From Nevskiales bacterium (GTDB taxonomy: Bacteria; Pseudomonadota; Gammaproteobacteria; Nevskiales; DATLYR01): a stretch of 37,061 nucleotides of DNA. Position numbers and translations under genes: made by a program. The notes under the pieces were generated by a model that worked only from the letters and a program-made list of their open reading frames with translations, made no database searches and was not told where the DNA came from. This document shows positions 1-37,061 of this stretch, one piece after another; the stretch's first letter is position 1, and the number at the start of each line of letters is the position of its first letter. The DNA lies in the NCBI GenBank assembly GCA_035574475.1, contig DATLYR010000084.1, forward strand, positions 1 through 37,061, written 5' to 3'.

Positions 1-72
1 CACCGCCAGTTCGCGGCCCATGCCCGAGCCCGCACCGGTGATGGCCGCGACCTTGTTCTTGAAATCTTTCAT
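1..72 (-). CDS. SDR-family oxidoreductase, N-terminal fragment
   Basis: Only the first 24 codons lie in the window; the gene runs off the left edge. The fragment carries the Rossmann cofactor motif of short-chain dehydrogenases, T-G-A-G-S-G-M-G at residues 12-19, right after a typical lead-in beta strand (KVAAI). SDR enzymes interconvert alcohols and ketones with NAD(P)H. It lies downstream of the flavin monooxygenase on the same strand, separated by about 58 bp that hold a double-hairpin repeat. An SDR next to a Baeyer-Villiger-type enzyme would fit oxidation of an alcohol to the ketone substrate. Substrate is unknown. The family is secure from the motif; nothing can be said about the C-terminal part. 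Confidence 0.8.
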   Translation of the reverse strand, partial: MKDFKNKVAAITGAGSGMGRELAV

Positions 73-91
73 CAACGCCTCCCAGGGAGCC

Positions 92-147
92 TCTTGCTTA
101 TTGTGGGTACGATCGCGGATGCGATCGTATTCATGCGCGTAGCGCAT
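92..147 (-). repeat. bipartite double-hairpin repeat, copy A
   Basis: Two adjacent inverted repeats. Hairpin 1 is ATGCGC-GTA-GCGCAT at 133-147, overlapping the last codons of the monooxygenase gene. Hairpin 2 has 9-bp arms TACGATCGC (108-116) and GCGATCGTA (121-129) around the loop GGAT. The reverse complement of 92-147 matches 36012-36067 at about 50 of 56 positions, including the flank CCCACAA.AAGCAAGA. One of the differences is a paired A-T to G-C change in the stem of hairpin 2. It resembles REP/BIME-type elements. The type is inferred from structure; no database was consulted. Confidence 0.75.
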
Positions 148-1621
148 TTAAAGTGTAATCGGCCGCGCGGAACTCACGCGAGCGCAGCCAGAAGCCGAAG
201 GTGAAGCCCGGCCACAGCGCGGTGATCTTGCCGCTGCTGTGCTTGTACCAGCTGTTGCAGCCGGTGGCCCAGATCGAGCCGCCGAGGCGCTCGTGCAGCT
301 TGCGGTTGTAGCGGTCCTGCACTTCGGGCTTGACCTGCAGCGTGCCCGCGCGCGCATCACGCAGGTGTGCCAGCAGGCGCAGGATGTAGCCGACCTGGGT
401 TTCGATCATGAACACCATCGAGCTGTGGCCCAGGCCGGTGTTGGGGCCGACGATGAAGAACAGGTTGGGGAAGCCCTTCACCAGCGTGCCCAGATAGGCC
501 TCCTCGCCGTCCTTCCAGGCCTCGGCCAGGCTCTGGCCGCCGCTGCCCCTGATCACGCCGGCAATGGGGTTCTCGGTGGCGTAGAAGCCGGTGGCGAAGA
601 TCAGGCAGTCCACCTCGCGCTCGACGCCGTCGGCGGTGACGATGGAATGCGCACGGATCTCGCGGATGCCCTCGGTGACCAGGTTTACGTTCGGGCGCTG
701 CAGCGCCGGGTACCAGTCGTTCGAGATCAGGATGCGCTTGCAGCCGATGGTGTAGTCCGGCGTGACCTTGGCGCGCAGCGCCGGATCGCGCACCTGCTTT
801 TTGATGTGCCGCTCGGCCACCTTCTGGAAGACCTTCATGATCCAGGGATGGATCACCATGCCCATCACCCGCGCCTCATGCGTCCAGTAGATCCAGGCGC
901 GGTGCAGCCGGCGCGCGAACGGAACGTGGCGGAACAGGAATTTCTCGACCCGCGTGTAGGCGCGGTCCGGGCGCGGGATGATCCAGTTGGGCGTGCGCTG
1001 ATACACGTCCAGCCGCGCCACCCGCGGCGCGATCTCGGGCACGAACTGGATGGCGGAGGCGCCGGTGCCGATCACCGCCACGCGCTTGCCCGCGAGGTCA
1101 TAGCCATGATCCCAGCGCGAGGAGTGGAAGGTCTTGCCGCGGAACGATTCCACGCCGGGAATATCCGGCAGCTTGGGTTCGGCCAAGCCGCCCGCGCCGG
1201 ACACCAGCACGCGCGCCGTCAGTTCGCCGTGGTCGGTGCGGATGCGCCACAGCTGCGCGGTCTCGTCGAATTCGGCGCCGAGGAAATTCGTATTGAAACG
1301 GATCTGCGGCAGCAGGCCGTGCCTGTCGGCGATGCCCTTGAGGTAGCGGTGCAGCTCCGGCTGGGTCGGGTACTTGCGCGACCAGTCGGCGTTCGGCTCG
1401 AAGGAAAAGGAGTACAGGTGCGAGGGCACGTCGCAGGCCGCGCCCGGATAGTCGTTGTCGCGCCAGGTGCCGCCGACGCTGGCGCCGCGTTCGATCAGCA
1501 GGAAATCGCGCTGGCCCTGCTCTTTGAGCTTGATCGCCATGCACAGGCCGGCGAAGCCGGTGCCGACGATGGCCACTTCATGATCCGGCAGCTTGCGGGC
1601 CGTGTTCGGGACAGCGTTCAT
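131..1621 (-). CDS. Flavin-containing (Baeyer-Villiger-type) monooxygenase
   Basis: A 496-residue FAD/NADPH monooxygenase. It has the FAD-binding G-T-G-F-A-G at 20-25, an NADPH-binding G-T-G-A-S-A at 185-190, and between them the Baeyer-Villiger fingerprint FxGxxxHxxxW (F160, G162, H166, W170). Such enzymes insert oxygen next to a ketone to make an ester or lactone. The related AlmA group acts in long-chain alkane degradation, so the substrate is open. I chose the ATG at 1621 because AAGGAG lies 7 nt upstream; a TTG two codons earlier is less likely. The gene is divergent from a TetR regulator. The SDR lies downstream on the same strand and an alpha/beta hydrolase lies beyond tetR. The intergenic palindromes sit just upstream of its Shine-Dalgarno, a good position for repression. 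Confidence 0.88.
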   Translation of the reverse strand: MNAVPNTARKLPDHEVAIVGTGFAGLCMAIKLKEQGQRDFLLIERGASVGGTWRDNDYPGAACDVPSHLYSFSFEPNADWSRKYPTQPELHRYLKGIADRHGLLPQIRFNTNFLGAEFDETAQLWRIRTDHGELTARVLVSGAGGLAEPKLPDIPGVESFRGKTFHSSRWDHGYDLAGKRVAVIGTGASAIQFVPEIAPRVARLDVYQRTPNWIIPRPDRAYTRVEKFLFRHVPFARRLHRAWIYWTHEARVMGMVIHPWIMKVFQKVAERHIKKQVRDPALRAKVTPDYTIGCKRILISNDWYPALQRPNVNLVTEGIREIRAHSIVTADGVEREVDCLIFATGFYATENPIAGVIRGSGGQSLAEAWKDGEEAYLGTLVKGFPNLFFIVGPNTGLGHSSMVFMIETQVGYILRLLAHLRDARAGTLQVKPEVQDRYNRKLHERLGGSIWATGCNSWYKHSSGKITALWPGFTFGFWLRSREFRAADYTLNALRA

Positions 1622-1645
1622 CTGCAATCTCCTTCAGGGCTAATC

Positions 1646-1690
1646 TGACAACAGGCGATGTCACTTTACATCTGACAACATGCCGTGTCA
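1646..1690. promoter_or_regulatory. Tandem palindromic operators, candidate TetR sites
   Basis: Two 18-bp palindromes with the same half-sites, TGACA-N8-TGTCA, at 1646-1663 and 1673-1690. Their centres are 27 bp apart, and both are preceded by the same ATC. The full units TGACAACAGGCGATGTCA and TGACAACATGCCGTGTCA match at 14 of 18 positions. They lie between the divergent monooxygenase and TetR genes, where an autoregulating TetR repressor would bind. The palindromes are directly visible; the assignment to this TetR protein is inferred from position. Confidence 0.65.
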
Positions 1691-1692
1691 AC

Positions 1693-2514
1693 ATGTGCAG
1701 CATGCACGGTATTCGCTCGCGCGCCCCCCACCCCAACCCTCCCCCACAGCGGGGGGAGGATGTCACTGGTCATGCTTCTGATACCCCCTCCCCCTCGATC
1801 GGGGAGAGCTTGTATAGCCCCCTCCCCCTAGACAGGGGAGGGAGGGGTGGGGGCGTTGTTACGCGCCGCTATCGCGGCGTCAGCCTCGAAAAGCGCCAGG
1901 AAAGCCGCCGCGCCAGACTGGTCGAGGCCGGCCTGTCCGTGATCGGCACGCAGGGCTATCACGCCGCCACCGTGCGCACGATCTGTGCGGAGGCGGGCCT
2001 GACCGAGCGCTACTTCTACGAGTCCTTCGATAACCGCGAGGCCCTGCTCACGGCGGTGTATGAGCACTGCATCCAGAAGCTGACCGACATCATCCTGACG
2101 GCCATCCGCGCCGTGCCCAGCCCGGCCCCCGACACGCTGTCGCGCGCCGGCCTCACCGCCTTTTTCGAAGCGCTGCAGCGCGACCCGCGCATCGGCCGCA
2201 TCCTGTTCATCGAGATCCTCGGCGTCAGCGAAACCGTGGACGACCTCTACCGGCGCACCACGCTGAACTTCACCCAGCTGGTGCTGCAGGTCTCGCGCCC
2301 GCTGTATCCCGGCGGCCGCATCCCGGTGCAGGACGAGGAGCTGGTCGCCACCGGCCTGGTCGGCGCCATGATCATGATCGCCACGCGCTGGATCCTCGGC
2401 GGCTACGACAAGCCGCTCGCGGTGGTCGTACAGAGCAGCATCGACATTTTCACCGCGGTGAATGCGCAGCTGATCGCCAAGGCGCAGCGCAGCGCGACCG
2501 AATCTTCCCCCTGA
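1693..2514 (+). CDS. TetR/AcrR-family transcriptional regulator
   Basis: A TetR-type repressor: the N-terminal DNA-binding helix-turn-helix covers residues 72-118 (SRRARLVEAG ... TVRTICAEAG-LTERYFYESF), followed by a helical ligand-binding domain. The start is uncertain. The domain really begins near residue 64, and the first 55 residues are mostly the translation of a C/G-rich dispersed repeat. The only in-frame starts I see are ATG 1693, ATG 1702 and TTG 1810. TTG 1810 has GGGGAG 3 nt upstream; the ATGs have no visible Shine-Dalgarno. It is transcribed away from the monooxygenase and toward the hydrolase, which starts 21 nt after its stop. It probably controls both units through the palindromes at 1646-1690. 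Confidence 0.85.
   Translation: MCSMHGIRSRAPHPNPPPQRGEDVTGHASDTPSPSIGESLYSPLPLDRGGRGGGVVTRRYRGVSLEKRQESRRARLVEAGLSVIGTQGYHAATVRTICAEAGLTERYFYESFDNREALLTAVYEHCIQKLTDIILTAIRAVPSPAPDTLSRAGLTAFFEALQRDPRIGRILFIEILGVSETVDDLYRRTTLNFTQLVLQVSRPLYPGGRIPVQDEELVATGLVGAMIMIATRWILGGYDKPLAVVVQSSIDIFTAVNAQLIAKAQRSATESSP
1724..1855. repeat. C/G-rich palindromic repeat cluster
   Basis: A run of CCCC-rich and GGGG-rich arms. A first hairpin (CCTCCCCC ... GGGGGGAGG) covers 1738-1759, and a second (CCCCTCCCC ... GGGGAGGG) lies within 1784-1843. Outer arms CCCCACCCC and GGGGTGGGG close the unit. The same family recurs at 19481-19566 and 21214-21254. It lies inside the reading frame of the TetR gene in its most likely start configurations. 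Confidence 0.65.
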
Positions 2515-2535
2515 CCCCGACACAGGAGCCTGTCC

Positions 2536-3486
2536 ATGCGTCGTTTCCTGCTCATCACCCTCGTGGCGCTCGCCGCCCTGTTCGGCGGGCTGACCGCCTT
2601 CGACTACCTCGCGCCCGAGCAAGCCGCCGAGATCGGCGTCGGCCTGGAACGCGCGCGCAACGGGCTCACCGAAAAGCAGGCCACAGTGGACGGGCTCAAC
2701 ATCGCCTACCTGGAAGGCGGTGCGGGCGAGCCGCTGGTGCTGATCCATGGTTTCGGCGCGGACAAGGACAACTTCACCCGCGTGGCCGGCCACCTGACGC
2801 CGCATTACCGCGTGATCATTCCCGACCTGCCGGGCTTCGGCGAGAGCAGCAAGCCGCTGGATGCCGACTACACGATCGAAAAGCAGGCCGAGCGCGTGCA
2901 CGCCTTCCTGCAGACGCTGGGCGTTCAGCGCGCGCACTTCGGCGGCAGTTCGATGGGCGGCGCGATCATCAGCGTCCACGCGCTGAAATACCCGGACGCC
3001 ACCGCCAGCCTGTGGCTGCTGGGGCCGGCCGGCCTGTCCAAGGCGCTGGACTCCGAGCTGGGCAAGATCCTGCGCGAAACCGGCAAGAACCCGCTGCTGG
3101 CGCAAACGCCGGAGGAGTTCCCGGCCATCATGGATTTCGTCATGTCCAGGCCGCCGTTGTTCCCGCACTCGCTCAAGCGCGCGCTCGGCGAGCGCGCCGC
3201 CGCGGACTACCCGCTGCACCAGCGCATCTTCGCGCAGCTCAACGATCCCCAGCAGCCGCGACCGACGCTCGACGGCTATATCAAGGACATCCAGGCGCCG
3301 GCCCTGGTGGTCTGGGGCAACGAAGACCGTGCGCTCAACTACCAGGCGGCCGAGATCTACAAGGCCGAGATGCCCAGGGCCGAGGTCATCATCATGGACG
3401 GCATCGGCCACCTGCCGATGATCGAGGCGCCGCGCCAGGCAGCCCGGGATTACCTCGCGTTCCGCGCCGCGATCGACAAACCCTGA
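2536..3486 (+). CDS. Alpha/beta hydrolase, exported or membrane-anchored
   Basis: A 316-residue alpha/beta-fold hydrolase. Residues 4-20 form a hydrophobic signal or anchor segment. The oxyanion loop HGFG is at 71-74, the nucleophile elbow G-S-S-M-G at 137-141 (Ser139), the acid is Asp264 (GNEDR) and the base His292 (IGHLP). The triad is complete. AGGAG lies upstream of ATG 2536. It follows the TetR gene by 21 nt on the same strand. Family members include esterases and C-C bond hydrolases. Beside a Baeyer-Villiger-type monooxygenase, an esterase that opens the ester product is the simplest reading, but that role is inferred from context only. Confidence 0.85.
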   Translation: MRRFLLITLVALAALFGGLTAFDYLAPEQAAEIGVGLERARNGLTEKQATVDGLNIAYLEGGAGEPLVLIHGFGADKDNFTRVAGHLTPHYRVIIPDLPGFGESSKPLDADYTIEKQAERVHAFLQTLGVQRAHFGGSSMGGAIISVHALKYPDATASLWLLGPAGLSKALDSELGKILRETGKNPLLAQTPEEFPAIMDFVMSRPPLFPHSLKRALGERAAADYPLHQRIFAQLNDPQQPRPTLDGYIKDIQAPALVVWGNEDRALNYQAAEIYKAEMPRAEVIIMDGIGHLPMIEAPRQAARDYLAFRAAIDKP

Positions 3487-3501
3487 AGCGGGCCGGGTCC
3501 A

Positions 3502-3525
3502 CCGGCCTGATATCGGTCAGGCCGG
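3502..3525. terminator. Hairpin between convergent genes, possible terminator
   Basis: A perfect 9-bp stem, CCGGCCTGA (3502-3510) and TCAGGCCGG (3517-3525), with a 6-nt loop. It lies between the stops of the convergent hydrolase and DUF2442 genes, and the right arm includes the DUF2442 stop codon. No T-tract follows on either strand, so intrinsic termination is uncertain. Confidence 0.4.
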
Positions 3526-3846
3526 CGCCCAGAAGCCCTTGTTCTTGATGGCCCGGTACATCGCATCCGGGGCCAGATCCAGATCGCCGGGCCATGTCAC
3601 TGCGCCATGCGTCACGCATACCTGCCTGAATAACGCCTTATTGGATAGAACGGCGAAAACGCCGGCGCGCCGGGAGTGGATGAGGCGCTCCATCTCGACG
3701 ACGCCTTCCAGGCCATCCAGAAACCGCACACGCAACCTGTAACCCGGTAACGGCTCAACGGCCTTTACCCGCCAAGGCATGCGCGGCCGGATCGCGGGCG
3801 TCAGCCCAGCGGCTGGATTTTTTTTGGTACCTGGTTGCGTGCGCAT
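3517..3846 (-). CDS. DUF2442 domain-containing protein
   Basis: 109 residues with the DUF2442 pattern: a beta-rich core (YRLRVRFLDGLEGVVEME) and a C-terminal WPGDLDLAPDAMY segment. The function of the family is unknown. It begins inside the preceding DUF4160 gene, overlapping by 46 nt, so translation is probably coupled. ATG 3846 was chosen; GGAGG lies about 10 nt upstream of it. An internal ATG at 3780 would give a shorter protein matching only the domain core. Such pairs are common in bacterial accessory regions and have been suspected of being toxin-antitoxin-like modules, which I cannot confirm. Confidence 0.75.
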   Translation of the reverse strand: MRTQPGTKKNPAAGLTPAIRPRMPWRVKAVEPLPGYRLRVRFLDGLEGVVEMERLIHSRRAGVFAVLSNKALFRQVCVTHGAVTWPGDLDLAPDAMYRAIKNKGFWAPA

Positions 3847-4061
3847 AACTCCCAGTCCTCCATCGGTTCGGCACGATGCTGCTGCGCCCATTCCAGCACA
3901 AGAGACATTGCGCGGCGGGGCAAACCACCTTCCATGACTTCCAGGGTGCGAATATCGATCAAAACCTCATGCTCAGCGTACAGGGCATGAAAATGCGGGG
4001 GCGCATGATCGTTCCAGAACATCTGGATCAATATTCCGTAAAAGCTGCTGATGGTCGGCAT
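3801..4061 (-). CDS. DUF4160 domain-containing protein
   Basis: An 86-residue protein that is essentially one DUF4160 domain: the start (MPTISSFYGI), the conserved DHAPPHFHA motif, an E-H-E plus IDI strand, LPRRA, and the terminal EWAQQH helix. ATG 4061 has AGGAGG at 7 nt spacing, which settles the start against a longer upstream reading. It is the first gene of a two-gene unit with DUF2442. The biochemical role is unknown; the PHFHA histidines look like a possible metal site, but that is only a guess from residue type. Confidence 0.78.
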   Translation of the reverse strand: MPTISSFYGILIQMFWNDHAPPHFHALYAEHEVLIDIRTLEVMEGGLPRRAMSLVLEWAQQHRAEPMEDWELCARNQVPKKIQPLG

Positions 4062-4124
4062 TCCCTTGCCTCCTGATGACCCATCGCAAGTAGCATTTAT
4101 AGAGAAGCCCTGGTCAATTCCTCT

Positions 4125-4215
4125 CGTCATTCCGGCGAAGAGCCCACCCCGGACTCGATCCGGGGCTGGAATCCAGCGACTTTACAAGGCACTGGATCCC
4201 GGCAGGCGGAACTGA
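4125..4215. repeat. Dispersed GTCATTCC/GGAATCCAG-type repeat
   Basis: Starts with CGTCATTCCGGCGAAG, includes a perfect hairpin CCCCGGA-CTCGA-TCCGGGG (4147-4165), continues with CTGGAATCCAG, and ends with a degenerate second half around CACTGGATCCCGGC. This layout is typical of the widespread proteobacterial intergenic palindromes that pair GTCATTCC with GGAATCCAG. It fills most of the 313-bp gap between the DUF4160 gene and mdh. The remainder, about 4216-4374, is GC-rich leader sequence in which I see nothing certain. Confidence 0.55.
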
Positions 4216-4374
4216 TATCCCTGGCCGCAAGACTGCCAAGAACGCGCTAGCCCAGCCATTGGCCGGGCGGGGCTTTTCCGCTATCCTGCGGCCTCTCCGA
4301 GCAGCCCCCGCGCACCGTCAGCGGCCGGCCTGCCGGCCTGATCAGTCCCGTCTTCCCGATTGTTCGAGGAACGC

Positions 4375-5358
4375 ATGAAGAAGCCCGTCCGTGTCACCGT
4401 CACCGGCGCCGCCGGCCAGATTTCCTATTCGCTCGTGTTCCGCATCGCCGCCGGCGAGATGCTGGGCCCGGACCAGCCCGTCATCCTGCAGCTGCTGGAA
4501 ATCACGCCCGCCATGCAGGCGCTGCAGGGCGTGGTGATGGAGATCAACGACTGCGCCTTCCCGCTGGTACAGGGCGTGGTCGCGACCGACAAGCTCGACG
4601 AGGCCTTCGACGGTTCGGACATCTGTCTTCTGGTCGGCGCGCGCCCGCGCGGCCCCGGCATGGAGCGCAAGGATCTGCTGTCGGCCAACGGCGCGATCTT
4701 CGGCCCGCAGGGCAAGGCCATCAACGACCGCGCGAGCCGCGACGTGAAGGTGCTGGTGGTCGGCAACCCGGCCAACACCAATGCCCTGATCGCCGCCAGC
4801 AACGCGCCCAAGCTCGACCGCCGCCAGTTCCACGCCATGACACGCCTGGACCACAACCGCGCCATCAGCCAGCTGGCCGAGAAGACCGGCGCGCACGTCA
4901 ACGACATCCGGAAGGTCGTGATCTGGGGCAACCACAGCTCGACCCAGTACCCGGACATCCGCTTCGCCACCGTCAAGGGCAAGAAGGCCACCGACCTGGT
5001 GGACCCGGCCTGGTACCGCGATACCTACATCCCGACCGTGCAGCAACGCGGCGCCGCCATCATCAAGGCGCGCGGCGCAAGCTCGGCCGCCTCCGCCGCC
5101 TGCGCGGCGATGGACCACATCCGCAGCTGGGTGAAGGGCACGCCGGAGGGCGACTGGACCTCGATGGCCGTGCCGTCCGACGGCAGCTACGGCATCAAAC
5201 CCGGCGTGGTGTACAGCTACCCCGTCACCTGCAAGAACGGCGATTACCAGATCGTGCAGGGCCTCGAGATCGACGCCTTCTCGCGCGAGAAGATGGACGC
5301 CACCGACGCCGAGCTGCGCGAGGAGCGCGCGGCGGTGGAGAACCTGCTCGGCGGCTGA
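4375..5358 (+). CDS. mdh: Malate dehydrogenase
   Basis: A 327-residue NAD-dependent malate dehydrogenase of the group found in Thermus and many proteobacteria; it interconverts malate and oxaloacetate in the TCA cycle. The Rossmann motif is at 9-17 ([11 protein letters not shown]), the Asp-Arg substrate motif at D159 and R162 (MTRLDHNR) and the catalytic base at H187 (WGNHSS). The first arginine cluster, [15 protein letters not shown], is intact. The third glycine of the GxxGxxG loop is Ser17 instead, where most relatives I recall have Gly. ATG 4375 follows GAGGAACGC; a TTG five codons earlier is unlikely. It is a single gene with its own terminator. Confidence 0.95.
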
Positions 5359-5381
5359 TCCCGCATCAGAACCCAACCCAG

Positions 5382-5410
5382 GGCCGCCACAAGGCGGCCT
5401 TGGCTTTTTT
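5382..5410 (+). terminator. Intrinsic terminator after mdh
   Basis: A 7-bp stem GGCCGCC-ACAA-GGCGGCC at 5382-5399, followed by TTGGCTTTTTT. It lies 23 nt past the mdh stop and 33 nt ahead of dacB, so mdh and dacB are probably separate transcripts. Confidence 0.85.
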
Positions 5411-5442
5411 ACCTCGTGAGCGGGCACGGTTAGGATGGCGGC

Positions 5443-6915
5443 ATGAAGTGGTGGGTCCTGAGCCTGGCGCTGTTTGCAGGCGCCGCCTGGTCGCTGGAAG
5501 GCACCGACGACCTGGTGGAGTCGGTGGAAAACTCCGGCATCGACGAGAGCGATCTGTCGCTGCTGGCGGTCGAGGGTACCGGGCGCAACGCCAAGGTGCT
5601 GCTGAGCCTGAACCCCAACAAGGCCCTGATCCCGGCGTCCGTGACCAAGCTGGTCACCGCGGCTGCGGCGCTGCGCGAGTTCCCGCCTGGTACGCGCTTC
5701 GAGACGCGGCTGCTGGCGAACGGCGAGCAGAACGACAGAATCCTCAACGGCGATCTCGTGCTCAAGGGCGGCGGCGACCCGTCGTTCAAACCCGCGACGC
5801 TGGCCGAGCTGGTGGCGCGTATGGCGCGCAGCGGCATCCGCGAGGTGCGCGGCGACATCCTGGTGGACGACAGCTATTTCGACAGCGTGCGCATCGACGC
5901 CAGTCGCAGCGATACCGAGCGCGTGGACAAGGCCTATGACGCGCCGGTCGGCGCCATGTCCTTCAACTGGAACACCGTGGCGGTCTACGTGCGCCCGGCC
6001 GAGCACGCCGGCCAGCCGGCACGGGTCGTGGTCGAGCCGGCCAGCGACTACATCCGCATCCGCGGCGAGGTGAAGACCGGCGTCGGCCGTGGCCGGCCAC
6101 GGGTCGGCGTGCGGCGTATCGCCGACCCCTCGCACCCCGGCGACACGATCGAGGTCAACGGCTACATCGGCCAGCAGGTCGAGGAGGTGATGGCCTACAA
6201 GAACATCACCCAGCCAGACCTGTGGTCCGGCGAGAACCTCAAGCAGGAGCTCAAGCGTCAGGGCATCGGCGTATCCGGCCGCGTGCGGCGCGGCACCGCC
6301 GCCTTCGGCGCGCGCACGCTGGCCTCGGTGCAGGGCGACACGGTGCAGGAAATCATCGTCGAGATGAACAAGGCCTCCAACAACTTCGTCGCCGAGATGC
6401 TGGCCAAGAACCTGTCCGCGCACAGTCAGCCGCCGGGCAACCTCGAGCGCGGCATGGCCACCATCCGTGAATACATGCGCTCGCTCGGGCTGAGCGAGCT
6501 CGAATATACGCTGGTCAATCCTTCCGGCCTCACGCGTGACAACAAGCTTTCGGCGCGCGCCCTGGTGCGCGTGCTGCAGGACATGGGCGGCAACTTCCAG
6601 TACGCGCCGGAGTTCATGGCCTCGCTGCCGATCGCCGGCGTGGACGGTACCCTGCGCCGCCGTCTGCGCAACACCCCGGCCGAACGCTTCGTCCGTGCCA
6701 AGACCGGCTACGTGGACGACGTCATCACGCTGGCCGGTTACGCGGGCCACCGCAATGGCCGCATCGTGACCTTTGCCTTCCTCTACAACGGCAAAGCGGC
6801 GCCGTACCTGGTACGCAAGCTGTACGACGACCTGTGCGAGGAGCTGGCCGCGCCGGAAGAGTCCACGCCCAGCAAGACGCGGCCGTTGCCCAGGCCGTCT
6901 GCCCAGCGCCGCTAG
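5443..6915 (+). CDS. dacB: D-alanyl-D-alanine carboxypeptidase/endopeptidase (PBP4)
   Basis: A 490-residue periplasmic low-molecular-mass penicillin-binding protein of the peptidase S13 family. It trims or cleaves peptidoglycan peptides. A signal peptide covers residues 1-17. The three active-site boxes are SVTK (Ser66, Lys69), SNN at 312-314 and KTG at 420-422. The long insert between the first two boxes is typical of DacB. The last 20 residues are a Pro/Arg-rich tail. ATG 5443 follows AGGATGGCGGC. It stands between the mdh terminator and a CorA-like gene in the same direction, 54 nt downstream. Confidence 0.92.
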   Translation: MKWWVLSLALFAGAAWSLEGTDDLVESVENSGIDESDLSLLAVEGTGRNAKVLLSLNPNKALIPASVTKLVTAAAALREFPPGTRFETRLLANGEQNDRILNGDLVLKGGGDPSFKPATLAELVARMARSGIREVRGDILVDDSYFDSVRIDASRSDTERVDKAYDAPVGAMSFNWNTVAVYVRPAEHAGQPARVVVEPASDYIRIRGEVKTGVGRGRPRVGVRRIADPSHPGDTIEVNGYIGQQVEEVMAYKNITQPDLWSGENLKQELKRQGIGVSGRVRRGTAAFGARTLASVQGDTVQEIIVEMNKASNNFVAEMLAKNLSAHSQPPGNLERGMATIREYMRSLGLSELEYTLVNPSGLTRDNKLSARALVRVLQDMGGNFQYAPEFMASLPIAGVDGTLRRRLRNTPAERFVRAKTGYVDDVITLAGYAGHRNGRIVTFAFLYNGKAAPYLVRKLYDDLCEELAAPEESTPSKTRPLPRPSAQRR

Positions 6916-6969
6916 GGCCGGCGAAGCGCGCCCGCTGACGGCCGCCGGGCGGCCTGTTATGTTGACGGC

Positions 6970-7932
6970 ATGCCGTACTACCTGCTGTCGAAGGGACACA
7001 CGCCCAAACACCTGGAAACCGTCGATCGGCTCCCGGAAAAAGGCTATCTGTGGCTGGACTTCACGCGTGATCGCACACACGGTTGGGCCGGGAAGATTCG
7101 CGAACTCACCGGCGTGGCGATCAAGGACACGCATGAGGTCGAGTGCCTCAACGCTGGCAACGGCTCGTTCTTCGACGGCACCCCGGATTACGACCTGCTG
7201 GTATTTCAGGGCCTGGGACCGGACGAGCGCAGCCTGCAGATCGACACGCGCACCACCGCCTTCATTCTGTTCGACCGCGCTCTGATCACGCTGCGCGCGA
7301 CAGATAACGTTTCGTTCGTCACGGTCATGGAGCGCTTCGAGGAGCAGCGGCACAAGTCACCGGATGATCCGCTCGGGCTGATGCTGCTGATCCTCGATAC
7401 GATGGTCGACCGCTACCTCGGCATTCGCGCGCGGCTCACCGAGCGCGTCGAGCGGCTCGAGAACGACCTGCTCAATCCTGACATCGCTTTCGACGACACC
7501 ACGGCCCTGCTCGCCCATCGCCGGCAGACGCGCAAGCTGGAGATCCTCTGCAACGACCAGCTGGAGGCGCTGGACAGCTGGCGGCGCGGCACGCGCCTGA
7601 CGCTATCGGCGCGGCAGGCGGCGCGGATCGTCGATCTGCGCGAGCACATCCGCCAGGTCCTGACGGACGTCGAGTCCCAGCAGCGCGACATCGAGGCCGC
7701 GGTGCAGCTGCACTATTCGATGGTCGCGCATCGCACCAACCGCATCGTCAAGACACTGACGCTGCTGTCGGCGATCTTCCTGCCGCTGACCTTCATCGTG
7801 GGCATTTACGGCATGAATTTCGACTACATGCCGGAGCTGCGCTGGCGTCACGGTTACTTCGCGGTACTGGGCAGCATGGGGGCGCTGGCCGGCGTGTTGC
7901 TGCTGGTGTTCAAGCGACGCGGCTATTTCTAG
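6970..7932 (+). CDS. CorA-family divalent cation channel (CorA/ZntB-like)
   Basis: A 320-residue member of the CorA superfamily of pentameric Mg2+, Co2+ or Zn2+ channels. There is an N-terminal cytoplasmic alpha/beta domain, a long helical stalk (about 110-250), then two membrane helices near 257-279 and 296-314. The signature Y-G-M-N-F is at 280-284, followed by a negatively charged loop with MPEL. The GMN motif and MPEL favour the CorA side of the family, while the N-terminal part looks more like ZntB, so ion preference is uncertain. The start lacks a strong Shine-Dalgarno. Its stop overlaps the stop of the next, convergent gene by 4 nt. Confidence 0.88.
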   Translation: MPYYLLSKGHTPKHLETVDRLPEKGYLWLDFTRDRTHGWAGKIRELTGVAIKDTHEVECLNAGNGSFFDGTPDYDLLVFQGLGPDERSLQIDTRTTAFILFDRALITLRATDNVSFVTVMERFEEQRHKSPDDPLGLMLLILDTMVDRYLGIRARLTERVERLENDLLNPDIAFDDTTALLAHRRQTRKLEILCNDQLEALDSWRRGTRLTLSARQAARIVDLREHIRQVLTDVESQQRDIEAAVQLHYSMVAHRTNRIVKTLTLLSAIFLPLTFIVGIYGMNFDYMPELRWRHGYFAVLGSMGALAGVLLLVFKRRGYF

Positions 7933-8969
7933 GGCCGGCGGCCCACTACGCTTTGCGAACGAAGACAGCTCTCGCGCACTTCCTGCAGCCGGGCATCGGC
8001 CCACAGCAGGCTGTCGGCAGTGAGCGATTCGATGCGCCAGTAAAGATACTCGTCGACGCGTGCCGAGCCCCCGAACAGCTCGCGCGACGGGATGTGCTGC
8101 AGGTTCAGCACGACCGTGTCGCCCTCCAGCCAGTAGCGGCCCTCGACCAGCACGTCGAGCTGATCGATCTGCTGGAAGGCGTCGCTGCGGCCATGCGTCA
8201 GCGAACGGTAGCTGCCGTCGGCCCGGAACTCGTTCTCCACCACGCGGCCGCTGGTCGCCTCGACGCATTGCCAGCGACCCACGATCAGTGCTTCCGGCGT
8301 GGTCGGCGTCTGCGCGGGCGCCGCCTCGCCCGTGATCTCGGTCGCGCCCGCCGCAGCCGACTCCTGTCGCTGTACCGGCGGGCTGGCAGCGGATGGCGTG
8401 GCAGCACGCTCCGGCCAGTGCAGGCGCAGCGCATAAGCCAGCGCACCGACCAGGATCGCGCCGCCCAGCACGAACAGAATCTGCAGACCACCGCGCAAGG
8501 CCTGTGCGGCCGGTGCTTTCCGTGCTATGGCCGCCGGCGACGCCGCGATGAAGGCTGGCGCACGGTCCTGCGCGGTGATGGCCTGGGTCACCGAGCCGAG
8601 CGTCGGACTGCGGCGCGGGGACGCTGCGGTTGCGGGGCCAGGCCTGCGCGCCGCAACCGGCTCCGGCACCGCCACGCCGGGAATCGACAGTTGCCGCGGC
8701 GGTGCGGCGGGTGGCTCGGGCGGTGGCGCCATCGGCGCGGACGGCGGCTGATCGCTGCGCAGCTCACAGTCGAGACCGGCGCGGGTCAGTGCGTCGACAT
8801 AGCGCGCGGCCAGCGCCGCGTCTTCGGTGGACTTGACCACGATCGGCTTGCCACGCAGGAACCACTCCACCTGCCGCGGCGTGGCCTTGAACAGGCGCTG
8901 CAGCTCGGCTTGTACCGTGGCGCGGTCGGCGCCCTTGAGTAATCGTCCGGTGAAGACGACCTGGTGCAT
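7929..8969 (-). CDS. Membrane-anchored protein of unknown function with C-terminal lipocalin-like domain
   Basis: 346 residues in three parts. Residues 1-70 are a small alpha/beta domain (HQVVFTGRLL ... RQVEWFLRGKP ... YVDALTRAGLDCEL) that recurs at the N-terminus of many proteobacterial membrane proteins. Then comes a Pro/Ala-rich linker and one membrane helix (LQILFVLGGAILVGALAYAL). The last 110 residues start with IVGRWQCVEA and ENEFRADGSY, a pattern typical of small lipocalin-like or META-type beta barrels. The start at 8969 is preferred because the longer reading would run into glpK. It lies 5 nt after the glpK stop, so the two are probably co-transcribed. The function is unknown. Confidence 0.7.
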   Translation of the reverse strand: MHQVVFTGRLLKGADRATVQAELQRLFKATPRQVEWFLRGKPIVVKSTEDAALAARYVDALTRAGLDCELRSDQPPSAPMAPPPEPPAAPPRQLSIPGVAVPEPVAARRPGPATAASPRRSPTLGSVTQAITAQDRAPAFIAASPAAIARKAPAAQALRGGLQILFVLGGAILVGALAYALRLHWPERAATPSAASPPVQRQESAAAGATEITGEAAPAQTPTTPEALIVGRWQCVEATSGRVVENEFRADGSYRSLTHGRSDAFQQIDQLDVLVEGRYWLEGDTVVLNLQHIPSRELFGGSARVDEYLYWRIESLTADSLLWADARLQEVRESCLRSQSVVGRRP

Positions 8970-8974
8970 CGGAC

Positions 8975-10480
<1,506 letters not shown>

Positions 10481-10589
10481 GTTTTCCTCCCGCGGTGAGC
10501 ATGTCGGGCGAATCCCGCGCGGTCAACCCGCGTCGCCGGAATTCGGCACCCTCAGGGCGGTCTTAGGGCTATACTCACACAGGAACCCC

Positions 10590-11414
10590 ATGCGGCGTGC
10601 CCTCTCCATCCTGGCTGCTCTGTGGCTGCTGCACGCCCTGCCCACGGCCGCCGCACCCAGGGCCGAGGCCTGGGCGCGCTGGGCCGCGCACGACGACTCC
10701 GCCACGCTGAGCCTGGATCATGGCGCCTGGGACGGCCTGCTCGAGCGTTATGTCGTCACCACCGCCGCCGACGGCATCCACCGCGTGCGCTATGCCGCCT
10801 TCACACCGGCGGACAAGGCGGCGCTCGCGGACTACCTGCAGCGCCTGCAGGCGGTGAGGATCAGCGCCTATCCGCGTGCGGAGCAGAAGGCCTACTGGAT
10901 CAACCTCTATAACGCGGCCACCCTGAAGCTGGTGCTGGACCACTACCCGGTCGTCAGCATCACCAGAATCAACATCTCGCCGGGTCTGTTCGCGCGCGGC
11001 CCCTGGGGCAAGAAGCTGCTCACGGTGGAGGGCGAGGCGGTCTCGCTGGACGACATCGAGCACCGCATCCTGCGGCCGCTGTGGCAGGACCCGCTGGTGC
11101 ATTACGGCGTCAACTGCGCCTCGCTGGGCTGCCCGAACCTGGCCGCGGAGGCCTACACCGCGCAGAACACCACGCGGCTGCTGGAGTCGGGCGCGCGCGC
11201 CTACGTCAACCACCCCCGCGGCGTACGCGTGGCCGATGGCCGGCTGTGGGTCTCGAGCATTTACGTCTGGTTCATGTCCGATTTCGGCGGCAGCGACGCG
11301 GGCGTGGTCATGCACCTGCGCCGCTGGGCCGATCCGGCCCTGGCCGCTCGGCTCCGGGATCTGCGGCGCATCGACGGACATGATTACGACTGGGCGCTGA
11401 ACGAGGCACAATAG
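10590..11414 (+). CDS. DUF547 domain-containing exported protein
   Basis: 274 residues with a signal peptide (hydrophobic 4-20, likely cleavage near Ala22). The DUF547 domain shows the conserved YWINLYNAATL segment and the NCASLGCPNL motif with two cysteines. Members are common in proteobacteria and plants, but the reaction is unknown; a thiol-based or peptidase-like fold has been proposed. AGGAA lies 5 nt before ATG 10590. A TATACT box at 10570-10575 could be its -10 element. A BamE-like gene follows 24 nt downstream and is probably co-transcribed. Confidence 0.82.
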   Translation: MRRALSILAALWLLHALPTAAAPRAEAWARWAAHDDSATLSLDHGAWDGLLERYVVTTAADGIHRVRYAAFTPADKAALADYLQRLQAVRISAYPRAEQKAYWINLYNAATLKLVLDHYPVVSITRINISPGLFARGPWGKKLLTVEGEAVSLDDIEHRILRPLWQDPLVHYGVNCASLGCPNLAAEAYTAQNTTRLLESGARAYVNHPRGVRVADGRLWVSSIYVWFMSDFGGSDAGVVMHLRRWADPALAARLRDLRRIDGHDYDWALNEAQ

Positions 11415-11438
11415 TGCCCGTGCCACGGGAGGCTACAC

Positions 11439-11885
11439 ATGCATAGCGTTCGTCTCTGGCTGGCGGCCGTTGGCGCCGCCGGCATCCTGGCCGCAGGCGG
11501 CGCGCATGCTGCGGACAGCAAGACGCCTGAACAGGCCGAGCTGGAAGCGCTGCGCGCGGAAGTGCAGCGCCTGCGCGCAGAAAAAACGGCAGCGCCTTGC
11601 CTGAATACGGCCAGCACGCAACCGCCACCGGCCGGTGGCAGCCCCGGCGGCACGCCCAAGTACCTGCTGAAGGCGCGCTGGGACCGCCTCGAGAGTGGCA
11701 TGGAAAAGGACGAAGTGCGCGCGCTCTTGGGGCGACCCAGCACCATCACCCGATCGGCCGCCGGCCAGGTGGAGATCTGGGGCTACGGCGAGCCGCAGGG
11801 CAATCGCTATGGCGTCGGCACGGTGTATTTCGACGACGACGAGGAACTGACCACCTGGATCTCGCCGACCTTCAAGGTGGACTGA
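11439..11885 (+). CDS. Exported protein with coiled coil and BamE (SmpA/OmlA)-like domain
   Basis: 148 residues: signal peptide to about Ala25, a short heptad-patterned helix (EQAELEALRAEVQRLRAEK), a Pro/Gly linker, then a domain WDRLESGMEKDEVRALLGRP. This last pattern is the helix-turn typical of BamE/SmpA-like repeats, where xxGMxxxEVxxLLGxP is diagnostic. There is no lipobox, so it is likely soluble in the periplasm rather than the Bam lipoprotein itself. GGGAGG precedes the ATG. Partner and role are unknown. Confidence 0.72.
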   Translation: MHSVRLWLAAVGAAGILAAGGAHAADSKTPEQAELEALRAEVQRLRAEKTAAPCLNTASTQPPPAGGSPGGTPKYLLKARWDRLESGMEKDEVRALLGRPSTITRSAAGQVEIWGYGEPQGNRYGVGTVYFDDDEELTTWISPTFKVD

Positions 11886-11914
11886 GAACACCCAGATCAC
11901 ACCCCGTTGCATTG

Positions 11915-11934
11915 CCGAGCAGCCCCCTGCTCGG
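11915..11934. terminator. Hairpin after BamE-like gene, possible terminator
   Basis: A perfect 8-bp stem, CCGAGCAG-CCCC-CTGCTCGG, 30 nt past the stop at 11885 and extendable by G-T pairs. No T-tract follows, so it may be a factor-dependent terminator or an mRNA-stabilising hairpin. The rest of the 161-bp gap up to 12047 shows nothing certain. Confidence 0.4.
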
Positions 11935-12046
11935 TGCCATCGGGCCGTCATAGCGGAACCGATCGGCTCTCTGCATCCCGATCCGGCGGCCGTGCGTATC
12001 AGCATGGTCGTTGCAACGCGCCCGAAACCAATTCTCGGGATACGGT

Positions 12047-12841
12047 ATGAGCCCCCTGATCGTCTCGGCAGTGCATCTTGCGATCGCCGCCACCGCCCTC
12101 ACGGCGGTATGGCTGCTGCAGCTGCGCACGCGCAATGCGGGCATCGTGGATGCGGTCTGGCCGCTCGTCATCGCTGCCGGAGCCCTGCTGTATGCCACGG
12201 CCGGCGACGGCGACGTCGTCATCCGGTTGACGCTGGCACTGCTGTCACTGGCCTGGGCACTGCGTCTGAGCGGGTACCTCGCCCTGCGCAACCGTGGACC
12301 GGTCGAAGAGCGCCGTTACGCAGAGCTGCGCCGCAAGTGGGGCGAGAGCGCCGACCGCAAGATGCTGCTGTTCTTCCTGTTCCAGGCCGCCGTCGCCTGG
12401 CTGTTGGCGCTCACGTACCTGCCGATCGCCTACCGCACGCAAATGCCCCCCGACGCCGCTTGGATGGCCGGCATCCTGCTGTGCCTCGTGGGCATCCTGG
12501 GGGAAGGCATCGCGGACCATCAGCTGCGCGCCTTCAAGCGCGACCCCCGCAACCGTCAGCGCGTCTGCGACCAGGGGTTATGGCGCTATTCGCGGCACCC
12601 CAACTACTTTTTCGAATGCCTGCACTGGGCCGGCTTTCCGTTGCTGGCGCTCCAGGCGGACTGGGCGGTGTTGTCCTTGATCGGGCCCGTGCTGATCACT
12701 GTGTTGCTGCTCAAGCTCAGTGGTATCCCGACCATCGAGGCACGCCAGGCCGTCCTGCATCGGCCGGGCTACGAAGATTATGTGAGGCGTACCAGCGCCT
12801 TCGTTCCCTGGCCACCCAGAAAGAATACGTCTTCCCAATGA
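12047..12841 (+). CDS. DUF1295-family integral membrane protein (steroid 5-alpha-reductase/ICMT-like)
   Basis: 264 residues, mostly hydrophobic, with about six to seven membrane helices. The C-terminal catalytic-type region LWRYSRHPNYFFE is diagnostic for DUF1295, part of the steroid-5-alpha-reductase and isoprenylcysteine methyltransferase fold group. Relatives reduce or methylate lipid substrates; the bacterial reaction is unproven. The start at 12047 follows GGGATACGGT. Its TGA overlaps the next ATG (ATGA), the first of several couplings in a four-gene operon ending at 15618. The operon content points to modification of a membrane lipid or fatty acid. Confidence 0.85.
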   Translation: MSPLIVSAVHLAIAATALTAVWLLQLRTRNAGIVDAVWPLVIAAGALLYATAGDGDVVIRLTLALLSLAWALRLSGYLALRNRGPVEERRYAELRRKWGESADRKMLLFFLFQAAVAWLLALTYLPIAYRTQMPPDAAWMAGILLCLVGILGEGIADHQLRAFKRDPRNRQRVCDQGLWRYSRHPNYFFECLHWAGFPLLALQADWAVLSLIGPVLITVLLLKLSGIPTIEARQAVLHRPGYEDYVRRTSAFVPWPPRKNTSSQ

Positions 12842-13560
12842 TCAACGCGCTCACGATCGGTCTGTGCGTGATGCTGGCCGCGAGCGCCGTTGCCGCATCC
12901 GAACCCGTGCTGCCGGAAACACGCGAGTTGACAGGGCATGCCTACGATCGGAGAACAGGGGTGTTGCTGTACAGTGAACACCACTACCAGCGCTTTCGGG
13001 ATGGCAAAACGATCGAACACCGCGTCGATTATCGGACACCCGACGGCACACGATTCGCCACCAAGACACTCGACTACAGCCAACACCCTTACGCTCCCGC
13101 GTTTCGAACCCTCGACCTGCGCGATGGTTATGTGGAAGGGGCGGACCACACTGCCGAGGGTTACTGGCTCTTCAACGGTCCGGAAGCCTCGCCGACGCGC
13201 GTCCTGGTGCGGCGCAGCGACGATCTGGTTTCGGACTCGGGATTTGATGCCTACGTCAGGGACCATCTGCCGGCACTGATCGAGGGCCAAACACTTTCAT
13301 TCCGTCTGGCAGTGGCCGGACGGCTGGCGGACTACGCCTTCAAGGCACGCGCCCTCGAACGCGAACGGCCGTTAGGCCGCGAGACGCTGACCATCCGCGT
13401 CACGCCGGATTCGCTGCTGCGTTTCGTGGTGGACCCGATCGACGTCACTTACCACATCGAGAGCCGGCAGCTGTTGCGCTACGTCGGCATCAGCAATCTG
13501 CGTTCACCTTCGGGAGAGCGATATGACACGCGCATTGACTTTGACCCGCCAGCCCCCTGA
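12838..13560 (+). CDS. Exported protein of unknown function
   Basis: 240 residues with a signal peptide (hydrophobic 5-19, likely cut after AVAA or ASA). The rest is predicted beta-rich, with alternating charged and hydrophobic stretches (GVLLYSEHHYQRF, IEHRVDYRTPDG, DVTYHIESRQLLRYVGI). I do not recognise the family. The repeating strand pattern and the position in a lipid-modifying operon would suit a periplasmic lipid-binding or outer-membrane-associated role, but this is inference only. It overlaps its upstream neighbour by 4 nt and its downstream neighbour by 38 nt. Confidence 0.75.
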   Translation: MINALTIGLCVMLAASAVAASEPVLPETRELTGHAYDRRTGVLLYSEHHYQRFRDGKTIEHRVDYRTPDGTRFATKTLDYSQHPYAPAFRTLDLRDGYVEGADHTAEGYWLFNGPEASPTRVLVRRSDDLVSDSGFDAYVRDHLPALIEGQTLSFRLAVAGRLADYAFKARALERERPLGRETLTIRVTPDSLLRFVVDPIDVTYHIESRQLLRYVGISNLRSPSGERYDTRIDFDPPAP

Positions 13561-14662
13561 GCCGCTCAGCGCTCCGGAGCCGGACTCCGCACGGCCAGTC
13601 CGTGACAGTTTCCTGATTCGTCTGTGCGAGCGGGGTTGGATACCGGATCCACTCTTGCGCCTGGGCTGCCGCTGGCTGTGCCGCTCGCGGCTGGCGATGG
13701 AGCGCGCCGGCGATGTCACGGCCCGACAGCGGGCGCGTGTTCGCGCCTGGCACGCCGGCCCGATCGCGGTCAATACCCGGCAGGCCAACGAGCAGCACTA
13801 CGAGGTGCCGCCCGGGTTCTTCGAGGCCGTGCTGGGGCCGCACCTCAAGTACAGCTGTGCGGTCTGGCCCCGGCCAGAAGCCTCGCTCGCGCAGGCCGAA
13901 GTCCATACCCTCGCGCTGACGGCGGAGCGTGCTCGGCTGGCCGATGGGCAGCGTATCCTGGAACTGGGCTGCGGCTGGGGCTCGCTGAGTCTGTGGATGG
14001 CGGCCCGTTTCCCACGGTCCCGAATCGTGGCCGTATCCAACTCCCAGTCACAGCGCGAGTGGATCCAGGCGCAGGCACGGGGTCGCGGCCTGTCCAACCT
14101 GGAGGTGGTGACCGCCGACATCAATCACTTCGAAACAGCGGAGCGATTCGATCGTGTCGTCTCGGTCGAAATGTTCGAGCACGTCCGCAACCACGCCGAG
14201 CTGTTGCGACGCATCCAGCGTTGGCTACTGCCCGACGGCCTGTTCTTCGTACACGTCTTCTGCCATCGCCAGCTGACCTACCCGTTCGAGGCCACCGGCA
14301 GCAGTGACTGGATGGCCCGACATTTCTTCTCGGGCGGCGTGATGCCGAGCTTCGATCTGCTGCCCTCCAGCGCGGACGGGCTCGTGCTGCTGCGGCGCTG
14401 GTGGATAGACGGTACGCACTATGCCCGCACCAGCGATGCCTGGCTCGCCCGGCTGGATGCCAACCGCAGCGTCGTGCAGTCGCTGTTCGAGCGCAAACTG
14501 TCCGCGGCGCAGGCAAAGCTCGCCGTGCAGCGCTGGCGCATGTTCTTCATCGCGGTATCAGAGCTGTTCGGCTATCGCCGGGGCCGCGAGTGGGGCGTGG
14601 GTCACTATCTGTTCGCGGCTCCGCTCGTATCCGCGCATGCTGCGGACGGCGCAGGCGCGTGA
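13523..14662 (+). CDS. SAM-dependent methyltransferase, cyclopropane-fatty-acid synthase/coclaurine N-methyltransferase family
   Basis: A 379-residue class I methyltransferase related to CFA synthase. SAM motif I ILELGCGWG is at 145-153, preceded by the family hallmark EQHYEVP and LGPHLKYSCAVW. The later EMFEH, HVFCHR, WMARHFFSGG and MPSFDLL segments are those of the CFA-like/coclaurine-N-methyltransferase subgroup rather than of classical Cfa. The product could be a methylated or cyclopropanated lipid, or an N-methylated small molecule. ATG 13523 has GGGAGAG upstream and lies 38 nt inside the previous gene. Its stop shares one base with the next start (TGATG). Both overlaps indicate strict co-translation. 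Confidence 0.85.
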   Translation: MTRALTLTRQPPEPLSAPEPDSARPVRDSFLIRLCERGWIPDPLLRLGCRWLCRSRLAMERAGDVTARQRARVRAWHAGPIAVNTRQANEQHYEVPPGFFEAVLGPHLKYSCAVWPRPEASLAQAEVHTLALTAERARLADGQRILELGCGWGSLSLWMAARFPRSRIVAVSNSQSQREWIQAQARGRGLSNLEVVTADINHFETAERFDRVVSVEMFEHVRNHAELLRRIQRWLLPDGLFFVHVFCHRQLTYPFEATGSSDWMARHFFSGGVMPSFDLLPSSADGLVLLRRWWIDGTHYARTSDAWLARLDANRSVVQSLFERKLSAAQAKLAVQRWRMFFIAVSELFGYRRGREWGVGHYLFAAPLVSAHAADGAGA

Positions 14663-15618
14663 TGCACGACATGCGTCACAAGGCGTTTGCCCGCCACGCG
14701 GGCTGCCTGGCGCTGCTGTTGGCCATCCTGCTCTGCGCCTGCGGCAGCGTTCACCTCGGGCGTCCGGAGGGCCCGGCGCGTGCGGCACCGTCCAGGCCCG
14801 TCGCGTATACCGTCATTCGGGATATTGTCGTCAGTCCGCCCGGATGGCCGCAGACACTGCTCGCAGACCTTTACCGTCCGGACGGGCAAGGTCCGTTCCC
14901 GGGCATCGTGCTGGTGCATGGCGGTGGCTGGAAGCGCGGCGACCGCGGGCAGGTGGAAAAGCATGCCAAGCGGCTCGCTGCCGATGGCTACCTGGTGCTC
15001 AACACCACGTATCGGCTGGTCCCCCGTGCGATATTCCCCGCACAACTGCAGGATGTTCAGCAGGCCGTGCTGTGGATGCGACGCTCGGGACCGCAGTACG
15101 GTGTCGATCCCGCGCGCATCGGCGGGTTCGGTTACTCGGCGGGCGCTCACCTGATCTCGCTCGCTGCAGCGGTCGCAGGCGATCGCGAGTGGGGCGCCGA
15201 GGGCACGGAGTTGCAAGCCATCGTCGCCGGTGGCAATCCCTCAGACCTGAGCCGGTACGAAGGCGGCAAGCTGGTACCCGCCTTCCTCGGCACCACTCAA
15301 AAAGAAAATCCGGAGTTGTTTCGCGCTGCGTCGCCCCTGACCCATGTCCGCCCTGGGCACCCACCGGTGTTCCAGTACCACGGCACGCTCGATGAGCTCG
15401 TGCCGATCGAACAGGCTTACGGCTACAAAGCCGCTCTGGACCGGGCCGGGGTTGCGAACGAGCTTTTCATCCTGCGCGGCCATGGCCACATCTCGGCCTT
15501 CTTTGCCGATGGCGATGCGATCGAGGCTGCGCTGGCGTTTCTCGACCGCTACCTGCGTCACGCCCAAACCCGCAAACCGCAGCCCGGCGTCAGGTCGGCA
15601 AAGGCGGCGGCGCGGTAA
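14662..15618 (+). CDS. Alpha/beta hydrolase, HSL-type, putative lipoprotein
   Basis: 318 residues. A hydrophobic segment at 15-26 ends in L-L-C-A-C27-G, a possible though atypical lipobox. The hydrolase domain has the HGGG oxyanion motif at 86-89, nucleophile elbow G-Y-S-A-G at 157-161 (Ser159), an Asp in HGTLDELVP and a His in GHGHIS. This pattern is that of hormone-sensitive-lipase-like esterases. It is last in the DUF1295/methyltransferase operon, so a lipid ester substrate is plausible. Its 3' end overlaps the convergent anti-sigma gene by 29 nt. Confidence 0.83.
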   Translation: MHDMRHKAFARHAGCLALLLAILLCACGSVHLGRPEGPARAAPSRPVAYTVIRDIVVSPPGWPQTLLADLYRPDGQGPFPGIVLVHGGGWKRGDRGQVEKHAKRLAADGYLVLNTTYRLVPRAIFPAQLQDVQQAVLWMRRSGPQYGVDPARIGGFGYSAGAHLISLAAAVAGDREWGAEGTELQAIVAGGNPSDLSRYEGGKLVPAFLGTTQKENPELFRAASPLTHVRPGHPPVFQYHGTLDELVPIEQAYGYKAALDRAGVANELFILRGHGHISAFFADGDAIEAALAFLDRYLRHAQTRKPQPGVRSAKAAAR

Positions 15619-16288
15619 ACAGCACCGGCCCGGTCGGCGCCCCGGTCGGCGATCCGCCGGCCGGCTCCAGGCTGACCGCCAGCGCCGCCGCGCGCGCCAA
15701 CCGGGCGGCCAACTCCGGTTTCAGCGGGGTCACCGTTTCGCCCGTCTGCGGCAGCACACCGAGCGAGATCGGCGCGGCCTCGTCCTTGACCAGCAGCCAC
15801 AGCTCCAGGTCGCGCCCGGCCGGCACAGGATAGGCAGCACCGGCGGTGCGGCAGCGCAGCTCGCCGCGTTCGAGATCCGCCTGCACCACCCACAGCGCCT
15901 GGCTGTCCTTGGCCTGCACGATGCCGACGTAGTCCGGCTCGCCCGGCGCCGGCAGCTGACGCAGCAGGATGCCCATCGCAAGCGCGGCCAGCGAGGCTAC
16001 CAGCGCCACGCCCTGCCAGAAGCCGACCCGATCCCACAGCGCCGGCCGCGGCGCGGTGGGCGCTTGCGTCAGACGCTCGATGCGCCGCCACAGCTCGGCT
16101 GGCGGGATCTGCGGCGCCAGCTTCAGGCCCAGCGCCGCCAGCCGCGTCTCCCAATAGGTCTGTTCGCGCGCCAACGCGGGGATCCTCGCGCGCAGGCGTT
16201 CGAAACGCCGGCGTGCGCGGCCGCGCAGCGTGCCGAGCACGTACTCGGCCGCGAGCAGGGTCTGCAGTTCGGGACTGGCGTACTTCAT
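15590..16288 (-). CDS. Anti-sigma factor, RskA-like
   Basis: 232 residues: an N-terminal cytoplasmic helical anti-sigma domain (ASPELQTLLAAEYVLGTL), one membrane helix at about 91-109, and a periplasmic beta-rich domain of the RskA type (LWVVQADLE, DLELWLLVKDE, PLKPELAARLA). It should hold the partner ECF sigma factor inactive until a signal triggers release. ATG 16288 overlaps the sigma stop by 4 nt (ATGA), the usual layout. No cupin-type histidine cluster like that of ChrR is seen. The stop lies inside the 3' end of the convergent hydrolase gene. Confidence 0.85.
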   Translation of the reverse strand: MKYASPELQTLLAAEYVLGTLRGRARRRFERLRARIPALAREQTYWETRLAALGLKLAPQIPPAELWRRIERLTQAPTAPRPALWDRVGFWQGVALVASLAALAMGILLRQLPAPGEPDYVGIVQAKDSQALWVVQADLERGELRCRTAGAAYPVPAGRDLELWLLVKDEAAPISLGVLPQTGETVTPLKPELAARLARAAALAVSLEPAGGSPTGAPTGPVLFTAPPPLPT

Positions 16289-16854
16289 GGCGATTCCAGA
16301 CACTCGCGCAGGCGCTGCAGGCCGCGCCGCACCCAGCTCTTCACCGTGCCCAGCGGCTTGTCGAGGCGTCGCGCCAGCTCTTCATGCGTGTAGCCCTCGT
16401 AATAGGCCAGCAGCACACTGCGGCGCTGCTGGTCCTGCAAGGTTTCCAGACACTCGTTCAAGGCCGCCAGCGACTCGCCGGCGAGGCTGGCGTGCAAGGG
16501 ATCGGCTGAGGCTTCACCCGCCTCTGCCCGAAGCGTATCCAGATCGACGCCATCGTCGTCGTCCAGCGAAACCTCGGGCCGCTGGCGCCGGATCAGGTCC
16601 AGCGCGCGGTAGCGCGCGATGCTCATCAGCCAGGTCAGCGGTGCGCCGCGCGCCGGGGCATAGGTGTCCGCTTTCTGCCAGATGCGCACGAAACAGTCCT
16701 GCAAGGCCTCCTCGGCCAGATCCCGGCGTCTGAGCATACGCAGCAGCAGCGCGAAAAGATGCGGCGCGGCGGCGCGGTACAACGCCTGGAACGCCGCGCG
16801 GTCGCCGCGGGCGGTGGCATGGAGCCAGTGTGCGAGCAGTTCCGGATCGGCCAT
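16285..16854 (-). CDS. ECF RNA polymerase sigma factor (SigK-like)
   Basis: A 189-residue two-domain sigma factor. Region 2 is at about 20-90 (LAEEALQDCFVRIWQKADTY, then LMSIARYRALDLIRR) and region 4 at about 130-185, with the helix-turn-helix YTHEELARRLDKPLGTVKSWVRRG. An acidic linker (DDDDGVD) separates them. It is the first gene of a sigma/anti-sigma pair. It is divergent from the arsenosugar operon with a 107-bp shared region and convergent, through its anti-sigma gene, with the lipid-modifying operon. Either neighbour could be its target; I could not identify a matching promoter. Confidence 0.92.
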   Translation of the reverse strand: MADPELLAHWLHATARGDRAAFQALYRAAAPHLFALLLRMLRRRDLAEEALQDCFVRIWQKADTYAPARGAPLTWLMSIARYRALDLIRRQRPEVSLDDDDGVDLDTLRAEAGEASADPLHASLAGESLAALNECLETLQDQQRRSVLLAYYEGYTHEELARRLDKPLGTVKSWVRRGLQRLRECLESP

Positions 16855-16961
16855 GGGCCTAAAGCATACTGAACAAACGGCCGCTTGCGGCGGCTGTGCC
16901 GAGCTGTGGCCGGAATGCTAGGCTGAATCCATCCGCCAGCCGCCTGCGTACGAGCCAAACC

Positions 16962-17297
16962 ATGAGCGACTATTACGCCTCCGAGGATCTCAAGAAGTTC
17001 GCCGGCATCGGCCGCCATGCCAAGCCACTGGCCGACGATTTCTTCAAGTATTACAACGCCGTCACCGGCGCGGATGGCGCGCTGACGCGGCGCGAGAAGG
17101 CGCTGATCGCGCTGGCCATTGCGCATGCGGAGCAGTGCCCCTACTGCATCGACGCCTACACCACCGCCTGCCTGGAGGCCGGCGCCAACCCGGAGCAGAT
17201 GATGGAGGCGGTACACGTAGCAGCCGTCATGAAGGCCGGCATCACGCTGGTGCACGGCGTGCAGATGCAGAACCACCTCGACAAGCTGGTCCTCTGA
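16962..17297 (+). CDS. AhpD-like protein, arsenosugar-operon peroxidase-like
   Basis: A 111-residue carboxymuconolactone-decarboxylase/AhpD fold protein with the redox motif C59-P-Y-C62 and flanking ALTRREKALIALAIAHAEQ. Such CxxC proteins act as thiol peroxidases or reductants. This short form is the kind found next to arsM and arsS in arsenosugar clusters, where it may supply reducing power or protect arsenite-binding thiols (inferred). It is first in the operon. Its TGA shares a base with the ATG of the phosphate transporter gene (TGATG). Confidence 0.85.
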   Translation: MSDYYASEDLKKFAGIGRHAKPLADDFFKYYNAVTGADGALTRREKALIALAIAHAEQCPYCIDAYTTACLEAGANPEQMMEAVHVAAVMKAGITLVHGVQMQNHLDKLVL

Positions 17298-18396
17298 TGC
17301 TGACGCTGCTGGCACTCGCCTGCGTCGCGCTGTTGGCCTGGGCCAACGGCCCAACGACAATTTCAAGGGTGTCGCCACGCTGTTCGGCAGCGGCGTGTCC
17401 GACTATCGCAAGGCACTGTGGTGGGCCACCGGCACCACACTGTGCGGATCGGTCGCCGCGGTATTCTTTACCGCGCATCTGGTCGAAACCTTCAGTGGCA
17501 AGCTGTTCGTGGACGCCGGCACGCTGGCGACATCCGGTTTCGCGCTGGCCTTTGCGGCCGGCTGCGCCGCCACCGTGCTGCTGGCCACGCGCATCGGCGC
17601 GCCGATTTCCACCACGCATGCGATGGCCGGCAGCCTGCTCGGCGCCGCTTTCGCCGCGCCGGACTCGATCATCGACTGGGCACGCGCCGGAAAGAGCATC
17701 TTCCTGCCGCTGGCGGTCGGGCCGGTGCTGGCGGTGGCCGGCGCGCTGCTGCTGTATCCGCTGTTGACGCATCTGCGCGCGGCATTGGGGATCGGTCGCG
17801 AGACTTGCGTCTGTATCGGCGAGGAATGGGTGCCGCAGAACCAAGTCGCCGCCATCGCCGGGGTCCGCGTCAGCGTGGATACGGCCCAGGCCTGCCAGGA
17901 CCGCTACCAGGGACAGGTGTTCGGCGTATCCGCGCAGCGCATGCTCGATGGCCTGCATTACCTGTCGGCCGGGCTGGTCAGCTTTGCGCGCGGCGTGAAC
18001 GACACGCCCAAGATCGTGGCCCTGACCCTGATGGCCGCGCCCTTTCTCAAACCCGTGTCCTTCGGCCTGGTTGGCATCGCCATCGCCGTGGGCGGGCTGC
18101 TGGGCGCGCGCCGGGTAGCGCAAACCATGTCGCAGAAAATCACCGCGATGAATCCGGGCCAGGGGCTGACCGCCAACCTGATCACCTCGGGCTTGGTGCT
18201 GAGCGCCTCGCCGCTGGGCCTGCCGCTGTCGACCACGCATGTGTCCTGCGGCGCGCTGTTCGGCATCGGCGCAGTCACCGGGCAGGCGCGCTGGAGGACC
18301 ATCGCCGGCATCCTGCTGGCCTGGCTTGTCACCCTGCCGCTGGGCGCGACTCTCGGCGCGATTTTCCTCAAGACCGCATTATGGCTCGGACACTGA
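17297..18396 (+). CDS. Inorganic phosphate transporter, PiT family, frameshifted near the 5' end
   Basis: PiT permeases import phosphate (and arsenate) with protons or sodium. The frame from ATG 17297 reads MLTLLALACVALLAWANG and is then lost. Adding one base at 17350/17351 restores ANDNFKGVATLFGSG in register with the long downstream frame (readable from GTG 17395 to 18396). A single G appears to be missing from the PiT signature GAND. Repaired length would be 366 residues with both PiT repeats (second: SFARGVNDTPKIVAL) and the PISTTHA and PLSTTHV motifs. If real, the lesion removes the first helix or demands reinitiation at GTG 17395. It could also be an assembly error. Confidence 0.85.
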
Positions 18397-18407
18397 AAAG
18401 GACTCCC

Positions 18408-19454
18408 ATGAGCGAAACCCGCAAAGTGCATGAAAGCGTGCAGGACTACTACGGCAAGGTGCTGAAGTCCTCCGCCGACCTCAAGACCTCCTGCTGCACG
18501 GCCGAGGCGCTGCCGGCGTACCTGCGCGCGCTGCTCAAGGACGTGCATCCGGAAGTACAGGACCGCTTCTACGGCTGCGGCTCGCCGCTGCCGCCGGCGC
18601 TCGAGGGCGCCACCGTACTCGACCTCGGCTGCGGCTCGGGCCGCGACTGTTACCTCTTGTCGCGGCTGGTGGGGTCGCAGGGCCGCGTGATCGGCGTGGA
18701 CATGACCGAAGAGCAGCTGGCGGTGGCGCGCAAGCACCGCGAGTGGCACGCCAGGCGCTACGGCTACGCCAACGTCGAGTTCCGCCAGGGCTATATCGAG
18801 GACCTGGCCGCCGCCGGCATCGCGGACGCCAGCGTGGACGTGGTGGTGTCCAACTGCGTGCTGAACCTCTCGCCCGACAAGCCGCGCGTGTTCCGCGAGA
18901 TCTTCCGCGTGCTCAAGCCCGGCGGCGAGCTGTACTTCTCCGACGTGTTCGCCGACCGCCGCGTCCCGGCTGAGCTCGCCGCCGACCCGGTGCTGGTCGG
19001 CGAGTGCCTGGGCGGCGCGCTGTACGTCGAGGACTTCCGCCGCCTGATGGCGCAGGTCGGCTGCCTCGATGCGCGCGTCTGCAAGAGCACGCCGATCGCG
19101 CTCAACAACCCGGAGATCGAGCGCATGGCCGGCCACATCGGCTTTTATTCGCTCACGGTGCGCGCCTTCAAGCTGGCGCTGGAGGACCGCTGCGAGGACT
19201 TCGGCCAGGTCGCCACTTACCTCGGCAGCCTGCCCGAGGCGCCGCATGCCTTCGACCTGGACGACCATCACCATTTCGTCACCGGCAAGCCGATGCTAGT
19301 CTGCGGCAACACCGCCGACATGCTCGGCGCCACGCGCTATGCGCCGCATTTCCGCATCCAGGGCGACAAGTCCGTGCACTTCGGGCTGTTCGACTGCGGA
19401 CCGGGCAAGCTCGTGCAGACCTCGGAAGCGGGCGCCAAGGCGGGTTGCTGCTGA
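18408..19454 (+). CDS. arsM: Arsenite S-adenosylmethionine methyltransferase
   Basis: A 348-residue ArsM. It methylates As(III) with SAM in the cytosol. SAM motif I VLDLGCGSGRD is at 70-80. The arsenic-binding cysteines of the family are recognisable: Cys29/Cys30 (TSCC), Cys57 (YGCGSP), Cys150 (SNCVLNL) and Cys200 (GECLGGAL). The C-terminal extension past 280 (HHHFVTGKPMLVCGNTADML) is the form seen in arsenosugar-pathway ArsM. The tail ends in CC. ATG 18408 lies 11 nt after the transporter stop, and its stop shares one base with the arsS start. Confidence 0.92.
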   Translation: MSETRKVHESVQDYYGKVLKSSADLKTSCCTAEALPAYLRALLKDVHPEVQDRFYGCGSPLPPALEGATVLDLGCGSGRDCYLLSRLVGSQGRVIGVDMTEEQLAVARKHREWHARRYGYANVEFRQGYIEDLAAAGIADASVDVVVSNCVLNLSPDKPRVFREIFRVLKPGGELYFSDVFADRRVPAELAADPVLVGECLGGALYVEDFRRLMAQVGCLDARVCKSTPIALNNPEIERMAGHIGFYSLTVRAFKLALEDRCEDFGQVATYLGSLPEAPHAFDLDDHHHFVTGKPMLVCGNTADMLGATRYAPHFRIQGDKSVHFGLFDCGPGKLVQTSEAGAKAGCC

Positions 19455-20548
19455 TGACCGTCATCCCGCTCAAGCAATTCCCCCCTCCCTCGACGGGAGC
19501 GGGCAGGGGGGAGGGTGAAGCGCCGCTCACTCCCACCCCTGCCCTCCCCCATCAAGGGGGAGGGAGAAATGCTTATGACTTCGAGCAGCTGCTGAGCGAG
19601 CGCAGGCTCGAATTGCCACCGCTGTCGGTCGAAACCCTGCAGGTCAACCTGACCAAGACCTGCAACCAGGCCTGCCGGCACTGCCATGTAGACGCCTCGC
19701 CCGCGCGTACCGAGAAGCTGTCGCGCGCCGGCGTCGAGAAGTGCCTCGAAATCCTCGCTGCGCATCCGCAGATCACGAAGCTCGACCTCACCGGCGGCGC
19801 GCCGGAACTGCACCCGGATTTCGATTTCTTCGTCGCCGAAGCGGTCAAGCTGGGTAAACACGTCATGGTCCGGCACAATCTGACCGTCACTTTCGACGGC
19901 CATCCGCAGACCGGCGAGTCCAAGGCCTATCTGCCGGAGTTCTTCGCCGCGCAGCGGGTCGAGGTCATCTCCTCGCTGCCCTACTACCAGGAGTACTTCA
20001 CCGACGCGCAGCGCGGCAGCGGCGTGTTCCAGAAAAGCATCGAGGGCATCCGCCGGCTCAATGTGCTCGGCTACGGCCAGCCGGGCAGCGGCCTGGTGCT
20101 CAACCTGGTCTACAACCCGGTGGGCCCCTACCTGCCGGCCCCGCAGGCTGCGCTCGAGGCCGATTACAAGCGTGAGCTGAAAGACAGGTTCGGGCTGGTG
20201 TTCAACGGCCTGTTCACCATCACGAACATGCCGATCAACCGCTTCCGCCTGCACCTGGAAAAATCCGGTCAGTATGCGGACTACATGGACAAGCTGCTCG
20301 GCGCCTTCAACCCGGCGGCGGCCGAGGGCGTGATGTGTCGCCGGCTGATCTCCGTGGCGCAGGACGGCAGCCTGCACGACTGCGACTTCAACCAGATGCT
20401 CGACCTGCCCGTGCAGGACCGTGGCAGGCCCGCCAGCATCTTCGGCTTCAGCCTCGATCGGCTGCTGCAGCGGCGCATCCGCTTTGGCTCACACTGCCTG
20501 GGCTGCACCGCCGGCGCGGGCAGTTCCTGCGGCGGCGCGATCGCCTAG
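19454..20548 (+). CDS. arsS: Arsenosugar biosynthesis radical SAM protein
   Basis: A 364-residue radical SAM enzyme. The cluster motif CxxxCxxC is at C70, C74 and C77 (TCNQACRHCHVD), followed by KLDLTGGAPELHP. The C-terminal part has CRRLISVAQDGSLHDCDFNQML and HCLGCTAGAGSSCGG, typical of the Cys-rich ArsS domain. In the family it adds the 5'-deoxyadenosyl group to methylated arsenic, yielding an arsenosugar precursor. Residues 9-38 are the in-frame translation of a C/G-rich dispersed repeat, giving an N-terminal extension of about 40 residues. No ATG or GTG start is available after the repeat; a TTG at residue 54 would cut close to the domain. The start overlaps arsM (TGATG). Confidence 0.9.
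   Translation: MTVIPLKQFPPPSTGAGRGEGEAPLTPTPALPHQGGGRNAYDFEQLLSERRLELPPLSVETLQVNLTKTCNQACRHCHVDASPARTEKLSRAGVEKCLEILAAHPQITKLDLTGGAPELHPDFDFFVAEAVKLGKHVMVRHNLTVTFDGHPQTGESKAYLPEFFAAQRVEVISSLPYYQEYFTDAQRGSGVFQKSIEGIRRLNVLGYGQPGSGLVLNLVYNPVGPYLPAPQAALEADYKRELKDRFGLVFNGLFTITNMPINRFRLHLEKSGQYADYMDKLLGAFNPAAAEGVMCRRLISVAQDGSLHDCDFNQMLDLPVQDRGRPASIFGFSLDRLLQRRIRFGSHCLGCTAGAGSSCGGAIA
19481..19566. repeat. C/G-rich palindromic repeat inside arsS
   Basis: Two hairpin-forming C/G blocks (CCCCCCTCCCTCGACGGGAG, and CCCTCCCCC-ATCAA-GGGGGAGGG at 19542-19564) joined by a short linker. Same family as 1724-1855 and 21214-21254. It keeps the reading frame of arsS open and encodes a Pro/Gly-rich stretch. Confidence 0.65.
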
Positions 20549-20669
20549 AAGCCAACGCATATCCGTCTGGTTCTGGATTGGCACTCATGCAGCCCATGAC
20601 AAGCTCATTCGCGGCTAACAGCGCTAAACTTGCCGGACAGGCAATGCGCAACAGACCGAGGGAACTCCC

Positions 20670-21149
20670 ATGAGCAGCGTTTACGATTTCAAGGCCAAGA
20701 CCATCGATGGCAAGGAACAGTCTCTGGCCGAGTACAAGGGCAAGGTCATGCTGGTGGTGAACACCGCCAGCAAGTGCGGCTTCACGCCGCAGTACAAGGG
20801 CCTCGAAGCGCTGTACCGCAAGTACAAGGACAAGGGGCTGGTGGTGCTGGGCTTCCCCTGCGACCAGTTCGGCCACCAGGAGCCGGGCGACGAGAACGAG
20901 ATCAAGAACTTCTGCTCGCTGAACTACGACGTCAGCTTCCCGATGTTCAGCAAGATCGAGGTCAACGGCCCGAATGCGCATCCGCTGTACAAGCACCTGA
21001 AGGGCGAGAAACCCGGCGTGCTGGGCTCGGAGGCAATCAAGTGGAACTTCACCAAGTTCCTGGTGGACAAGTCCGGCAAGGTGGTCAAGCGCTACGCCCC
21101 CACCGACAAGCCGGAGTCGCTGGCCAAGGACGTCGAGAAGCTGCTCTGA
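20670..21149 (+). CDS. Glutathione peroxidase-family thiol peroxidase
   Basis: A 159-residue thioredoxin-fold peroxidase. The active site NTASKC36GF has cysteine in place of selenocysteine. Further hallmarks are GFPCDQFGHQEPG and WNFTKFLVD, giving the Cys/Gln/Trp tetrad residues. It reduces hydroperoxides with glutathione or thioredoxin. The ATG at 20670 follows GAGGGAACTCCC. It lies 121 nt past arsS in the same direction. It may share the arsenic transcript or have its own promoter; no terminator is evident between them. Confidence 0.92.
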   Translation: MSSVYDFKAKTIDGKEQSLAEYKGKVMLVVNTASKCGFTPQYKGLEALYRKYKDKGLVVLGFPCDQFGHQEPGDENEIKNFCSLNYDVSFPMFSKIEVNGPNAHPLYKHLKGEKPGVLGSEAIKWNFTKFLVDKSGKVVKRYAPTDKPESLAKDVEKLL

Positions 21150-21186
21150 CGGGCGGATGCCGCGGCCTTTAGCCGGTTATTGAAAA

Positions 21187-21212
21187 GGCGACCGGGGGAC
21201 GCCCGATTTTTT
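21187..21212 (+). terminator. Probable intrinsic terminator after the glutathione peroxidase gene
   Basis: GGCG at 21187-21190 can pair with CGCC at 21200-21203, or CGGG at 21193-21196 with CCCG at 21202-21205. A run of six T follows at 21207-21212. It starts 38 nt past the stop. The stem is short, so confidence is moderate. Confidence 0.5.
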
Positions 21213-21213
21213 C

Positions 21214-21254
21214 ACCCCCACCCCAACCCTCCCCCCATCAAGGGGGAGGGGTTC
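21214..21254. repeat. C/G-rich palindromic repeat, intergenic copy
   Basis: CCCCCACCCCAACCCTCCC is followed by CCCC-ATCAA-GGGGGAGGGG, closing an 8-9 bp hairpin. The left part is nearly identical to 1725-1743 and the right part to the block at 19542-19564, linking the three loci. It lies between the convergent peroxidase and sterol-desaturase genes. Confidence 0.7.
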
Positions 21255-21264
21255 TGACAGCCTG

Positions 21265-22056
21265 CTAAGGCCCCGACAGCGGCTGCAGCAGCAGTCGGTC
21301 CAGACGCTGGTCCGGCGCGGCGCGGAACTGCCGCAGCCCGATCGTCATCGCCAGATGCCCGTCGCGCGGCTGCGCGCGGTAGCTGCCGAACAGCCGGTCC
21401 CACCACGGGAAATTGAAGCCGAAATTCCGGTTGTACTCGTCCCCGTGCACCGAATGGTGCACACGGTGCATGTCCGGCGTCACCAGCAGCCAGCGCAGCC
21501 GGCGGTCCACGGGTGCCGGGATGCGCAGGTTGGCATGCTCGAACAGCGAGGTGGCGTTGAGCAGCGCCTCGAACACCAGCACCGCGAGCGCAGCGGCGCC
21601 GAGCACGGTGACTGCCGCCAGCTTGATCAGCATGGACAGCAGGATTTCCAGCGGGTGGAAGCGCACGCCGGTGCTGGCGTCGAAGTCCAGGTCCGAGTGG
21701 TGCACGCGGTGCAGCCGCCACAGCAGCGGGATGCGGTGCATGATCCGGTGCTGCCAGTAGATCGCCAGGTCGAGCAACAGCAGCGCCAGCGCGAACTCCA
21801 GCGCGCTCGCCCAGCCGACCTGGTTGAACAGCCCCCAGCCACGCGCCTGGACCTCTAGCGCCCAATCCACCGCCAGCACGGGGAACAGCAGGCGCAGCAG
21901 CAACGAATCCAGCGCCACGATCGTCAGGTTGTTGAGCCAGCGCGGACCCCGCGGCACGCAGGCCGGCCGCCGCGGCCACAGCGCCTCGGCCAGCGCCAGC
22001 GTCGTCAGCACGCCGATAAAGACGCCGAGGCGGAGTCCGGCCTCATGTTCGATCAT
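21265..22056 (-). CDS. Sterol desaturase/fatty acid hydroxylase-family protein
   Basis: A 263-residue di-iron membrane oxygenase. The histidine boxes are H103-R-I-M-H107, H116-R-V-H-H120, a following FHP (H134), and a C-terminal HRVHHS. Several hydrophobic helices cover the N-terminal half and the 135-170 region. The family uses O2 to hydroxylate or desaturate lipids or sterol-like molecules; the substrate here is unknown. It is divergent from hemB with 63 bp between starts. Eight histidines match the iron-ligand set as far as I can read. Confidence 0.88.
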   Translation of the reverse strand: MIEHEAGLRLGVFIGVLTTLALAEALWPRRPACVPRGPRWLNNLTIVALDSLLLRLLFPVLAVDWALEVQARGWGLFNQVGWASALEFALALLLLDLAIYWQHRIMHRIPLLWRLHRVHHSDLDFDASTGVRFHPLEILLSMLIKLAAVTVLGAAALAVLVFEALLNATSLFEHANLRIPAPVDRRLRWLLVTPDMHRVHHSVHGDEYNRNFGFNFPWWDRLFGSYRAQPRDGHLAMTIGLRQFRAAPDQRLDRLLLQPLSGP

Positions 22057-22104
22057 TCGCGCGCTCCGGGCCGCTGTGCTGAAATACCCTGCATCACAGT
22101 GTAA

Positions 22105-23112
<1,008 letters not shown>

Positions 23113-23156
23113 GGCGATCGGCAGCGCAGGGCGCGCACTGCGCAGCCTGCGCCCGC

Positions 23157-23519
23157 TCAGTCGTCGTCCCGCCAGTGGCGGTCACGCCGGTCCCAATCGC
23201 GCCGATCCCAGTCGCGGTGATGGCGGACGTGATGCTTGTGGTGCCTGTGCCAGTAGCCATGCGCATGGCCGCGCGGATGGTGATGGAAGTGGTGCACGTG
23301 ACGCGGCGGCGCGTAGTGGTAACGATGCACCGGGTAGCCGTGATAGTGATGGATCACGCGCGGACGGTGGTGATGATGGTGGTGACCGTCGTCGGCGATG
23401 GCCACGCCGATCGCCACGCCCACCAGACCGCCGAGCAGGGCGTCCTCGGTGTCGGCCTGCGCAGCGCCGTTCGCCACCAGGCCGGCGGCCAGCGCGGTTC
23501 CCAGGAGAATCTTCTTCAT
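23157..23519 (-). CDS. Small exported histidine-rich protein
   Basis: 120 residues: signal peptide (MKKILLGTALAAGLVANGAAQA), a short glycine-rich hydrophobic stretch (ALLGGLVGVAIGVAIA), then a highly biased tail with a natural run of six histidines and roughly 27 histidines in all, ending in DWDRRDWDRRD repeats. Strong GAGGAG precedes the ATG. Metal (Ni, Zn, Cu or Co) binding in the periplasm is the obvious guess from composition. The glycine-zipper-like segment recalls small outer-membrane-associated proteins. It is transcribed away from aroE and convergent with hemB. I recognise no named family. Confidence 0.75.
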   Translation of the reverse strand: MKKILLGTALAAGLVANGAAQADTEDALLGGLVGVAIGVAIADDGHHHHHHRPRVIHHYHGYPVHRYHYAPPRHVHHFHHHPRGHAHGYWHRHHKHHVRHHRDWDRRDWDRRDRHWRDDD

Positions 23520-23647
23520 GAGCCTGCTCCTCGTGTTGGGATAACTCGCAGGCTTTTATAAGTCCGCCTCACTGAATCCGGCATGAATCGAATCTGAACA
23601 ACCGCACGCACTTGAAAGCCCGGCCGCGAAACCGGAGACTCGCGCCC

Positions 23648-24463
23648 ATGGATCGCTACGCCGTCATCGGCCACCCCGTCGAACACAGCCGCTCGCCGCG
23701 CATCCATGCGCTGTTCGCGCGCCAGACGGGGCAGGCGCTGCGCTACGAGAAGCTGCCGGCGCCGCTGGACGATTTCGCCGGCACGGTCCGGCGTTTCCAG
23801 GCCGCCGGCGGGCGCGGCGCCAATGTCACCCTGCCCTTCAAGCTCGAGGCACTGGCGCTCTGCGACCAGGCGAGCGAGCGCGCCCGGCGTGCCGGCGCGG
23901 TCAATACGCTGAGCTTCGCGGCCGACGGCCGCATCCAGGGCGACAACACCGACGGCGCCGGCCTGCTGCGCGACCTGACGGTGAATCTGGGCCTGTCGCT
24001 CGCGGGCCTGCGCATCCTGTTGCTGGGCGCCGGCGGGGCAGTGCGTGGCGTGCTGCAGCCGCTGCTGGAGGCTGCGCCCGCGGAACTACGCATCGCCAAC
24101 CGCACCCCGGCCAAGGCACTGGTGCTGGCGGAAGACTTCGGTGGCGCACCGCTCGAAGGCGGCGGCTATGCGGAACTGGAAGGCCGGCAGTACGACCTGA
24201 TCATCAACGGTACCTCCAGCGGACTGGCGGGCGAGCTGCCGCCGCTGCCGGAGGATGTGCTGATGCCCGGCGGCGTCTGCTACGACATGCTCTATGGGGA
24301 CGCGCCCACCCCGTTCCTGCGCTGGGCCTTGGCGCACGGCGCCGGCGTCGCGGCGGACGGGCTGGGCATGCTGGTGGAACAGGCGGCGGAATCCTTCCTG
24401 ATCTGGCGCGGCGTGCGCCCCGAGACCCGGCCGGTACTCAAGCAGCTGCGCGCGGAGCTCTAA
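23648..24463 (+). CDS. aroE: Shikimate dehydrogenase (NADP+)
   Basis: A 271-residue enzyme that reduces 3-dehydroshikimate to shikimate. The substrate site has SRSPRIH near the N-terminus, NVTLPFK with the catalytic lysine, and GDNTDGAG with the catalytic aspartate. The NADP domain has LGAGGAVRG and the phosphate-binding [11 protein letters not shown] 23648 is used because the protein family starts there ([14 protein letters not shown]) and GGAG lies 11 nt upstream; an upstream in-frame start is not needed. It converges on the YcnI-like gene, with 6 nt between stops. Confidence 0.95.
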
Positions 24464-24469
24464 GCCCGT

Positions 24470-24994
24470 TCAGTGATGCGCCGGCGCATCGGCCGGCAGG
24501 ACTTCCAGCACCGCGGCCGGCGTCTTGTAGTCCTCGAGCGTCCGGCCCTCGGCCGGGATGTCCGCCCAATCGATGCGGCCCCGCTCGCAGAACTGCGCCA
24601 CCTTGAAGTACAACGGGCCGGGCGCTTCCGGCAGGCGCAGGCGGATCACGAATTCGTCGTAGTGGGCGTCGGGCAGCGGCCCGCCGCGCCAGCTGACCGC
24701 GGCCACGTCCTCGGTGATGGTCCGGCCATGGCTCCGGTAAGGCACGGCGAGCTTCTCGATGCGCGTGGCCAGGCTCCAGCCCGGCTTGGGCATCGGCTTG
24801 GCCCCCGTCACCCCCGGCGGCAGCGTCACGGTCAGGCCGATGGTCGGTGATCCTGCGCAGCCGTGACCGACGCGGAACACGGCCTTGTAATGACTGCCGG
24901 CCGGTGCGCTCGGCTGTTCCAGAGTGACGTGCGCGATTGCCAACGCGTGCGCGAACATGAGTAGGCCGGCCAGGCCCGGGCGCAAAGAAGTCAT
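24470..24994 (-). CDS. YcnI-like (DUF1775) copper-binding-type exported protein
   Basis: 174 residues. The signal peptide ends at IA, so mature protein would start with the histidine of HVTLEQP, a feature of YcnI domains whose N-terminal His binds Cu(II) (family knowledge). The DUF1775 body is recognisable from GHGCAGSPT, TVTLPPGV, PKPGWS and DEFVIRLRLPE. The paired Cys in GHGC and FCERG may form a disulfide. It starts 11 nt after tatC and is probably the last gene of the his-tat transcript. No copper-transport gene is adjacent. Confidence 0.85.
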   Translation of the reverse strand: MTSLRPGLAGLLMFAHALAIAHVTLEQPSAPAGSHYKAVFRVGHGCAGSPTIGLTVTLPPGVTGAKPMPKPGWSLATRIEKLAVPYRSHGRTITEDVAAVSWRGGPLPDAHYDEFVIRLRLPEAPGPLYFKVAQFCERGRIDWADIPAEGRTLEDYKTPAAVLEVLPADAPAHH

Positions 24995-25005
24995 CGGAGC
25001 GTTCT

Positions 25006-25785
25006 CTAGGTTGAAGATTTGTCGGAGTCGCCCATCTGGCGGCGCTGAGCCTCGACCTCCTTGTAGCCCGGCACCAGCACGCGCGCAGCGATGATGCCCA
25101 GTTCGAACAGCAGATACATCGGCACCGCCAGCAGCGTTTGCGAGAACACGTCCGGCGGCGTCAGCAACATGCCGACGATGAAGCAGCCGATCAGCACATA
25201 ACCGCGCGCCGCGGTGAGCTGGCTGGGCATGACCACGCCGGCCCAGACCAGCAGCACGATCGCCACGGGGGTCTCGAAAGCCAGGCCGAAAGCCAGGAAC
25301 ATGCCCAGCACGAAATCGAGGTAGTGGCGGATGTCGGTCATCACCGTCACATGCGCCGGCGCGATGCTGACAAAGAAGCCAAACACCATCGGCAGTACCA
25401 GGAAGTAGGCGAAGGCCATGCCGAGATAGAACAGCAGCGTGCTGGACACCAGGAGCGGCAGAATCAAGCGGCGCTCGCTCTGGTACAGCCCCGGCGCGAC
25501 GAAGGCCCAGGTCTGGTATAGCAGCCAGGGCATGGACAGGATCACCGCCAGCACCAGCGCCAGTTTGAACGGCGTCAGGAAGGGCGAGGCCACCTCGGTG
25601 GCAATCATGGCGCTGCCGGCCGGAAGTTTATCCAGCAGCGGCCCGGCGACGAAGTTGAAGATCTCGCCGGCATAGAAGGCCAGCGGCGCGAACACCACCA
25701 GCACGCCGATGATCATGCGCAGCAGCCGGTTGCGCAGCTCCAGAAGGTGCGCGATCAGCGGCTGCTCGGGCAGCGGCTCATTCAC
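25006..25785 (-). CDS. tatC: Sec-independent protein translocase subunit TatC
   Basis: A 259-residue polytopic receptor for twin-arginine signal peptides, with six predicted membrane helices. The conserved N-terminal HLLELRNRLLR, the WAFVAPGLYQSERR segment and the late LLTPPDVFSQ motif are all present. The start is GTG at 25785, overlapping tatB by 8 nt. It forms the Tat translocon with the two small proteins encoded upstream. A likely client in this window is the TRAP binding protein at 31671-32783, which has a twin-arginine signal. Confidence 0.96.
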   Translation of the reverse strand: MNEPLPEQPLIAHLLELRNRLLRMIIGVLVVFAPLAFYAGEIFNFVAGPLLDKLPAGSAMIATEVASPFLTPFKLALVLAVILSMPWLLYQTWAFVAPGLYQSERRLILPLLVSSTLLFYLGMAFAYFLVLPMVFGFFVSIAPAHVTVMTDIRHYLDFVLGMFLAFGLAFETPVAIVLLVWAGVVMPSQLTAARGYVLIGCFIVGMLLTPPDVFSQTLLAVPMYLLFELGIIAARVLVPGYKEVEAQRRQMGDSDKSST

Positions 25786-26041
25786 GGCGCGTGTCGTTCG
25801 GCGGTGTCGCGGTGTCGTCTACCGGCGCCTTCAGTTCGCGCTGCAGATCGCGGGCCTGCTCGCGCAGCGCCTGCGCCTGCACCTCGCGCTCCAGCTCGCT
25901 GGAGAAATGCCGGACATAGGATCGGGCGCGACCGGCCCACAGCCCCAGCGTGCGCGCGGCCTTGGGCAGGCGCTCGGGGCCGAGCACCACCAGCGCCACC
26001 ACGCCGATCAGCACCAGCTCCCAGAATCCGATCTCGAACAT
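25778..26041 (-). CDS. tatB: Sec-independent protein translocase subunit TatB
   Basis: 87 residues. An N-terminal membrane helix (MFEIGFWELVLIGVVALVVL), the hinge GPERLP typical of TatB, then an amphipathic helix and a charged coiled tail. TatB passes substrates from TatC to TatA. It lies 26 nt after tatA. Confidence 0.93.
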   Translation of the reverse strand: MFEIGFWELVLIGVVALVVLGPERLPKAARTLGLWAGRARSYVRHFSSELEREVQAQALREQARDLQRELKAPVDDTATPPNDTRRE

Positions 26042-26067
26042 GTGGCGTGCGGCGCCGGGCGCCGCGC

Positions 26068-26289
26068 TTACTTGCTGTCGTCCGGCTTCTGCTCGGGCAG
26101 GCCCGGCTTGGCCAGCTCGTTGCGCTTTTGCTCGGCGTCCTGTTCGCCTTCCTTCATGGACTTGCGGAAGTTGTGGATCGCCGCGCCGAGGTCGCCGCCC
26201 ATGTTGCGCAGCTTCTTGGTGCCGAAGATCAGCACCACGATGGCCAGGATGATGAGCAGTTCCCAGATACTGATGCCGCCTAAACCCAT
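26068..26289 (-). CDS. tatA: Sec-independent protein translocase subunit TatA
   Basis: 73 residues: a membrane helix ([17 protein letters not shown]), the F-G-T-K-K-L hinge, and an amphipathic helix with a charged tail. The short tail and FGTKKLR identify TatA/E rather than TatB. It forms the pore-like oligomer of the Tat system. It starts 17 nt after hisE, which places the Tat genes at the end of the histidine operon. Confidence 0.94.
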
Positions 26290-26306
26290 GGTGATGACTC
26301 CTGCCG

Positions 26307-26636
26307 CTAACGCTTGCCGCGCGCGGCCTTTTCGTCCAGACCGGATACCCCGAAGCGCTGCGCCAGTTCATCGAGCACCGCGTCGGGCGTTAGCCCCTGG
26401 TGTTTGAGCAGCACCAGGGTATGGAACCACAGATCGGCGACCTCGTGCGTGAGCTGTCGGGCGTCGCCGGCCTTGGCCGCCAGCACGGTTTCGGTCGCCT
26501 CCTCACCGACTTTTTTCAGAATGGCATCGAGCCCGTCGCGATACAGTCGCGCCACGTAGGACTGCTCGGGATCGGCCTTGCGGCGCGCGTCCAGCACGGC
26601 GTCGAGGCGCTGCAGGATGTCGGGCGTGTCGCTCAC
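26307..26636 (-). CDS. hisE: Phosphoribosyl-ATP pyrophosphatase
   Basis: A 109-residue MazG-like all-helical enzyme catalysing the second step of histidine synthesis. Helical motif [14 protein letters not shown] and the later HEVADLWFH hold the acidic metal ligands. Start is GTG at 26636, overlapping the hisI stop by 4 nt (GTGA). Here HisE is separate from HisI, whereas in E. coli they are fused. Confidence 0.95.
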
Positions 26637-27025
26637 TTACGGTAAATCTCCTCGGGTGCCTTGAGCACCGGATCCGCGGCGACCCAGCGCCCGTCCTCGA
26701 GCCGCTGAAAGAAACAGCTGTGGCGTCCGGTGTGGCAGGCGATGCCGCCGACCTGCTCGACGACCAGCAGCAGGCTGTCGTTGTCGCAGTCCAGGCGGAT
26801 TTCGCGGACCCGCTGCACATGGCCCGATTCCTCGCCCTTTTGCCACAGTTTGCGGCGCGAGCGCGACCAGTATATGGCAAGGCCGCTTCTCGCCGTCTGC
26901 GCCAGGGCCTCCCGGTTCATCCAGGCCTGGGTCAGCAGCCGGCCGGAGCCGGCTTCCTGCGCGACCACCGGCACCAGTCCGTCGGCGTTCCAGGCGACCT
27001 GCTCGATCCAGTCGGGATAGCTCAT
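26633..27025 (-). CDS. hisI: Phosphoribosyl-AMP cyclohydrolase
   Basis: A 130-residue zinc enzyme for the third step of histidine synthesis. Conserved segments are [26 protein letters not shown], the DCDNDSLLL metal motif and [13 protein letters not shown] with the zinc cysteines. It starts 9 nt after hisF and is translationally coupled to hisE. Confidence 0.95.
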
Positions 27026-27034
27026 CTCAGTCGC

Positions 27035-27811
27035 CTAGCGCCGGACATCGATGCCGCGCGCGGCCAGATAGTCCTTGGCCTCCTGCACGCTGTGCTGGGC
27101 GTAATGGAAGATGCTCGCCGCCAGCACCGCGTCGGCATGGCCCTCGGCCAGACCCTGGTACAGGTGCTCCAGCTCGCCGACGCCGCCCGAGGCGATCACC
27201 GGCACCGCCACCGCGTCGCTGACCATGCGCGTCAGCTCGAGGTCGAAGCCGCTCTTGGTGCCGTCCTTGTCCATGCTGGTCAGCAACAGCTCGCCGGCAC
27301 CGTGGTTGACCATGAGCTGCGCCCAGGCCAGCACGTCCAGGCCGGTGGCCTTGCGCCCGCCATGGGTGAACACCTCCCAGCGCGGCGCGGCTTTCCTGCG
27401 CCGGCCGACACGCTTGGCGTCGATTGCAACGACAATGCACTGCGAGCCGAAACGCTCCGCAGCCTCGGCCACGAACGCCGGATTCTCCACCGCGCTGGTG
27501 TTGATCGAGACCTTGTCCGCGCCAGCCGAGAGCAGGCGGCGGATGTCGGCGGTCGTGCGCACGCCGCCGCCGACGGTGAGCGGGATGAACACCTGCCCGG
27601 CCACCGCCTCGACCACCTTGAACAGCGTCTCGCGCTTCTCGGCGCTGGCGGTGATGTCGAGGAACACCAGCTCATCGGCGCCTTCCTGATCGTAGCGACG
27701 CGCCACCTCGACCGGGTCGCCGGCGTCGCGGATATGCTCGAATTTCACACCCTTGACCACCCGCCCCTTGTCGATGTCCAGGCAGGGGATCACGCGCTTG
27801 GCCAGGCTCAC
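27035..27811 (-). CDS. hisF: Imidazole glycerol phosphate synthase cyclase subunit
   Basis: A 258-residue TIM barrel. It closes the imidazole ring using ammonia from HisH, releasing AICAR. Catalytic Asp12 lies in IPCLDIDKG, and the phosphate-binding loops include TVGGGVRT and [10 protein letters not shown]. The start is GTG at 27811, overlapping the hisA stop by 4 nt. Confidence 0.96.
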
Positions 27812-28554
27812 GTCGTCTCCCCGGTGAGCTCGTCCACCAGCTTCTGGCAGGCCGCCAGGTCGAGATCACCCTCGTACAGTGCCCGCCCGATGATCGCGCC
27901 GGCGATGCCGTCCTCGGCCGCGGCGCAGAGCTGACGGATGTCATCGAGCGTGCTGACGCCGCCCGAAGCGATCACCGGGATGGTGATGGCGCGCGCCAGC
28001 GCGCGCGTGGACTCGAGATTGACACCCTGCATCATGCCGTCGCGGCCGATGTCGGTGTAGACGATGGCCTCGACGCCGTCGCGCTCGAAGTGCCGGGCCA
28101 GGTCCACCACGTCATGGTTGGACAGCTTGGACCAGCCGTCGATCGCCACCTTGCCGTCCTTCGCGTCCAGGCCGACGATGATGTGCTTGGGCCAGGCCGC
28201 GCACAGGTCGCTGACGAAGTGCGGCGCGCTGGCGGCCTTGGTACCGATGATCACCCACTGCACACCGGCGTTGAGATAGGCCTCGGCCGACTCCTCGTCG
28301 CGGATGCCGCCGCCGACCTGTATCGGCAGCTGGGGGAAGGCTTCGACAATCCGGGCCACCACCGCGGCATTGACCGGCTTGCCACTGGCGGCGCCGTCCA
28401 GGTCCACCAGGTGCAGCCGGCGCGCACCGGCCTCGACCCAGCGTTTCGCCACGGCGACCGGGTCGTCGGAGAACACCGTCACGTCGTCCATGCGCCCCTG
28501 GCGCAGGCGCACGCACTTGCCGTCCTTGATGTCGATGGCGGGGATGATCAACAT
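27808..28554 (-). CDS. hisA: Phosphoribosylformimino-5-aminoimidazole carboxamide ribotide isomerase
   Basis: A 248-residue TIM barrel, an Amadori-type isomerase that supplies the HisF substrate. Catalytic Asp8 lies in [14 protein letters not shown]; the second Asp is in [10 protein letters not shown]. Phosphate loops QVGGGIRDE and [10 protein letters not shown] are intact. ATG 28554 lies 12 nt after hisH. Confidence 0.96.
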
Positions 28555-28566
28555 GGCACGTTTCGT

Positions 28567-29208
28567 TTAAGCCTTACCGTCCCACTGCAGGAAATTGGCC
28601 AGCAGGGTCAGCCCGGCGCTCTGGCTCTTCTCGGGATGAAACTGTACCGCCAGCAGATTATCCCGCAACAACACCGAGCAGAACCGCTGCCCGTACTCGG
28701 TGGTACCGAAACAGTGCGCGGGCTCTGCGGGCTGCACGTAATAGCTGTGCACGAAATAGAAGGATGCCTGTGGGGCGATGCCCCGCCACAGCGGGTGCGA
28801 GCGCACGGGCCGTACCTGATTCCAGCCCATGTGCGGCACTTTCAGGCGCCCGACCTCGCCGGCGACCGGGTCGGGGAAGCGCCGCACCTCGCCGGGGAAC
28901 AGCCCCAGCGCCTCGGTGCCGTCGTTCTCCTCGCTGTGCGCCAGCATGGCCTGCATGCCCAGGCAGATGCCCAGCATCGGCACCTGACCGGCGGCCTCCT
29001 TGATCAGCCCGACCAGCTCGAGCCGGCGCAGCTCGTCCATGCAGTGGCGGATGGCACCCACACCCGGCAGCACCAGCCGGTCGGCACGGCGCAGCTTGTC
29101 GGGGTCATAGCTGATCTCGACGCGCTCACCGGCCGACACGCGCTCGAGCGCCTTGGCGATCGAGTGCAGATTGCCCATGCCGTAGTCAATGACACCGATG
29201 GTGGCCAT
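28567..29208 (-). CDS. hisH: Imidazole glycerol phosphate synthase glutaminase subunit
   Basis: A 213-residue class I glutamine amidotransferase. It makes ammonia for HisF. The nucleophile is Cys82 in LGICLGMQ, with His191 and Glu193 in QFHPEKS. ATG 29208 (MATIGVIDYGMGN) matches the family start; a longer in-frame reading upstream passes through the repeat and is rejected. The 84-nt gap to hisB is the widest in the operon and holds the double-hairpin repeat. Confidence 0.95.
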   Translation of the reverse strand: MATIGVIDYGMGNLHSIAKALERVSAGERVEISYDPDKLRRADRLVLPGVGAIRHCMDELRRLELVGLIKEAAGQVPMLGICLGMQAMLAHSEENDGTEALGLFPGEVRRFPDPVAGEVGRLKVPHMGWNQVRPVRSHPLWRGIAPQASFYFVHSYYVQPAEPAHCFGTTEYGQRFCSVLLRDNLLAVQFHPEKSQSAGLTLLANFLQWDGKA

Positions 29209-29250
29209 AACCGCAAGACGAAGCAGGACGCTGCTTAATCTTCTCCGGGG

Positions 29251-29292
29251 GGTAAGCCCGCGCAGCGGGCGCATGCCTGCGCGTAGCGCATG
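29251..29292 (-). repeat. bipartite double-hairpin repeat, copy C
   Basis: On the minus strand, directly after the hisB stop codon: hairpin 1 TGCGC-TAC-GCGCA (29278-29290), the spacer GGCAT as in copy B, then hairpin 2 GCCCGC-TGC-GCGGGC (29256-29270), then ACCC. Hairpin 1 is identical to copy A. Hairpin 2 has a different sequence but keeps a perfect 6-bp stem. Confidence 0.65.
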
Positions 29293-29886
29293 TCAAAGCG
29301 TGCCCTTGGTGGACGGCATCACCTCGCCCAACCGCTGGTCGCGGCTGACGGCCATGCGCAGCGCACGGCCGAAGGCCTTGAACACGGTCTCGGCGATGTG
29401 GTGCGCATTGCGCCCCCGCAGACAGTCGATGTGCACCGTCACCTGGGCATGATTGACGAAGCCCTGGAAGAACTCGCGCACCAGGTCCACGTCGAACTCG
29501 GCAATGCGCGCGCGCGGGTAGTCCACCTGGTATTCCAGGCCCGGCCGGCCGGAGCAGTCCAGCACTACGCGCGACAACGCCTCGTCCAGCGGCACATAGG
29601 CATGGCCGTAGCGCAGGATGCCCTTCTTGTCGCCCAGCGCCTTGGCGAAGGCCTGGCCCAGGGTGATGCCGATGTCCTCGACCGTGTGGTGGGCGTCGAT
29701 CTGCAGGTCGCCCCTGGCGCGCACGCTGAGGTCGATCAGGCCGTGCCGGGCGACCTGGTCGAGCATGTGCTCGAGAAACGGCAGGCCGGTCTCGAAGGTC
29801 GCGCGACCGGTACCGTCCAGGTTGACAGATACCTCGATCTGGGTTTCCAGCGTGTCGCGCCGGAGGCTGGCTGTGCGTGCTGACAT
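29293..29886 (-). CDS. hisB: Imidazoleglycerol-phosphate dehydratase
   Basis: A 197-residue monofunctional dehydratase, the form found outside the enterobacterial HisB fusion. The manganese-binding histidine motifs are [21 protein letters not shown] and NAHHIAET. It is the first gene of the unit hisB-H-A-F-I-E-tatA-B-C-ycnI on the minus strand. Other his genes (G, D, C) are not in the window. The 105-bp upstream region to dtd should carry the promoter; no clear -35/-10 pair was recognised. Confidence 0.96.
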
Positions 29887-29991
29887 GATTTACAAGGCTC
29901 GGGAAGGGGTCATCCCGGGGGGCGCAGTGTCCGTGAGGGCTGCCGGTGGAGATGTCGGTGTGCCAACGGAAAGGCCCTTAGCATAACGCAG

Positions 29992-30432
29992 TCAGCGCGT
30001 GCTGAGCCAGAAGCTCACCGGGCCGTCATTGATCAGGCTCACCTGCATGTCCGCGCCGAAGCGTCCGCTCGCCACCGGGGCATGGCGGGCGCGGGCCCGT
30101 TCCAGCAGCCCCAGGAACAGGGCTTCGGCCTGTGCCGGCGGTGCCGCGGGCGTGAAGCTGGGCCGGTTACCCTTGCGGGTGTCGGCGGCGAGCGTGAACT
30201 GCGGCACCAGCAGCAGGCCGCCGCCGACCTCGCGCAGGCTCAGGTTCATGCGCCCCGCCGCGTCCGGGAACACGCGGTAGTCGAGCAGGCGCTCGAGCAG
30301 CCGCTCGGCATCCGCCTCACCGTCCTCGTGAACCACCCCGATCAATACCAGCAGCCCTCGGCCGATGGCGCCCACGGTCACGCCATTGACATCCACCCGC
30401 GCCTGGCTGACACGCTGCAGAAATCCGATCAC
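29992..30432 (-). CDS. dtd: D-aminoacyl-tRNA deacylase
   Basis: 146 residues. It hydrolyses D-amino acids from mischarged tRNA. The start (MIGFLQRVSQARVDV) and the C-terminal NDGPVSFWL with the Gly-cisPro element are typical. The usual S-Q-F-T-L motif reads P-Q-F-T-L here (LVPQFTLAADTRKGNRPSF), an exchange of a residue that is Ser in most relatives I recall. It is a single gene 105 nt upstream of hisB. The palindrome at 30450-30467 sits 18 nt before its ATG. Confidence 0.94.
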   Translation of the reverse strand: MIGFLQRVSQARVDVNGVTVGAIGRGLLVLIGVVHEDGEADAERLLERLLDYRVFPDAAGRMNLSLREVGGGLLLVPQFTLAADTRKGNRPSFTPAAPPAQAEALFLGLLERARARHAPVASGRFGADMQVSLINDGPVSFWLSTR

Positions 30433-30449
30433 CCGATCCTCCGTGGCGT

Positions 30450-30467
30450 TGTAGGGCCAAACCTACA
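30450..30467. promoter_or_regulatory. GacA/UvrY-like binding site upstream of the Csr-type sRNA
   Basis: A perfect 18-bp interrupted palindrome, TGTAGGGCCAAACCTACA: TGTAGG-N6-CCTACA. The GacA upstream activating sequence in pseudomonads is TGTAAG-N6-CTTACA. The layout and spacing match, with one symmetric substitution in each half. It lies about 65 bp upstream of the likely start of the sRNA. It could instead serve dtd, which starts 18 nt away on the other strand. Confidence 0.55.
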
Positions 30468-30511
30468 CCAAGTGCAGCGCTTGGCCGACTGCCTGCGCAC
30501 AGGCGTCCTGA

Positions 30512-30517
30512 CATACT
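30512..30517 (+). promoter_or_regulatory. Candidate -10 element of the sRNA
   Basis: CATACT, four of six matches to the sigma-70 -10 box, upstream of the GGA-rich region. No good -35 is visible, which would suit an activator-dependent promoter. Start would be near 30524. Confidence 0.3.
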
Positions 30518-30523
30518 GCCGCT

Positions 30524-30696
30524 CGCACGCGGTCAGAGACAAGGAAACAGGAAGCGTTTTGAAGACCGCGGCACAGGGAAGACCGGACGTTCAGGAAGAA
30601 CAGGATGATCGCCGCTTCAGGGATGAAGCACTGAACACCCCAATCGCCGGCATCCGCCCGGCCCCCTTGGCCCGGCCTCCCCAGCCGGGTTTTTTG
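30524..30696 (+). ncRNA. Csr/Rsm-family regulatory RNA (CsrB/RsmZ-like)
   Basis: The region holds seven GGA triplets in 81 nt (30543, 30550, 30577, 30585, 30594, 30603, 30621), several in the CsrA consensus form CAGGAAG, CAGGATG or CAGGGATG. At least two lie in loops of perfect hairpins: GTTC-AGGAA-GAAC (30589-30601) and GCTTCA-GGGA-TGAAGC (30614-30629). Both are close to loops I recall in E. coli CsrB. An intrinsic terminator ends the transcript at about 30696. These RNAs sequester CsrA/RsmA and release its mRNA targets. The location in a divergent intergenic region, with a GacA-like box upstream, fits the family. The 5' end is estimated, and CsrA itself is not in the window. Confidence 0.75.
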
Positions 30697-30699
30697 TTT
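30671..30699 (+). terminator. Intrinsic terminator of the Csr-type sRNA
   Basis: Stem CCCGGC (30671-30676) and GCCGGG (30684-30689) with a 7-nt loop, followed by TTTTTTGTTT. It points on the plus strand, yet no protein gene on that strand ends within the previous 10 kb of his/tat/dtd sequence. It therefore needs an RNA gene to terminate. Confidence 0.85.
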
Positions 30700-30754
30700 C
30701 CACCCGCCTGCGCCGCTTACAATGCGGCAGCACATAATTCCCAGGTTCCCACCC

Positions 30755-31618
30755 ATGCCCCAGTTGCTGAAACTTCTGGGCAGGCTGCCGCTGCCCCTGC
30801 TGCATCTGCTCGGCGTGACGATCGGCACTCTGCTGTGGTGGCTGCCGAGCAAGCGCAGGCGGGTGGCGCTGCGCAACATCTCCGCCTGCCTGCCGGAACT
30901 GGCGCCCGCCGAGCAGCGCCGCCTGGCCCACCGGGCGCTGATCCATGAAGTGCTGACGCTGCTGGAGTGTCCGTATCTGTGGTTCGCACCCGCCGAGAAG
31001 GTGCTGGCGCTGATCCGCGAGCGGCGCGGTGCAGAGCTGGTAGACCAGGCGCTACGACAGGGCAAAGGCGTGATTTTGCTGACACCTCATCTGGGCTCCT
31101 GGGAGGCGGCCGGGATGACGCAACCCCTGCTGCATCCGCTGACAGCGCTATACAAGCCGCAGAAGGGCGCCGTCAACCGCGTGATCTACCAAGGCCGCGC
31201 GCGTTTCGGCTGCAAGCTGGTCGCCACCGAGGGCGGCAAGATGCGCCAGGTGCTGCGACCGCTGCTGCAGAACCATGAAGCCGTGTACTTCATGCCGGAC
31301 CAGGACCCGCCGCAGGGTCGCGGGGTGTTCGTACCCTTCTTCGGCGTGCTCGCGCACACGCCGGTACTGGTATCCAAGCTGGTGCAGCACACCGGCGCAC
31401 CGGTCGTATATTTCTACGGCGAGCGGCTGCCCTGGGGGCGTGGCTTCATCGTGCATTACCGGCCCGCGCCGCCGCAGATCCACGACCCCGACCTTATGAT
31501 CTCCGCCGCCGCGGTCAATGCCGGCCTCGAGGCCTGCATTCGCGAGTGCCCTGAGCAATACTGGTGGGGCTACGAGCGCTTCCGCCGGCGCCCGCCGGGC
31601 GAGCGCGGTTTCTACTGA
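30755..31618 (+). CDS. Lysophospholipid/lipid A acyltransferase, LpxL/HtrB family
   Basis: A 287-residue inner-membrane acyltransferase. The N-terminal hydrophobic helix covers 13-30. The catalytic H-x4-E motif is H112-LGSW-E117, followed by YKPQKGAVNRVIYQGR and MPDQDPPQGRGVFVPFFG, both conserved in LpxL/LpxM relatives. It should add a secondary acyl chain to lipid A or a related acceptor. ATG 30755 is chosen over ATG 30722, which would begin close to the sRNA terminator; neither has a strong Shine-Dalgarno. Confidence 0.88.
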   Translation: MPQLLKLLGRLPLPLLHLLGVTIGTLLWWLPSKRRRVALRNISACLPELAPAEQRRLAHRALIHEVLTLLECPYLWFAPAEKVLALIRERRGAELVDQALRQGKGVILLTPHLGSWEAAGMTQPLLHPLTALYKPQKGAVNRVIYQGRARFGCKLVATEGGKMRQVLRPLLQNHEAVYFMPDQDPPQGRGVFVPFFGVLAHTPVLVSKLVQHTGAPVVYFYGERLPWGRGFIVHYRPAPPQIHDPDLMISAAAVNAGLEACIRECPEQYWWGYERFRRRPPGERGFY

Positions 31619-31635
31619 CAGCCCAAACACAGCGA

Positions 31636-31653
31636 CGCGCGCGCCCGCGCGCG
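31636..31653. repeat. Alternating CG palindrome
   Basis: CGCGCGCGCCCGCGCGCG can form a 7-bp hairpin with a 4-nt loop just upstream of the GGGAGG of the TRAP binding protein gene. It may be an attenuating hairpin or simply a GC-biased spacer. Confidence 0.35.
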
Positions 31654-31670
31654 AGCGGGAGGACTCATCC

Positions 31671-32783
31671 GTGAAACGCCGCGATCTCATCAAGTCACTC
31701 GGCGCCGGCACGCTGCTGGCCGGCGGCCTGGCCGCCTGCGGCCGGCAGACGGCCGGCCCTGCGGGGGCCGACGGACCGCGCGCCAAGCTGCGCTGGAACA
31801 TGGTCACCACCTGGCCCAAGAACTTCCCCGGTCTGGGCAGCGGCGCCGAATACCTGGCCAAGCTCATCGGCGAGTTGAGCGAAGGGCGCCTCACGGTGCA
31901 CGTCTACGGTGCCGGCGAGCGCGTGCCGGCGCTGGAGGTGTTCGACGCGGTGTCGCGCGGCGCGGCGGAAATGGGCCATGGCGCCGCCTACTATTGGAAG
32001 GGCAAATCGCCGGCCGCGCCCTTCTTCACCTCGGTGCCCTTCGGCCTGACCGCGCAGGAAATGAACGGCTGGCTGTATTTCGGCGGCGGACTGGAACTGT
32101 GGCGCGAGCTGTACGCGCCCTTCAATCTGATTCCCTTCGAGGCCGGCAACACCGGCACGCAGATGGGCGGCTGGTTCCGCCGCGAGATCCGCTCGCTGGC
32201 CGACCTCAAGGGCCTGAAGATGCGCATCCCGGGGCTCGGCGGCGAGGTGCTGCAGCGGCTCGGCGTCACCACGGTCAACATCCCGGGCGGCGAGCTGTTC
32301 ACGGCGATGCAGTCCGGCACCATCGACGCCACCGAGTGGGTCGGACCCTATAACGACCTCGCTTTCGGCCTGCACAAGACCGCCCGGTATTACTACTATC
32401 CCGGCTGGCAGGAGCCGGGACCGACGCTCGAATGCATCGTCAACAAGCAGGCGTTCGAGGCCCTGCCCGCGGACCTGCAGGCCGTGATCCGCTGCGCCTG
32501 CCAGGCCACCGGCCTGAACATGCTGGCCGAATACGCCGCACGCAACCAGGCCGCGCTCGACACGCTGGTGCGCGAACACGGCGTGCAGCTGCGGCCTTTC
32601 CCTGACGATGTGATGCAAGCGCTGCGCGAGACCTCGGCGCAGGTGCTCAAAGAGCTGGTCGCCAACGACGCCTTCAGCCGCAAGGTCTACGACTCGGTCG
32701 AACGGTTCCGTCGCAACTCGGTCGCCGCCACCGCCATCGCCGAGAAGGCCTATCTCGATAGGCGCGGGCTCGAGAGCCGCTAG
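31671..32783 (+). CDS. TRAP transporter substrate-binding protein, Tat-exported lipoprotein
   Basis: A 370-residue DctP-type binding protein. The N-terminus has a twin-arginine motif (KRRDLIKSLG, R3-R4) and a lipobox L-A-A-C23. The body starts with WNMVTTWPKNFPGLGSGAE and carries GNTGTQMGGWFRREI, LKGLKMRIPGLGG and the family segment MQSGTIDATEWVGPYND. Related proteins bind alpha-keto acids or lactate, sometimes with a metal. GTG 31671 follows GGGAGG at good spacing. It converges with the dctM gene, 3' ends overlapping by 4 nt. Confidence 0.9.
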   Translation: MKRRDLIKSLGAGTLLAGGLAACGRQTAGPAGADGPRAKLRWNMVTTWPKNFPGLGSGAEYLAKLIGELSEGRLTVHVYGAGERVPALEVFDAVSRGAAEMGHGAAYYWKGKSPAAPFFTSVPFGLTAQEMNGWLYFGGGLELWRELYAPFNLIPFEAGNTGTQMGGWFRREIRSLADLKGLKMRIPGLGGEVLQRLGVTTVNIPGGELFTAMQSGTIDATEWVGPYNDLAFGLHKTARYYYYPGWQEPGPTLECIVNKQAFEALPADLQAVIRCACQATGLNMLAEYAARNQAALDTLVREHGVQLRPFPDDVMQALRETSAQVLKELVANDAFSRKVYDSVERFRRNSVAATAIAEKAYLDRRGLESR

Positions 32784-34165
32784 TTGCCGTAGACGGCAAC
32801 CGGCAGCCAGGTGGCCAGCGACGGCCAGAAGGCCACCAGCGCCAGCACCGTCAGCTGGATCAGGATGAAGGGCACCACGCCGCGGTAGATATCCAGCGTG
32901 CGCACCTGCGGCGGTGCCACCCCGCGCAGGTAGAACAGCGCGAAGCCGAACGGCGGGGTCAGGAACGAGGTCTGCAGGTTGACCGCCATCATCACCCCCA
33001 GCCAGACCGGATCCAGGCCCATCGCCAGCAGTACCGGGCCGACGATCGGCACCACCACGAAGATGATCTCGATGAAGTCGAGGATGAAGCCCAGCAGGAA
33101 CATCAGCAGCATCACCACGAACATCGCGCCGAAGGCGCCACCCGGCAGGCCTTGCAGCAACCGGTGGACCAGCTCGTCGCCATGGAAGGCGCCGAACACC
33201 AGCGAGAACAGCGAGGCGCCGATCAGGATCATGAACACCATGCTGCTGACCTGCGCAGTGCCCTGCACCACCTCGCGCAGCTGGGCCAGGCCGAGCTGGC
33301 GGCGCAGCGCCGCGAGCAGCAGCGCGCCGACCGCGCCGACCGCAGCCGCCTCGGTCGGCGTGGCGATGCCGGCCATGATCGAGCCCAGTACCGCGACGAT
33401 GAGCAGCAGCGGCGGCAACAGACCCGCGAGCAGCAGGCGGCCAAGGCCTGCAGCGTGGTGTTGCGCGCGCTCGGCAGACGGCATCGCCGGCATCCGTTGC
33501 GGCTGCCACCAGGCCACGGCGATGAGATACAGGATATAGACCACCACCAGCAGCAGGCCGGGAATGATCGCGCCCACGAACAGGTCGCCGACCGAAACGG
33601 TTTCTGCGGCGTAAATACCCATGCTGTTCTGCGCCTGCTGGTAGGCGGAGGACAGCACGTCACCGAGCATCACCAGAATGATGGACGGCGGGATGATCTG
33701 GCCCAGCGTGCCGGCGGCGCAGATCGTGCCCGAGGCCAGCGCCGGGTCGTAGCCACGGCGCAGCATGGTCGGCAACGACAGCAGGCCCATGGTGACGACG
33801 GTGGCCCCGACAATCCCGGTACTGGCCGCCAGCAGCATGCCCACCAACACCACCGCGATGCCCAGCCCCCCGCGCAGCGGCCCGAACAGCAGGGCCATGG
33901 AGTCCAGCAGCTGCTCGGCCAGCTTGCTGCGCTCCAGCATCACGCCCATGAACACGAACAGCGGCACCGCGATCAGGGTTTCGTTGGTCATGATGCCGAA
34001 TACGCGACTGGGCGCCGCCAGCAGCTCCAGCGGATTGATCGCGCCCAGCAGCGTACCGGCGCCGGCAAAGGCCAGCGCCACACCGCCGAGCGTGAAGGCC
34101 ACCGGATAGCCGAGCATCAGCGCGACGCATACGCAAGCGAACATCAGTAGCGCGAGCCACTCCAT
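32780..34165 (-). CDS. dctM: TRAP transporter large permease DctM
   Basis: 461 residues with about 12-13 membrane helices. It is the sodium-driven transport subunit of a TRAP system. GYPVAFTLGG near the N-terminus, PLFVFMGVMLERS and the IIPPSIILVMLGD segment are typical. It works with DctQ and the binding protein. It starts 2 nt after the dctQ stop. The binding-protein gene is convergent instead of co-directional, a less common arrangement. Confidence 0.94.
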   Translation of the reverse strand: MEWLALLMFACVCVALMLGYPVAFTLGGVALAFAGAGTLLGAINPLELLAAPSRVFGIMTNETLIAVPLFVFMGVMLERSKLAEQLLDSMALLFGPLRGGLGIAVVLVGMLLAASTGIVGATVVTMGLLSLPTMLRRGYDPALASGTICAAGTLGQIIPPSIILVMLGDVLSSAYQQAQNSMGIYAAETVSVGDLFVGAIIPGLLLVVVYILYLIAVAWWQPQRMPAMPSAERAQHHAAGLGRLLLAGLLPPLLLIVAVLGSIMAGIATPTEAAAVGAVGALLLAALRRQLGLAQLREVVQGTAQVSSMVFMILIGASLFSLVFGAFHGDELVHRLLQGLPGGAFGAMFVVMLLMFLLGFILDFIEIIFVVVPIVGPVLLAMGLDPVWLGVMMAVNLQTSFLTPPFGFALFYLRGVAPPQVRTLDIYRGVVPFILIQLTVLALVAFWPSLATWLPVAVYGN

Positions 34166-34167
34166 GG

Positions 34168-34683
34168 CTAGGCGTCCCGGCTGCCGCGCAGGCGGGCGAC
34201 GAGGGACAGCGCCTGCGCCAGCGCCTGCAGCACCAGTTGCGCTGTCATCACCAGGATCAGCGTCTTGAGCAGGTAGACATAGGGCAGCCCGCCGGGCTGT
34301 GCGGAGGCCTCGCGGATGCGCCAGGCATCGGCCACGAAGCCGAGGCTGGCGGCGAACAGGAACAGCGCCACCGGCAGCAGGAACAGCAGGCTGCCGGCCA
34401 GGTCGGCCCAGTCCTTGGCGCGCGCGCCCCAGCGCGAGTAGAAAATGTCCACGCGCACGTGGCCGTCGCGGATCAGCGTCCAGGCCGCGGCCAGCATGAA
34501 CAGCGTGGCATGCAGGTAGGTGACGCTCTCCTGCAGCGCGATCGAGCCGGTGCTGAACAGGTAGCGCAGCAGGACCACCGCGAAGTAGATCGCCACCATG
34601 GCCAGCGCCAGCCAGGACACGGCCCTGCCGATGCGCGCATTGAGCGCGGTGATCAGCCCGGCCAGACGCAGCAGCCGCGCCAT
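34168..34683 (-). CDS. dctQ: TRAP transporter small permease DctQ
   Basis: 171 residues with four membrane helices. The hallmark HATLFMLAAAWTLIRDGHVRVDIFY is present. The ATG at 34683 shares one base with the homoserine kinase stop (TGATG), so translation is coupled to thrB. It bridges DctM in the membrane. Confidence 0.93.
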   Translation of the reverse strand: MARLLRLAGLITALNARIGRAVSWLALAMVAIYFAVVLLRYLFSTGSIALQESVTYLHATLFMLAAAWTLIRDGHVRVDIFYSRWGARAKDWADLAGSLLFLLPVALFLFAASLGFVADAWRIREASAQPGGLPYVYLLKTLILVMTAQLVLQALAQALSLVARLRGSRDA

Positions 34684-35624
34684 CAGGGCAGCTCCAGCTG
34701 CGGGTGCGCGCGGTGGAAGCGCAGCAGGTCGCGGTACTCGTCCGGGTTCTTGGTGTGGGTCAGCTCGCCGCCGCGCGGGAAGTGCAGGTCGTACAGGCGC
34801 GACAGCCAGAAGCGCAGCGCGGCCGCGCGCAGCAGCACCGGCCAGGCGCGGCGCTCCGCGGCCAGCGGCCTGCGCTCGGCCACATAGGCCTGGGTGATGG
34901 CGGCATAGCGCCGCGGCTCGACGCGCCCGCCGGGCTGGCTGCACCAGTCGTTGACCGTCACCGCCAGGTCGTAGAGCAGCGCATCGTTGCAGGCGAAGTA
35001 GAAATCGATCACACCGGTCAGCTGCGCGCCCAGGAACAGCGCGTTGTCGCGGAACAGATCGGCATGGATCACGCCCTGCGGCAGCGCCTCGCGCTTGAGC
35101 CGCGCCTGGAACGCCAGCTCTTCGCGCAGCAGGCCGGCGTCGTCCTCCGACAGGCGCGGCAGCACCTGCGGTGCGGTACGTCCCCACCACTCGGGTCCGC
35201 GGTCATTGGCGCGCTGCAGGCGGAACGACTGCCCGGCCAGGTGCAGGTCGCCGAGGATCTTGCCGACCGCGCGGCATTGCTCGACGCTCGGGTCGCGGAC
35301 GGTGACACCCTCCAGCTTCTGCACCAGCGCCGCCGGCCGCCCGCACAGCCGCGACAGAAACCGTCCCTGCGCATTGGCCACCGGCCGCGGCGCAGGAATA
35401 CCGCGCAGCGCGAGGTGGTCCATCAGTGCCAGGAAATACGGCAGGTCGGCTTCCGCCGCGCGCTCGAACAGGGTCAGCACCCAGTGGCCGTCGCGGGTAT
35501 TGACGAAGTAGTTGGTGTTCTCGATGCCGTCCTTGATGCCCTCGTAGCCGATCAGGTCGCCGACCGGATAGCCGCGCAGGAACTCCTGCAGCGCGGGGCG
35601 CGAGACCTTGGTGTAGACCGACAT
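34683..35624 (-). CDS. thrB: Homoserine kinase (ThrB, aminoglycoside-phosphotransferase-like type)
   Basis: A 313-residue kinase of the APH fold, the form of ThrB found in pseudomonads and many proteobacteria, unrelated to the GHMP-type ThrB of E. coli. Diagnostic segments are the start MSVYTKV, YEGIKDGIENTNYFV, the catalytic loop HADLFRDN and the metal motif GVIDFYFACND. It phosphorylates homoserine on the way to threonine. ATG 35624 gives the family-typical length. The upstream extended reading is not needed. The gene lies between a TPR gene and dctQ. Confidence 0.92.
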   Translation of the reverse strand: MSVYTKVSRPALQEFLRGYPVGDLIGYEGIKDGIENTNYFVNTRDGHWVLTLFERAAEADLPYFLALMDHLALRGIPAPRPVANAQGRFLSRLCGRPAALVQKLEGVTVRDPSVEQCRAVGKILGDLHLAGQSFRLQRANDRGPEWWGRTAPQVLPRLSEDDAGLLREELAFQARLKREALPQGVIHADLFRDNALFLGAQLTGVIDFYFACNDALLYDLAVTVNDWCSQPGGRVEPRRYAAITQAYVAERRPLAAERRAWPVLLRAAALRFWLSRLYDLHFPRGGELTHTKNPDEYRDLLRFHRAHPQLELP

Positions 35625-35692
35625 AGGGAAGACGGGCTGGAAACCGGCCCTGCATGATAACCGAGCCGTCGCGGGCCCAGCCAGCCGCGCAG

Positions 35693-36013
35693 TCATCGGC
35701 CCGGGTCGATCCGCTTGAGGAACACCCGCATTTCCTTGGCCGCCTGCCGATCGCCGCGCGCCTCGGCCACGGCGATGCCGCGGGCATAGGCCGCGGCCGC
35801 CTCCTCGCGACGGCCGGCCTCGGCCAGCGCGCGGCCGTACAGCTTCCACGCGGCGGAGTAGTCCGGATCCAGCGCCACCGCGCGCGCCAGATGGTCGGCA
35901 GCCGCCTGCGCCTCACCCGCCTTCAGGCACAGCTCGCCCAGCGTGAAGCGCAGCAGCGCGCCGTCCTGGCCCTTTGCCAGCAGCGCCTCGAGATTCTCCC
36001 GCATGCTTTTCAT
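35693..36013 (-). CDS. TPR-repeat protein
   Basis: 106 residues with tetratricopeptide helices: a repeat with LRFTLGELCLKAGEAQAAADHLARAVALDPDYSAAW, and a second starting YGRALAEAGRREEAAAAYARG. It ends in a basic helix. TPRs mediate protein contacts; the partner is unknown. The start may be ATG 36013 or ATG 36004; neither has a clear Shine-Dalgarno, and 36013 overlaps the double-hairpin repeat. It lies between trkH and thrB on the same strand. Confidence 0.8.
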   Translation of the reverse strand: MKSMRENLEALLAKGQDGALLRFTLGELCLKAGEAQAAADHLARAVALDPDYSAAWKLYGRALAEAGRREEAAAAYARGIAVAEARGDRQAAKEMRVFLKRIDPGR

Positions 36014-36067
36014 GCGCTTCGCGCAGGCATACGGTCGCATCCGCGACCGTACCCACAACAAGCAAGA
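36012..36067 (+). repeat. bipartite double-hairpin repeat, copy B
   Basis: Hairpin 1 TGCGC-TTC-GCGCA (36013-36025), spacer GGCA, hairpin 2 with 9-bp arms TACGGTCGC (36030-36038) and GCGACCGTA (36043-36051) around ATCC, then CCCACAACAAGCAAGA. It matches the reverse complement of 92-147 at about 50 of 56 positions. It lies between trkH and the TPR gene, opposite to their direction. Confidence 0.75.
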
Positions 36068-36074
36068 CGCAAGG

Positions 36075-37061
36075 CTATCTCCGCCAGAACGCGGGGGTCA
36101 GGACGGCCAGCAACGTAAACAGCTCCAGGCGCCCGACCAGCATCGCGAAGATGCAGACCCACTTCGCCACCGGCCCGACCGTGGTGAAGTTGGCGGCGAC
36201 CTCGCCCAGCCCTGGGCCCATGTTGTTGATGCTCAGCGACACCGCGGACAACGCCGTGAGTGGCTCCATGCCCAGCGCCATGAGCACGAACCACAGCAGC
36301 AGGAACAGGATCACGTACACGGCGAAGAAGCCGGACACCGCCGCCAGCACCTGCGGCGAGACCGCGCGCCCGCCGATCTTGACCGGGATCTCGGCCGATG
36401 GGTGCACGATGCGCAGGATCTCGCGGTAGCCGTATTTGGCCAGCAGCACGATGCGGATCACCTTCATACCGCCGCCGGTGGAGCCGGCCGAAGAGCAAAA
36501 GGCGCTGCTCATGATCAGGATGATCGGCAGTGCGCCCGGCCATAACGTGTAGTCGGCGGTAACGAAGCCGGTGCTGGTGGCGAACGACACCAGCTGGAAG
36601 CTGCCGAAGCGCAGCGACTCCAGCAGGCTGTCGTAGCGGCCATGAAAATACAGGCTGAGGCTCACCAGCAGGGCCAGCAGGCCGAGGAAGCTGACATAGA
36701 CCAGGAACTCGGAATCGTTCAAGTAGATGCGCGCCGTACCGCGGTGCAGGGCCATAAAGTGCAGTGAGAAATTGCTGGCGCCCACGACCATGAAAAGTAT
36801 GGCGATGCTCTCGATGAGCGCGCTGTTGTAATAGCCCAGGCTGGCGTCGTAGTTGGCAAATCCGCCGGTCGAGAGCGTGGCGAAGGCGTGGCAGACGGCG
36901 TCGAACGGACTCATGCCGGCCAACCAGTACGCGAGGATGCATAGGCTGGTGACCATCGCATAGACCAGCCACAGTGCACGCGCGGTCTCAGTAATGCGCG
37001 GGGTCAGCTTGCTGTCCTTCATCGGGCCCGGCGTCTCGGCCCGGTACAGTTGCATGCCGCC
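36075..37061 (-). CDS. trkH: Trk system potassium uptake protein TrkH, C-terminal part
   Basis: Cut by the right edge: the visible 328 codons begin within the protein, GG-MQLYRAETPGPMKDSKLTPR, so the frame continues past 37061. It is a membrane subunit of a K+ uptake channel of the TrkH/KtrB type. Filter segments are visible: ATLSTGGF, ATSTGFVTADY, and SINNMGPGLG. SSAGSTGGGMKVIR is also conserved. It needs a cytosolic TrkA partner, not in the window. The TPR gene follows about 61 nt downstream. Confidence 0.94.
   Translation of the reverse strand, partial: GGMQLYRAETPGPMKDSKLTPRITETARALWLVYAMVTSLCILAYWLAGMSPFDAVCHAFATLSTGGFANYDASLGYYNSALIESIAILFMVVGASNFSLHFMALHRGTARIYLNDSEFLVYVSFLGLLALLVSLSLYFHGRYDSLLESLRFGSFQLVSFATSTGFVTADYTLWPGALPIILIMSSAFCSSAGSTGGGMKVIRIVLLAKYGYREILRIVHPSAEIPVKIGGRAVSPQVLAAVSGFFAVYVILFLLLWFVLMALGMEPLTALSAVSLSINNMGPGLGEVAANFTTVGPVAKWVCIFAMLVGRLELFTLLAVLTPAFWRR

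Follow-up and report, generated by a model that had tools for sequence, protein, structure and literature searches.

What occupies the 322-bp gap that separates dtd (29992-30432, minus strand; Pfam PF02580 and NCBIfam TIGR00256) from the divergently oriented lpxL-like acyltransferase gene (from 30755, plus strand; Pfam PF03279) in the genome of this Nevskiales bacterium? A sequence-only reading of the 37,061-nt stretch of DNA analyzed here (hereafter, the window) had described a divergent gap of about 320 bp without a convincing open reading frame and had proposed that the gap encodes a CsrA-sponging RNA. The evidence presented below makes it very likely that the gap RNA is an unannotated stand-alone sRNA, activated by GacA and sequestering CsrA, which would work in the manner of RsmY, RsmZ, and CsrB. 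Because many related bacteria have RNAs of like design at the corresponding position, this appears to be a real regulator, albeit one of a familiar type that current RNA libraries overlook.

The predicted sRNA comprises about 172 nt on the plus strand (30524-30695) and carries seven GGA motifs (30543-30623), which begin at 30543, 30550, 30577, 30585, 30594, 30603, and 30621, with five of the seven embedded in CAGG(G)A[A/T]G. Both the seven triplets in 81 nt and the prevalence of the CAGGA-type context had been noticed from the sequence, and this is the only 81-nt stretch with seven GGA in the entire window, on either strand. In its longer form, CAGG(G)A[ACT]G, the motif occurs 5 times against 0.13 expected (p<0.0005; none of 2000 dinucleotide shuffles reaches 5). 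When the window RNA alone is compared with dinucleotide shuffles, neither the GGA triplets (7 vs 4.9, p=0.13) nor the GGA-loop hairpins (2 vs 0.7, p=0.15) are significantly in excess, and the full-length RNA folds no better than usual (z -0.57), so that the raw GGA count and the minimum-energy fold were dropped as sole evidence. The two perfect hairpins with GGA in the loop that had been read from the sequence are indeed there: GUUC-AGGAA-GAAC (30589-30601, plus strand) forms locally, outside the minimum-energy fold of the whole RNA, and GCUUCA-GGGA-UGAAGC (30614-30629, plus strand) is the only one of the two within that fold. Multiple GGA or ANGGA motifs, several of them in loops, characterize the sponge-RNA class, and here we find seven GGA, five CAGG(G)ANG, and two loop hairpins. 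The class is also characterized by an intrinsic terminator and by the lack of coding capacity, and the dtd-gap RNA has its own terminator and is non-coding. The terminator search, with 0.2 hits expected, found one, GGCCCGGC-CTCCCCA-GCCGGGTTTTTTG (30669-30697, plus strand), composed of a stem-loop at 30669-30691 and a T-tail, on the same strand as the GGA array, as the sequence-only reading had it.

The strongest evidence for a sponge RNA comes from the GacA-type promoter, which was absent from that reading. The 18-bp palindrome TGTAGG-GCCAAA-CCTACA (30450-30467, plus strand), an upstream activating sequence of the GacA/UvrY type, is centered at about -65 from the predicted start; it is followed, at a fixed distance of 35 nt from the palindrome start, by the box CCGACT (30485-30490, plus strand; about -39 to -34) and then by CATACT (30512-30517, plus strand), the probable -10 box, at an offset of +62/+63 that is the same in relatives. 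The transcription start is predicted near 30524 because of the position of this CATACT box. No consensus -35 box was found in the gap promoter, which is typical of promoters that depend on an activator. In its left half, TGTAGG, the palindrome is one base off the classical TGTAAG; TGTAAGN6CTTACA is the GacA box of csr sRNA promoters, csrA1 being preceded by a nearly identical TGTAGG variant (PMC8523701), the UvrY site likewise being 18 nt long and sRNA antagonists being present throughout the gamma-proteobacteria (PMC4682653). In the ungapped alignment of 13 promoters (that of the window and 12 others), G8, C15, and TACA of the box are invariant, and so is GACT of CCGACT; a GacA/UvrY/SirA box ahead of an intergenic promoter is a further hallmark of the class, and here its register is fixed among relatives. 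Across the 2.86 Mb of the genome, the pattern TGTARG-N6-CYTACA has 4 sites and its reversed control has none; one of the four, the window copy, precedes a GGA cluster with a terminator, and no GGA RNA with a terminator lies behind the other three. These remaining TGTAGG-N6-CCTACA palindromes (G000:C30:5141-5158, C46:20996-21013, and C199:9743-9760; L036, L037, and L039) are located at or near the starts of an alpha/beta-hydrolase-like gene, a 172-aa frame, and a lipase-like gene, which may be direct targets of GacA.

The genome encodes the proteins that such an RNA would connect. CsrA is present (G000:C205; 107 bits vs a cut-off of 73), and so is a GacA/UvrY ortholog (G000:C23; 285.7 vs the curated cut-off of 280); a BarA/GacS-like hybrid kinase (G000:C83, a 1106-aa frame) matches the BarA model with E 6.7e-88 and a score below the model cut-off. 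In the proposed mechanism, phosphorylated GacA would bind the palindrome at 30450-30467 and, together with the conserved CCGACT box, drive an activator-dependent promoter with CATACT as the -10 element; transcription would stop at the terminator ahead of the lpxL-like gene; the CAGGA and CAGGGA sites, some of them in hairpin loops, would bind CsrA dimers; and the sRNA would draw these dimers off mRNAs, relieving CsrA control. We infer the transcription of the gap RNA, the binding of GacA and CsrA, and the existence of a downstream regulon.

The promoter and its location are conserved. The order-wide set consists of 85 genomes, namely, that of the window (G000) and 84 relatives, none of which belongs to its own family. 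A composite search of these genomes (GacA box, CCGACT, and ATACT, up to 3 mismatches, with a control) identified the promoter at 0-1 mismatch in G000, G002, G026, G042, and G065 only, in each case beside dtd, with no control matches and two 3-mismatch matches elsewhere (G006 and G021). The dtd/lpxL-like gap of G002, from another family, contains TGTAGG-AAAATT-CTTACA, CCGACT at +35, ATACT at +63, seven GGA, and a terminator; that of G065 combines a promoter of the G002 type and a terminator with ten GGA. A promoter-only, sequence-only model (R1), built from the 13 aligned promoters, so that the pattern-match genomes it recovered are its own training members, reached two loci of the order outside the training set: in G042, another tandem copy, the third (E 6e-5), and in G012, the dtd gap (E 0.002). 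One further match, in G006, lies away from dtd. On visual inspection, the dtd gaps of G004, G008, G016 (same family as G012), G003, and G021 also contain boxes resembling the upstream activating sequence, GGA motifs, and terminators, and that of G007 contains a GGA cluster. Judged from these sequences, a dtd-linked RNA locus appears to be present in each of the six families that make up the order, in some of their members, the by-eye group being weaker than the pattern matches. The RNA is absent where dtd directly abuts the lpxL-like gene (G047, G051, and G060) and where another gene adjoins dtd (G009, G013, G027, and G037, all from one genus). The search of relatives with the DNA of the whole gap returned a single match, inside metH of G026 and away from dtd; this similarity (83% over 46 nt, between 30623-30665 of the window and the 3' part of metH) is probably due to chance and was rejected as a homologous RNA.

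The same kind of locus recurs outside the order. The class-wide composite search, which covered 369 genomes, matched, besides the window, G126, G266, G123, and G369, as well as G416, where the match is unconvincing. The gene order in G369 is dtd, the RNA, and a convergent malic enzyme gene; in G123, the RNA is accompanied by a gene for a pip-like hydrolase and by dtd; G126 and G266 each contain two tandem RNAs, the G266 pair lying near typA. The non-training R1 matches in other families include G117, G210, G275, G418, and G208, behind each of which lie 5-10 GGA and a T-run, a combination that covers 0.8% of flanking-sequence positions as the background rate, and G428, with many GGA behind the promoter; the matches in G372, G260, and G118 are unconvincing. 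Translated frames place the RNA of G117 between typA and the pair formed by a pip-like gene and dtd, that of G208 between dtd and typA, and that of G275 next to pip and dtd. In G221, the strand opposite the R1 match carries, beside dtd, a box and CCGACT together with a long run of GGA motifs.

This variety of surroundings bears on the reading of the gap as a regulated leader, in which transcription would start upstream and the terminator would act as an attenuator gating expression of the acyltransferase. The RNA does lie on the same strand as the lpxL-like gene, and its terminator lies about 60 nt before the gene start, but the gene behind the terminator changes, from lpxL-like (G002 and G065) to a convergent malic enzyme gene (G369), other genes (G123), and the typA neighborhood (G266/G126), and in G026 and G042, further complete promoter-RNA-terminator units intervene between the first terminator and lpxL. 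The attenuator scenario is weakened by this variation of the downstream gene and by the whole tandem units that separate terminator from lpxL, and we regard it as very improbable. Two or three tandem promoter-RNA-terminator units are observed in L016:1969-2600 (G042), L015 (G026), L072/L073 (G266/G126), and L096 and L101 (G004 and G012); in the later copies, the left half of the GacA box is often decayed, with CCTACA and CCGACT intact.

At the level of the RNAs themselves, BLASTN detects no alignable homology between them beyond short motifs, such as CAGGGATG, which the window RNA has in common with the RNAs of five relatives. What these RNAs share is their design. In a pooled shuffle test of 15 RNAs with trimmed terminators, which are not fully independent because some are tandem copies from one genome, GGA-loop hairpins number 42 vs 11.4 expected (sd 3.2), ANGGA motifs 56 vs 15.5, and CAGG(G)A[ACT]G motifs 26 vs 1.4. 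Conservation of GGA hairpins in relatives was among the checks that the sequence-only reading had set for itself, and the outcome speaks in favor of its claim. In the first hairpin of the G266/G126 RNAs, two compensatory changes preserve the stem, and GGA stays in the loop. It is this array of GGA/ANGGA in loops that is kept across lineages, which argues against a GacA-regulated sRNA acting mainly by base pairing, for example, through a C/U-rich module near the 3' end directed against ribosome-binding sites. Several relatives do have AATCACCTCC-like or TCCTCCC stretches right before the terminator, and L052 shows a weak suhB/mmgR-like score, below gathering, but the window RNA has no AATCACCTCC stretch, and for this RNA we give the base-pairing scenario very little credence. 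The AATCACCTCC stretch, which the window RNA lacks, is similar to the anti-Shine-Dalgarno 3' end of 16S rRNA, and in L072, L073, L074, L075, L120, and L122, TCAATCACC(TCC) and then a small GCC..GGC hairpin are found immediately before the terminator. Least credible of all is a G/A-rich intergenic sequence arisen by chance or a portion of some small gene that escaped notice: the GGA count alone is inside the shuffle range, and one open frame crosses the GGA region of the gap, but the homologous locus repeatedly combines promoter, GGA array, and terminator, no reading frame shows conserved protein-coding similarity between the gap RNA and the RNAs of relatives, and the open frame continues through the terminator, on which grounds the small gene was rejected.

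The class assignment and the family assignment in the sequence-only reading fared differently. A sponge of the CsrA/RsmA class is upheld by the GacA-box promoter in its rigid register, by a promoter, GGA array, and terminator that persist beside dtd in other families even as the RNA sequence diverges, and by the presence of csrA and gacA in the genome. Membership in a named family (Rfam CsrB, CsrC, RsmX, RsmY, or RsmZ) did not hold: none of these covariance models matches, be it in the window at the gathering score, in the gap at E up to 10, or in the relatives. Weak Rfam matches to anti-hemB, GadY, and suhB were rejected as mostly terminator-driven.

Among the known systems, the GacA-controlled RsmX, RsmY, and RsmZ of Pseudomonas are likewise small intergenic RNAs with an 18-bp GacA-type palindrome, an intrinsic terminator, and 6-10 GGA motifs (PMC7911923), partly in loops. 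The window RNA differs from them in having no Rfam match, in its dtd-linked locus, and in the conserved CCGACT of the promoter linker. In the rsm genes of Pseudomonas, this linker region is reportedly poorly conserved (Humair et al., 2010). With the UvrY-controlled CsrB and CsrC of enterobacteria, the window RNA shares CAGGAUG-type repeats and a UvrY/GacA-type box, whereas it is shorter, resides at another locus, matches no covariance model, and has fewer motifs, 7, as compared to about 18 in CsrB. CsrB and CsrC of Marinomonas mediterranea present a parallel case of a gammaproteobacterium outside the classical models, in which the RNAs were found by GacA box and ANGGA and a TGTAGG-type variant of the box occurs as well, before csrA1; the neighboring genes, as far as named, differ (PMC8523701). 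Sponge RNAs are, then, a kind already known; no description of a dtd-linked Rsm RNA or of a rigid CCGACT promoter element was found in the open-licence literature searched, although absence there does not prove novelty.

RNAs that sponge CsrA set the activity of a global regulator, and their fast divergence defeats Rfam models; outside model species, they are missed. The combination of promoter and synteny (GacA box, CCGACT, and ATACT beside dtd) detects sponge RNAs without any RNA alignment and makes the output of the Gac/Csr system testable in many uncharacterized bacteria. The rigid CCGACT element, in turn, offers a handle on the incompletely known promoter needs of csr and rsm genes; csrB and csrC of E. 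coli failed to be transcribed when a defined in vitro system was used (PMC4682653). It is conceivable, even if we would put it at somewhat short of an even chance, that the typA/pip/dtd neighborhood is an ancestral home of Csr/Rsm sponge RNAs in much of the gammaproteobacteria, where these RNAs were repeatedly duplicated in tandem and lost, and, jointly, that these promoters share an undescribed fixed CCGACT that is read together with GacA by a second factor or through an unusual RNA polymerase contact.

Yet another variation on the dtd locus is seen in G006, G024, and G058 (L024, L029, and L030), where the dtd gaps contain a decayed box followed by GGTTTTTCCTCCTCCC and a terminator instead of a GGA RNA, with the ATACT box also found in two of these three gaps. 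These gaps may encode an sRNA that acts by base pairing and arose from the same dtd locus.
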